Origin: Mrakia gelida | Taxonomy: Eukaryota; Basidiomycota; Tremellomycetes; Cystofilobasidiales; Mrakiaceae | Direction: 5' to 3' | DNA length: 64,000 nt | NCBI GenBank assembly: GCA_024345305.1 | Contig: BRON01000012.1 | Coordinates: forward strand, 496,001 to 560,000 | Shown: positions 1 to 64,000 of the stretch, piece after piece | Position numbering within the stretch: the stretch's first letter is position 1 | Layout of the letters: the number at the start of each line of letters is the position of its first letter | The notes under the pieces: generated by a model | What the model was told of the DNA's origin: nothing | Database searches by the model: none | What the model saw: only the letters and a program-made list of their open reading frames with translations | Program-made: the position numbers and the translations under genes

Positions 1-3000
1 GAATACCAACTCCTGTGTCGACGACGGAGAATTCGACCTCTTCGGGGTGGAACGAGAGCTTGACGGTGATTCCTCCGTGCAAGGTGTACTTGAAAGCGTT
101 TCCGACTTGAAGACGAAGAGATAACGATGTCAGTCCCACCTGGAAGCTGATAGTGCAACGAGAACCACGAACTCACGGAGATTGAAAACGATCTTCTCCC
201 AAAAGTCGTGGTCGACGTAAACGACGCGTCCATCCTGAGGATCCGCCTCGCACTCGACCGTGAGGCTGAGCTTTGCCTTCTCGATGGCAGGTCGGAATTG
301 ACTACGATAGAGGTGCATCAGATGTAGAGGAGAGGGCGTCAGTCGGGAGAGAGGGAGCGAGACGAGGGAGGAAGAGAAAGACGAACCTCGCGAGATCGGC
401 CGTCGTTGAAGAGAGGTCCCCAGGCACAAACTTCCCAACCATGCGTCCTCCCTCGATCAAGCTGAACTCCATGCTGTCGATGATAAGAGGTTAGAGTCAG
501 CGCTGTGGCCAAGAAGGGGGTCGGAAGAGAGACTGGAACTCACAGAGAGTCGACAAGCCGGATCAGTCGCGACGTGTTTCGAAGGACGAGATTGAAACTA
601 GACTTCCTCCTTGGATCCGTTTCCGATGCCTCGAGATCAGTCAGAGGACCTGGAGGAAGGAAGAGGAAGCGGAACAAAAGAAGGGGGAGGGAAAAAAAGA
701 TCAGGGAGCGTCGACCATCAAGGAGCTGAGCGAACGAAACGACTGACCTGAGATCAACTGCAGGGGTGTCCGGAGCTCGTGGGAAACGGAGGAGAAGAAC
801 AGAGTCTTCGCCTTTTCGATGGACTGCATCTGAAGGTTCTTCCTTCTCTCTGCGTCGTACTGGAAGATGAGGAAAGGGGAGGAGAGGTCAGAACGAAAGG
901 TGAAGAGGCGAAGAAGACCCCAGGAGTTCGACTTACAGCGGTGATGCTCTTGAGAGAACCTAGAACGAGAAGCCTCAGGTCCTCGAGTGCAGATTTGTAC
1001 GTAGAGTCGAATCGACGACGAGGATTGAGTCCGATGATGAGGAAAGTGACGGCTCCGGTCGTCGAGTCGGCCTCCTGGTTGGAGATCTTGAGGACGACGG
1101 CTTTGGAGGTTTCCTCTCCCCAGCAGCCTAAGAGAAGAAGGAGAGCTCAGTGTCTCATCTCGGTAAGATTCAAGAACAGACGATCTGACTCACGGTAGCG
1201 AAGATGCTCTGGAACGCGAAGTTTCACGTCGACGACGACGAGCGACTCGGCCGAACGATGAGCCTCCTCGACTACTCTCCTGAAGACCCAAAAGTCGGAA
1301 GATGGAGCGGATCTGTTCGACTGAGGACCCAAGGAGATGGTTGCTGTCCGAGGAGCGGCGTCGTGGTCGAGGGGGAGACCGACAGAGCCGGAGAGGAGCA
1401 GCGTTCCTTCGTGACTCAATTCGATGGCGTCGCCAGAGACTGTAGACGAGATATAGCGTGAGGATCATGATTCGAAGTCTCGGAGTAAGATCGATCTTCA
1501 GCTTACCTGATTCCGTTTGAAGTCGATACAACAAAGCGTAGGGGACGTCGCGTTCGTTCGCCTCGAGACTCTTCGAGTTGGACAGACGAACGAGAACGAC
1601 GAGTCAGCGAGAGATTTGGCTTCAAAGGGGTCGAAGAAGTCTGCGGCTGACCTTCATAACTCCATCAGAGAACTCTCCTATCGACCTCGAGGGAGCTGGA
1701 TAAAGGAAAGGCCAGTCAGTTACGGAGCGACGAAAGACAAGGAAGGCGCGTCGTTCTCTCGTTTGGGAGTCGATCCCCATTGAAGATCCTTCGTCGCTCG
1801 TCTACTCACTAAGGCGATGAACGAGATCCCGATGCATCGCTAGCCACCTCTCGCTGAGACACTGAGCCGTTGAGTTGTACGACTGAACGAGAAAGAAGGT
1901 GGTTGGAGGTCAGCGCGAGAAGAAAAGGAGGGAGACGCGAGAGTTCGCAGAGGTAAAAGAGGACGAACTGTGACGAGAATACCACTATCCACTGGTGTCC
2001 ACTCCCAAGTCAAGTAGGTTTCGATTCCATGGAAGAAGAAACGGCCTAGAAGGAAAAAGAAGCAAAGCGTCGGCGTCAGCACGTCGTTCGTCGAGCTCCT
2101 GCCCACGAAAAACCCTTGCTCGCTCGAGTGTCGGTGAGGTTGGCAGCTCGAAAGACGAGAAGAGGGCTCGGAATTTAAATCTCACCATCGTCCTCGCGAC
2201 GAGCCTTTCCAGAAAGCTGAACTCCAGACGCGCGTTCCTTGATATCTTCCCAGAGAGTTCCGTCGTAGCACTGAGAAGCTCGTCGACCAAAATGAGGTTC
2301 CTCCGACTCGGTTCCGAGATCTCGTTGGTATGCGTCGTTGTCTGAGAAGAAGGAAAAGAAGAAGGGAGGAAGAAAGTGAGCTCTCGACGCGTCGCGGAAG
2401 CGAAAGGGACTTCGAGCCTTCGAGGACGAACGAATGAGAACCCAGTCAAGCTCAGAACCAACTTTCCACCCTGTATGACATGATATGAAGATTGGAAAGG
2501 GGTGAGTATACTGCTCGAGCGTCGTTGAGAGCGAAGAAGACGAGGCTCACAGAGGCACGAGAGTTGGGTCATCTCGAGCACGACCTCGATGAGAGTCGAG
2601 AGAGCAGGAGGCCAAGAGTCGCGCTGCAGAACAAGGGTCAACATGTCAGCGTCACAAAGTGCGCATACATCGAGACGAGCGTCAAAACTCACAGGTCCGA
2701 GTGCACTCTTCGACCAATCCGTCGCGTCCAACCGTTCCCTCATCGTCTGCCCGACCCGCTCTTCCTCCACTCCCACCTCAGTCTCCACAGCCTCATCCAT
2801 TCCGAGCCATTCGACGTTGAGCGTGTCCCTCTTGAACTTCGGCGGCTCTTTGGGATCCTGGAAGGATGGACGTCCGTCGCTGGCGGCCGAGGGGAAGGGC
2901 ATTCGACGGGTGGGGAAGAGGTGAAGGACGAGGAAAGAAGGGTGTGAAGATCCGACGAGCATGGCTTTGTACGCTCTTCGCTGACTCCAGGAGGAGCTGA

Positions 3001-3780
3001 GGAGGTCGAGACCCATGATGGCATCGGTGAACTCCTCTCCGAACGAGTTGAAGGAGTTGGTCGTCGATTTAGAATCCTCCTCGGCCTCGAGCTCACGATC
3101 GTGGTTGATGATGTATCTTTTTAAGCGGCGTCGTTCCGTAGAGGAGAGGAGGAGTTCGAGGTCGGGTCCTAGGGTGTCGAGAGCTGCTGGGTTACACCAA
3201 AGAGACGAGAGGGAGGGTTGGGAGGAGGAGGAGAGCTGTTGGAGATCAGACGAGACGGGATCGGGAGGGAGCCGAGAGGCGAAAGGTCAGCTTCTTTCGG
3301 TTCTTTTCCCTTCGAGAGTGAGAGAGCTGGGACGCATTTACTCACTCTTGGACTTGGTATGATGAACGCAGGATGAGGGTGACCGCTGAGATAGGGAAGA
3401 AGATGGATCGTCTGCGAAAACAGGCGAGGAAAAGCGAACGAGAAGGAGGTCAGCTCAGTTGCTTCCGGTCAAGAGCCCCCTCCTCCTTCGTCCCTTTCTC
3501 GCCTTCGATCAAGTGGTAGAAGACTCACAGAGAAGTCCGGAAGGAAGGGGTTCGATAGCTCTCCTGAAGGAGTTCCTACGACCGGAGGCACAGTCGTTCT
3601 ATCTGACGAGGTAGAGGACGAGTTCGTAGAGAGCAGAGGGCGTTCTCTCCCCTCCTCGTCCGCCTTGAGACACGACGAAACGCGAGCAAGAGGAAGTAGA
3701 GAGTCAGCGGTAGGCCTAGGAGGCAGAAGAGAAGTCGAAGAAGGACTCACCACATGTATGGAAAGCAGGTTCTTGCTCAT
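1..3780 (-). CDS. PAS/GAF sensor histidine kinase (probably hybrid), C-terminal part beyond the left edge
   Basis: Multi-exon minus-strand gene. The likely start is the ATG at 3780 (MSKNLLSIHV), followed by several short exons. In order I see a PAS-like region with the fungal TDWSKSALGP signature (about 2.7 kb) and 'RDSWPPALSTLIEVVLEM' after an intron. Next comes a GAF-type domain (DVPYALLYRLQ near 1.53 kb; FLIIGLNPRRRFD near 1.03 kb). The dimerisation H-box SSVSHELRTPL has its phosphoacceptor His codon at 779-781. The ATPase N-box (VGNAFKYTLHGG) and G1 box (VVDTGVGI) lie at the very edge. The kinase autophosphorylates on His and would pass phosphate along a phosphorelay. A receiver domain, expected in fungal hybrid kinases, would lie outside the window and is not seen. 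The exact kinase group is not assigned. All introns show GTGAGT/GTTCGT starts and GCTGAC branch sites. Confidence 0.9.
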
Positions 3781-4179
3781 GAGACCGTGAAAGTTGGAGC
3801 GAAGGAGGAGGAGAAAGCGAGGAGCTTGGGCTGAAAAGTGGAAGCGTGGGTGTGACGTGACGACTCGATCGCTTGATGAAATCACGACGGCCGCCCTGAT
3901 GATCTGTTTGCAGCTTGTTTGTTGTTGACTTGTTGTTGTTGTTGCTGTTGATGATCTGAAGGCGCAGAAGAAAATCTTACGCAGATCGCGACTCGACGAT
4001 GATGAACAACAAACGTCTCTCCTCCCTCCTCGCGTCGTCTTTCCCCCCTCCGTACCCAAACGAGCAAAGTCCATCTGCGATATCCCGTCTCAGTCGTCGA
4101 AGCTACATATCTCCCACTCATCTGAACCGACGCTGCTCCTCCTCCTCTCCCTCCCTAGCAAGTCGTCGCGTCCGCACCG
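3781..4179. other. intergenic, myotubularin 3' end to histidine kinase start
   Basis: About 400 bases between two minus-strand genes. They hold the 3' flank of the myotubularin gene and the promoter/5' leader of the histidine kinase. A short CAA/CAG-type trinucleotide run (read on the minus strand) lies at about 3910-3955. No further gene is supported. Confidence 0.6.
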
Positions 4180-7100
4180 TCAAAGCAAACCCACGCCCAA
4201 CGGATCGAATCCTCCGCCGTCGGTGTCCTGTTTCTTCTCGTCGATGACCTTCCCAACCGAACGCGCCGAGGGAGAGGGCGACGATGCTCTTCCTCCTGAT
4301 CCTAGTGTTAACGACGACAGACCTGGCGCTGGTCGTAGCGAAGAGGCCGATGGGATGAAGGTCGGTTTGGAGGGAGAGTGGAGGAGCGGGGAAGGGAGGG
4401 AGATCGAGTCGATGGTGAGGTCTGAGAGGGAGGTGTGCGACGATGAGGATGTGTTGGGTTTGGCGTTGGGTCGTGGCGATGCTTTGGAAAGGGATGAGGG
4501 TGGGTTGGGTCGTGATGAGGGAGAGGAAGAGGGAGCGGCCCAGTCCTCGGCGGTTCCTCCGAGTGCGTTCGAGCCGAGACGCGACGAGTTCGTCGACAAC
4601 GGAGGGGAAGACGACGGATTGGGACGAGGGAGGGAGGGTGAAGGGATGGAGGATGAAGCGAGGTGAGACGAGCCTCCAGAAGTGGAGTAGGAAGATCCGA
4701 GTTGGGAGTTGTTTCGACCTCCGAACGAGCTTTGAGGGATGACGGTCCAGCTCGACGGAGCTCCTTCCTCATCTGGTGTTCCTCGAGATGTGGGTATCGA
4801 TTTGGAATTCGGAGGTGGAAGCTGCTGCTCCGTTTCGTCCTGAGCCCAGGGGTTCGCCTCGCTCGTGCCCTTCCCGAGTGGGGGTCTCCCTCCTCCTCCT
4901 CCTCCTGAGCCGCGACTGCTCGACGACCACGACTCGTTCTGCGGCTGCTCCGTTCGAGACCTCGACGATCCTCCACTGCTTGATGCTCCTGAGGTGGTCG
5001 CTGCGACTCTCGAGATCTCCTTCGCTGCTCCTGCGAGAACGCTGGCTGCTCCCGAAAAGGCCCATCCCCAAGACGACGTCGAGGAGGAACCTCCGCTGAA
5101 GTCCGACTGGGAGGACGAAAGGCCGGTCCTCGTGCTCGGAGGGTTGATGGTGGAAGTGGAGGAGGTGAATCGAGTGGCTGGGAAGGAGGATTGGGAGGAA
5201 GGAGGGGACGCGACCGAATCCTCGTCGCCTGGTGTGGGCTGGAGGGAGAACGCCGAGGTTCTAGAGGAGTAGGGTCGGAAGGTGTCCTGAGGTTCGAGAG
5301 CGCGTTGAGCTGGGTTGATGGGTTGGGATGCTGCGGAGGTGAGGAGGCTGTCGGCTGGGGAAAATGGTTTTCGAGAGCGAGGCTGATAAGGGATCGCTGC
5401 TGCTTCGCCGAGCGAGCTCGCTGAGAGTGGGAGAACCGGTGTCGAACGACCTGAATCGATGGCCACGCTCTCTTCGACGACTGCAGCAACGACTGGATCC
5501 TCGTCTCCTGACTCGAGCGGTGATGGAACTTCCTCTTGAACCGCGACGACGACCTTGCCGTTCATCTCCTCGTCTCCTCTCCTGAACAGCTCCGACCAGA
5601 ACCTGACGTCCTTCGGGTTGGGGAAGAGGACTCCCATGTCCGATCCTGACTCCCTCGACGTCCTGTCGTCCAACGAGGTCTCGAAGGTCGGATTCTTCCA
5701 CTTGTCTCGTTGACCCTCCGAGTCGATCCAATCCCAAACGCTGACGGTTCGTTCGAAGGGGAGCTTGGCCTGTCGAGGTCCCATCTCGGGTATCCGACGA
5801 TCGCGTTCCGAGTTGAAGATGAAGGTTCCGAACTGGCACGAGTAGAGGTGGGTGTGGAGGGTTCGGAGGAAGAGCTCGTTGAACTCAAATCGTTCTGGGA
5901 ACTGCCTCTGGATCTGTCGAACGCAGTCGAGGAATTGGTGGAAGACCGGCGAAGTCTCCTTGAGGTGCGAGTTTCCAACGAACTGCTTCTGGACCGAGGC
6001 GAAGAAGGCTTGGGCTGCTCCGGTGGACGACGACGACGCGGACGACTCTCCTGTTGCTGAATCGACCTGAGTGAAGAACTTGTCCGACGAGAGGTGACCG
6101 CAACGATCCTGGAACTTGTGACCGAACGAGAGCCAGTCCTTCTCGATCAAGATTTGGAATCCCTTGATCGTCCTGTAGAAGGGATCGAGGCAGAGTTGAG
6201 CGACGGCTGAGAGCTGAGCGGTTCGATCCCATCCGTCCGAACAGTGGATGAGGACGTGCGAGGAGTTGACGTGGATGTTTCGAACGATGATATTGGATCC
6301 CTCGAGGATGGAGGTGGTGTGCTTGAGCCAGCCGGACCGACGAAGAGCTTGACGATCCAGAGGAAGAGTAACCACTCCTGTCGACGACGATCCAGGTCCT
6401 CCGCTTCCGCCCACCGGCTCCGAGTCCCTCAACGCCTCTACCACCCTCGAAAGCGAGTCTCGCATCACGTGGATGTTCTCGATCCCCAGGTAGGCCTTCT
6501 TGCCTCCCTTGTAGTGCTCCATGTTCTCGGTTCCTGCTCCCTTCGCGACGTTGGCCATCGCGTTGGTCGTCGGTCGAGCGTCGATGATGAGGTTCGTGCA
6601 GGTCGCACCGTAGACGTTGGGATGGTGACTTTGACGAGGAGAGTCGAGAGTGGGAGCGTAAGAGGTGGTGGGAGCGAGGTGGGTTTGGAAGATGGACTCG
6701 ATGAGCTTTTCGTCTTGGACGGATCGAGAGTTCTTGAGGCCGACCATGGGTTGACTTGATCGAGTGATGGAGGCCTGGAGAAAGAAGAAACAGTCGAGGT
6801 GTGAATTCAGCGATGGGAGAGGAAAAATCGAAGGTCGTTCGACGAAGAGGAAGAGAAACTGACGTGGTTGGCCCAGTGAAGATACGTGAGAGCTGGAATG
6901 CGCTCCTTAGACCGATACTTGGCTGCATGGTTGAGAACCGAGTCGCTGATCTTGGCTGGTACGACGAGCTTCGATGGGTAGGTGGGTGAGTACTGGAATG
7001 ACAGAACGGAGAGAGTGAAGTGTCAGCTCATCGCGCGACGAGAAAGACGAGAAGCGCATGATCTCGACTCACCGAGTAGTCCTTGTTGAGGTCTGTAAAC

Positions 7101-7865
7101 CTCCAAGCCTTGGTCCTGCTCCCCACACCTTGCCTGGCAAACTCTTCTCTCGGCGTGTAGACCGTCCAACCTCCTGACGCGTCGAGAGGCGGCGAAGGAG
7201 CGTACGAGAAGGCGTAGAGCTTCTCGATGGAAGCTGAAAGGGCGACGACCGAACATCACCGATCGAGATCAGCTCACGATATCTTCAGAGGCCTCTAGAG
7301 GGAGGAAGACGAGCACTCACGAGCAACTGTGAGGTCTTTAACGGTCTCAAAGACGTCTCCACAGTGTTGGTCGACCGAGAAGGAGAGGGTGAAGGTCTCG
7401 AACGTCCGTGTTCGAATGCAGAGGGGAGAGAGGCCGTTGAAGGTCTGAGGAAGTCGAGTGACGAGGTTAATGAGTGGGTAGGCGGTCTGAGATTTGGCAA
7501 GTAGAGAGAGAGAGGGAAGAAAGGTCAGCTCGAACGGGGGAAGGGGGAGGGAGGCGAAGCTCGCTTATCGGGTTCTCGAGCTCACCCAGATCTCCTCCTC
7601 TCCTTCGGCCGCAAAGATCATATGGTGAAGGGTGAGATGCAGAACTCCTTCCGTCTTGGTACCGTTCTTTTCTAGTATGACTCCATCGACCTGGTTCGAT
7701 AAGAAAGCGAGAGAAGAGGATGGAGAGATGGAGAGGAGGGCCGAGGGTGTCAGCTTGAGTCTCCTTCCCTTCGACGTCGTCTCTCTTCCTCGTTCCCTCT
7801 TCGGTACGAGATGATCCTCGACGAGAAAACGGTCGTCTCACCTTGGGTATGCGAATGACGTCCAT
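4180..7865 (-). CDS. YMR1: myotubularin-family phosphoinositide 3-phosphatase
   Basis: Starts at ATG 7865 with a tiny 8-codon first exon (MDVIRIPK, 7842-7865), joined by an intron to VDGVILEKNGTKTEG. This matches the N-terminal PH-GRAM region of the family. Later exons carry FSYAPSPP, a Gly/Trp-rich 'GGWTVYTP' stretch, 'NAMANVAKGAGTENM' and the catalytic loop HCSDGWDRTAQ (CX5R Cys and Arg present) at about 6.2 kb. 'DWLSFGHKFQDRCGH' follows, as in the family. The enzyme should remove the 3-phosphate from PI3P or PI(3,5)P2 on endosomal and vacuolar membranes. The last exon (4180-6747) adds a C-terminal tail of over 350 residues, rich in Ser, Pro and Gly and predicted disordered, much longer than in yeast Ymr1. 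The family call is firm; the tail has no recognised domain. Confidence 0.94.
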
Positions 7866-8506
7866 GCCTCCAGCCGAGGGAACGCACGAGAGAGAGGGGT
7901 GGAGAGTGGAGGGCAAGGGGAGGAAGGAACAGAGGGGTCAAGGATGTCTGAGCCGGGAGGTTCGAGGGCGACCTGGAGCAAAAAAGGGATAGCTGGTCAG
8001 CTCAGAAGGTAGGAAGATGGCTCTAAATGTGAGAACTGACTTTGGTATCGTAGCGAGAAGTGCTGAGAAAGAGGGTGGATGGTCGTTGGGAGGAGCTCAA
8101 GCTCAACCTCCTCGACCTCCCATGAGAGCTCGATGCGACCGCAGCTCGTGTCTCCTCGATCTTGACCTTCTTGGAAGAGCGAAGGAGAAGAGATAGAGAG
8201 AACGCGGAAAGATGAAGAAAAGAAGGAGAGTTTACAGTTTCAGCCTCGCTGGGGAGCGTCCTTGCCAACGCGTCACCTCGTTGCTTGAGGGTCACTTCTT
8301 GTCTGCTTCGATCTAGGCTGCTAGATAACAAGTTAAAGAATCGAAGCCTGCCTTTATAGAATCTGAAAGACGAGAAAAACTTGGTCGCGAAGGAGAGGAC
8401 TATAGGGAAAAGAAAGCAACCAAACTCGAACGCGTCTGGCCGTCCGTCAACTGCATCTTTCCCCTTCCCCGACTCCTTCCTCCTTCCCCCTTTCTCGCAT
8501 GGAAGG
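7866..8506. promoter_or_regulatory. divergent promoter region, myotubularin / TB2-DP1 gene
   Basis: About 640 bases between two divergent start codons. On the minus strand there is an intron-like segment (GCTGAC near 8000, ending in CAG near 7971), so the myotubularin transcript probably has a spliced 5' leader. An open frame at 8023-8613 on the minus strand has no recognisable domain and overlaps the first exon of the opposite gene, so I treat it as non-coding. No clear TATA box was seen. Confidence 0.5.
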
Positions 8507-10932
8507 ATGCTCATCCTACACTCCTTCCTATGGTACTCAGTGTGAGCTCTTCTTCTCGGCCCCATATCTTCCTCCGCCCCCTCGTTGCTCAAGCTGAATC
8601 GATACCCTCCCACCGAACAACAGATTCTGCTTAAACGTCTGGGAGACTCACAAGTGCCTCAAACCTCCTCGAGCGGCTACAAGACATCGACCAGCTTGGA
8701 ACGTAGGGGATAGGAAGAGGCAGACTAAGGCTCAGCTCGCTCTATGGGTCGTCTGGGTGAGTACGAACGAAGAAGAAGGGAGGGAAGGGAGGAGAAGCAT
8801 GTTGAGCTCGAGCTGAACCTCCCCTTCAATCGTTTTCGCTCTCTCCAGATGCTGTACACCTTCGTCGAGTCTCTTGCCGACAGGACTGTCTCATACGTCG
8901 TCCCCTTTTACTCCGAGCTGAAGATGGGGATCTTGCTGTGGATGCTGGCTTCAAGAACCCTCGTTCGTTCAGCTCTCCCTCCCTCCTCCCTCCTCTCTCC
9001 TTCCTTCTCTTCTCGCCTTTGCTGACTCTCGGGGTACCACAGGGATCCAACTTCGTCTACACCAACTTCATCTCTCCCACCCTCACCCTCTACTCAACTC
9101 CTCTCGACCTCCTCTTCTCCCTCGTCTACGAACTCTCCGAGGCAATCATCTGGCTTCTCGCCTTCCCCGTTAACCGACTTCGAGCAGCTCTCGGCTTGTC
9201 CTCCTCGAGCGACGATACTCAAGACGGCGATGGAGCCGTTGAGGAAACGAGCCTTACTCCCAGGACAGTGGTCAGGAGAGCTAAGAAGGTCTACGAGGAG
9301 ATCGAGAGGTCGCGGATGATGGAGCGACCGGGCATGGTGAAGGCCAGGACGGCATCGGGAGCTGGAGCGAAGAAGGATCCGAGGCTTAGGGAGAGGAAGA
9401 TGGTTTTGGAGAAACAGGCTAGGGAGAAGGAGGAGAGGGAGCTGGAAGAGGAGGTGGAGGAGATGGCTAGGGTGGAGAGGGAGGATTCGTCGGCGAAGGT
9501 GGGATGGCAAGGAGCGTCGTCGTTGATGTTCCCTCGACCTCAGCCCAACCTCTCTCGAACCTCATCCTCATCCTCATCGTCATCGAGCTCGATTGGAGTT
9601 CCCTCTCGACCTTCCTCCATCGTCGAAACCCACACCACAACCACGGTCCGACGAGGTCCCTCAGCTTCGCTCCAACCCAACGCCGTCGCCTCTTCTGCCT
9701 CTTCCTCCTTCACTCGCCCAACCACGATCCGACCTTCCTCCAACCTCAATCCCTCCAAATCACAACCCATCGCCTCATCCTCTCGACTCCCTCTCGCCGA
9801 ACCCTCCTCGTCCTCCAACCTCTCCTCCAACGACAACGCGGTCGCCTCAACCTCGACCTCCTCGTCCAGCATCAAAGCCAAACCATCACCCTTCCTCCCC
9901 CCCACTTCCAGTGCCAACACGTCCAGCCCTTCTTCCTCTCAAAATGCACCACCTTCGCCCATACATCCAGTCCTCGCCGCCGCTCGCTCCTCCCTCCGAC
10001 CATCCACACCGCCCATCCAATCTCCCTCAACTCAACACGCGTCAGTCGTCGTCCCACCAACACCCATGCCCCCAGGCGCTTTCAACTTCCACACCACTTT
10101 CCAACCCCAGCAAAAGCCTCGCACTGCTTCCATCCCAACTGAAATCGCACAACCCTCACGACCACCATCACCTCCTCCAGCAGCCGTCTCCCCTCCTCGA
10201 AAACGCAAGATCACCTCCTCGCCTCCCAAACTCCGAGCCACACCAGCAAGGAAAGCCAAGTCCAAGGCCCTCCTGGAGATGTCGCACTCGCATGAGGAGG
10301 TTGTGGAGCTTGATGAGAGAGAGGAAACGGAGGATGAGGAGGGGGAGGCCAAGGGAGGAGGGAAAAAGAGGAGGAGGAGGAAGCTTGTGTTTGAGGAGAG
10401 TGAGGAGATTGATGAGGAGAGGGAGATTGGGGAGGAGATGATGGGTGGGAAGGGGAAGGGTAGAGCAGTGGAGAGTGAGACGGAGGAGAAGATGGGTGAA
10501 GAGGAAGCGAAGGAAGAAGGGGAGGATGAGCCCAAGGCCAACCCGAAACCCACGCGTCGGATCACCACCGCCAGCGCTCTCCCCTCCAAACGAACGACGA
10601 TTACCAGACCAGCCTCAGCCGCAGCCACTCGCAATCTTCCCAGCACCATCGCCGCCGCTCCCTCCCTTCGAAAACCCTCAGCTACCTCCTCAGTACCTCC
10701 AACCTCGACGCGCTCAACACGAGGAGTCCCTCAAGCTGCCGCTTCGTCTTCATCGTCCACCAGGACAAGGACGGCTTCTGGAGGTCCCGCTGCCGTCGCT
10801 GCTACTTCTGGGAGGAGGAGTCGAGTCAATTCTGGCGAGAATGTGGAGGAGAAGGACGAGGCGGTCGTTGTTGGGAGAGCAGGGACGACGAGAGGAAGAG
10901 GGAGAGGACGAGGAGGGAAGGTCGTTAGTTAG
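8507..10932 (+). CDS. TB2/DP1/HVA22 (Yop1/REEP-like) ER-shaping protein with long disordered tail
   Basis: Four exons fit in frame: 8507-8541, 8624-8756, 8849-8962 and 9043-10932, giving 723 residues. The first three exons and the start of the fourth encode a TB2/DP1/HVA22 domain with hydrophobic hairpins: WYSVFCLNVWETHKCLKP, then LALWVVWMLYTFVESLADRT, VVPFYSELKMGILLWML and FVYTNFISPTL. Family members insert as wedges in tubular ER and help curve it. After about residue 150 the protein is low complexity: Ser/Pro-rich blocks, an acidic Glu-rich stretch (near 10.3-10.5 kb) and an Arg/Gly-rich end (RGRGRGRGGKVVS). That tail is far longer than in Yop1 (about 180 residues) and has no recognised domain. 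The 35-nt first exon was chosen because it restores the conserved N-terminus. Confidence 0.85.
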
Positions 10933-11572
10933 TTGATTGATCGCTCCCTCGCCTGCATCATGTTTCGTTTTTCTTGCATTGTTTCGTTCGTTCTTTCGGT
11001 TTCTTCGTCTTGCATGTTTCATACACGTTCGCTTTGGGCAGAAGGAAGGAAGAAAGGGGAAGAGATCGAACGAAGATCATCGACCGACACGCGAGTTTCG
11101 AGTTCGGTTCCGTTTCGGAGGTTTGTTTTACGTACCGTCTTCGATGCAGATTTCATGCTTCCCAGGTCGAAAGATGGTCCACCTTGAGGTGTGTCGGGAA
11201 GACGAGGCCCGTTAGTGCTCCAGAGGGCAGAAGAGGAAAGGAAAAGAGAGTGCTAGGATAAGATTAGGTTTCTGATTACTCGCCTCAGGCCTGACCTTGG
11301 CGAGACCCTTGTTGACCTTCTTCTCGCTTTGATGCAGTTTTTGCGTCTCAGAGAGCTGAGAGAAGATCGAGGCAAGAGAGATGATGCAGATGTCCATCTG
11401 AGCTCTACAAGAAACCAAAACATGCGAGATTCGAGCTCAGACGAAGGCCTTGAACGACCCACCCGGTGAACCCGCCGAGTTGACCTCGTTTGCTTTCTCT
11501 CCCCCAACGTCCTCCAACCTCCTTCCTTCCTCCTCCCTTCGATCCCTTTACTCTCTGGTGGGAGACGACGCC
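10933..11572. other. intergenic between TB2/DP1 gene and protein kinase gene
   Basis: About 640 bases: 3' flank of the upstream gene and 5' region of the kinase gene, both on +. An ATG at 11423 opens only a 15-codon frame ending next to a GTGAAC. It could be an upstream ORF or an alternative first exon of the kinase. Nothing else is supported. Confidence 0.5.
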
Positions 11573-14247
11573 ATGCTCTCTCTCTCGCTGGATCCCCCTC
11601 TGTTAGAATCCTCAACTACCTCTCCTCCCCCTTCTCCTCCTCTTCCTGTAACCCCGACGATGGAGAACGCGGCTTCGAGCTCGTCGTCGTCCCACGAGTC
11701 ACCTTCGGACCTTCCTCTTCCTCAATCTACCAGTCGGAACAGCATCTTCTCTTCGCAGTGGGGATCATCACCTGAAGGGAAACTCGCTCCTCCTCGTCCT
11801 CTGCCTCTCTTGCCTCTGAAGTTGGAAGGATTGGACGACGGAGGGTTCCGAGCAGGAGGATCCATCTGGTCGAGCTCAAACTCAAGAAGAGCTTCCTCAT
11901 CGAGTTCGTCCACGATGGCCATGGGTTCGCCGGGTGAGGTTTCATCGAGCAGTGGATACGGAGGAGGAGGATCTTCGTGCTCCACGAGTCCCAACTTCCC
12001 AGGACTAGCAGAATCAGCTTCAACCCACTTCCACGCCAACTCCTCCTTCCCATCCTCCACCTCCCCATCCTTCTTCTCACCCTCAGCCTCCCCGAAACCA
12101 ACCCCTACTCCTACACCTTATCGACAAGGTCACCAAAAGCAATCTTCGACCTCCTCCTCCATCTCGAGCAAAACTTCGTCCTTCTTCGATACTCCTACTC
12201 CGTCAGCGACTCCTCCTCCGCCCGACTCCTCCCTCAACTCATCCTCGTCGGCGAACTCGATTCATCCCCCTCCTCACATCTTCCAACATCTAGAACACCT
12301 CCCTTACTCACCAACAAGAAACTCCCACTTCGCCTCTTTACAACAACTCAAGCCCTCATCACCAAAGCTATACTCCTCCCCCAACGGACCCTCCTCCCCT
12401 CTCAGTCCAATCCCAAGACACGCTCTCCCTCCTCCTCAACAACAACCCTCGCCCTCGTCGCCCTCCTCGTTCGCGTCCACCTCCCTCCCTCCCCCTCCTC
12501 CTCCGCCACCTCGCTCCCTCCGCCTCAACCCAACAGAACCCTACCTCCTCGGCCGAGGCCTACGAGCATCAGTCTACCTCTCCTCCATCAAGGGAAAAGA
12601 ACGCGAATGGACTCTCGCAGCGACCAAAATCCCTCTCGAAGACGACGGGATCGAAGGACGGGAATCCCTCGTTCGCGAGGCCGAGGTTCTCACCTGGCTC
12701 GGAGTCAAGAGGGAGGGGATCGTTGGGTTCTTGGGGCTGGTGGATCTGGACGCAGCGAAGGTTAGGGTGGTCAAGCGGGTTGGAGAGGGAGGGGGTAGGA
12801 GGGGAGTGTTCGAGACGTACACGTTCGATCCTCCCTCGTCGTCGAGTTTGGGTTCGCTCGTGGGAGCAAGCGAGAGGATCCCAACCCAGCCGGTGCTGCT
12901 GTTGGAGTACTGTGCCTATGGGACGATCGATACGTTCGTGAAGACGCATCCGGAGTTGGTGACGGAGGAGGTGTGGACGCGGTGGGTTGGGGTGTTGGGG
13001 AGTGCGGGCGAGTGGTTGGAGGAACGGGGGGTTGTTCGTGAGTCTCTTCCCTCTTCTCGCTCGTCTTGCTTCTCCTCGAAACGCTCGCTCACTCGTCTTC
13101 GTCGTTTCGTCGTTTCGTTCCAGACCGAGACATCAAACCCATGAACATCCTCCTCACGTCGACCCTCCTCCCTCTCCTCACCGACTTCGGTTCTTCCCTC
13201 CTTCCCACCTCCCCCTCCTCTCCCTCTACCCTCAGCCCAACCGTCCCTCACTACCAAACAACCGGCACAACCCCCTACTCCTCCCCCGAGATGCTCCTCC
13301 ACCCCGAAACGGTCTCGTTCCCCTCGGACGTCTTCTCCCTCGGCGCGTCCCTCTACGTCGCCCTCTCGGGGAAGGAACCTTTCAAGGGCGTCAGTGGGAA
13401 CAGGGAGATGGTCTTCTGGGTGGGGAAGGGAGGGTTCTGGGAGTGGGAGGAAAGGAGACGAGGGGCTGTTTGGGGGGAGAACGCCGTGAGCGGTGGGTTG
13501 GGTGGGGTGAAGAGAGGAGGAAGTTTGAGAGAACCGAACCATCTCCACACACACGCGCACGCCCACCCTCAACTTCAACCCAGTACCAACTCGTCAGGCA
13601 GCCTCGGTCTTCCATCAAGCACCTCCCTCGGATCCGCACAAGCTTCGGGGTCGGGCGAACTGAGGCGAGTCGGAAGCTGGGAAGTGCTCAAACCTCGTGC
13701 AGCAGGAGGAGGGAGTGGATCGGTTGCCGACGGGTGGTGGAGAGGGAACAGTAGTGGGACCGACGGGGAGTACACCAGTCCGAACCCTTCTTCGAGACTG
13801 AGAGCGTCGCTCGAGGACTCGTTGCTCGTTCCAACCGACAAGGACGACGAGGAGGACGCGACGATGGCGACGGCGACGGATTCCCTCACCTCCTCCCCCT
13901 CGCCTAAAACCAAATCTACCAAACCGGTTCTTGAACCGCTGTCCCTGCACCACCAGCATCCTCCTTCCTCTCAACCAGCGCCACCAGCACTCCACCTCCC
14001 TCCCAACCCTCCCTCCTCTCTCGAATTCGACGACAACGAACCAACCGAACCCCTCGAAGGTCTCCCGATGTTCTTCCCCTCCTCGACGAGGGAGAACCCC
14101 CAGCAGGTGTCGGACTCAGCGAGGAGACTGCTCAAGAGGATGCTGGATCCTGATCCGAGGAGGAGGGGGACGATGAGGGGGGTGAGGGAGTGGGCGGAGG
14201 GGAGGGGTGGAGGAGGGAGGGTTGAGCTCAGTGCTTGGTCTCGTTGA
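11573..14247 (+). CDS. serine/threonine protein kinase with disordered N-terminus and C-lobe insert
   Basis: Two exons (11573-13037 and 13124-14247) give 862 residues, taking the ATG at 11573. The true start could be an upstream exon. About 320 residues of Ser/Pro-rich disordered sequence come first. The kinase domain follows: a Gly-rich loop (LLGRGLRASVYL), the ATP-binding Lys in LAATKIP, a hinge (LLLEYCAYGTIDTF), the catalytic loop VVHRDIKPMN, DFG (LLTDFGSS) and a substrate-binding loop ending YSSPEM. The catalytic His is built across the intron, which supports the join. A long low-complexity stretch of about 220 residues splits the C-lobe before the closing ARRLLKRMLDPDPRRRGT segment. All catalytic residues are present, so it should be active. 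The subfamily is not assigned. The layout recalls fungal-specific nutrient/ion-transport kinases, but that is only a resemblance. Confidence 0.85.
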
Positions 14248-14631
14248 GGGTTGGAACGTGGAGGGAAAGGAGGTGCTGGGTTGGGTGGGTGTGGGTGGGG
14301 GTCATGTCTCGTTTTTGTTTTCATTAATCTTTCCGTTCCGTACCATCATCTCGTTCCGCTCGCGCGTCGTCGTCGTCGTTTTCCCATTTTTTGTACTTGT
14401 TCTTGTGTGATCTCCTTCTTCTCGACCGTCGTGTCTTCCCATCTTACGCTTGTTGTACTTTCTAGCCCCTACTTACCCTTCTGCTCGATAGATAGAAGAA
14501 CGAAATATGTTTGAACCCTTGCGACTGCTTTCGGACGCGGTTGTCGTACTTTCGACGAGAGCGAGAGCAAGAGAGAGAAGAGGGGAGAGAAAGAAAGAGA
14601 GAGATCATTAATTACCGAGCTAAGTACGTGT
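14248..14631. other. convergent intergenic region
   Basis: About 380 bases between the 3' ends of the kinase (+) and exchanger (-) genes. T-rich tracts in the first half and GA-rich tracts in the second are consistent with two opposed 3' untranslated regions. No gene is seen. Confidence 0.55.
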
Positions 14632-17600
14632 TTATGCTTCCAAGAAGAGCTCGGTGAGGACGTTGGCCGTCTGTGACGGTCGAACGAAAGGGAAGAGGAG
14701 AGCGAGGTGAGTTCGAGTTCGACGCGTCGAAAGACGGAACGAAACGAAGGGAGAAAAGATGGGCTGGAACTGACCATCGAAACGAAGTAGAACCCAACGA
14801 GGAACCCACCCCATTTGCGAGTGAGCATCCATCCGTTTAGGGGGACGACGACTGTCGTGCGAAAAAGAGAAGGAGGACGGGTCAGGTTTGGGAGGGAAAC
14901 GAGGAACGAGAGGAAGGATGGACGAACTGAGAGTAAGAAGCAAGAGCGTTAGGAGACCGACTGCTGAAGCAAAGAGGGTTGGAGAGAAGCGTATGGGGTA
15001 GGGTTTGCCTGAGGCTGCGAGCCGGGCAAGAGGGAAAGACACGAACGGTCAGCGCGAGTTCGGAACGAGAGCGACGATCAGCGGGAGAGAGAGGAACGAA
15101 CTGAGCGTGACGAAAGCGCCAGAGAACCCTACGCCGAGGAGGATGTTGAGCATTGGCCCCCCAAAACAGGCTGAAAAGGCCATGATGGGAGCAAAGGAGG
15201 CTATGGAGAGGTTGGCGACGAGATCGGCTGTCGAATTTCCGATGGCGAAGACTGGCGAGCGAGCAAACGACTCGAACGGATCAGTGACGGTCGAAGAAGG
15301 ATGAGAACGAGCGGGTGAGCTCACTTGTGACTCCGATGATAGCGTCTGAGAGACCGAAGAGTTTCCCCAGCATCGAGAGGACGGAGACGACTTCGTCGGC
15401 TGGAAAAAGAGGAGACGCGTCAGGATTCGAGATCAAGGCTCGTCCGCGAGGGAGAAGGGACGGAAGAGAGCTCACCGAAGGTCATGATCCAGACCATAGC
15501 GACTGAGAAGCCGAGAAAGCATCGAGCGAGTCGACCTATCCGATTCGTTCCGTCGGAGGCGAAGGCGAGAGTGAACAGGGAGAGCAGGAGACCGAACGAC
15601 GAGAGGACGATTGGAGGGATGAGCGAGTCGGATTCCCCTGTGAATCGAGAAGAACGGAGAAGATTAGGTCAGCTGCGGGAACCGGAGAGGAGGGAGTAGC
15701 AGTGACGCACAGAAGAGGACGGCAGCAGCCCAGGTGGGACCGACTAGAACGAGAACGATTCGACGCGACGGCACGAACAAAAGGTCAGCGTTTCGTTCGA
15801 TATTCGATGTTTTAGATCCACCAGAGGCTCGCTGAGAAGCGATTCATACGGGCTCGAATGGTACTCACGAAGGCACTGAACAGCGAGCAACCACTTGTTG
15901 AACCCAACTTCAACGAGTTCGTCGAGCTCCTCCGTCGTCGACGTCTCTCCGTCTTCCCTCTCAACTTCCCCACCCACCTGCTCATCAGGTCGCTCCTCCT
16001 CCTCCCTATCCTCATCATCAAACAACGCGAACTCCCGAACCTCCTCCGTCGTGGCCGTTTCGACGACGGGAAGAGTAAGCGTTAAGACCAGGACGACCGG
16101 AACGAAGACGATGCTGAGTGCGGCGGAGGAGTAGGATTTTTTGGAGAGGGACTGAAGGGAGGGGAAGAGGATTCGATAGGTTTGATGAGAGATGTCGAGG
16201 AGACGAGCTCGTTTGGAGGATAGTTGTGATGGAGGTGGAGGGAGAAGGAGTTGAGGTGCAGCTATTGTTGAGCTCGATCCTGTTGCGTCGGGAGGAGGAA
16301 CGAGGTGAATGGTAGGGAAGACGATGGGAGGTTGGGTTGTGGGAGTGGGAGGTAGAGAATCGTCGTGTGGTGCTTTTGGGAAGGGGATAAGGGTTGGAGT
16401 CGACGCGACCTCGTCCTTCGGTCCTCGCGACGAGTCGTGACCGTTCGTTGACGTTCGAGCCGATGAACCGCTTCCGAGAACTGGAAGTTGAGACCATGGG
16501 TTGTACTCGACGTCGTGAGAGCTGCTTTTCCCCTCCTCCTGGTTCGACGATGGCGATGACGATCGTCCGGATGGTTTGCTCGAGGGATCCGACTGGCGAC
16601 GAGGAGGGGAGAGCCGAGGCCCTGTCTTGACGGAAGGTGATCCTCGAGAAGTGTCTAAATCGTCTGGGATATGGCCGACGCTCTTGTTGGACCGATGGGA
16701 GCTTTTGCTGGACCTTCGACGGACGCGAGTGTCTGGCGAGGGCGACCGAAATGACTGAGCGAAGTGGTGATGAGGGAGGGCGTAGTGACCGGAGGAGAAA
16801 GGAGTGGTAGGAGAGAGGTCATCTCCTTCGGCTCGGAGAGTGTTGACGACGTCTCGGAAATCGAGAGCTCCAAGGATGGAGAAGGTGGTTCGACGAACGT
16901 CGAGACTTGAGGCCGACGAAGAAGCTCGCGAACGACGAGGGATGTGACCTGATGACGAAGGGTATCGACTGGGTAGTGATGGCCGAACGTGAGAGAAATG
17001 ATCGGGATGATTTGAGGATGAGGGAGGGAGAATTTGAGGAGGGCGAAGGTGAGACGGGGTTTCTGGGGAGTCGGGTTCTGACGTCGAGATGGAGCGCTCG
17101 TTCCAGGAGACCTCTTTCGGACCAACGGCGGAGTAAGAGATCACCGTTCGCGTCTCTGGTAGTAAGCGATCCGATTCCGAGACTGAAAGTGAGGGCAAAA
17201 AGGGTCAGCTTCGCTCAATCGAACGGTCGACGCGTCGACTCACCGATTCCATCCTCCTCGACCGCCTTCCTTCTCCTGCTCCTCCAGTCCAAAATCCTCG
17301 TCCCTACTACGATCCAGAGCACGTAGTTTATGTACAATCCAATCAACGTGAGTGTCTCCCACGCCTCTAGTCGTCCATCATGGATCACGAAGAGAAGGAG
17401 CGAGACGGCGGCAATTGAGAAGCCTACGTCACGAAGGAAGGGTCCAGGGTGGACTTGAAAGGGTTTGACCTGATGGTAGATGAGAAGAAAGGAGGAGGAG
17501 CGAGGAAAGGAAGACGACGATCAGCGACGAAGACGCGACGCCAACCTCGACGCGAACGGTCAGACTCAGACTCACGAGAGCCATGCTTCCTACGACTACG

Positions 17601-18414
17601 GAGATGATGAATGTTGCAGCTCCGAGGAGCTCCCCGATAGCTAGCGATCCAGAGTTGGCCGTAAACGCAGCGTACGTCGAGAACACCTGGGAGGGAGGAG
17701 TGAAGGTCGTCAGTTGCGAGCCAACTCTCTTGAGAGCTCCCAAAAGACTCACATCGGGCGACCCGTTCCCCAAAGCCAATAGCGTAACCCCAGCGACGTC
17801 CTGATCCATTCCCAGGCCATCAGCGATGGTGGCGAGGTTCCTGTACGAGCAAAAAGATCAGTCGATCGAAGAGGAAAGGGAGGGGAGGGAGTCGATGTTT
17901 GGTTGAGCTCGACGTCTCTTTCGAGCTCGCGAGACCTTTCTCCTCCGCCAGAATTCCCTAGCGAACTCACACTACGAGGAAGTCTCCTGCACAGATCCCT
18001 AGGAAGGCAACTGCAGGATCAAAAGTGTCGAAAAGGTCAGCTTCGAGCTCTCAACGTCCCTTCTTCGTCCTTCCGACGCACACAGCCCCTGCCTTCCTTT
18101 GGTCTCCCTCATCGAACCCTCAGGCAGGTGGACTCACGCAAGAAGACCGTATAGAGTAGTAGAGCAGGTACGAGAGCCCACTTCCTGGCATCAGTCGGTG
18201 CGTCTGGAAGCTCGGGGAAGGGGTAACCAAGGCTGCCGAGGTCGAAGGATGTTGAGCTCGCGGGTTCCTTCTTTTGGACTCCAAGGAGGGAAAGAATTGG
18301 CGAGTGGGAAGGAGAGTCGTGAGAGAAGCGAGATGAAGAGACGAGGAGGAGGATGTTGATGAGGAGAAGGAGAGTGAAGATGAGAAGAGCTGGCGCTCTG
18401 GAGGAAGAGCCCAT
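14632..18414 (-). CDS. cation/Ca2+ exchanger of the CaCA superfamily (NCLX/YDL206W-like)
   Basis: A minus-strand, multi-exon membrane protein. The chosen start at 18414 (MGSSSRAPALL) opens a hydrophobic segment. The first exchanger repeat reads VAFLGICAGDFLV, NLATIADGLGM, VAGVTLLALGNGSPDV and, after a short intron, FSTYAAFTANSGSLAIGELL. The second reads GLSDAIIGVT and GNSTADLVANLSIASFAP, then ACFGGPMLNILLGVG. These carry the paired GNxxxD-type alpha-repeat signatures that bind the cation. A large hydrophilic loop (about 15.9-17.2 kb) separates the halves, as usual. The last exon encodes TANVLTELFLEA. Family members exchange Ca2+ for Na+ or H+ in vacuolar, Golgi/ER or mitochondrial membranes; which applies here cannot be told. 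The N-terminus may include a further upstream exon. Confidence 0.88.
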
Positions 18415-18714
18415 CCAAGGGTCGAAGAGGAGGAGGGAGAATGCAGTTGAGAGCGAAGGGGCGAAATGACGATCTGGACGAGTTGTGTTTTGAATCGGTC
18501 TCTTTTGAGGTTTCCTTCTCTTTCGCTTACGACTATAGTTCGGGTCTACGAGACTTGAGTCTGGATGGCATGCGAGTTGAAGAAACGAAGCGAGAGCGAG
18601 AGGAACGGTGGGGGGTCCGTTGACGTTCAAGTCGAAGTCGCGACGCGTCCTCAGCTCTTCCTTCTCGTCGACACCTCCACCCTTGCGGCCAGAACGAGAC
18701 AGGGATCTCAAGAA
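18415..18714. other. intergenic between F-box-like gene and exchanger
   Basis: About 300 bases between two minus-strand genes. They hold the 3' flank of the F-box-like gene and the promoter/leader of the exchanger, possibly including an unrecognised first exchanger exon. Nothing else is seen. Confidence 0.4.
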
Positions 18715-20267
18715 CTACTTCCCATCAATATCCACCTGGTACCCACACGACTGAATCAAAGTAACCCCCTCATCGACCATCGTCCGTCTCCCAACTCCCT
18801 TATCCCCGTCCAAAGATGCTCGTCGACGATTCCGTTCGAGCTGAAGGATCGAAAGAACGGAGTCAGCGTCGAAGAGACGAGATAAAGGCGCAGAGGGACG
18901 AGCTTACGTTGTTGAGCTGGGAGAAGAGAAAGGGAGGAGGTCAGCGAGGAGACGCGACGAGATGGAGACAGGGCGGTCGCGACTCACGTTGTTCAAAGGT
19001 AAACGACCTTCACGCCCGACGCAACAAGATCGAGAGCGACCTGAGACCATCTGTAATTAAGATCAAAGAGAGAGTCAGTATGAGAGACAGTATAATTAAA
19101 ACGAAGGGGGAACGCACGAGCTCCAGATGTAATCGCGCGGTCTCGCCGTCACCCAGTAGACGGTCTCGAGCTCCGGGAAGGTGGTTCTTGAGACGAAGTT
19201 TGAGAGAAGTCGATGCACTTGACGTAAGGCATGGAACTGATCCTTGGGAATCGTTTGCTCCTGAACGAGGATGAAGTTCCTGATCCCTAACCCCTTCCGA
19301 GGCTCCCCATGATCTAGATCACCCCACCGCTCGGGAATGCTGTCGAGGTAGATTGCGAGAGTCCTAAGACGTGTCGACCTGGTGACCGCCTGGAACTCGA
19401 GGTCCCTGAAGACCCAGCTCATCGGGCAGGTCGTTTCCTCCAAGCTTGATCCGGGCTCTACGACGTGACGCGCAACGACCGAGGAGTTTCCCATGATCGA
19501 GTCCGGATCCATTCCCTCGACGAGTTTTTTCAGCTTTGGGAGCTTCCATCCGAGCGCGACGGAGGAGGGTCCAATACAGTAGAGGGAAGAGTGGGAGAGG
19601 GTGAGGAGGAAGGGTAGAGTGAGGGACGGGGTGCGGAGGCGTTTGCCGATGGCGTCCAGATAGGTGACGTCGATGATTCCGAGGTGTTGGAGGGTGGGAG
19701 ATACAGTTCTGAGGAGGAGGACAGCCGAGTCGTAGTTTTCGAGGGAGAGACCGAGGCCGACGATAGATCGAAGACGCGGTTGGGAGGCCGCGAGACCTGC
19801 GAGGAGACTGGTCTTGACGGCGGTCTCGGCGCCGAAGTCGACGAAGGAGAGTTTGAGGAGGAGTATGAAGAGGTTGTTTAGCGGGTGGATGCCGCGCGTG
19901 TTCCAGCCGGGCGAGTCTTGATCTCTAGAAAGTGAGGTGAGGGAGAGGCCGACGACGAGGGAGGGTTCGCTGCTGCCAGACTCGGTCCATAGCTCCAGTT
20001 GGTGAGAGAAGAAGGCGCACGATCTGATGTCTCGAAGGTGGATGTAGGAGTACACGTCTCGGTCTGAGAGAGCCTGGAAGAGGAAAGGGAAGACGCGTCA
20101 GACGAAAGGTCGAGGACCGTGCTGTCGCGCGAAGCCGAGAGGCAGAGCGAACGGACCTTGAACCTCTTCGAGACCTTCCAAAAGCTCCTGATATCCTTCC
20201 GAGACTGATTCACAGGTCTCCATCGTTCGATGACGTCCGAGAGAAGAGGCTGGGGGGTGGAAGCCAT
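18715..20267 (-). CDS. F-box-like protein with a 9-nt internal exon
   Basis: Exon 1 starts at ATG 20267 and ends FWKVSKRFK. An 85-nt intron with a CTGAC branch site joins it to ALSDRDVYSYIHLRD. The N-terminus (LLSDVIERW... VSKRFKALSDRDVYSYIHL) looks like an F-box-type helix bundle, the part that docks on Skp1 in SCF ubiquitin ligases. The body (about 19.1-20.0 kb) has leucine-rich stretches but no clean repeat. Near the 3' end I join YIWSS, WSQVALDLVASGVK, a 9-nt exon CTCAACAAC (18908-18916, LNN) and LERNRRRASL. The protein ends SCGYQVDIDGK at 18715. All joins around the microexon are phase 0. Without this model the frame stops at TGA 18993. F-box function is inferred; target unknown. Confidence 0.7.
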
Positions 20268-20954
20268 CGAAGAGGAGTGGGAGGGACAAGGAAGGCGAGG
20301 ATGGTCGAGAGAACGTCGTCTGGGAGGAAGGGGAGTGGAGGCATGGCGAAGAGGTTGGATACGGTGGATATCGTTGAGGGTAGAAAGGCTGAAGGGAGCG
20401 TCTAAGAAGGAGATCGAGAAGATGGGAAAGGAAGAGGGCGAAGGACGAGGAGAGGGGAAGGAAGGGAAGGGGAAGGTCAGCTCTCTTTGGTTGAAGAAAG
20501 AACGAGTCAGCGGTCCCTAGGAGCGAGAGATAAACGTACAAGAAGCTGGTGTTTAAGTCTGAGAGCCCTTCTGACTGATAGACCGGGCAGAAAGGGCGTC
20601 TATGTCTGTAGAAGTGCTGCGATGACGGTTGAAAGCGAACGACGGGTCCGCCTTTTCAGCTTTCGACTTCAGTCGTTTCGTTCCTCGACCTGCCCTTGTC
20701 CCTCCCAACCCCCAGCTAGGAACTTTCCAAGGATCATCTCTCCTCTCCCTACTTCCCTCACGACTTCTTCCTTCGGATCCCTATACTTCTACACGCTCGA
20801 CCCGGTCGTTTAACTCGTCTCAAGCTCCTTCCTTCCTCCACTGGGAAACATCCACCCCTTCTCCTTCTCCACTCCACCCTTCCCTCTGGATTCAGCCCCC
20901 TCCTTCCCCATCCACACTCGTCTTCACTCTACCTCTTCTCACTCCGGAGCTGGA
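20268..20954. promoter_or_regulatory. divergent promoter region, F-box-like gene / PP4 gene
   Basis: About 690 bases between divergent starts. The left part is purine-rich on +, which reads as a pyrimidine-rich leader for the minus-strand gene. The right part is pyrimidine-rich just before the PP4 start. No separate gene is supported. Confidence 0.5.
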
Positions 20955-22865
20955 ATGAGTAGCGACCTTGACAGGTGAGCAAATCTTCTGATTTTGAGCT
21001 CGAGAGCTCGCCAACGAGCTCGTCCGGATGTGAGCTCAATCTGACCTCCTCCTCCCTTCACCTTCCATCTCACAGACAGATCGCCCAACTCAAACGATGC
21101 GAGCCGATATCAGAACAGGAGGTCAAGCAGCTCTGCTCGAAAGCTCAGGAGATCCTCATCGAAGAGGGAAACGTCCAGTACGTCGACAGTCCAGTCACGG
21201 TGAGTTCTCTCGCTCCTTCTTCCTCCTCCCCTCCCTCCCTTCCATCAGCTCGTTCTCCCCATCCAGCGACCCCAGACGCCTGGGACTTGGGCCAGGCTAC
21301 TGTCCAGAGCTCAGTTTCTGTTTCGGTGTGGCGTTTGGACCTCAAAAATGCTTTGAAGGGGAGGATGGCAGCTCGAACCGAGCTCAACAGAAACGACCAG
21401 CTCGTCACGAACGCTCGAAGCTCACCTTCCTCTTCCTTCTCCCTTCCCAGATCTGCGGAGACATCCACGGCCAGTTCTTCGATCTCATAGAACTCTTCCG
21501 AGTTGGTGGAGAGTGTCCTAAAACATCCTATCTCTTCATGGTACGTTCTCTCGTTCCTCCCACGATCCTCCTCCCTCCCTCCCTCCCTCCCTCCCTCCCA
21601 TTACCAACCTCGCTCGAGCTCACACCTCCCTCCCTTTCCCCTCCTCGTGTTCTTCACTCGCTTCCGTCGAACAGGGTGACTTCGTCGATCGAGGTTTCTA
21701 CTCCGTCGAGACCTTCCTCCTCCTCCTGGCTCTCAAAGTCCGTTATCCAGATCGACTCACGCTCATTCGAGGGAACCACGAGTCTCGGCAGATCACCCAG
21801 GTCTACGGGTTCTACGACGAGTGCCAGCGGAAGTACGGGAGTGTGAACGTTTGGAGATACTGCTGCGATGTGTTTGATTATCTGAGTTTGGGAGCGGTGG
21901 TGGATGGGAGGGTGTTCTGCGTGCATGGAGGGCTGAGTCCGAGTGTCGTGACGCTGGATCAGGTGAGTCTTGTGTGCTGTCTGGTCGACGAGAGGAGGAG
22001 GAGGAGCTGAGAGTCGGTGGGAGGGAGTCCTGGACAAGGGAGGGGGAGGGAGGTGTGCTGGGAAGGAAGAGGCTCGAGACGCGAGCTCGCGAAGGAAGGA
22101 GCGAATGAGCTGACCTCTTTTCTTTCATTCCTTCCTCTCCTCGCAGATTCGGCTGATAGATCGGAAACAGGAGGTGCCTCATGACGGAGCGATGTGTGAT
22201 CTGTTATGGTCGGATCCAGATGGTGAGTCGAGTTGGCCTTCCTCTTTGAACACGCGCGACCTCGTTTGGCTGACTGTTGACTCCTCTTCCTCTCCAGATA
22301 TCGACGGATGGGGAGTCTCACCGAGAGGAGCTGGTTTCCTGTTCGGAGGTCAGTTTATGTTCCTCCTCTGTCGTCCTCTGCTCTCGTCGCTGACTGAATC
22401 TCCCTCGTTCTCCTCCCAGCCGACATCGTGGCCGCGTTCAACCGGACCAACTCGATAGACCTCGTCGCTCGAGCCCATCAGCTCGTCATGGAGGGATACA
22501 AGCTCATGTTTGATAAAAAGATCGTGACCGTCTGGAGTGGTTCGTCTCTCTCTTGCGCATCTTGATCTCCTTCTGGTCGAGCAGAGACGCGACGCTCACC
22601 TTCATTTTCCTCTCTCTTCCGTCGCGTGCAGCACCGAACTATTGCTACCGCTGCGGAAACGTGGCTTCGATACTGGAACTGGGAGAGAACCTCGAGCAGA
22701 AGTATCAAGTCTTCGATGCTGCACCCCAAGACGCGAAGGGGATCCCTGCGAAGAGACCTCTGCCGGAGTACTGTGAGTCTCGAGCCCACGCTTTCCCTCT
22801 TCCTTCCTCTCGTCTCGAATATTGACACCAACTATCCCAACTCGTTCTCGCTCACAGTCCTGTAA
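20955..22865 (+). CDS. PPH3: protein phosphatase 4 catalytic subunit
   Basis: Begins with a 20-nt first exon (ATG 20955, MSSDLD then R across the intron). Further exons give [88 protein letters not shown] and [15 protein letters not shown]. The protein ends LPEYFL, with the stop assembled from the last tiny exon at 22858-22865. The GDxHG, GDxVDRG and GNHE metal-binding motifs are complete, and the C-terminal YFL is the methylation-type tail of PP2A-like enzymes. The overall match is closest to PP4 (Pph3/PPP4C) rather than PP2A or PP6, from the N-terminal 'RCEPISE' and 'NYCYRCGN' context. PP4 reverses checkpoint phosphorylation after DNA damage. One intron holds a CTCCC repeat tract (21575-21600). 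Confidence 0.95.
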
Positions 22866-23187
22866 ACCCCTCGAGCTTCGAACATCTTTCTCTCTCTCTC
22901 CCATCATGTCCCTTCACGCACGCTTGTCCCATCTCTCACGAATCTCCTCTCTCTCTCTCTCGCTTTCTACATCTTTCCTCTCGCTTTGTAACTCGCTGTT
23001 TCTGCTCTCTGCTTTGTGTTCTTTTCCTCTCGACCTAACTACAAAATCTTCGTCGTCTTTGCATGGTCCATTTTAGTGTCCGCTCGTCTCTCGAAAGCGA
23101 AGCTCAACTCGAGTCGACTCCCTCCAACCAAACGGCCTCCTCCCTCCTCCCCCCCTTCTCTTCAGCAAAAACAGAACTCCAAGGACG
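22866..23187. other. intergenic between PP4 and Ubp14 genes
   Basis: About 320 bases, strongly pyrimidine-rich (CTCTCT runs near 22890-22990), consistent with a PP4 3' flank and the core promoter/leader of the next + strand gene. No gene is seen. Confidence 0.5.
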
Positions 23188-26100
23188 ATGGCTCTCGAAA
23201 TCTGTCCCCACTCATTCTCAACGGACCTCTCACCTCCTCGTCTGTGAGTTCCTGTCAGCATCTTCAAGGGAAGGGAAGGAACGAGGTCGAGGTTGAGCTC
23301 GCTCGCTTCTCCTTCCCTCCACGTCATGATTACTTTCTTCTTCCCTCCCCCTTCTTTCGCTTGTCGCTGATCCTCCCTCCTTTGGTACCCTCCTAGATCC
23401 CACGCCGTGCACCGAGAAGAATGTACCCTCTGTTTCGACGATCAGGTAAGCTCGAGGCCCTCTCCCTCTCGTTCCACCTCCACCACCTCTGCCGCCATCG
23501 TTGCCCTCGCCTCTTCCTCCCTCTTCTTTCGTTCCCATTTTAGACCTCACATCGAGCTAACACCCTTCTCACTATTCTTTCGTGTGCTGCGCTTTTCTAG
23601 GACCTCCCCTCCGGCGTGGACGTCTGCCTGACCTGTTTCAACGGCGGGTGTCCTTCGGAGGAACGACATCACGCTCGATCTCATTTCGAGAAGAGTGGGC
23701 ATCCTATGGTGGTCAATGTGAGGAGGGTGAAGAAGCCGGGGAAGGAAAGGGTGAGTGGGTTTGTTCGCTCTCGGGTTTGGGTGCTGGTGGGAAGGAGGGG
23801 GGAAGAGGGGAGGGAAGGGGAGGAGCAGGGAGATGGGGAGGTTTGAGAGGATGGAAGGGGGTTCTGCGAGCTTGGACTAGGTTCGGAAGACTGGAATGGG
23901 GTGGTAAGCGCTGTAGTAGACTATTGGCGGTCTCGAGCAGTTGAAGGGACCAGGAGAAAGGGAGCTGGGAGGAGCTGTTGAGCTCGGATCGAAGTCGAAG
24001 GAGGTCGAGCTCGACCTTGCCTCCTGCTTCGGTTTCTCGACCTCTCGACCCACCCTGAGCCTTGGAGAGCTCCTTCGCCTGCTATGTCTTAAGCATACAT
24101 CACCTCCGTCGTCTCGAAGCTCTCGCACGCCGTTCGGAGGTCGTAGAGCTCAAAGCTGACCTCTCGTCCCCTCCCTCCCTCTCCTTCACTCTCCAGGACG
24201 ACGAGGAACCGCCTCTCAAGAAGCTCGCCATCCTCGAAACTCGAGAGGAAGATCAGTACGATCATCATCTCTTCGTCAAATGTTACGCGTGTGGTGGTAT
24301 CGAGGTCCAGCAGACTCCCGAGGTCAGTTCGACTCCAAGCTCATCTCCTCCTCCTTCCCTCGCGAGCCCGAGCTGACCTCGTTCGCTTCTTGTTTCGTTC
24401 GCTCAGATCGAATCCGTCGTCAAGGGAATCATGGCTGCCAACTCGTCAGCTCGTCAGTCGGAAGTCAAGGCTTGGGAGGAGGACATCTTGCCCTGCGAGC
24501 ACACCCTCACGCTTCAGCAGGTCCCAGCTTACGAGGTCAAGTCAACAGGTCAGTTCGCTATTTTCTGTCTCTTTCTCTCTTTCGTCGCACGAACTGAACT
24601 CAAACGACTGTATTCCCTCCTCTCTAGGCGCCACCTGCTCCCGCTGCACTCTCAACGAGAACCTCTGGCTCTGCCTCACCTGTGGATCCCTCGGTTGCGG
24701 TCGAGCTCAATTCGGTGGAGTCGGAGGGAACGGTCATGGTGTTGGACACTTTGAGGAGACAGGTCATCCTCTCGCCGTCAAGCTCGGGACAATCACGGCT
24801 GAGGGAACGGCTGGTGAGTCTTGTCGTTCTGTTCGTTCGTTTTGACTTCGCGTCGCGTCGAGCTCACCACCTCCTTCAATCGCTCGTTGTCGCCTCAGAT
24901 ATATACTGCTACACCTGCAACGACGCCAAGGTCGATCCGGATCTCGCCTCTCATCTCGCCAACTTCGGGATCAACGTCATGAGCCAGACGAAGACGGAGA
25001 AGAGCATGACTGAGCTGGTTCGTTCAATTTCTCTTCCTTCCTTCCGCGTTTCTTCTAAACGGTCACTCGACGAGGCAGCTCGCTAGTAGATCCTGACCCT
25101 CGCTTCCTTTTTCACGCTTTTTCGTCACTGCAGCAAATCGAGCACAACCTCAAGTTCGACTTCACGATGACGGGCGACGACGGACAGGAGCTTCAGCCTC
25201 TCTACGGTCCTGGTCATACAGGTCTTCGAAACCTTGGGAACTCGTGCGTAAATAATCGTCTCGTCCTTCGTCGAACACCGTCGTCGTCGATTTCTCTCGT
25301 TCCTCCCTCACTCGCTCGCTGACCTTCGACGCGTCTTCCTCCCCTCCCGTTCCTTTGCATCGCTTCCTCAGCTGCTACCTCGCCTCCACCATCCAAACTC
25401 TCTTCTCCCTCCCCTCCTTCCAATACGCCTACACCCAAGCCTCTCGCTCCCACACCGCTACCTGCACCCTCCCTCCCGACACCTGCATCCAGTGCCAGAT
25501 GAGGAAGATCGGAGACGGTCTGCTTTCGGGACGATACTCTCAGCCAAAGACGAACGGAGAGGTGAACCAGGATGGGATCAAGCCGACGGGTCTGAAGGCC
25601 CTCGTGGGGAAGGGTCACGAGGAGTTCGCTAGTATGAGGCAGCAAGGTGGGTTTTGCGTTCGAGCTTCGAGGTTGAGGAGAACGCGTCGAGTTCGAAACG
25701 AAGCGACGACTGATCCCTTCCCGTTTCCAATCATTTCTTTCTCGCAGACGCCGAAGAGTTCCTCCAACACCTCCTCAAAGTCCTTCGCGCCGACGCTTCC
25801 AAACGCAACCTCCCTCCCGGTTCCGGCGAACCCACCGATGTCTTTCGCTTCGGACTCGAGCAGCGTCTCCAGTGCACCTCCTGCCTCGGAGTCCGCTACC
25901 GAGTCGACGGTCAAGATCTCATCTCCCTTCCTGTGGATGCCGTGGAGGTTGGGAAGCTCGAGGATGGGAGGACGGAGTGGAAGGCGGTGGAGTTGATGGA
26001 TTGTTTGGGGAGGGGGTTGGCGGAGGAGGAGTTGAGCGAGTATCAGTGTCCGAGGTGTGAGAGGAACGTTAGGGCTGTTAAGTGAGTACCTTCTGGAGGT

Positions 26101-27542
26101 GATTGGGAACTTGGCCCGGGTGGAAGGAGGGAGGGAGAAAGGGGGAGAGGGAGCAGGGAAGGGTTGAGCGAACGGCGACGCGAAGAACTGACGCGACTTA
26201 CCCCTCTTTCCTTTTCGTTTCCAGGCAGACTCGATTCGCCACCTTCCCCGATGTCCTCGTCATTCACATGAAGAAGTTCCAACTCGTCGGATGGGTTCCT
26301 CAGAAGCTTGGTTCGTCCTCGCTCTCTTCCTTCGTTTCGTCGCGTCTCCCTCGCTCACCATCCCTCCCTCCTTCCTTCTTTTCGTTTGGTCTCTCAGACA
26401 TCCCCGTCAAGGTCGGAGACATACTTAAGCTCGACAACTGGCTCGGAACCGGTCTCAAGGAGGGAGAGGTCGCTCTTCCTGAGGACTCGAAACCAGGTTC
26501 GTTCCCTCCGCTTCGACGCGTCGTCCTGTTCCTTCTCGAAACCGCTCGCTGACAGGGCCTGATTTGATTCGATCAATAGCTGTTCCTGGTCTTCCCGAGT
26601 TCAGTCAAGCTGCGATGAACATGCTCGAAGGGATGGGCTTCCCTGCTGTTCGATGCCAAAGAGCCTTGCTCGCGACTGGAAACTCAGACGGAGAGGCTGC
26701 CATGGAGTGGCTGTTCGCTCACATGGATGATGCAGGTGAGCCGATCTCCGTCTACTGCTCGCGAATTCTCTGAACGCGTGAGCTTCATTTCGTTGCCTCG
26801 GGACTGACCACGACTCTCGCTCTTCCTTCGTTCGTTTACAGACATCGACGATCCCATCGTTCCTCCCTCGGCTTCAGGAGCAGCTCCCTCCTCCTCCTCG
26901 GCTGGTCCCACGTCAGATCAGATTGCCATGCTTGCAGATATGGGTTTCTCAGCTGCTCAAGCTCGGAAAGCGTTCAAGGAAACTGTTCGTCCTGTCGGGG
27001 CGCTCTTCGTTGTTCCGTTTCGACCTCGATCTGACGTCTTTCCTTTCTTTGTTCTCGTTGCCTTGTAGGGCGGAGACGCCGACTCAGCCGTCGAATGGCT
27101 CTTCTCGAACCCCGACGACCCAGGAGAGGAGGAAGAAGCACCTGCTCCCGTCGTCGCTGCTCCCGTCGCTTCCTCGTCTGGCGCTCAACCGACCGTTGCT
27201 GAGATCCACGGAGGATCGTCGACACTTCCTGCTACCTACCGACTCAAGGCCTTTATCTCGCACAAGGGCCCTTCGGTTCACTCTGGGTGAGTTGATCGCC
27301 TACTGTTCTTCGTGGCGGTCTCGAGGCGCGTCGTCCCTCCCGAAAGAGCTTCGCGTGCTGACCCGATATTCCATCCGACTGCTCCGACGAACGACAGACA
27401 CTACGTCGCTACCATCGAGAACTCGGAGGCTGGATCGGTGCTGTTCAACGACGAGAAGGTCGTCAAGAGCGAGGGAGCTGCTCACGAGGCGTCGAAGGAG
27501 CTCGCGTACCTCTATGTATTTGAGAAGATTCTGAAGGAGTAG
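23188..27542 (+). CDS. UBP14: ubiquitin C-terminal hydrolase Ubp14/USP5 (isopeptidase T)
   Basis: Starts MALEICPHSF at 23188 and runs through about twelve exons. Domains in order: an N-terminal variant zinc finger (HREECTLCFDDQ, VCLTCFNGGC), the ZnF-UBP domain (EDILPCEHTLTL, ATCSRCTLNENLWLCL, GCGRAQFGG, GHPLAVKLGT, IYCYTCND), the USP Cys box GLRNLGNSCYLAS (Cys codon 25373-25375, next to an intron), QQDAEEFLQHLL, a zinc-binding CTSC/CPRC pair, and two UBA domains (NMLEGMGFPAVRCQRAL and IAMLADMGFSAAQARKAF). The His box HSGHYVA is split by an intron. It ends EKILKE at 27542. This is the full family architecture. The enzyme disassembles free polyubiquitin chains from the unanchored end and recycles ubiquitin. 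Convergent with TSR2. Confidence 0.95.
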
Positions 27543-27720
27543 GAGGTGGTTGATTGTTCGTTGATGAATCTAATGACAGTGCTCAGGCTTTTGCTCGAGA
27601 GCTGAGGGAAAGACCTGGTGAAAGGTGATGAACGACGCGCTCAAGCTCTCACGCTTCGCTCTCGCTCGAGACCACGTTCTTCAGATTCCCCTTCCATCAA
27701 TCCAAACGCCCAGCAAAAGA

Positions 27721-28404
27721 TTATCGTCCACCCTTCTTCCCCTTCTTAACCATCGTGAACCCATCATCGTCCACCTCAGGCTCAGCCCTCCTCTCGACCA
27801 GAGCAGGAGCAGCCGCCTCCTCCTCAACTCCCTCCATCCTCTCTCCTCCAGCTCCTCCCTCAGCCTCATCATCACTCCCACTCTCACTATCACTCCCATC
27901 ATCATCCTCCCCCTCCGCATCCGCTCCCTTCGAAGCAACAACCTTCTTCTTCCCCATCCTCCCCTCCTCCTCCTCAAGCTTCACAATCTCCACCTCCAGC
28001 CCCCGACTCGCATCCGACCAAAGCTGCAACAACCTCTTTGCAATCATCACAGGCGAGTCGTCCTCGAGATCGATGGAGAACTCATCCAGAATGATGTCGT
28101 ACAGGATGTCGGCGAGGGAATCGAGGTCGAGTCCTGTTGGAGGAGGGATCAGGCCCGTTGAGGCTGAGGGAGTTGTTGCTGAGGAAGCAGTGGTGAGAGC
28201 GGCTTTGTCCTCGAATTCGTCGACGATGGTGGAGATAAACCAAACTCGCTTTTCGGCGGAGTCGTCCCCGCCCCACTGCTCTGCTACGGCGAGACGAAGT
28301 GCGGGCCAGAGGTGGAAGAGGGACCAGACTCCTCGAGCGAAGAGGAGGATCGTGGGGGAGGTGGGAGGAGTGGTGGTGGAGGCGGGAGCTGAGGGAGCGG
28401 ACAT
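27721..28404 (-). CDS. TSR2: Tsr2, chaperone of ribosomal protein eS26
   Basis: Single-exon gene of 227 residues, rare here because most neighbours are spliced. The conserved N-terminal half reads FARGVWSLFHLWPALRLAV and AEQWGGDDSAEKR, including the WGG motif that names the domain. It continues FISTIVDEF and DLADILYDIILDEF-type helices (present as LDSLADILYDIILDEFSID). An acidic Asp/Glu/Ser-rich stretch follows, then a short basic end (DDDGFTMVKKGKKGGR). Tsr2 escorts newly imported eS26 in the nucleus to the 90S pre-ribosome and is needed for 20S pre-rRNA maturation. The acidic tail is the segment known to loosen eS26 from importins. Start chosen at the only ATG before the conserved region. 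Confidence 0.93.
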   Translation of the reverse strand: MSAPSAPASTTTPPTSPTILLFARGVWSLFHLWPALRLAVAEQWGGDDSAEKRVWFISTIVDEFEDKAALTTASSATTPSASTGLIPPPTGLDLDSLADILYDIILDEFSIDLEDDSPVMIAKRLLQLWSDASRGLEVEIVKLEEEEGRMGKKKVVASKGADAEGEDDDGSDSESGSDDEAEGGAGGERMEGVEEEAAAPALVERRAEPEVDDDGFTMVKKGKKGGR

Positions 28405-29279
28405 GGTGGAGGGAGGGTGGATCTGATTGAGACGAGGAGGAGCTAGAAGTCAGCGAGGAGATGATGAGGCTGAGGAGGGGGAGGTGCGTCGACGGGGAAG
28501 GAAGGAGCGTTGAGGTTGAGCTCTTGACGAGTGCCTCAAGCACCTCTCGACCAGCTCCGAGAGTTCGGAAAGCTGTTCTTGTGCTTCACATCCATCTTCG
28601 GCACCGATTCCAGTTCAAGAAAGGGAGCTGAAAGTGTTCTAAGTCAAAAAGAGAGCTCGGACGAACCTGGAGGGAGTGAGTTGAGGTTGGGAGCTCGTTC
28701 GACGAGGAGGGAAGGCCGAGAAGAAAAAGGTTTCTGCAAAGTAGAGATGTATAGCGAGGTCAGCTCGTAACCTAGTGAGCGTGGGAAGAAGATGAGAAGA
28801 GAACTGACGGGCTAGAGGAGGGGTCGAAGGTGGGAGGAAGGAGAGGTCGAGCTCACATTTTCAGATTCAAGCTCCCCGACCCTCTGCGACTGCGTGAGAG
28901 AGTAATCAACGCCTCAGCATTTTTTCGGAACTTGATTCTCGTCAAGAATCAGTCTCATCTAGATCCTGAGCTTTCGTGCTGCAAATTTTGCCTCCGAGGG
29001 CAGCAGAAAAGGAGGGAAGAAGGAACGGTGACGCGCGAACCGCAAAGCTGACCGTCCTTCTCCTCCCTCCTCCTTTCCTCCCAACCAGATCTCGATCCGA
29101 GCTACCATGCTCTGAAACCCGAGCTCCACCCCAATCTCCTCTTGTCACCACGCTTCTCTGCGGTCATTTCGGCAGACCAGAAGACCGCGGGTTCGGCTCA
29201 GAACTCGATTGGCCAAGGTCGCAGCCAAATCGAGCGACCTTCTTCGTCTCGATTTTGACCTTGTTTCCTCCCAACGCCC
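28405..29279. promoter_or_regulatory. divergent promoter region, TSR2 / calmodulin
   Basis: About 875 bases between divergent starts, the longest clean promoter in the window. I see intron-like signals on + (GTCAGCTCG near 28760; a GCTGACC near 29045 with pyrimidine-rich sequence after it), which suggests the calmodulin mRNA may have a spliced leader. No open frame here has a recognisable domain. Confidence 0.5.
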
Positions 29280-30833
29280 ATGACTGCTAACCTCGTGAGT
29301 CGTTCAGAGGCTCCTCTAGGTACCCGGAAAGCTTCCGTTTGACTGACTGAGTTCCTTTACACTGCTCATCTTCCTCCATCTGCTCTCCAAACCGACGTCC
29401 TCCTCGAACTCGTCCTCCTTCACTTTCCTCGCCCTTCCCACCGTCATCGTGCCCGTTTTGCTCGCTCCTTCTCTATAGTCAGACGGTGAGTTGGATTGAG
29501 GACATGCTCCGGCCACTATCTTTCGAGAAACGAACGCTGACCTCGCTCTTCTCGTCGCTCTGCGTCTCTCAGAACAAATCGTTGGTGGGTGGTTTGGTCT
29601 CCCCTCCCTCTCGTTCGCAGCGACTGATTTGTATCTCTCCTCCTCCCTTGGCATATACGTGCTCACAGAATACAAAGAAGCCTTCTCGCTCTTCGACAAA
29701 GGTTCGTTCCCCGTCCATCCTCTGTCTTTTCCCACTCCTTGCTTCAATCTCCTCCCTCGACGATCGACCTTGCCGCTCTCTCTCGACGGCGCGTTCTCGC
29801 CGAATCTCTCAGACGTCTCGGATTCTTTCGAGGCTTAGCTCTTGTGGAGTAGGCGGACTGAAGGTTTTCAAGCGCTCGACGCTGTAGTGTTGGTGGGGGA
29901 GTCTCACAGGAATAGCTCGTCTCGCGGCCTCGACTGGCTCGTCTGCTTTCGCTCGTCCGACGCGTCGGCTCATGCTGACCTTGTTATTTCCTCCTCCTTC
30001 GTCAGATGGAGACGGCACCATCAGCGCACAGGAGCTAGGGACGGTTATGAAGTCTCTGGGACAGCGTCCGACGGAGCAAGAGCTACTAGAGATGGTCAAA
30101 GAGGCCGACGTGAACAAATCGGGAAACATCGACTTCACTGTGAGTGCTCGTTTTCCGCTTCCCTTCATTCGACCTTCCTCTGAAGAGTCGAGGCTGATAT
30201 TACTCTCTCTCTTGCAGGAATTCGTCGGGATGATGACTCGAAACCGGAAGGAGGTTGATTGGGATACGGAGATCCGCGAAGCGTTCAACGTCTTCGACAG
30301 GAACGGGGACGGAACCATCTCTGCTCCAGAGCTGAAGTGAGTATTTTCGTGTTTCTAACCGTCAACGAGATCCGCTGTCTGACTGGCGCCGTCGAGCTGT
30401 CCGGAGGACTCGTCGTTATGAAGACGCGTCGCTGACGTCTTCTTCGTTCCTTTTCCTCGAACGCAGAGTCGTCATGGTGAACCTCGGTACGTTACTCAGA
30501 CATATATCTCATTTTTCGGTCGTGCTTTAACAACTAAGCTGGTGCTCTCGTCTGCGAGCGGACGACACAGGTCAATCACGACCGCGAGACTAACGTACCT
30601 CGACCCTCCCTTTCTTATTCCCCCTGTCTCTCCAGGAGAGAAAGTGACGCTAGAGGAGGTCGAAGAGATGATCAAGGAAGCAGATCTTGACGGCGATGGT
30701 ATAATCAACTACGAAGTGAGTCCCGGCCCTCCTCGAAGACGCGTCGCCGACCCTTCGCACATGTCAGTCTGATGAGCTCGCTCTCCTCCTTCTTCCCTTT
30801 TCGCAGGAATTCGTCAAGATGATGAAAAGCTAG
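29280..30833 (+). CDS. CMD1: calmodulin, nine coding exons including 7-nt and 12-nt microexons
   Basis: The exons I assemble are 29280-29294, 29479-29485 (7 nt), 29573-29584 (12 nt), 29669-29701, 30006-30139, 30218-30336, 30467-30486 (20 nt), 30636-30715 and 30807-30833. They total 447 nt, exactly 148 residues plus stop. The N-terminus reads [20 protein letters not shown] only if both microexons are included. All four EF-hands have full 12-residue loops: [36 protein letters not shown] and [12 protein letters not shown]. Calmodulin is the main cytosolic Ca2+ sensor; it activates calcineurin (whose B subunit is encoded 14 kb downstream) and CaM kinases. Compared with vertebrate calmodulin the central linker and loop 2 are diverged but complete. 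All introns have GT-AG ends. Confidence 0.95.
29479..29485 (+). other. 7-nt microexon of calmodulin
   Basis: TCAGACG lies between CTATAG and GTGAGTTGG. With the next 12-nt exon it supplies the SDEQIVE part of the first helix. Confidence 0.88.
29573..29584 (+). other. 12-nt microexon of calmodulin
   Basis: AACAAATCGTTG lies between a TCTCAG acceptor and a GTGGGT donor. It encodes most of EQIVE of the universally conserved calmodulin N-terminal helix. Confidence 0.88.
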
Positions 30834-31136
30834 TCCCTTTTATCGACGGGAGAATCTGGTGTACGAGGGGAAGGAAGGAGGGGTAACGAACGATCTCTAG
30901 AATCCGATCTTAATGTCTTGCAACGACTCTCTCCCTTCTCTTCCCCTCTCCGACTGAGGGAAGGATTTGAACAAACCAAAATATGCATTACCAAGATAGA
31001 TGAATAAGAAAAGTGCGAACCCATGCAGAGCTAACCAACGAGAACGAGCAAAAGCGAGGGAGGGGGAGATGTAGAGCAAAGCGTGAGCGAGTCCGTCGAC
31101 GATGAAAAGCGAATGCAAATGCAAAGATGTAAGAGA
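30834..31136. other. convergent intergenic region
   Basis: About 300 bases between the calmodulin and GH16 stop codons, presumably two 3' untranslated regions. No gene is seen. Confidence 0.55.
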
Positions 31137-33159
31137 TTAGATGAAAATAGCCAAAGTTCCCAGGAGAGCAGCTACCAGCGCTGCTGTCTTCATGCTAGGC
31201 GAGGTCTTTCCGGCGGCTCCGAGGAGGGTGGAGAGCGACGTGACGGAGACGTACTGTTTGCGAACGATCGTCGAAGGGATACGAGCGAAGGTCAGATTCG
31301 TGGCTTCGGTGGAGTCAACGAGGTAGAGGGGAGTTCAAGAGAAAGAGGGACTTACAGGGATGTTCGAGGTATCGTTGGTGAGAGCGTAAACGTAGGATTG
31401 CGAGGTGGAGTTGACGAGATCGGCTTGGGTGGGAGAGCAGGTCACGGCGACGGATGCGAGCTGAACGGCGTAGTAACCTGGCGAAAATCGAGGAAGGAGA
31501 GTCGTCAATTACTGGGAGTAGAGGCGACTCGTTCGTAGAGCCACAAAGCGACGGAACTAGCAGGAGAAGGGTCGATGAGGGAAGAACGCGACGAACCTTG
31601 GTTGACGAACTCGTCCGTCGAGTAATCGATGTACCCTCCAGCCCAGTCGATCGTTCCCTGAGCCGACGATGAGATACCAGCGGGCCAGATGGAGAGCTGT
31701 ACTCGAGAAGGGGTGGAAGGGTACTTGCTGTGAAAGCGACGAAGAAGAGAACGAGGAGACACGTCAGAATTGGGATACGAGAGGTCAAGGAAGAGGGAAG
31801 GAGCTTACTACTGCGACCCGTCCTCGGAGAGAGTGCTAGCCTTAGTGATGGTAGTGGTGATGTTTCTGAAGAGGAGGGAAGAGCGAAGGCAAGGAGTCAG
31901 ACGACGAGTCTTCGCTCGAACGAACGCGAGCGAGCGACAGAAGCAACTCACCCGTCGACACTCCACTGGATCTGATCCGGCTGCCAGTCGATGGTGTAGT
32001 CATGGTAGACGTTATGCGTGTCCTCGAGACCGGTGATGGTATCACTCACGCCCGCCGAGTAGTTTGCGTTTCCCATCCAGAAGTAGTTGGTTTGGTACTC
32101 GGTCGTCTGGGTTCCAGGCATTTCGACGTCGATCTCGTCCTTCACGTCGGACATAGTGATGAAAGCGGTGACCTGGTGAAGCACGAGGGAACTTGGAGGT
32201 CAGCTCCCGAGGAGGAAAGAGAGGAAACGGCGAAGAGAGGGACGAAGGGAAGCAAGAGAACGAACGACTCCAGCTGCCGACGAAGTCTTCAGTCGAGCGG
32301 TGATGGTTCCGTAGTGGACGTATCTCGTAGAGGAGATCTTGGTACCACCTGCAAGGACGAACAAGATACCGAAAGAAGGTCAGCAAGAGCAGGAAACAGC
32401 GCACGAGGAACCGCTCGCGGTCGTTCCCTTCAGGCGCAGGCGAGGAAAGAGCCTGGTCTAAGAGCAGAGGACCACGAACCATTATCTGCTGTGAGGGTCA
32501 AAACAGCCTCCGAACCAGTCGAGAGAACGGTTCCCTTGTCTACGACCCAGTCATACGCAGTTGCGTTCCCGTTGTACGACGTCGCGTTGGTTTGGATCCG
32601 AGAGAGGTCGGAGAAAGTGTAGGTGTTGGGAAGGCAGAGCGGGGCGGGAGCGCAGGACTGGGGAGTGTTTGAGTACAGAGCTTTATGAGGGTGAAGTAAG
32701 GGAGGGAAGGAAGGTAGGGGGCGGAGGAGGAGGGAAGAACGAAGGAGTTGTTTGGTGAGCTTCAGCGTCTCTCCTCCTCCTTCGAGACCCAGTGACGGCT
32801 AGCGAGAGAAGATCTTTCGACTCACGATTGCATCCTCCGAGACAAAAAGGTCCTGTTGATCCACAGAATCCGTACTCTAGAAGGAGGGAAGGAGAGGGAA
32901 GGAAGGGAGGGTTGAGCGAACTGACTTGGCGAGAACAACGAGCTCAACAACAACCACCCTCTTCCCTTTGTCCCTCCCTCCCTTGCTCGAACGGATGGAA
33001 AGGGCAAGAATGTCACTCACCTGAGCAGCATGGCGCTGTCGAAGTGCAAGCTGCGAGTCCTACTCCACAGGCCTGTCCCTGGGCTGAGACGGTCGACGCC
33101 AGCGAGGAGAACAGGAGAAGAGACGCGACGAGGAGGGTCGAGGATTGACGGGAAGCCAT
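31137..33159 (-). CDS. CRH1: Crh-type GH16 chitin-glucan transglycosylase with CBM18 and GPI signal
   Basis: Starts at 33159 with a signal peptide (MASRQSSTLLVASLLLFSSL, cleavage after ...VSAQ). Then comes a cysteine-rich chitin-binding module of CBM18 type (ACGVGLAACTSTAPCCS, EYGFCGSTGPFCLGGC across introns), followed by QSCAPAPLCLPNTYTFSDL. The GH16 active site is DEIDVEMPG (DExDxE; both catalytic Glu and the Asp present) at about 32.13 kb. Flanking blocks are YVHYGTITARLKTSSAAG, YQTNYFWMGN and HDYTIDWQPDQIQWSVDG. It ends with a hydrophobic GPI-attachment-like tail (TAALVAALLGTLAIFI). Crh enzymes link chitin to beta-1,6 or beta-1,3 glucan at the cell surface. Family members mostly have DEIDIEW-type motifs; the MPG here is a mild variant. 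The paralogue number in this genome is unknown, so the symbol is by family. Confidence 0.92.
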
Positions 33160-33375
33160 CTTTGAACGGGCGAAGGGAGGGGGGTGGGAAAGGAGTGTAG
33201 AGCCGAGTCGAGGGAGTGGGGGGAGAGAGAGCGAAGGGTTGAGCTAGAGAGATACGAGATGAGCTGGGAGGGAAGGAGGAGAAATGTAGTTAGGGGAGAG
33301 GAAGGAGAAAAGGTCCAAGCTGAAAGGGGATTTCGTCGATCGTTTGATGAGCTCGAATTCCCTTCCTTCCCTTTC
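33160..33375. promoter_or_regulatory. short divergent promoter, CRH1 / SWT1
   Basis: Only 216 bases separate the two start codons, so the two genes must share or interleave core promoters. The left side is purine-rich on + (pyrimidine-rich leader for CRH1). No TATA box is obvious. Confidence 0.5.
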
Positions 33376-35428
33376 ATGGGTTCCAAAACCATCACCCGCT
33401 CGAAAGCTAGGGATCTATACTTCCCCATGTCCTACGCGGACATTCATCCCGTGCACTCTCCCTACTCGCCGACAGGAGGAGGACCGGTCTCCATCGAGGT
33501 AGGAGGACTCTTCGAGGAGGAGGAGGTCGTCTCTGCGAATCCCTACGACGAGGAGATGGAATGGGACATCCCTTCCCAGCAGGATCCGAGGGAGCTTGGA
33601 AGGGATAGGTCCGTCTCTACGAGAGATGAGTCAAGTGCGGGTTGGACTGGGAGTGAGATGGAGTGGGAAACGACGAGTCATGAGCCTGGTGTGAGTCGTC
33701 CTTCTTCCTCCCACTCCTCTCGTTATGGGTCATCTTTCTTCGATGCTGCCTCCAGTATGACGAGAAGACGAACTCGCACGCTACACCTTCGCTCAAAGAT
33801 GGAGAGAGAGGTCTTCATTGCAGAGGGAAGACTCTGTACAAATGAGTTACTCCTCCCTCTCCTTTGAGCTCGAGCTCACCTCCCTCCTCCTTCCTTTCCC
33901 TCTCTCCCATCTTCTCTTTCACAGCAAGGATCCTCCCTTATCCTCTGCCTCGACACCAACACCCTAATCCGCCACCTTCCTCTCATCATCGCCCTCCACT
34001 CCCTCCTCCTCACTCATTCAGCCTCCTCCTCAACTCCTCCCCCAATCTCCTTCCTCATCTCGACGGTCGTGCTTGGGGAGCTCGATGGACTCAGATCCTC
34101 AAGGAAACCCGTCCAGTCGACCATTTCAACATCATCACCTTCAATCCACGCCAGCACGATTGGAACCCTAGCTCAGAGAGCGAACCATTGGCTGCTCGAC
34201 CAGAAGAGAAAGGAGCGAGTGGACGGATTTGGGAGAGGGATTTTCTTCGCGCGACCTCCGCCGAGCTCTGGACCTGTGAGTCTCGAGATCTCCTTCCACC
34301 CTTCCTGAATGCGTCGCTGACTCCAGGCAATCTTTTCTACGCGCTCAGGCTACCAACGACGACCGAATTCTCCAAACCGCCCTCCTCGTCCGCGCCATGC
34401 CCTCCTCGTCCGGTCAGCCTCCCCAGATCGTCCTTTGGACCTCCGACGTCAACTTTTCGCTTCAGAGCGAAGCCTCCGGTGTCGAGACGATGGGCTCCGG
34501 ATCAAGAATGGTCCCTCGTACCCCAATTGGAGTCCTACAGTTCCTAGGTTTTGCGAACGACGCGCCTCCTCCTCCTCCTCCTCGACCCTCCCAATCCCAT
34601 CACCTCCCTCCTCCACCTTCGTCGGTCGTCGTCGCGGGAGGATACGAAGGCGGAGATGGGATGGAGATCGACGATGATGCGGTTGCGTACAGCGAAGGAA
34701 GGGGAGGAGCTGAGGGAGCGTTGGATAGTTCAGCTCGAGGCTCGTTTCGTCGGACGCTCGAGGGATGTGTGCCTCTCGCGTTGGATCGTCGCCTCGCTGA
34801 TATCAGGAAGGTCAACTCAGCACTCCTCGACAATGCCGGCCTTCCCTCGGAACCTCCTCCTCGGTCATGGCGACTCGACGTGAGTTCGCGTTCAGGTTTG
34901 CTCTTCTTCTACGCGTCAAGTCTTTACTGATCTGAACATCTGCTCTCGTTCTTTGCTTTATATTCGCAGAAATGCTTCGACGCACTCAGCCGGATCTGGG
35001 GAAACGACAAAGGTCGCTGGGAAGGACGCGATCTTGGAGTCTTCCTGGATCGACGCACCTCCTCTCTACCTTCCACTCCCTCCTCCCCAACCACCCCTTC
35101 CAACGTCTCTATCCACGCTCCCCGCACCGCTCGGCCACCACCATCACCCTCCTTTCTCTCCTCATCACCACATCCTCCCTCACCGAAACACGTCCGAGAG
35201 GTTCTCCTCCCGATCCTCTCGTCGTTCTTCTCGGTTTCCGTCGCCTGGGCTGCTCCGAGTGAGGACGAGTGGGTGGAGGTGCTGAAGGCGGGAGAGATCG
35301 TTCTTGGAGGACCCGGCGGGAGGAGGTTCCTGGGCGACGGGAGTTGGAAGGAGGTGTTGGAGGGGATTGAGAAGGGGTGGGAGGAGGTGAAGGTCGTGAG
35401 GAGGAGGGAGATGGGGTCCGATGATTGA
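33376..35428 (+). CDS. SWT1: Swt1-like PIN-domain endoribonuclease
   Basis: Start at ATG 33376 (MGSKTITRSKARDLYFPMSY). The first exon is acidic and probably disordered. After an intron the PIN domain begins with ILCLDTNTLIRHLPL (first metal-binding Asp) and continues ISFLISTVVLGELDGLR (conserved Glu). After another intron come NDDRILQTALLVRAM and IVLWTSDVNFSL, giving the second acidic pair and the late Asp. The C-terminal exon (KCFDALSRIWGNDKGRW... AWAAPSEDEWVEVLKAG) matches the helical C-terminal domain found in Swt1. Swt1 is a nuclear-envelope-associated nuclease that trims faulty mRNPs at pores. A Gly/Pro-rich loop interrupts the region between them. Its four-acid PIN core looks complete, so activity is likely. 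Only 216 bases separate it from CRH1. Confidence 0.85.
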
Positions 35429-35821
35429 TTTTTAGGGTCTTACGTTCTTATGAGTCCCACCGTTTCTGCTACAGCACAATATGAGCGAGCACAAGAGCAG
35501 GGGAAATCGATCATCAAAGGGAAGTTCAAGGAAAGGAAAGAGAGGCGCGTGAATCCTTCCTGCGCTGAAAGTCAACCTCCTTTCCTCGCCCTCTCCTCCC
35601 CTTGCACCAAAACCGTCACTCCGCCCTCGTCCTCCCCTTCCTTCTACTCCGCCCTTTTTTCACTCAAGAACAACACCTTCCCCTCTGCTCCCCAACCCAC
35701 TTTTATTCGAGGGAGACAGGCTCTCTTGTAGCCCTCAGCTTCTAGGGAAACCCTTTCTCCTTCCTCCTCCCTTCCCAAACCGAGCTCCGGCCTCCCTCCT
35801 CCCTTGTCCTCCTCCTCGAAG
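35429..35821. other. intergenic between SWT1 and CDC14
   Basis: About 390 bases, pyrimidine-rich towards the CDC14 start; SWT1 3' flank plus CDC14 promoter and leader. No gene is seen. Confidence 0.5.
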
Positions 35822-38800
35822 ATGGCGACCTCTGCACCCACTCTCATCAAGTTCGATGAGAGGTACGTCCCCCTCTTGTTCCTCTGCACTCGATGTATAC
35901 AAGGAACCCTCGAAGCTGACCATCTTCCCTTCCATCCTCGCCCTCGCTCCTCCAACAACACTCCCTCCCTTCACCTCCTCCTCTCCCTCTCAGATTGTAC
36001 TTCACGACGTTCCCCTCCCCTCTTCCTTCAGCCTCCCACCTCAACAAATCCCCTACAACCCGCCGACTCCCCACTCCCGCTTCCTCCTCTGGTGGACCTA
36101 CGAGCAACGGTCGAGGCGGTGTTCAGACGTCCTCTCCTCCTCCTTCGAGCGGAGACGACGAGTCGGATGGACCCTCCTCTGCGACGGAAATGCTCACAAA
36201 GGGAAAAGGAAAGGAGAAGGAGAAGGAAGGAAGGGACCTTCACTGGTTGTGCATCGATAACGAGTTGATTTATCAGAGCTTCGCAAAGGATTTCGGACCG
36301 TGAGTAGCTTCAATCTCTGCTTGAGGAGGGAGGAGGGAGGGAAGGGAGGAGGGAGGGAAGCGAGAGGAGGTTCGGTCAACAAGACCCCCACGAGGGTTCG
36401 GATGGGTTTCTGACGTCTTTCTTTGGATTGCTTGTAGACTCAACATCGCGATGGTTTACAAGTTCTGCATCCGTGAGTTGTCCCTTTCGATCTGGACGAA
36501 GGAAGGGAGGGAAGGAGAGGGAGAGAGCTCAAGCTGATCACTCGACTTGTCTGGTTGTTTGGCTCGTTCGTTCGTTTCTCTGCCTCTTGCAGACATCCAC
36601 GACTTGCTTCAGGTTCGTCCGCACCCCCAGAAGGACTCGTCTTCGAAGGAGAGAGCATCGAGCTCACCATCTCTTGTCGCTTTCGAATCGGATGGTCTTG
36701 GGTTGAAACAGAAGGAAGGTTCGGACTCAGCCATCGTCCTCTACGCTTCCTCAGACCCCCAGAAGAAGGCCAACGCTGCTCTCCTTATGGCTCTCTACGT
36801 CGTTCGTCCTTCTTCTTCATCTTCATCTCGCGGCGGAGCTAGGCTGATCCCTCTTCGTCTCGATCCTGCAGCTCATCGTTCAGAGGAAGACTCCGGCAGA
36901 AGCGTTCTATCGTTCGTTCAACCTCCCCTCTCTCTCGGTCCAACTCTCGCCGAGTAGTCCAGTTCTTACTCGTCTGACCTCCTCGTCGTATCTTTTGGGC
37001 TCACAGCTATCGCCGATATCGAGTTCGTTCCGTTCCGAGACGCTGGGAGAGGTCGAGGAGACTTCAATCTGAGCATCCAGGTTCATCTGCGTCTCTTTCG
37101 TTCGTTCTTCGCGTGAGCTCAAACGAAGCTGACGAGCTTCCTTCTTTCCTGGTCTTCGTCTCAGGACTGCCTCTACGGGATCTGGAAGGCTCTGAAGGCT
37201 GGACTGCTAAATCTGGAGGACTTCGATATGGAGGAGTACTGCTTCTACGAACGAGTCGAGTGAGTCCCTCTTTCACGCGAGCTTCGCCTCTCGAACCGAC
37301 TAGCTAACCTCTTCTTCCCTTCCTCTTTCTAGGAACGGAGACTTCAACTGGGTTTCGAAAGACTTCATCGCCTTCGCATCGCCTCAGGGTAAGCCCAGCT
37401 CCTCTATTTTCTCGCTTGCGTCTCAAAAGGGCCAACTCGTCAAGCTCACTTCGCGCTTCTCTCTCCCTCGCAGACAATCACTACGTTCGCTCTCTCACCA
37501 ACCCCAAGGCTACCTCGAGCTTCCCGAACAAGAAACACACTCAAGCCTACGACAACGTGCTCAACTACTTCGCCGAGAACAAGGTCAAGCTCGTCGTTCG
37601 ACTCAACAACCCGCTGTACGACCAGAGAGACTTCCAGGCCAGAGGGATCGAGTTCAAGGATATGTTCTTCGAGGATGGGACGAACGTGAGTTCTCTTCCA
37701 CCTTGTCTCTCGTGTTGAGCTGGACTGACGGGTTTGAATGTTGTTTGCTTCGATCCAGCCTCCTCCTGAGATGGTGCGAGAGTTCTTATGCGACGCTCAG
37801 AGAGTCATCGCGGCCAAGGGTTCGTCGCGTCTCCTTCTTCGTGTCATATGCTCTCGAAGATCTTGACTGACCTCTCTTGTACCTTTTGCTATCAGGTGTG
37901 ATCGCTGTGAGTTCGATTCTTGACGCTCCTCGCGCTCGAAGAAGGTCTCGTCGCTGACGCGTCTCGATCCTCTTCTTCGCCTCAGATCCACTGCAAAGCC
38001 GGACTCGGAAGGACTGGGTGCCTCATCGCTGCATGGCTGATCTACAAGCACTCGTTCACGGCTCAGGAGGCTATCGGTTTCATGAGGATCTGTCGAGTGA
38101 GTCTTTCCTCGAGCTCGACGGCACGGACGCGACCTCGATCCCCACGACTGACCTTGCTTCGCTTTCTTCTCGTAGCCTGGAATGGTCGTGGGACCTCAAC
38201 AGCAGTACATCCTTCTGAACCACCTCGAATGGGTGAAGTGGGCCGCTGCCGACGAGGCTGTCGCTGCCTACAAGGCTTCCCTCGCTCTCACCTCCTCCCC
38301 ATCTCGAGCCATCACCCCTCCCAGCGACGACCGATACGGTCGCAACATCCCTTCCGCTCTTCCTCAAGTCACTCCCGCTCGTCACGTCGCCTCCTCGAAT
38401 GCTGCTGCGGCTCGAGCTGAGGCTCCTGGTCAGCCTCGAAAGGTTGGTCGCGTCCGCTCTTCTCCTCTTCGACCTCCGCTCAAAGCTGACCCTTCTTCTC
38501 GCCTACCTCTTTTAGACTCCTCTCGCCAAGCGAACAGCTGCCTCCTCGATCGATGAAGACGACGTCGATCCAGATCCACTCGGTCGAGCTCCTCCTCACA
38601 AGTACCAACGAGCCAAATCGGACGACTCAGACACCCTTCTCTCCCCGGGTCGAGGAGCCTCCTCGTCGGCGGCTCCAGCCCCCATCCTCGCCAGCCCAGC
38701 CAAGACTCGTAAACCCACCGCTTCTCGGATCGCCGTTTCGACGCGTCGAGGACCAGCAACGGAGTCGAAAGCCGTCAGTCGCACGCTCAAGATGGGGAAC

Positions 38801-39193
38801 TACAACGGATCGGCTTCTCCCATCGCTGGAGGTGTCGCTTCGAGGCTGCCTACTCTCAAGGTGAGCATCAATCTCTGTCCCAGGCTGCTTGGGCTGAACA
38901 CGAGATCCGAGAGAGAGCTGACTCTTTCCCTTCCTCTCTCGTGCGCAGATGCCTTTGTCGAGACCCTTCGGATTGCCCATCGCGGCCGGATCGCCTGCTG
39001 CTGGATCGTCGGCTGTTCTCACTCGAGGAGAAGTTACGAGGATGACGCTCGTGAAGGAGAAGACGGCTGCTCGCACGTTGAGGAAGAGGAGATCTTGTGA
39101 GTTGATCTCGACGCGTCGACTCGTTGGTCGCTTCCCTCGCTGACCTATTTCCCTCTTCTCGCAGCTCTCTCGCAAACGGATTTCGTCCGCTAG
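35822..39193 (+). CDS. CDC14: Cdc14 dual-specificity protein phosphatase
   Basis: Starts MATSAPTLIKFDE at 35822 and runs through many exons. The N-terminal non-catalytic phosphatase-like domain reads HWLCIDNELIYQSFAKDFGP, LNIAMVYKFC, ANAALLMALY, IADIEFVPFRDAGRGRGDF and YCFYERVENGDFNWV. The catalytic domain gives FASPQDNHYV, YFAENKVKLVVRLNNPLYD, IEFKDMFFEDGTNPPPE and the signature IHCKAGLGRTGCL (Cys codon 37992-37994), then MRICRPGMVVGPQQQYI. An intron falls just before the signature. The enzyme dephosphorylates CDK sites (Ser-Pro) at mitotic exit and cytokinesis. Two low-complexity inserts (about 36.06-36.23 and 36.61-36.70 kb) are unusual for the N-terminal domain. The C-terminal tail is disordered and ends SLSQTDFVR. 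Catalytic Cys, Arg and the upstream Asp region are intact. Confidence 0.95.
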
Positions 39194-39981
39194 CTCGTCA
39201 CTCCTCCTCTCGACTCGACTCGTCAACATCTCCGGGCTTCCAACCTCGCTCTCCGTCGCGTCTTCTCATGTACCACCACCACCCCGTCTCCTCTTCTACC
39301 GCTACGCTACATAATCGTCCCGTTTCCCCTCTCCCCACTTGTTACCCTTTCTTGCTTCGCATCCTTCCCATACCACGATTCCCCGACCCCAACCACATCA
39401 TCATCAATTCCTCCCACGTCGACGTCCGAGACTCCGAACCAAAAACGGACGCGTCCACAACCTTCCTTTTGCTACCCCATCCTCACTCCTCTCCTCGTCT
39501 CTTGTTTCCTCCCTCTCTACTCGCAAACTTTTCTTGAATAGTCCTCTTCTTCTTTCCCTCCCTCGCGTCGATACCTAGACTACAGCGTCTTCTTCGTTTC
39601 GTCTCTCCGCTTCTTGTTCATTTGAGTTTTCGCGTTCCCCCTCTTCGTTTTCACCCTTTCTTCTTCCTCTACTAGTTCTTGCTCTCGCGTAGCCCTTTTT
39701 GTTTTCTTTTGCGTCTATCGGGATGACCTTCGTACGACGATGCGTCGGAGGTGAGGGGAGGCCGAGCGACCAGCGCGATGATTCGGACCAGTGAGGTTTC
39801 GCTCCTTGTCGTTCCTCTCGCTTCTTCAACCATCCTCTTACTGCTGCAGTTTCGTTCCATGAGATTCGAGAGGAAGAAAGGGAGGGAGGTTGCGTGGGTA
39901 GCCTGGGGAGAAGGTGTACAGTACAGACTCCGACTCGACCTTCCCCACCTCTTTCGTTCTGTCTCTTCCTTCTCCCCAACC
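39194..39981. other. intergenic between CDC14 and F-box-like gene
   Basis: About 790 bases. The first 500 are pyrimidine-rich with scattered CCACCACC-type repeats and look like a CDC14 3' region. The rest would be the promoter of the next + strand gene. The frames open here have no recognisable domain and no codon bias typical of the neighbours. Confidence 0.5.
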
Positions 39982-41435
39982 ATGAGTCCAGCTCCTCCCC
40001 CCTCCTCTCTCGCCGAGACCATTCCCATCGAGATCGTCAATCGAATCATACTCCAATCGAACTGCCTCTCGACCCTCAAGGCCTGGTGCTTGGTTTCGCT
40101 GGGGAGTCTTCGCGTCGCTGCCCCTCTCCTCCACGACCACATCGAGATCTTCCTTCCTCAGGATGTAAGGAGAATTCTGGAACGGATGGTGAGTCTATCG
40201 TTTTTAGAGGTCTTGAAATCAAGTCGAGAACCTTACCAGTGCGTTTTGTTTTCGGTTCTCAGACGCTCGCAGAGACGATAGGAGACGACCGACACCTCCT
40301 CCTCCGTTATCTCCCTCGCCTCTCCTCCTCCCTCTCCCTCAAGAACGTTCGACGACTCTCCGTCTACGTCTTCCCTTTCATCCATGAGCTCGATGGCTTT
40401 CTTCACCCAGACTTCTTCACTTCGAAGGCAAAGAAGGCCTAACGGAGATCTTCGTCGTCCCTCGACTCGTCAAGCTCCTCCGGCCAGGATCCATCGTCGG
40501 GTATCTTCGCCCCAACGCCAGCGACAAGACTACAAGCTGTCAGTGCAGGTTTCTGTCTTGTCTGGAGAGAAAGGGGAGGGAACGGAGTGTTTGACCGACA
40601 AACCAACCCACGCGGACGCGTCGTGCTCGCCTCGCCCTTATCTCTTCGTTTCCTTCCAGACTCTCTCTACGGCCACGGACTGCAACTCTACACCAACCTC
40701 ATCATCTCTCTCCCTTTCGCACCTTCAACCTCCTTCCCTCGTCCAACCTCACCTACCATCCTCCCTCCCCTCCTCACAAACTCGCTCACGCAACTTCGTT
40801 TCGCCCTCTTCCCTCACACGATCAAAAGCGAGAAATGGGACCTCCTCGTCGCTTCCTCGAAGCTCGACCGGTCGTCTGTGACTCCCAAGGAAGATAGGGA
40901 GATGATGCACGAGTGCTGGGACGCTTGGGATATCTACGTCGGGGAGGAGAGGGAGGCGAAGGATCGGCTGGAGAGGGAGGAGGATGAACTACGCGGCGAG
41001 GAGTCTCAGGTGGGCGTGGGAAACGATGCGTTACAGACGAGGGCGAGATTGGATTCGGAGTATAGACTGAGAATGAAGACTAGGGAGCTGGATTGGATGC
41101 TTGAGCGGTGGGACGAGCTCAACGGTGAGTACACTGCCCCTTCATCTCCAAGTCTTTCTGTTTTGTTTTCGTCGTCTCGAGCAAAAGCTGACTTCTCTCA
41201 TCGCCTTCTCTGTGCAGATCGCTGGCAAGAAGCGCAGGACAAGCGTAGGACTAGGATCCTTGAACGTGTGGTCAGTCGAAGTCTTCTGCTCCCTCGCTCA
41301 ATCGACAAAGACGAGAGGCTAACGCGCCGTCTCCGTCGTACCGGCCTCTCGTTTTCACAGCGAAGGGTAGAGAAGGAGGTCTCAGCCGAACGAGGGGTTC
41401 CCTTCCAGTTCACCATCAACTGGGTACCGGTTTAG
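39982..41435 (+). CDS. F-box-like protein A, paralogue of the gene at 47.8-48.9 kb, frame break inside
   Basis: Start at ATG 39982. The N-terminus (IPIEIVNRIILQSN, WCLVSLGSLRVAAPLL) resembles an F-box. The next exon gives TLAETIGDD and LPRLSSSLSLKNVRRLS. Around 40385-40545 the best reading leaves the frame: VYVFPFIHELDG in one frame, HFEGKEGLTEIFVVPRL and LVKLLRPGSIVG in another. The first frame is needed again to splice into DSLYGHGLQLYTNLIIS. The end (DWMLERWDELN, DRWQEAQDKR, FQFTINWVPV) is coiled-coil-like. Alignment by eye to the minus-strand paralogue supports the second frame in the middle. Two compensating indels, an unusual intron or sequence error would explain it. It may be decaying; F-box function and target are inference. 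Confidence 0.55.
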
Positions 41436-41690
41436 GTCTCGCACGCGCAAGAGTCCGACGCGAGCGTTGAACGCTGTTTTGTTTTCGATTTGGTTTGCTC
41501 TTTTTGCTCGTTCTTCCTCCGTTTCGCTTTTTGATTTGGTACGGTTCTTGGGCTCTTTGCTTTCTTCACTCCCCTACAATTTCGATGGTCTAGAATACAC
41601 ACACTCTCTCTCTCTCACACCTCTCGCAATCGCGTCGAAGATCGAAACATCAAAACAACACGCGTTCAATCCGATCCGATCTCGTCTAGC

Positions 41691-44186
41691 TCATTTACCT
41701 GAGAACAAACCACAACCACAATCGAACAAATTTCAGATCAACTTCGGCAATTCGTCAACCTCCTCCCTCGCGAGAGAAGAAAGAACAACAAACTCACCAA
41801 TACAAAACTCCCCAAACAACCGATCCAGCACGTCGTCCACCTTCACACTCATCCCCGACACTTTCCCAATCTCGTTCGCTGCGTCCCGGAGGGATTCAGC
41901 TGCGAAGATGATTTTGGAGGGGGGTTGGTCTGGCCCGAGTGAAGCGAGGGGACGAGAGGCCAGGTCAGCTTCGAACGACGATCGCGAACTCGCGAAACGA
42001 AACGAAGGCTGACTCGACTCACCAAGGAAGAACTTCAAATGCACCAACGCCTGGGTGAGATGATGTCTATGTCGTTCGTTCGTGATCAGAGGGGATTCGA
42101 GGGTTGTTCCGGCGCTGAATCTGAGCAAGCGAAGCGGGCATGCAAACGGGTCAGTTCGGGCGCGTAGAACGACTGACCAGAGGAGAAGGAGAAGGTGGTA
42201 CGAGGAGGGGGGACTCACCTCTCTTTAACGAACTTCCCCACCCCTTCTTCCAAGAACTCCTCCATCCCCTCTCCAGTCTGCAAGCTCCCAATCCACCACT
42301 TCACTCCATCCGGCAACAACTTTACCTCCTCCCCTTCTCCCCCCTTCCCATCGTTTCGCTCGACGCGAACGCGAGCGCCCATCTTCTCCCTCACGAGGTC
42401 CTCAAGCTCTGCCCTCCCAAGATGTGGTGGGATGAGATCGGACTGGTTAAGGAGGATAAGGGTATCTGGAGTGATGTGTGGGAGGATGAGTGGGGGGAGG
42501 AAGGAAGCGAGGGTTGACCAGGGGTAGAGGAGGGAGGGGAGAGGGAGGATTAGGAGGCGGAGGTTGGAGGAGGCGATTCTGAGGGGCGAGGAAGAGGAAG
42601 AGAAGATCAAGAGGAAGATAAAAGAGGGTCAGCGAGGGAGGGGAGGGAAGTGAACCGAGGGAGGACGAGAGGACGCGTCAAAACGAGACGCGTCGACGAA
42701 AACGAAAACGAAGCGAAAGACTTACTCCCCCCCAGCCCTCTCAACCCCAATCTTCTCCACCTCGTCCTCCGTCTCTCTCAGACCAGCCGTATCGCTCAAG
42801 ACGACTTTGACTCCAGCAATGTCGAGCGAGACGGTGACGATGTCCCTTGTTGTTCCAGGGATGGGGGAGACGATCGCTGCGTCTCGTTGGGAGAGGTGGT
42901 TCAGGAGGGAGGACTGCAGAGCGAATGTCGCAAAAGAAGAGAGGTCAGTGCGAGGTTGTTTGTGGCGGGAGAGAGGGAGGGGAAGGGAAGGGGAAGAGAC
43001 GAGAAGAGCTGCCCACCTTCCCAGCATTCGGCGGTCCAAAAATCGAGACCTTCACTCCAGAACGCATGATCTCTCCTCGTCGGTTGTCGTTCAGGTGGCC
43101 TTCGATCTTGTTGATGAGTTTGACTACTTCTGCTCGGGCTGAACACGTCGACCAAACAAGGGAAAGGTCAGCGATAAAGAGAGGAAGGGGAACGCGTCGC
43201 GCAAAAAGGAAGCGAAACGAACCGTCGTCCAACACCTCCTCTCCAATGTTATCGTCCTCTCCGAAATCGATGAGCGCTTCCGAGATAGCCATAGCATGAA
43301 TGATCTCCTCCCTGAGAGCTTCGTACCGAGCTCGGAGGTGGCCCTGTCGTTGAGATTTGAATCGAACGGAGGTGGTCAGCTCGTGTTCGTGGTCGTCTCG
43401 CTCTTCCCTCTTCTCCAAAAGATAGGCATAAAGAAGTGGACTCACGCCCACCATCCCCCTAGCCAACCTCCTCTGCCCCTCCGTCTCCGCATCAATCAAA
43501 TCCTTCAATCCTTCCACCTCGGTGAGATCCATCCTCCCAGCGAGGAAGGCCTGTCTCGTGAACTCTCCTCGCTCGGCGGGACGACAGTTGGGGACGAGGG
43601 AGAGAGCTGAGAGGACTTTGGTGAGGACTGAGAGGGAGGAGTGGGTGTGCAGTTCGAGGAGGGGGAGGGTGGTAAAGGAATTGGGAGCTGCACGACCCAT
43701 CGAAAAGGAAAACAAACGAAGGGAAAGAGAAGGTGTGAGCTCGCGAGTTTTGGGTTGAGACGAGGTTTCGGTTGGCTTACCAGGAAAATAAACTACCAAA
43801 CCCTCATCGATGACCTCCCCAGGATCCTCCTTTGCCGTTTCTGGTACTCTTATCTCTCTCAGAACCATCTTCCTCGGTGCTGGGAGGACTCCTTCGACGA
43901 GAGCCTTCTTGTTGGATTGTTGAGCTCGACGAAAGATCATCTGCTTGTAAACCTCCGGCACCGCGGGACCTGAGATTCGTAGAACAGCGACTCCTGCCTT
44001 GCCTGGTGGAGTGGCTAGAGCATAGATCGTTGATAGTTGGAAGGGCGGAGGAGTCGAGCTGGAGGAGGAGGTGAAGCGATGGAGGGAAGGGGAGGAGGAG
44101 GAGAAGGGAGGGAGCAGGGTTCTTGAGCTCGAGCGTTGGACGAAAAAGTGGTGGCTGCTGCTACATCTTGAGAAAGAGAGCTTCAT
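41691..44186 (-). CDS. MSS1: Mss1/MnmE mitochondrial tRNA-modifying GTPase
   Basis: Start chosen at 44186 because the first residues ([20 protein letters not shown]) form a mitochondrial targeting sequence. The N-terminal folate-binding domain reads [20 protein letters not shown], then [20 protein letters not shown] and [19 protein letters not shown]. The helical domain follows ([15 protein letters not shown]). The G domain has G1 [14 protein letters not shown] (across an intron), G2 GTTRDIV and G3 [12 protein letters not shown]. The protein ends with the catalytic FCIGK motif, whose last residues come from an 8-nt exon (GTAAATGA, 41691-41698) after a 3' intron. With Mto1 it makes the 5-carboxymethylaminomethyl modification on U34 of mitochondrial tRNAs. 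The length of the family is matched. Shares a 218-bp promoter with CNB1. Confidence 0.93.
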
Positions 44187-44404
44187 CCAGTTCGATCCTG
44201 AGCCTGTCCGAGTTCGCTTTGAAGGGAAGAAGACTGGATGAAATGTTTTTCGACGATGACGGTTTGCAGAACGAAAGAACGAAGGGGACGAAACGAGAGA
44301 GATCGAAAGCTCGCCCTTCTCGTTGGCTCGCACTCAACTACAACAACCTCGTCCCTCTCCCCTCCCCTTTCTCTTTCTTTCGTTCTCGTACATTCACTCT
44401 CACG
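44187..44404. promoter_or_regulatory. short divergent promoter, MSS1 / CNB1
   Basis: Only 218 bases between start codons. The CNB1 side is pyrimidine-rich just before the ATG. No obvious TATA box; nothing else seen. Confidence 0.5.
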
Positions 44405-46040
44405 ATGGGACAGGCAGGATCAGTAAACCAAGCGTTCTCGGGTAGGCATCTCTCCCTCTGGCTGCTCTCGAGCTTCAGCTCGTCGCTTCAACTGACACGC
44501 TCCTCCTCCCTCCCTCCCTTCCTTTCGCTGGTCGTAGAAATGGAGAGGTCTTCGAACTGTGAGCAACCCTTGCCCTGCTATCTATCCCATAGTCGCCCGC
44601 TAAGCTCCATCGTTTCTTTGCAGTCTCTGCTCAAGAGCTTCAACGTCTGAAGAAGCGGTTCATGAAGCTTGACCGGGACGGAAACGGGTCCATCGACAAG
44701 GAGGAGTTCTTGCAGATTCCTCAGATCGCAAACAACCCCTTAGCTTCAAGAATGATCGCTATCTTCGATGAGGAGTGAGTAAATCCTTCCTTTGTCCTTG
44801 CTGTGGCTTTGGAGGATGAAGGGAAGGGAGACGGAGCTGGGAAGGAGCAGGAGGAGGAGGAGCGGAGGTGCGAAGGGAGCGAGGTCGTGCGCTCGCTCGT
44901 CCTCCTTCTTGAGTTTGATACGAGCTGGGTTGAAGACTGGAGGGGATATGCTCGTGGTCTGGTGTCGAGAGGGAAGTCATCTGGGAGCCCTGCTGGACGG
45001 AGCTCACGAGCTGGAAAGGGGACGAGCTCACCCCCTTCCTTCCAGCGAGCTCGAAGCGAAGCTGTCATCTCGAGCCGCCTTGCTGACCTTCTATCTCTTT
45101 TCTATTCTCGTACCACAGTGGAGGAGGAACCGTCGACTTCCAGGAGTTCGTCGGTGGTCTGTCAGCGTTCTCGTCGAAAGGAGCTCGGGAGGAGAAGCTT
45201 CGTTGTTCGTCTCCATCCCTCTCCCTCCCTCCCTCCCTCTCCCCTTCCTTCCAACGACCCACCTTCCTCCGCCTCGTCTGACCTTCTGCTCTGGGTTTTC
45301 TCTTTGAATCGACGTGATCAGTTGCCTTCAAGGTGTACGACATGGATCGAGACGGGTTCATCTCGAATGGAGAGCTGTTCCTGGTGCTGAAGATGATGGT
45401 CGGGTCGAACTTGAAGGTGAGTCTTCTGCCGTCCCTCCTCCCCCTTTCCCTGTGCGAGAAACACGAGCTCGAAGCTGACCTTTTGCTGCTTCGGGTCTGG
45501 TAGGACCAACAACTGCAGCAGATCGTGGACAAGACGATCATGGAGGCGGATAAGGATGGGTGAGCTCGACCTTTCGTTTCAGCCCTCTTCTCGCTTCGAC
45601 ACGAGCTCACTGCTTCGTCTTTTTTTTTTGCTGTTCTGGGTGGATAGGGACGGCAAGATCAACTTCGAGGAGTTCACAGCTATGGTGGCTCATACCGTAA
45701 GTCCCTTCTTCAGCCTACTTCGTTCTCGACTCCTTCGCGTCCTTCGTTTCGCTGACACGTCGACCCTCCCTCCCTCTTTCTTTTCTACAGGACGTGCGTC
45801 CGCTCCTCATCTCTCCCTTCGAGTTCACTAGGCTCCTTTCTGACCTCTCCTTCTTCTCGCTTTCCTCGTTCCACAGCTGATGAAGCAAATGACCATCGAG
45901 AACCTGTTCTGTTCGTCCGGCCCTTTCCCTCCCTGCCCTCTTCCTTCTTCGTCCTCCCCCCCCGTCTCACGCTTCCTCTACCTACCGAAACTGACCACCC
46001 CTCTCCCCTCTTCCATCGTCCCTTCACCACTCCAACAGAG
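44405..46040 (+). CDS. CNB1: calcineurin regulatory subunit B, ten coding exons including a 3-nt exon
   Basis: Exons: 44405-44441, 44538-44558 (21 nt), 44624-44774, 45119-45204, 45322-45416, 45504-45559, 45648-45696, 45791-45793 (3 nt, GAC), 45877-45910 and 46039-46040. They sum to 534 nt, 177 residues plus stop. The N-terminus [11 protein letters not shown] carries the N-myristoylation Gly. EF-hand loops: [36 protein letters not shown] and [12 protein letters not shown], all complete. Linkers such as [21 protein letters not shown] and VAHTDLMKQMT are typical of CnB. The conserved D after VAHT is the 3-nt exon, and the TAG stop is split T|AG by the last intron. CnB binds calcineurin A and, with calmodulin, makes it Ca2+-responsive. 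Confidence 0.94.
45791..45793 (+). other. putative 3-nt microexon of calcineurin B
   Basis: GAC lies between a complete intron (GTAAGT, GCTGAC, CTACAG) and another (GTGCGT, CTGAC, CCACAG). It encodes the Asp of the conserved 'TD' after the fourth EF-hand. Skipping it would keep frame but lose this residue. Confidence 0.7.
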
Positions 46041-46575
46041 CCCACGTCTCTTCCCTTTCTTCCCTCTTAACGAACCGCCGCTCGCTCTCCGTAATCGACT
46101 TGCTCTCTCTCACTCGCACCCAAAGATACCCCAGTCACGACCCCCTCCCTCTTGCTTCTTCTATCGTTAGTTTCTCTATGTGTTTTTTGATCTGGTTTCG
46201 TTTCGCTCTTACATAACGACTTTTGGGGTTGAGGATGCCGAAGCCAGGGATGAAAGGACTCGTTCTTCGCTTTGAGTGGGAGAGAAAGGGAGAGAGAGAG
46301 AGCGAACAAGATGAACATGCGATCACCTCGCTTCGCTAGCGCTACGATATCTAAGAGCGGGCGAAGCGTGCCTGTGCTTGCGAGGGCAAAGGAAGGGTGA
46401 GTGGGAGAGAGATGTCAGCGTTTCGTCGAGCTCATCATTTTCCTCCCTTCTTTCTCCTCTCACCCTGCTGTCCCTCCCCAGCTCACCCGCGCCAGCGCCG
46501 CCCAGACGAAAAGTTCAACCCAGAGAGCCTCGGAACTCACCTGATCAATCAAGAAACCCTTCCCAAACTCAAGCT
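46041..46575. other. convergent intergenic region with a probable 3' UTR intron
   Basis: About 535 bases between CNB1 and the small mitochondrial-type gene. On the minus strand a GTGAGTTCC donor (46541) pairs with a GCTGAC branch near 46415 and a CAAG acceptor near 46380, after the small gene's stop codon. This suggests an intron in its 3' untranslated region. No gene is seen here. Confidence 0.5.
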
Positions 46576-47104
46576 CTACTTCCTGCCTGCAGGAGGAGGA
46601 GTAATCTTGCCCTGACTCCCCATCACGTCCTCCGCCGACCCCGCTGGAGGAACCGTAGGCGCAGAACCCGCTGGGGGAACCGTAGGCGTAGGACCGAGGG
46701 TCAGCCAGCTCTCGCGAGGTTGGAGGGCCATGATGGACTGCGAAAGGAACGCACGAACGAAGGAAGGCGAAAGGGGAGGAGAGGGGAGGGAAGAGTGTGA
46801 GCTCGAACGAACACGAAGCGAAGGAGGGATGGGATGGGGAGGGTTGGACGAACAGCTAAGGAGAGGACAGCTCCTACGATCAACTGCATTGCATCAAACA
46901 CGAAAGAGACAAACCGAAACCAGAGTGTCAGCGAAGGCGAGGGGAAACGAAAGGACGGAGGGCAAAGCGAGCGAGCTCATCAAAACGAACCAAAGGTCCC
47001 ATGTTCCTTTCTATCCAAGTGGATCGATCGACTTGGTAGGAGCGCTGTTGCAGACGAGCCAGAGGTGGGGAGCGGAGGAGGGTGCGGGTGGAGGAGCGGA
47101 GCAT
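46576..47104 (-). CDS. small single-pass, mitochondrial-type protein with a duplicated PTVPPAGSA repeat
   Basis: Three exons (46991-47104, 46854-46883, 46576-46737) give 101 residues. The N-terminus MLRSSTRTLLRSPPLARLQQ is a typical mitochondrial targeting sequence with repeated Arg and no acids, followed by RSYQVDRSTWIERN. A hydrophobic segment GPLLIVGAVLSLASIMAL is completed by the 30-nt middle exon and looks like one inner-membrane helix. The C-terminal half reads QPRESWLTLGPTPTVPPAG and contains PTVPPAGSA twice in tandem, encoded by about 27-nt repeats. I do not recognise the family. Size and layout recall small accessory subunits of respiratory complexes or ATP synthase, but no motif decides this. 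All introns are canonical, so it should be a real gene. Confidence 0.7.
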
Positions 47105-47803
47105 GGTGAGAGTGTGAATGAGGAAGGGAGAGGGCAGAGGGGGAGGGGAGGGAGGGAGGGAGGGAGAGGAGGAAGGAGCGAAAAGGGTGAGCTTCGATTT
47201 GAGGATGGAGCGAGGGGGGGATGACGAGTTTTGAGGTTGGAGAAGAGGAAGTTTTTCTCGCGGGATCAGAACGGATGAAGAAGCTGGCTTTGAGTATCCA
47301 AAAATCAAGAAGAGGCGAATTTACTCACCGAAAAAGGGAAGAGAGAGGACGAAGCGAAGCGAGCTCGCCTCTTCTTCCTTCGAACGTCCATCAACTCCTT
47401 CTCCTCCCTTCCCTTCCCTTCTTCCTCCCATGGCCACGACCTCGACATCTCGCAAAACATAAAATCAGAGTAAGGAGGTATCATGATACAACTAGAACGA
47501 ACACCGGGGACTGTCTTGAGGAGGTTGCTCTTGAACGCGACGACGGACGACGACGGAGGAGGACTACAGGGACGCCGACTGGAGTGAAAGGTCCGAAGAA
47601 AAATGAACATCAGCTCGTATGCTTCCCGCAGATCTAGACGCGGGGCGGACTGCCAGGCGAAACGGGACGAACTCACGGAGGGGGGGAAACGCGAGACGCG
47701 ACTGACGGATCAAAGCTCATTTCAAGACCTTGCTGAAGTGCTCTGCAAGTCCGAAAAAGGCAAGCGTGAGCAACCAAGACCTAAAGCACCTCTCCGACGA
47801 CCT
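47105..47803. other. intergenic between F-box-like gene B and the small mitochondrial gene
   Basis: About 700 bases between two minus-strand genes. A (GGGA)n run at 47145-47170 lies in the presumed leader of the small gene. The minus-strand open frame at 47305-47676 has no recognisable domain and contains intron-like signals (GTGAGTTCG near 47675), so it is more likely 3' untranslated sequence of the F-box-like gene. Confidence 0.45.
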
Positions 47804-48866
47804 CTAGTAAGGAATGTAGAACTGACCAGTGAGCTCTGCGAGCTGTTGAGCACTGCGACGCGCCGCCTGTCCGAGGGTGGGTGCATCCTCGACATCTCCT
47901 CCCTCTTCCCTCAACCGCACCAGCTTTTCCGTCTCCTCCATCTCCAACAACTTCACCCTCTCCTCCCATGCAGGTGCGTCCTTAGACCACTGGCTTCCTG
48001 CGTGGCGAGGAGCGTGTTCCACGAGCAGTCGAATGATGTCCCTCGTCTTCTGAAAATCGACGATGGCGGAATAGAGTTCGGCGAGGACGATGCATTCGAC
48101 GCCGAGAGGTGGGACAAGGGAGGGGGTAGCTAGAGTGGTGAGGTTGAGGATGATGGTGTAGTAAATTTGAAGGGCCCACGACGTCACTCGAACTGAAAGG
48201 GGAGAACGAAGAGGCGAAGGGATGAGCGCGAGTTCTGAACGTTTCCAGCTTTCGAGGAGGTAAGATTGAAACGAGTGGAGCTCACTGATGTCGTCTCGTG
48301 AAGATATCCTGGAACCATCCGAAAAGCTCCCCGGTTGGAGCAGCTTAAGGAGGGTAGGGGCGCTGAAGCCTCCAAAGACGACGCTCGACTCTGCCTTCAT
48401 TCCGCCGAAAGCGAAATCGAGGTGGAGACGGGGCCACTGAGGTTGAGGCTGAGGTGCTCCTTCAGCGATCTGCTTGAGGAGGATGACATCGGGTTCGATC
48501 TTGAAGGTGAGGCGGCGGACGCTCTTGAGGGAGAGAAAGGAGGAGAGGCGAGGGAGTGACGGATGAGGGGGTCGGTTTTGTCGAGCGTCTGTATAGGGCG
48601 AAGAGCAGGTCAGCTTCTGGTTACAAGGCGGCAAGGGACACTTCAGGGTGTTCAAGTCTCACCATTCTCTGTAGAACTCGGCTGAGCTGCTTTTGGTCGC
48701 AGATCCAGACGTGTTCGTTGAGGAGGGGACCAGCGATGGACAGGCATCCGAAGGAGACGAGACACCAGGTGTGGAGGGTTGAGTCCGAGTCGAAGGATTC
48801 GTGGATGATGAGGTTGATGATCTCGATGGGAATGATCTTGGAGAGAGAGAAGGAACGAAGTCGCAT
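47804..48866 (-). CDS. F-box-like protein B, paralogue of the gene at 40.0-41.4 kb, with a one-base frame break
   Basis: Start at 48866 (MRLRSFSLSKIIPIEIINLI). The F-box-like N-terminus IPIEIINLIIHESF and WCLVSFGCLSIAGPLL parallel gene A closely. The intron after VLQRM is at the same position in both. The second exon begins TLDKTDPLIRH in the spliced frame, but the conserved LPRLSSFLSLKSVRRLTFK is one base out of frame at about 48557. Relative to gene A one base is missing. The rest reads HLDFAFGG, LLKLLQPGS, WALQIYYTIILNL, a helical C-terminus and ends LTGQFYIPY. So the copy is either disrupted or carries a sequence error. Function, if any, would be substrate recruitment to SCF; this is inference. 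Confidence 0.55.
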
Positions 48867-49524
48867 GTTGGAAGGAGGAGGCGGGGGTGGTAGGTGAAGG
48901 GAAGGAGGCGAAGGTGAGCTCGAATGGAAGGACGGGCGGCGGCAAGAGGAGTCAGATTTTGGCTCCGAGAAAATTTCCTGACTCTGAGAGGTCAACGATT
49001 CAGACAATACCTATCCAAAAACGTCGTTGAGCGTTTTTCCTCTTCCAAAATGACGCTGTCGGCAAGGGAAACTGGGCGGGAGGGGAGCGAGCTCGCGTTT
49101 CGTTGAGCTCGTCCCTTCCTCCACTCCCACCCTCTTACAGCCTTCCTCCTTCCACTTCTCGCAGCATACATCCCGGCCGCTCTCATCTAGGACAGGAGAG
49201 ACAGGGCATTAGCTCCTCTCTTCGCGACTAAATCTTCGTCCACAGCCGTTGTGAGTGCTTCCTCCCCTTCCCTTCGTCGGAGTCGCGTCCCTTCCTCGTC
49301 CCTTCTTTCGTCGAGCTCATTTCCGTCCCTATTCCTCTCCTTTTTGGCAGCATATACCTCTCCAGGTCAGAATTAATGTCTTCTCTTCATACGAGCACGC
49401 TTGAAGGCTGACTTTCTTCTTCCTCTCGTCGTCCTCAGCTTCCTCCTTCGACTCCACCTCTCCTTCCTTCGTCCCGAGCTGGTCTCCTCCCCCTTCCTCC
49501 TTCCCTTTCCTTCCTCCCATCAGC
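48867..49524. promoter_or_regulatory. divergent promoter and spliced leader of the disordered-protein gene
   Basis: About 660 bases. On + there are two leader introns: 49251-49350 (GTGAGTGCTT to TTTTTGGCAG) and 49366-49438 (GTCAGAATT, GCTGAC, CCTCAG). They flank a 15-nt non-coding exon CATATACCTCTCCAG (49351-49365). The coding start follows at 49525. The left part is the promoter of F-box-like gene B. Confidence 0.6.
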
Positions 49525-52500
49525 ATGTCCTCCAACAAGAAGTCGTCCTCGAAGGAGCCTACCAAATCGAAATCCAAGCCCGGAGTGGGAAGTCGAAAAG
49601 CTCATCATGCCATGGAACAGCAGTCCATCAGCAACTTCCTCATCCGACCGTCCGCCACTCCTCAAAGCTCGTCAGACCGTGCATCGAGGGATCGATCGTC
49701 GTTCGGAGGAGGAGCGAGTGGGAGCAGCAGCAGCAAGGGGAGGTCGTTAGCTTCTTCTGCAGGTCCTGGTGGGAAGAAGAGCGCCGTCTCAGCCGTGAAG
49801 GAGAGGGATCGAGGAGGAGGAGGAGGAGGGAGCTCGAGGTCGTCGCCGTCGCTCTCTCGTTCCACAGGACCCTCCTCGCTCGCATCAGGATCCAAGAACC
49901 CTTCGTCGTCGGATGGGAAGAGGAGGAGGGAGGTGGGATCTGCTGGGTTGGATGTCAAGGGAAAAGGGAAGGCGAGGGAGATCATCGAGCTCGACGACTC
50001 GGACGACGACAAGGTCAAGAAGGAGGAGAACGACGCATCGGACCTCGAGGAAATCTACGAACCTCCACTCAAGAAGAGACAACGACTCTCAGCTCTCCCA
50101 CTTCCCACCTCAAAGAAAGCTCCCACCTCCAGGCATCGCCCATCCTCCTCTCCGACCAACTCCTCGCCACCACCATCCACGACCATCCTCGCTCTCCCTC
50201 CCGAGAAGAAGTCCCATCGATCGAGAAACGATCCCCCTCCATCACCACCACCACCAGCAGCATCTTACTACCCATCTTTCTCACCTTCCCGAGACCTCAG
50301 CCCTCCTCGCTACCCTCACGACCGTCCAGCCTTCCGCTCGTCTCCTCCTCAGCTCAGCGCCTCCCTCGCCCCTTACCTCCCAGCCAACCATCCCTCTCCC
50401 ACCTCTCTCTACCGACCTGCATCCACCCAGGAAATGGAGGAAGCCAACCTTCTCACAGGTCTCAAGGACGACGACGCCGGGGAGCTTAAACGACTGAGGC
50501 GCCCTCGTCCGGACTGGGAAACCGACGCAGGCTTCGCGGAAAGGAAGGAGCTGCTGAGGGTCCTCGAGGAGGAGCTTGCTTTGAAGAGCGTGAACAACTC
50601 GATGCGACCGACGATCAGAGGGGTTTTGGGAGCGGGAGGAGCGAGGTACATCGAGGCACAGAGACGAGCAGCGGAGGAACAAAGGGAGGCGGAGAGGAGG
50701 GAGAAGGAGAGGAAAGAGCAGCAGAGGGAGGAGAGGGAACGAGAACGACAGGCTAAGAAGATGAGGACGGCAGAGCCTCGCTCGGATCGTCAGGACGCGT
50801 CGCCATCCGTACCATCTCTTCCTGGTCCTTCGAGGAACGTTCATCAACGCGACGAAGCTCCTACCTCCACCTCCACCCTCTCCTCGTCGCGTCGACATCC
50901 CGCTTCGCGACCTCGACACAACCCTCCACCCTTCTCCCTCGCATCTACTCCCATTCAACAACAAGATCGAATTGCTTCTCCTTTCATGCCTCCTCCACCT
51001 CGTCGACGTCCAGCACCACCATCCCCACCCATGGAAGAACTTTTCTCCCTCACCGAGTCTCAGTTCGCTCCTCTCGCCGATCCTCCTCCTCGACCAGCCA
51101 ACGAATCACCCTCTCCCTCGCCTTCACCACCTCCTGTCCCAATCCCTGCTCAACCCGCACAGAATCGTCTTCCTCCTCCTCCTCCTCGTCCTCAACTCCA
51201 ACATCCTTCCTCGGACGGTGTCGGAGAGTCGCAGTGGTCAGCACACGACTACTACAACCCGGATCCACCCCGAAACCCCTTCGTCGACCATCCCATCCCT
51301 CTATCAGACCTCCTACCCATCAACCCAACCATCGCAGGGATGGACATCCCCGATCCAGAAGAGTACGAGACTCAGTTCGGAAGGGATGGGATTCCTGAGA
51401 GCCAGTACGGAGAGTCGGCGGCTGGATGGAGTGCCTTCGAGGCCGTTCACGTCCATCGACCAGAGAGGATCTTCGAGGAGGATCCCAGTCGAAGCATCGG
51501 AGAAGGGAGCAAGGTCGGAGGAGCTGGAGACGCAGGAGAGGAAACCTCGAGGGACGTCGCGTCGGACGATCGCTCGTCGGCTACCGAGAACCCTCCCCAG
51601 CAGGACTCGTCCCAAACCCAACCTTCCTCGTCGCAAACCCAAATCGAATCAGCTCTTCGCCAACCTGTCTCGCCGGACGTCTCTGCTTCGCGGGTCCTCG
51701 TCGAAGCAACTCCCTCTCCAACTTCAGGTCGATCCTCCTCTCCCCCTCGAGACGCTTCTCTCCCTCCTCGCTCCTCGGTCATCAAACCTCGACCTCCCCT
51801 TCAACCCAGACAGCTCACTCTCCTTCATCAACGAGAGCCCTCGTCGCCCTCTCAGGACCCATCGAGCGGAGAATCCATCGCCTTCCTCGACCGTTCGCCA
51901 GGATCGATCCCCGTTCGAGAGTTCACCGTCGCCAAGGACGACAGCTCGTCAGGACCTGGATCGTCGGGGATCGATGAGCTCGAGGATCAGGAAATGACTC
52001 CGAGAGGGAAGGAGGCGAGAAGGGCAATGCTGGAAGAGCTTGAAGGGGAAGGGTTCAAGGTTCGTCTTCCGGTCTCGTCGCGTCTGATCCGAGCTCGTTC
52101 TGTGATGCTGAACTTTCGCGCTTCCTTCTCTCTTGCAGGAACCGGAAGTACGAGCAGAGGTGACTCCTACGAGCAAGAAACTCGCCGAGCTCTTCAATGG
52201 ATCGAACAAGGTGCCTCGCGTGAGTCATCAGCTGGACCGTATTCCCAGTTCGGACGCGTTTTGACCTTTCCCTGCTTTTGTCTCTCGCAGGTCGGTTCTC
52301 GCTCTCAAGACCAACGATCTCCCGTCACATCTCGAACAGGCTCTCTCATGGGACCTCCAGCACCTCCTTCTCCCACCTCTCCTCGCAAAGCACCAGCCTC
52401 TCCCTCCAAGTCGACGAACACCTCTCCTCTTGAATGCTCCCCTCTTCGACCTCCGTCCCTCCAATCTCCCTTCCGAGCCGGACCCTACCACCATCAGCCC

Positions 52501-53911
52501 AAGCCGCAGACACCAGAGGAAGACGACGACGACGAGATCGTTCCAGAAACCCAATCCGAATCACCAGCAGCTCGTCCCTTCGTCGACATCAAGTCCCTCA
52601 AGCCCAAGCGACCTGCTCCCTTCAAACCCGTCCTCTCACCCGTCGTCGCCTCAGGATCCGTCGCGTCAAGCTCGAAACCACGAACTTCTCTGCCCTCAGG
52701 CTTCTCTGGATCTCAATTCGCTGGCCTTTCGACAGCAGACGACGAACCCAACGACGCTCCTTCGACCTCGACTTCGACGACGAACGCCCGTTCGAAACCT
52801 CCTCCTCCCAAGTCGACGTCCGCACCTCTCACGTCATCGAAGCTCACGGAGCATGGATTCTCTGTCAAGCTCGTCCGACGGCCTCTGGACCGAGGAGCGA
52901 GATCGGAGGACGAGGACGTGTCTGCCAGCGACGACGACGACGACGACGTAGGAGGGTCGGGAGCAGCTCCTCTGAGTGTCGACAAGGGGAAAGGGAAGGA
53001 GAAGGAGAAGTCCAGTCCATACGGACTCGGTGGGAAGGTCCTCAAACGCGTCCCAAGTCCACCTCCTCTCTCGGCCGTCAAGCCAGCTCCTCTCCGACGC
53101 CACAACGCTCTTCGTCCTCCCATCTCCTACTCTCCTCAGTTCCTCGACAGCCAATCATCCTCTCCTCCCGAACAACAACTCCTCCCACCGAGCTCCAACC
53201 CTTTCGTCGCCGCGGATCAGCAGGACGACGCGTCCGACAACGAATCCCACGTCTCCTCCTCCCAAACCCAACTCCTCTCGTCCCTCCCACGACGAAGAGT
53301 CGCTCAAGATCACGGCCAAGCAGCAGGACCATCGTTACCGTCGTCGTTGGGTCGCCGTCGCGTCGAACCTCGAGATCCTCAAGCGGATGATGACGAGGAG
53401 GACGAGCGAGTTCCCTCGTCTCAGGCCGACGACGTCGCAGGTCCATCTCCTTTCGTGCCTCGAAGTGGCCTCGTCGAGGAGAAGGACGGTCAAGGGTACG
53501 AGACAGACGATTCGGAGAGGGTTCCAGCCTCGGACGCGTCACCTTCGCCTCTCAGCTTCAGGTTCGTTCGATCTCCTTCTCTCCTTCGTCTCCTTCACGC
53601 GACCTGACCTCCCTCTCTTTTGATTCTTTCACAGAACCGTCAAGATCCGAGAAGCTGCTCGTCGACAGCAACGAGCTCCGTCTCCTGCCTCGGACGACGA
53701 GGAAGACGACGACGAGGAGGATGAGGAGGAGGGAGATACAACCATCGTCCAAGCCGACATCCCACACACTCAAGTCGGATCTTCCTCCTCCGCTTCGTCG
53801 TCTTCAGGAATGGGCGTCGGGACTCTCGTGGCGGAGAAGTGGGGAAGGATGCAGGATCTTCTCCTCTCTAGCAGTAGTACCAGCGAACAAGGATCAGGCT
53901 CGTTTTCGTAG
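49525..53911 (+). CDS. large, mostly disordered protein with SQ/TQ cluster and PIP-box-like motif
   Basis: Start at ATG 49525; introns lie near 52.06-52.14, 52.22-52.29 and 53.56-53.63 kb; stop at 53911. The product is about 1,400 residues, nearly all Ser, Pro, Arg, Asp and Glu. Near residue 32 is QQSISNFL, one residue short of a PIP box (QxxIxxFF). A charged coiled-coil-like region follows (ETDAGFAERKELLRVLEEEL to EREREREAKK-like, near 50.5-50.76 kb). Many SQ/TQ sites occur: ESQFAPL, ESQWSAH, ETQFGRD, ESQYGES, SSQTQIES, PETQSES, GSQFAGL and SSQTQLLSS. These are the consensus of ATM/ATR kinases. The C-terminus is acidic. No known domain is recognised. A DNA-damage or replication role is a guess from the motifs only. 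Confidence 0.75.
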
Positions 53912-54494
53912 TTCAGTTTCCCTCATGCATTTTTCCCGTTCATATTCTTGCTTTTCACGACGACTCTTCACGACGATGACTTCTTTCGAACGACGAGCGA
54001 GTGTGTGTGTGAGAGAGATGATAGAATAACATAATCGTGTATCGATGTTGTGCAATCAAGAAAGAAGAAGCGAGAGAGAGACGAGAGCGAGAGTGGGAAG
54101 TGTACGAGTGAGTCGAGAGTTGGGAAAAAATGCCCGGGGACCATAGGAAGTAAGTAAAGTAAGGTGCGTGTGTGAGAGAAACGGCAGAGGAGAGGGGAGA
54201 GACACAAAGGCAGAACCTGAGAACGAAGAGAGATGCAACCCAGAACGAAGAGAAGCGAAGGGAAAGAGGGAAAACCAGTAGACCTGCAAGGTTAGAACCG
54301 AACGAAAGGAAAGGAAAATGAGAACCAAAAGATGAACGAAACGAAAGCTGGGGAAGGGTAGTCTAGTATAGAAAGATGGTACGAAGGTAAAAGAGAGGGG
54401 TATCGAAGATGCTGAAAGAAGACGAGAAGAAGAAAATACAGATACCCCCTCCTACTCCGAGGACCACGACCGACGACCACCCTCCCCCACGCCA
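53912..54494. other. convergent intergenic region
   Basis: About 580 bases between the disordered-protein gene (+) and SSK1 (-). Purine-rich with GAGAGA and GTGTGTGTGA runs near 54000-54190. Consistent with two 3' untranslated regions; no gene is seen. Confidence 0.55.
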
Positions 54495-57400
54495 TCAACC
54501 TGACCCTGACGGCTCAGGTGATCCGGATCCGTGTCCGTGACCCATCGGCGAACGAGAGGTGGGAGTTGGGTCTGCGTCGTCGTCGTCCTGAATCTCGAAG
54601 GTCGGCGAGGGCTTGACCGTTTTCGAGGACGAGTTGGAGTCGGCTCGTTTCTCCTCGAGCGCTGCTGGGATGTGAGGAGGTTGGGGGGTGAACTCGTTGC
54701 AGAGCCGAGGAGGAGATGGACGCGAAGGGGAGTCGGTTGGTTCGGGGTTGGGCCAGATGGGAGGAGGGTTCTCGCCGACCTGGGGAAAACGACGCGTCGA
54801 GGTTAGTTCGAGTTCCGAAGGAACGAAGGTTGAGTCAAGAGAAGGAAGACTCACAGGAGTAGTAACGAACTGAAGCGAAGCGATCGACTGAGTGCTCGAA
54901 GCAGCTCGTCTCCTTCCTCCCAGCACGATCGGGTACCCAAGCTTATCCCTCATCGTCTCCTGCCTCTGCTCCTCCGCCGCTCGCTCGAGATGCTGCTGAA
55001 GAGCTTCGGATCCACTGACGGGTACGTTGGCGAGCGTCGAAGCTGGGACAGCGTCATCGTTGATGGGAGAGGGAGGTCGATCGGGAAGGACCTCTTGAGC
55101 GGGCATCGTCCCTGGAGGAGCGAGTGGGACGTCCGGTTTCGAAGGCGAGGAGGGAGAGCTGAGCGGGCTCTTCTCTCCGTCGACGAACGAGTGAGGTGTC
55201 GGCTGCTGGACGTGGATATCCGGACCTGTGGGAGTCTCCGAAGGTAGAGGTGGAGTGGGAGGAGTGGCAGTGGAATCCGAGGGAGGGACGAGGGGAGGGG
55301 AGGTTGCTGGCTTGGGAGACGTTCGTCCTGGTCCTCGATCGATCTTGAGACGACTTCGAAGAGCTCGAGCCTGCATGTCTGCTCCGACTCCGAATCCTTT
55401 GGCAGCGTCCGAGACCTCGGCCTTGGGATCGGCTCCTCTCCATCGTCTCCAACCGTCGAAGTCGATCAATGCCTGCGAGGGAAAGAACGAAGGGAAAACG
55501 AAGGTGAGTCACTGCTCGACGCGCGGAAAGGAAGAGCTCGTCGAACTGAGAGAGGAACGAGACTCACCTGCATCGATCCCCATTCGACGATCTTCTTCTC
55601 GAGCCACTTCAGTGACACGGGCTTGGTGAGGAAGTCGTTGCAACCAGCAGCGAGAGCGGAGACTCGATCACTCTGCAGCGAGGAAGCCGTAAGAGCGACG
55701 ATGATGACCGACGACCTGAACGGCGACGTTGGGATGGCCTCGACCGACGGAGAGGGAGTTCGAACGATCTCGGAGGTAGGGGTGGAAGGGAAGACTCCGA
55801 TGTTGTGCTGCTTCTCGAGTTTTCGGATCTCCCGAGTCGCTTCGATTCCGTCCATCACTGGGAGTTGGATATCCATCTGCACGAACGGAGAGATTGGATG
55901 AGAGAGATGTCAGTTCGAGAAGGTCGAGAAGAGAAGAAGAAGAGGAGAGGAGAGAGGAAGGGGACGAACCAAGATGAGATGGAATCCACCCGTCTTCCAC
56001 ATCTCCACCGCCTCGAGTCCGTTGTTGGCGACTCCGAACTTGATCTTCTTCTTCTTCATGAACGTCGAGAGAATCGTTTGATTGATGGGGTTATCCTCGA
56101 CGATCAAGACGTTGATAGGAGGAACGATCATCCCGTCGTCCTTCGCCTTCTTCTTCAACTTGTCGCTTCCAGACTTCTTCGACGACTTCTTCACCGTCGT
56201 AGGAGGAGGAGCGGGAACGACCTCCTCGCCTGGAATGGGTTCCTCCGGCTTCGAGTCGGGTCTCGGTGGGGACATGAGAGGAGGGGACTTGAGCGACGAC
56301 GAAGACCCTTCTCTCGGCGAGTGTCCTTGTCGAGGAGTGGTCGACGGTTCCTCGGCTCCTCCTGAGGGTGATCTGGCTCTCGCTCCTCTCCCGCTTCCCG
56401 TTGACGAACGATGAGCGAGAACTCCTGGAGGAGCTGATCCGCTGGAACTCGTCTTCGAACGACTCGCCCTGACCGAGGTGGATGAACCTGAATCGGCTCG
56501 ATCGAGAGGAGCTGCTGATTTGCTGTGAGAGCTCGACTTGCTCTCCTGACTCGGTGTCCGACGAAGACTCCCTCTCGAGGTCGACGAGGGAACGGTTCCT
56601 TTCTTCTCCTCCGAATCGAAGTCGGCCGATCCTGATCCTCGACCGTGGCGAAGGGATCCGTCGCGTCGGGGGCTGAGGGGACTTCCAGGCGTTCCAACGG
56701 GGAGCTCGCTCGCGGACTTCGATCCTCGAGGAGGGAGACCAGGAGGAGGAGATCCAGCTGACTTGATGACGGAGTCGATGCTCGAGACGAAGGTAGCGAT
56801 GGGAGGTCGAGCTGGACCACTCGTTCGTCTCCGTTCCGAGGCTTCCTTGTCGAGCTTGACCGACGAGCGACGCGAGTTGGGTGTCCGCGGTGGAGGATCG
56901 AAGAACATCCCCATCGGCATCCCATCTGGACTCTGGATGAGCATTCCTGATCGAGCTGACTGTCCGAACTTGGTTGCTGTATCGGCGAGGAAGTCAATGG
57001 GGTTGGAGATGTCGGGGGAAGGGATGGCGAGGTGAAGACTTCCTCCGTCGAGGGCGCCGACGACGGGAGCTCGAGAGAGGGGACCGCTCGTGCTGGCCGA
57101 CATGTTCCCAGCCGAGACTGCTCTCGAGCCAGGTAGACGAGATGCTTCGTCGCTGTCGTCCTTGGGCGAGGAAGAGGTTGGAGGAGGAGGGGTAGGGAAG
57201 TAGGAGAAGCCTGAGCCGTAGTTGCCCGAGGGAGAGAGAGGGGAGGTGGCGATGGGAGTGAAGTAGGGGTCGACGACGGGACGATGGACTGCTGTGTGAA
57301 GAGCGGTGAGGAATCGTCGAGGTCCGACGGGTTTGGGGATGACCATGACTTCGGGAAGGGAGTTTGCTGAACCTGGAGTGAGGATGCTTTGGATCGCGTC

Positions 57401-60400
57401 TCGAACGGCGTTGTAGTTGGCGAGACTGGTGAAGTGGATGATGATGACTCCTCGTCGGGCGTTCTGAGGAGGGGCGATGGGGAGAAGTTGTCGAATTTGA
57501 GGGGAGGATCGAGCTCGACTGGCCATCGAGGGTCGTTTCGTCGAGCGAGGTCGAAGGGAGAGGGAGGGCGAGGACTGCATTCGAAGTTGGGTCAGTCGTC
57601 GTCGGAGGACGAGAACGTCGTCGTCTGTGAAAGACACGAGAGAGAACGAGGTCAGCTTGAGAATCTCGTGAAGGTTCTCGAGCGAAGAACGAAGAAGAAG
57701 CCGACTTACCGATGATAATGAAGCTCGCGTCCCTGTCCACTCCTCCTCCCGACACCTCAGTCGTGGTCATCCCAGCCAGTCCCAACCCACTCCCAGAGAT
57801 CGTGTTCCCTCTCGCCAGCGGACTCGTCACCATCTCGAACGGTTGAGGGATCCCTGACAACGACGACGATTCATTCGGCAAGCTCAACCCGCTGCTGCTC
57901 GCTCCTCCTCCGTTCAAAGGACTCGACGATCCCGAGCTGCTTCCTCCGTAGCCCGAATCTCCTCTGACTCCGTTCCCATGACCTCCAGACGAAGGAAGGT
58001 CCTCTCCTACGAGGTCCTCCTCCTCTTCCTCCTCCGTCTCCGTCGAGATGTGCCTCATGTCCATTCCCCAAGCGGTGAGGTAGCTCGTGAGATGCTTCGC
58101 GAACACGCTCGTTTCGCTCGCGTGGAAGGCGACCTTCTTCCCTCGAAGGGTCTCGGCGAAGATCTGGAGTTCTGCGAGGGTGGGTTCTCGAGCGAGTTTG
58201 AGGGAGGGGAAGGGTTGACGGAGGGCGAGCTCTTCTTCTGGGAGGTTGGCTGGTTCGACGAGAGGGGATCCCCGGTCGAGGAGGAGAGCGAGCTCGAACC
58301 GACGACGAACGGAGGTGACGGATCGTTCCAGTCGAAGGGCTCCTGAGACGTGCTTGACGAGCTTGGTGGTGAGAGGGGAGGAGAGGTTGGGGAGGTCGGG
58401 AAGGGGACGAAGGGGATCGCGGTCGACTTCATCTCCCTCTTGACTCGACATCGGCGTGAAGCCTGGGAAACCTCCTCGATCTCCTCCCTTCTCCGTCATG
58501 GGTGTCCGAGCTGGTGCGTCGGCCGTTGCGATGTTGTGGATGATCTCGAACGTGCATAGCAGAGGTCCTGGGTCGTGAGACGCGTCGTTCGGGGAGTCGG
58601 AGATGCTGGACATGGTTCGATTCCGTTGGCTGAGGTCGTCGATGGAGAGAGGAAGAGGGAGGAGTCGAGAGGATGGGGATTGAGGAGCGACGTGAAGACC
58701 GATCTCTATCGCATCTCCGGGTTGAGCGGTGAGGAGGATTTGACGAACGACCTGGAGAAGGAAGGAAGAGAGCGGCGAGCTCGCGTCAGCTTTGTCTCTT
58801 CTCTCCTTCCTGGTTCCACAAATCCCTCGAGCCTCGAACGAAAGTACTCACATGAGAAAGAACATAACACACTCCACCCTCATCTGCCTTCACACTGAAA
58901 TGCTTCATCCCCACGTCTCCGTGGAACAACACCAAATCCACGCCAGCCTGAGCCGTCAACCCTCCCAACAGATCTCCCACCGACTGCACCATCTCCCCGA
59001 TGTCGAAGTCCTGCAGCATCGACGACGGTTCGCTTGCTATCGTCTGCAGCGAAGCCATCGATTCCGCTCCAAAGCTCGCTCGGGAGGTTCCAAACGGCGA
59101 AGGAAAGGGTCTCGACGTCGAGATCGAAGGGTCCGCCGACCCGTCCTCGGAGAAGGTTGGGAGGTGGGAGGGAGTGGACGCTCTGCTCTGGGAGGGACTG
59201 TGGAGGAGGGACTCGTCGGCGCAGAGGGGAGCGATGTGTTCTGAGAGGTAGTTGAGGTTCTTCATCGCCGTGAGGAGACTCGTCAAGCTCGTGGCAGGCA
59301 TCTGAACCGTGCAGGCCGAGAACTGCTCCTTGGCGGTATCGAAGAGGTGAGGAGGGGTGAGTTGGAGGAGGGTTTGGATGGCTGCTTGTACCGAGTCTGC
59401 GAGTTCGAGGGAGAGGGTGTAGAGACCTGTTGGAGGTGGGGTAGGAGGGGAGGACGAGGAGGAAGGGGGATCGAGACGTGACGACGAGGAGACCGAGTCT
59501 GATGCGAGGTGATCGTTTGTTGTGGAGTTGGAAAGATTTGAAGAGACGGAAGCCGTTCGCGATTGATGACTTTGGTACGACGGCCGAGATGGGTAGTCGG
59601 TAGAATTGATGGAGATGGAAGGGGAGAGGTGGGAAGGTCGGGAGTTGGTGTTGGATTGGGAAGGACGACGACCTGGATGAACGAGATTTCCGAGACGCGA
59701 GGTGGCCACCGGGGCCGAGAACGCTCGAAGGAAGGGAGGTGGCGAAGGAGGTAGGAGTCCTGAGGATGGGTGATGGATAGCTGCTGAGGATGGTCGTCCA
59801 TAGGGATCGTAGGGTCGTGGGATGTCTCCGTCGTCGATGAAGATGGTTGCTCCCTCCTCGGTCGACCTCTCCCTTGACCTGTCTCCTCCGCTCTCGTCTC
59901 CTGTATCGTCTCCTCCGCTCTCTGGTCGCCTGCGTGTTCCTCCTCCTGCTGATGCTGGGTCTTCTGGATCTGATCCATCGTGTGCGAAAGGGTCGTCTGC
60001 GAACGAGTTTACTCCATCGTCGTCGAAGGGGTCTCGGCGGACATGAGTGGAGCTCGACGACGTTGAGGGAGCCAGATCCGACGAGTTGACGAGCATAGTA
60101 CCAGGAGCGGCGGCAGGCCAGGTGAAGAGGGGTCGAGTAGGTGAGGAGGAGGAGGTAGAAGAGACCTGCAAGGAGAGAGAAGAAGAAGAGGAAGGAGGGA
60201 AGGAGGAGGGGAGGGGGAGAGAGAGAGAGAAGGAAGGAAGGAGGGAGGGGGAGAGGGAAGCTTGGATTTAGCTCTAGTCTGACCTCAGCGATTTCCCATC
60301 CCACACACAGTACGCATCGTCCACGCAAGTTTGCACCCTCGGAATACATTCCGAAGCATCCTCTAAACCTTCCCAGCTACTTGTTCGTATTCGAAAGGGG

Positions 60401-60732
60401 AACGAAAGGGAAGGAGGCGGAGAGGAAGGAAGGGGAAAGGGACTCACAGCTCCCAACGGAGGTTCAACCTCAAGACCTACTTCCAACAGTCCTCCTCCCC
60501 CTCCTGAAGATTCTCCATTCCTACGACTGCTGTAGCCTCCTTCTGGAGAGTCTTCTGAATCCATGTAAGGTGTTCCGAACGAGGAGGGAGTGTCGAGAAC
60601 GACCGAGGGGAGCGACGAAGCTGCGACCGTTTCGTTGCTGGACGTATCCACCAAGAGGTTGGGTCGATGAGAAGAGGGAGAGGTCGGAGTAGGGGGTAGA
60701 GGTTTCTGCTGATCTGGAGGAGGCGGGGGCAT
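54495..60732 (-). CDS. SSK1: Ssk1 response regulator of the HOG pathway
   Basis: Start at 60732 (MPPPPPDQQKPLPPTP), through LFTWPAAAPGTMLVNSSDL and a long Ser/Pro-rich N-terminus. A helical GVDLVLFHGDVGMKH / GGVCYVLSHVVRQIL / GDAIEIGL region looks like a degenerate ATPase-type fold. The receiver domain is VNVLIVEDNPINQTILS, FMKKKKIKFGVANNGLEAV, TGGFHLIL then MDIQLPVMDGIEATREIR (phosphoacceptor Asp codon 55871-55873). After a Ser/Pro insert come VIIVALTASSL and GCNDFLTKPVSLKWLEKK (conserved Thr and Lys present). A disordered tail follows. Unphosphorylated Ssk1 activates the Ssk2-type MAPKKK on osmotic or oxidative stress; phosphate arrives from hybrid histidine kinases through Ypd1. The insert of about 25 residues after helix 3 is uncommon. 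Stop at 54495. Confidence 0.94.
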
Positions 60733-61992
60733 CCAAAGAGAGCTACTACGCTCAAGAGAGAACGCAGAGAGAAGGCGGAGGGAGGAAGAAGGGAGAAGAG
60801 GAAGGGGAGGAAGGGAGGGTGCAGATGCTGGTTTCGCGAGAGGAAGGAGGAGGGGGAGGCCAGACAGGTCGCGGAAGTGAAGAACCGATTCGGACGCAAT
60901 TTTTCCATCTCAAGAGGGGCCAACGTGTGGGGCTGTTTTTCTCATTTTACATCCGATCCGATGGGGTCAAAGTCATCAGAGGAAAGTTTTGACTGAAGGA
61001 AACGGCGCCCGACGAGCTCGCCTCTCGAATCGAGGTGACCCTTCGAGAAGAACGCGTTCTCTCGTCGTCGCTGTTTCCTACATACCACTTGCCTCGATGA
61101 GAAGGCCCCAGAATCAGCATCCGTTTCATCTAGGTTCGTCTATCGTTTTCAAAGAGAGCCAGTTTCGCCGCGAAAGGAGAGCAGCAAAATCGTCCGAGGG
61201 GGCTCGAGGCGGAGATCGCGCGCGTCCACCATCGCTCTTGCTCTCTGTTTCCTTTCTAAAGGCAAATTGTTTTCCCGAAAGTGAGAGACTTACTTCGGCT
61301 TAAGGTTCTCGCAAAGAGAAGAGAGGAATCGAACCAATGCGCAGGCAGGAGGTTCCGAGGGGGAGAGACGAGGTCGCGGCTTCCTCGAAATGCTCTCCTC
61401 GACCAAGTTCTCGTCTCGACGGGGGAAAGAGAGCAGAGAAAAACTGGCCTGGTCGAGTTTCTGAGACGAGACAACATAGCAGTCAGCGCGGTCACGCGGA
61501 GGAGGGAGGGAAAAGGAACCGCTTCGACGCGTCGCAACCAGGTCATCTTCTTGAATGCTTCGGTCAAATCGAGCTGGGCAGGTCAGTAGCATGAGAGAGA
61601 CTGCCATGTTCATCGTTGCCCCAACCACGTATCTCGTCTCTCAAAGCCAACACGACCCAATCCTTCTTCCTCGTTCAAATCAGATGTTGCGAGATCGTCC
61701 CTGTAATGTCGACGCGACGAAGGAATAAAGGACGAAGGTCAGCGCTGATCGAGCCGAACTTCGAGTGGGGGAGAGGTGAGATTGACTTGTTCAGAGACGA
61801 AGCTTTAACCAATCCACTCGACCCTTGTCCTTCGCTTGAATCGAAACTTGCGAGATCGACGACGTGCCTGTCGACGCGACGAAGGAGAAAGAGAGTGAGG
61901 TCAGCGTTTGTCGAGATGCGAGAAATCTGGGCGAAATGGATACTGACATGCTCAGAGCTGCTGAAAAAGAGAAGGGCTAAGTCAGCTCTCGC
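60733..61992. other. long region between SSK1 and the BTB gene, with a degenerate direct repeat
   Basis: About 1,260 bases. The right part (about 61600-61990) may contain more 3' exons of the BTB gene, since several GT...GCTGAC...CAG intron patterns are visible on the minus strand. A clear degenerate direct repeat is listed separately. The left part is the SSK1 promoter and leader. The small open frames are not supported as genes. Confidence 0.45.
61653..61915. repeat. two-copy degenerate direct repeat, about 90 bp each
   Basis: Copies at about 61653-61745 and 61822-61908 share TGCGAGATCG, CTGT...GTCGACGCGACGAAGGA and GAGGTCAGC-type blocks, offset by about 160 bp. On the minus strand each copy looks like an intron 3' end plus a short exon, so this may be a duplicated exon. 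Confidence 0.6.
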
Positions 61993-62820
61993 TTAAACGA
62001 GAGAAAGGAAACCAACGCGTCGAGGTCGACGAACCCAGAAATCGTCTCCAGCCTTGATCCACGAGTAACCCGGCGTAGTCAAGACCTTCTGGTTGAGGAT
62101 CGAGAAATCGTGAATGACCTTGATAGGCAGTCGACCGAGAAGTTCGAGGGGGATATCTCCAAGGCCATTGTATCTCCAGTCCGTGGTCATCTTGCCGGGA
62201 CTCCCAGGTTCCTCGTGATCGTGACACGCAGTTCCCTTCACCTTCGATCCATAAGCGTGAGTCCACTTGAGGCTACGCTTAGCGAGGTCCTCCAGTCCGT
62301 GAATCGAAGCGCTGGCCCAAACTTCGATGGCGACGGGCAGTGTCGCCTCCGAACCCGCGACAACGTGTTCGCCCCTCAACTCTGCAGGAACCTGAGGATC
62401 CTTGATGAATCGGGGCAGCTGCTCCGAGAGGACGAGCCTAGCGAGGGTGGAGGAGTCGTACTTATCGAAGAGCTTCGAGAGGAGGAGGATCTGGTTCCAC
62501 AACGGCGCCGGAGCCTTTCCGTCGACGACGAGGCGGTCTCGATGAACGTAGCGAAGGAAGATCTCGAAGATTTCTCCCGTCTCTTCGATCTTAATGAGAG
62601 GAAGCCCGTCCTTCTGCTCTTGATCTTCCGGAGAAGGGAGGGAGAGGATGTCGTCGAAGACGGACGAGACGGCTCGAAGGTAGAGAGCTCGAGTCGCGAA
62701 GAGGATTTGGTCTCAGGATTCCACGATGAGGTCGGCTTCTGGGCAGAGAGGGAAGTTGGCATGGTGAGGAGACTTGTCGGCGTCGTCCAAAGCTTCGGTA
62801 GCCTTCCTCTTGGGAGCCAT
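61993..62820 (-). pseudogene. BTB/POZ-domain protein with one in-frame TGA
   Basis: Start at 62820 (MAPKRKATEALDDADK, a nuclear-localisation-like start). The BTB domain reads NFPLCPEADLIVES, then an in-frame TGA (62713-62715), then DQILFATRALYLRAVSSVFD and LPLIKIEETGEIFEIFLRYV. The frame is otherwise open to 61993: KLFDKYDSSTLARLV, HGLEDLAKRSLKWTHAYG, IPLELLGRLPIKVIHDFS. No splice pair removes the TGA while keeping the frame. BTB proteins act as dimerisation or Cullin-3 adaptor modules. The downstream part may splice to further exons (a GTTCGT donor lies within DDFW-V at about 62030). The gene is disrupted, read through, or carries a base error; the surrounding codons still look under selection. 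Confidence 0.6.
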
Positions 62821-63126
62821 CGTGGGAACGGGAAGGAAGGGAGGGATGAAAAGGAAGGAGCAGATGGAAGTCGAAGGTCAACTCGATTTCAGCTTCCTCC
62901 CTTCGTTTTAAGGCCAACTCCCTCCTCCCCTTCGAAACTTTTTTTCATCCAAACTCTTTCCTCGTCGATTACTCCTACTCTGACGTCTTCACCTCACGAG
63001 CAAAAAGACAACATCGCAGCTTGGAAGCAAGGTCGACTGGGACCATCTCCTGGACCCTCGACACCTCCTCCCTCCCTCTCCTTCCCTCTTCGCTTCTCGG
63101 CTCTCTACCGCTTCCCACCTCGCACC
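62821..63126. promoter_or_regulatory. divergent promoter region, BTB gene / coiled-coil gene
   Basis: About 300 bases between two divergent genes, with a T-rich run near 62940. The first exon of the right-hand gene may lie in its end. Nothing else is seen. Confidence 0.45.
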
Positions 63127-64000
63127 ATGGCTCTTCGTTCTTGAGGGATCGTCGACTCAGCTCACCCCCTCCTGATCTCTCTCTTTTGAACCTTCGAAGC
63201 CGCATGATTTTGATCTGGTCCAGCTCAAAGCCCTCGTCGGATCCCTCCCTGGCTCTGAGCTCTCCTCTCCACTTTCCCTCCCACCCAAACCCTCCCTCCT
63301 CATCTCTAATGTCGAAACGAACGACGGGACCCCGTCCAGCACCCCCTAACTCAACCCAGTCGAACCTCTCACCCTCCCTGCCTCCTACTATCCCCCCAAG
63401 TCGTCGACAAGAACGAGGAGGAGAAGCCGTCCCTTCCCCCGAGGGCGGGTTGTTCATGGTCGAGAAAGAGAACGACGAGCAGGACACGGCGGAGAGATTT
63501 AGAGATCAGCTGAGGTTAGAAGGTCTAGATGAGGAACTCGTGAGTTTGTATCGTCTTCTGCCAGTAAGGGCAGGGAGAGAGGGAAGGGTAGAACGAGGGA
63601 CGAAGTCGAGCTCACCCTCCATGTTGACTGAACGGGCTGAGACTGACCTCTCCTCTCGTTTCCCTTTCGATTTCGACACGTTTTAGGACCCAAGCACTCG
63701 CTACGACTACTTAGAGAGCACCATCTCTTCTCTGCAGTCTCAACTCTCCAGGAAACAGACGCAGGTTCGTCCTTTCCGTCCCTCCCTTCCCGCTTCGACC
63801 TCGCTCGCTCGTTCGAGAGCTGACCTCTCTCGTCTGTTCTCTCGCGTCGCAAAGCTCTCTCTCGCTCAAAACCTTCTCTCCCAAAAGGAAACGGACAATC
63901 TGGATCTCACGGAGCGAGAGTGGGTCTGGAAAGAGAAGCTCAGGAAGTGTGAGGACGAGAAGAGGGAGGGTGAGCGTGTCAGGGTGTGTTTGGAGAAGGA
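63127..64000 (+). CDS. coiled-coil protein, 5' part only
   Basis: Partial gene running off the right edge. The first exon is not resolved: an ATG at 63127 (MALRS) is in a plausible place but its join does not keep frame. A good exon gives HDFDLVQLKALVGSLPGSEL and PKPSLLISN. A 50-nt intron (CTAAC branch) then joins SNLSPSLPPTIPPS. This is followed by LFMVEKENDEQDTAERFRDQ, EGLDEEL, then TRYDYLESTISSLQSQL and LSLAQNLLSQKETDNLDL, with WKEKLRKCEDEKREGE at the edge. The last exons form a heptad-rich coiled coil. I do not recognise the family; spindle-pole, golgin or tethering proteins would fit but nothing decides. Confidence 0.65.

Follow-up and report, generated by a model that had tools for sequence, protein, structure and literature searches.

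A predicted 3-nt exon in the calcineurin B gene of Mrakia gelida

The window, by which we mean the whole 64,000-nt stretch of Mrakia gelida DNA analysed here, carries a calcineurin B gene (CNB1) on its forward strand. The gene was modelled by eye with 10 exons, 9 GT-AG introns and a product of 177 amino acids (Table 1). Pfam EF-hand_1 occurs in four stretches of the modelled protein, and residues 8-177 match PDB chain 6tz8_B, named calcineurin subunit B, with an E value of 4.5e-91. With four EF hands and a full-length match, the product is a calcineurin B regulatory subunit. An exon-by-exon protein search of the whole genome (34,857,517 bases in 25 contigs) gave four matches, all to CNB1, and found no second copy. 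Since intron 9 splits the stop codon, the protein ends in LF, as do most of the relatives listed.

Table 1. Position of CNB1 features and of short exons in the DNA analysed
Feature	Position	Strand	Basis or remark
CNB1 exon 1, start codon	44405..44441	+	gene model
CNB1 exon 2, 21 nt	44538..44558	+	gene model; residues also in M. frigida and Phaffia proteins
CNB1 exon 3	44624..44774	+	gene model
CNB1 exon 4	45119..45204	+	gene model
CNB1 exon 5	45322..45416	+	gene model
CNB1 exon 6	45504..45559	+	gene model
CNB1 exon 7, ending in residues MVAHT	45648..45696	+	gene model
CNB1 intron 7, 94 nt, GTAAGT...CTACAG	45697..45790	+	sequence and gene model
CNB1 exon 8, predicted 3-nt microexon GAC, Asp166	45791..45793	+	model, homologues, shuffles
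CNB1 intron 8, 83 nt, GTGCGT...CCACAG	45794..45876	+	sequence and gene model
CNB1 exon 9, 11 residues and stop codon base 1	45877..45910	+	gene model
CNB1 intron 9, 128 nt, GTTCGT donor, stop codon split T/AG	45911..46038	+	gene model
CNB1 stop codon bases 2-3, start of exon 10	46039..46040	+	gene model
11-nt microexon in CDC14-like phosphatase, AKGVIAIHCKAGLGRTG	37896..37906	+	strict scan, structure match
9-nt candidate exon	window 18916	-	strict scan
13-nt candidate exon	window 61960	-	strict scan
ERG6 predicted 3-nt microexon GAT	L022:8080-8082	+	phase 1; coding region 7877-9840
7-nt candidate exon, alcohol-dehydrogenase-like gene (by eye)	L017:3120-3126	+	spliced reading open
24-nt short exon	L018:5385	+	spliced fragment matches Peptidase_M24 in Pfam
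30-nt short exon	L025:7897	-	spliced fragment matches K_trans in Pfam

Between exons 7 and 9, two introns stand back to back and only GAC separates CTACAG from GTGCGT. This arrangement, pointed out in the preliminary description, was confirmed: the introns, of 94 and 83 nt, are both in phase 0 and their signals are complete. Each contains a single CTGAC, located 36 nt (intron 7) or 34 nt (intron 8) before the 3′ end, and intron 8 has an additional CTCAT at 68. A CTNAC-type site is present in 8 of the 9 CNB1 introns, intron 2 being without one. GAC is thus flanked on each side by a complete spliceosomal intron with donor, branch-type site and acceptor. The term microexon is used here for internal coding exons of up to 30 nt.

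Donors located upstream of branch-plus-acceptor signals were counted in 264 kb, made up of the window and twenty further 10-kb pieces, taken from ten contigs at two fixed positions each; the acceptors of the 180-nt stretch formed by the two introns and GAC were left out. GTGCGT was seen 10 times for 2.8 expected (3.6-fold) and GTAAGT 9 times for 2.1 expected (4.3-fold). GTGCGT is therefore an ordinary donor in the M. gelida genome, enriched about as much as GTAAGT. GTGAGT was seen 113 times for 17.4 expected and GTTCGT 69 times for 18.1. Donors with C at +4 (GTTCGT, GTGCGT and GTACGT) are generally enriched before acceptors, the excess of GTTCGT being second only to that of GTGAGT. Counting against a microexon, the intron 8 donor GACGTGCGT agrees with the U1 consensus (the general one was used) at 5 of 9 positions, whereas the donor of intron 7 agrees at 6. 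No match to U1 snRNA (Rfam RF00003) was obtained in the genome, nor in any of 14 control genomes; a 12-base U1-like word occurs at 3 places.

As a chance control, 200,000 dinucleotide-preserving shuffles were made of the 180-nt stretch, with its first 6 and last 45 bases fixed. YAG-GAY-GT appeared anywhere in 489 of them. The complete set of signals flanked some triplet in 16 shuffles and an Asp codon in none. Separately, an origin of the GAC layout by duplication of one intron was rejected, since introns 7 and 8 resemble each other no more than shuffled sequences do (a fraction of 0.414 of 500 shuffles scored at least as high). For introns 1 and 2 of ERG6, described below, this fraction was 0.008, in one of four comparisons.

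GAC would supply the residue Asp166, a near-invariant Asp among the homologues listed. It occupies this position in 119 of the best 120 of 3823 matches to the first homologue search. When pooled with the second (best 120 of 3433) and counting every listed match, the 163 homologues comprise 160 with Asp, one with Asn and two with a gap. One gap belongs to a protein of Ixodes that carries the name calmodulin and fails to align at its C-terminus; apart from it, the best 120 of the second search held no further calcineurin B lacking the Asp. The other is a clean one-residue gap in the protein of Phaffia rhodozyma, otherwise collinear. Asp is also found in the five PDB chains with printed alignments (6tz8, 4il1, 6tz7, 5b8i and 7u0u), which we take to be fungal and mammalian. 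GAC thus encodes sequence needed for the family match.

Among the matches listed, the nearest calcineurin B proteins are those of Mrakia frigida and Phaffia rhodozyma, and both annotations deviate at this very place. The M. frigida protein (P0001) equals our model over residues 1-166, Asp included, and then continues with VRLYSSPLN, a tail that suggests intron 8 is being translated. The Phaffia protein aligns without gap to a model lacking the Asp (167 of 176 residues identical), which points to an intron 7 start and an intron 8 end at the same places in that species. The simplest account would be that the same 3-nt exon is present in both relatives and that both annotation pipelines failed there. 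Phaffia gene models are described as built with TopHat2 and other RNA-seq aids (PMC4393869, in the part drawn on here), so a real Asp-less transcript is possible in Phaffia. In a comparison of fungal genomes, as far as drawn on here, the number of introns per gene is reported to be highest in the Cystofilobasidiales, the order to which the sister genera Phaffia and Mrakia belong (PMC5103461).

A strict scan of the 264 kb for an intron, an exon of 0-30 nt and a further intron gave 15 candidate short-exon arrangements at 14 places, and two of these are 3-nt exons. None appeared in 20 shuffles of the same 264 kb in 1-kb blocks, where intron-like signals fell to about 25 from 371 in the real DNA. 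As such shuffles destroy real introns, they test against random DNA and not against false signals beside real introns, and the local 180-nt shuffle is the closer control. By rough arithmetic, from 25.1 false introns in 528,000 strand positions and 371 real ends or starts, chance would give about 0.035 cases per exon length, to be compared with the 2 seen at 3 nt. The scan recovered 5 of the 9 CNB1 introns and 8 of the 9 ERG6 introns.

The second 3-nt exon, GAT, is predicted in ERG6, modelled with 10 exons and whose protein matches sterol 24-C-methyltransferase. The protein reads VVNGYYDGATELYEYGW with GAT and VVNDYDGATELYEYGW without it. Among the ERG6 homologues listed (best 120 of 5237; scoring was limited to the 7999 candidates with most words in common, and every listed match was counted), YYD is present in 120 of 120 and the spacing restored by the microexon in 119. 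The exception is again Phaffia, in which three residues are missing exactly at the microexon site; no protein named M. frigida is among these 120. A like fault in Phaffia at the same kind of site in two unrelated genes is, at the level of annotated proteins, the strongest comparative evidence. It suggests that both microexons are probably common to Mrakia and Phaffia.

Longer short exons were also found. An 11-nt exon completes an ungapped 40-residue match to the solved CDC14 structure, in the active-site region of a CDC14-like phosphatase. The spliced fragment around the 7-nt candidate exon matched no Pfam family. Other candidates of the strict scan measure 9 to 27 nt overall.

Support for the proposed microexon comes from the modelled gene structure, the conservation of the protein, the splice signals and the way in which two relatives are annotated. 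We put at roughly 90% the probability that GAC is a real exon of calcineurin B, one codon long and probably constitutive, its splicing being deduced from genomic sequence. Retention of intron 7 or of intron 8 singly would shift the frame; with both retained, the length would still be divisible by three but a stop would be met. Skipping of GAC would preserve frame and C-terminus at the expense of the Asp residue. This last property bears on the two alternatives which survive best. In the first, GAC is alternatively spliced, giving a regulated pair of calcineurin B forms with and without Asp166. Both forms are in frame, the annotations of M. frigida and Phaffia show one each, and regulated microexons are reported in animals and Trichoderma, in the portions of the literature covered. 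The near-invariance of the Asp nevertheless implies that the skipped form is likely impaired, and no sign of regulation was noticed in the sequence; we consider such regulation unlikely.

Slightly less likely still is a single 180-nt intron joining 45696 to 45877, with GAC intronic and the Asp lost in the Mrakia/Phaffia lineage. Such an intron keeps the reading frame, and the annotated Phaffia protein, from RNA-seq-aided models (PMC4393869, in the part drawn on here), has exactly the form expected. It would however require an accidental acceptor, Asp codon and usable donor in succession, a combination absent from all 200,000 local shuffles. The M. frigida annotation retains the Asp, and Phaffia ERG6 shows a similar fault at the second microexon. 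The weight of RNA-seq-aided models is also lessened by an aligner reported, in the passages drawn on here, to fail at a 1-nt microexon unless this was annotated (PMC8831610).

That intron 8 is no intron and the gene reads on past GAC, as in the M. frigida annotation with its DVRLYSSPLN end, is very improbable and was rejected. The 11-residue end encoded just downstream would be discarded, although 118 of the 120 proteins listed in the first search have a similar C-terminus; the two without it are P0001 itself and the truncated P0105. Finally, the recursive-splice or resplicing point proposed in the preliminary description, in which resplicing after the removal of intron 7 would eliminate GAC completely, fits the AG-NNN-GT layout but was rejected as close to negligible: the first splice does not regenerate a 5′ splice site, there being neither GT nor GC at ACC/GAC in the junction ACC/GAC/GTGCGT, and no zero-length (AG/GT) exon occurred in the strict 264-kb scan. 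Resplicing would moreover still keep GAC, so only direct skipping from 45696 to 45877 loses it, and intermediates with one intron removed are equally expected for a true microexon and hence not diagnostic.

Short fungal introns are considered to permit recognition across the intron, a view also put forward for fission yeast. For the one-codon exon favoured here, the sequence presents two ordinary short introns three bases apart, each of which is presumably recognised across itself (intron definition), making exon-spanning recognition unneeded. At this distance there would hardly be room for U2AF/U2 on the acceptor of intron 7 together with U1 on the donor of intron 8. With sites too close for simultaneous assembly, introns 7 and 8 are presumably removed sequentially, and the sequence is compatible with either order. 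The resulting mRNA would join ACC-GAC-CTG, the role of the exon being to supply the near-invariant Asp. The same one-codon design appears to recur in ERG6 of M. gelida.

A one-codon exon was expected to be among the smallest known, which holds, although it is no record: exons of 3 nt and of 1 nt have already been described, and CNB1 GAC would add a basidiomycete case. A close parallel is the 1-nt exon of Fusarium CYP621A (Nelson and Syed 2026, PMC12940212, in the part drawn on here), which those authors regard as the first of its kind in a fungal gene. Both are ultra-short fungal exons missed by annotation, without which a conserved motif cannot be built. The CYP621A exon is however from an ascomycete, breaks the frame if skipped and is confirmed by RNA reads, whereas GAC has 3 nt, belongs to a basidiomycete, is frame-neutral and is predicted from genomic sequence. 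In plants, Arabidopsis among them, 1-nt exons are reported in APC11 and VPS55 (PMC4674806, PMC8831610, both in part); like GAC they are tiny, conserved and missed by annotation but, unlike it, verified by cDNA or RNA-seq. Animals have 3-nt micro-exons, for example in Drosophila homothorax (PMC7392893, in part). That micro-exon is likewise exactly one in-frame codon, but is alternatively spliced, whereas the fungal GAC is probably constitutive. Among basidiomycete genes that are likewise intron-dense and have very short exons, the minimum is given as 5 and 6 bp for yeast bglA genes (PMC9142197) and 6 bp for Phanerochaete P450 genes (PMC1184071). These exons are longer than GAC, and no 3-nt case appears in the portions of those reports drawn on. 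In the literature covered in part, no report was found of the CNB1 GAC exon or of a basidiomycete 3-nt exon.

The frequency of such exons was estimated from the 200 kb outside the window only, because the window was chosen for holding one. One 3-nt exon in 200 kb corresponds to about 174 per genome (Poisson range about 4 to 971), an order-of-magnitude guess. Exons of 3 nt probably recur in the Mrakia group and are missed by gene annotation. We give even odds to the broader proposal that Mrakia and Phaffia share a class of around a hundred constitutive one-codon exons per genome, located in core genes, spliced simply through intron definition, with no need of microexon regulators like those of animals, and consistently left out of annotations. 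If such a class exists, small spurious deletions are present in many published protein sequences of the order.

It is difficult to account for very short exons on the assumption that each exon is recognised as a unit. A yeast with one-codon exons in core genes would offer a tractable test of the minimum exon size under intron definition, and could also show the order in which introns leave. The odd deletions of Phaffia calcineurin B and ERG6 at such sites are a warning that annotated proteins of the order can miss residues. More than in the single exon, the interest lies in the indication that exons of one codon may be a recurrent feature of the order and a source of errors in its annotated proteins.
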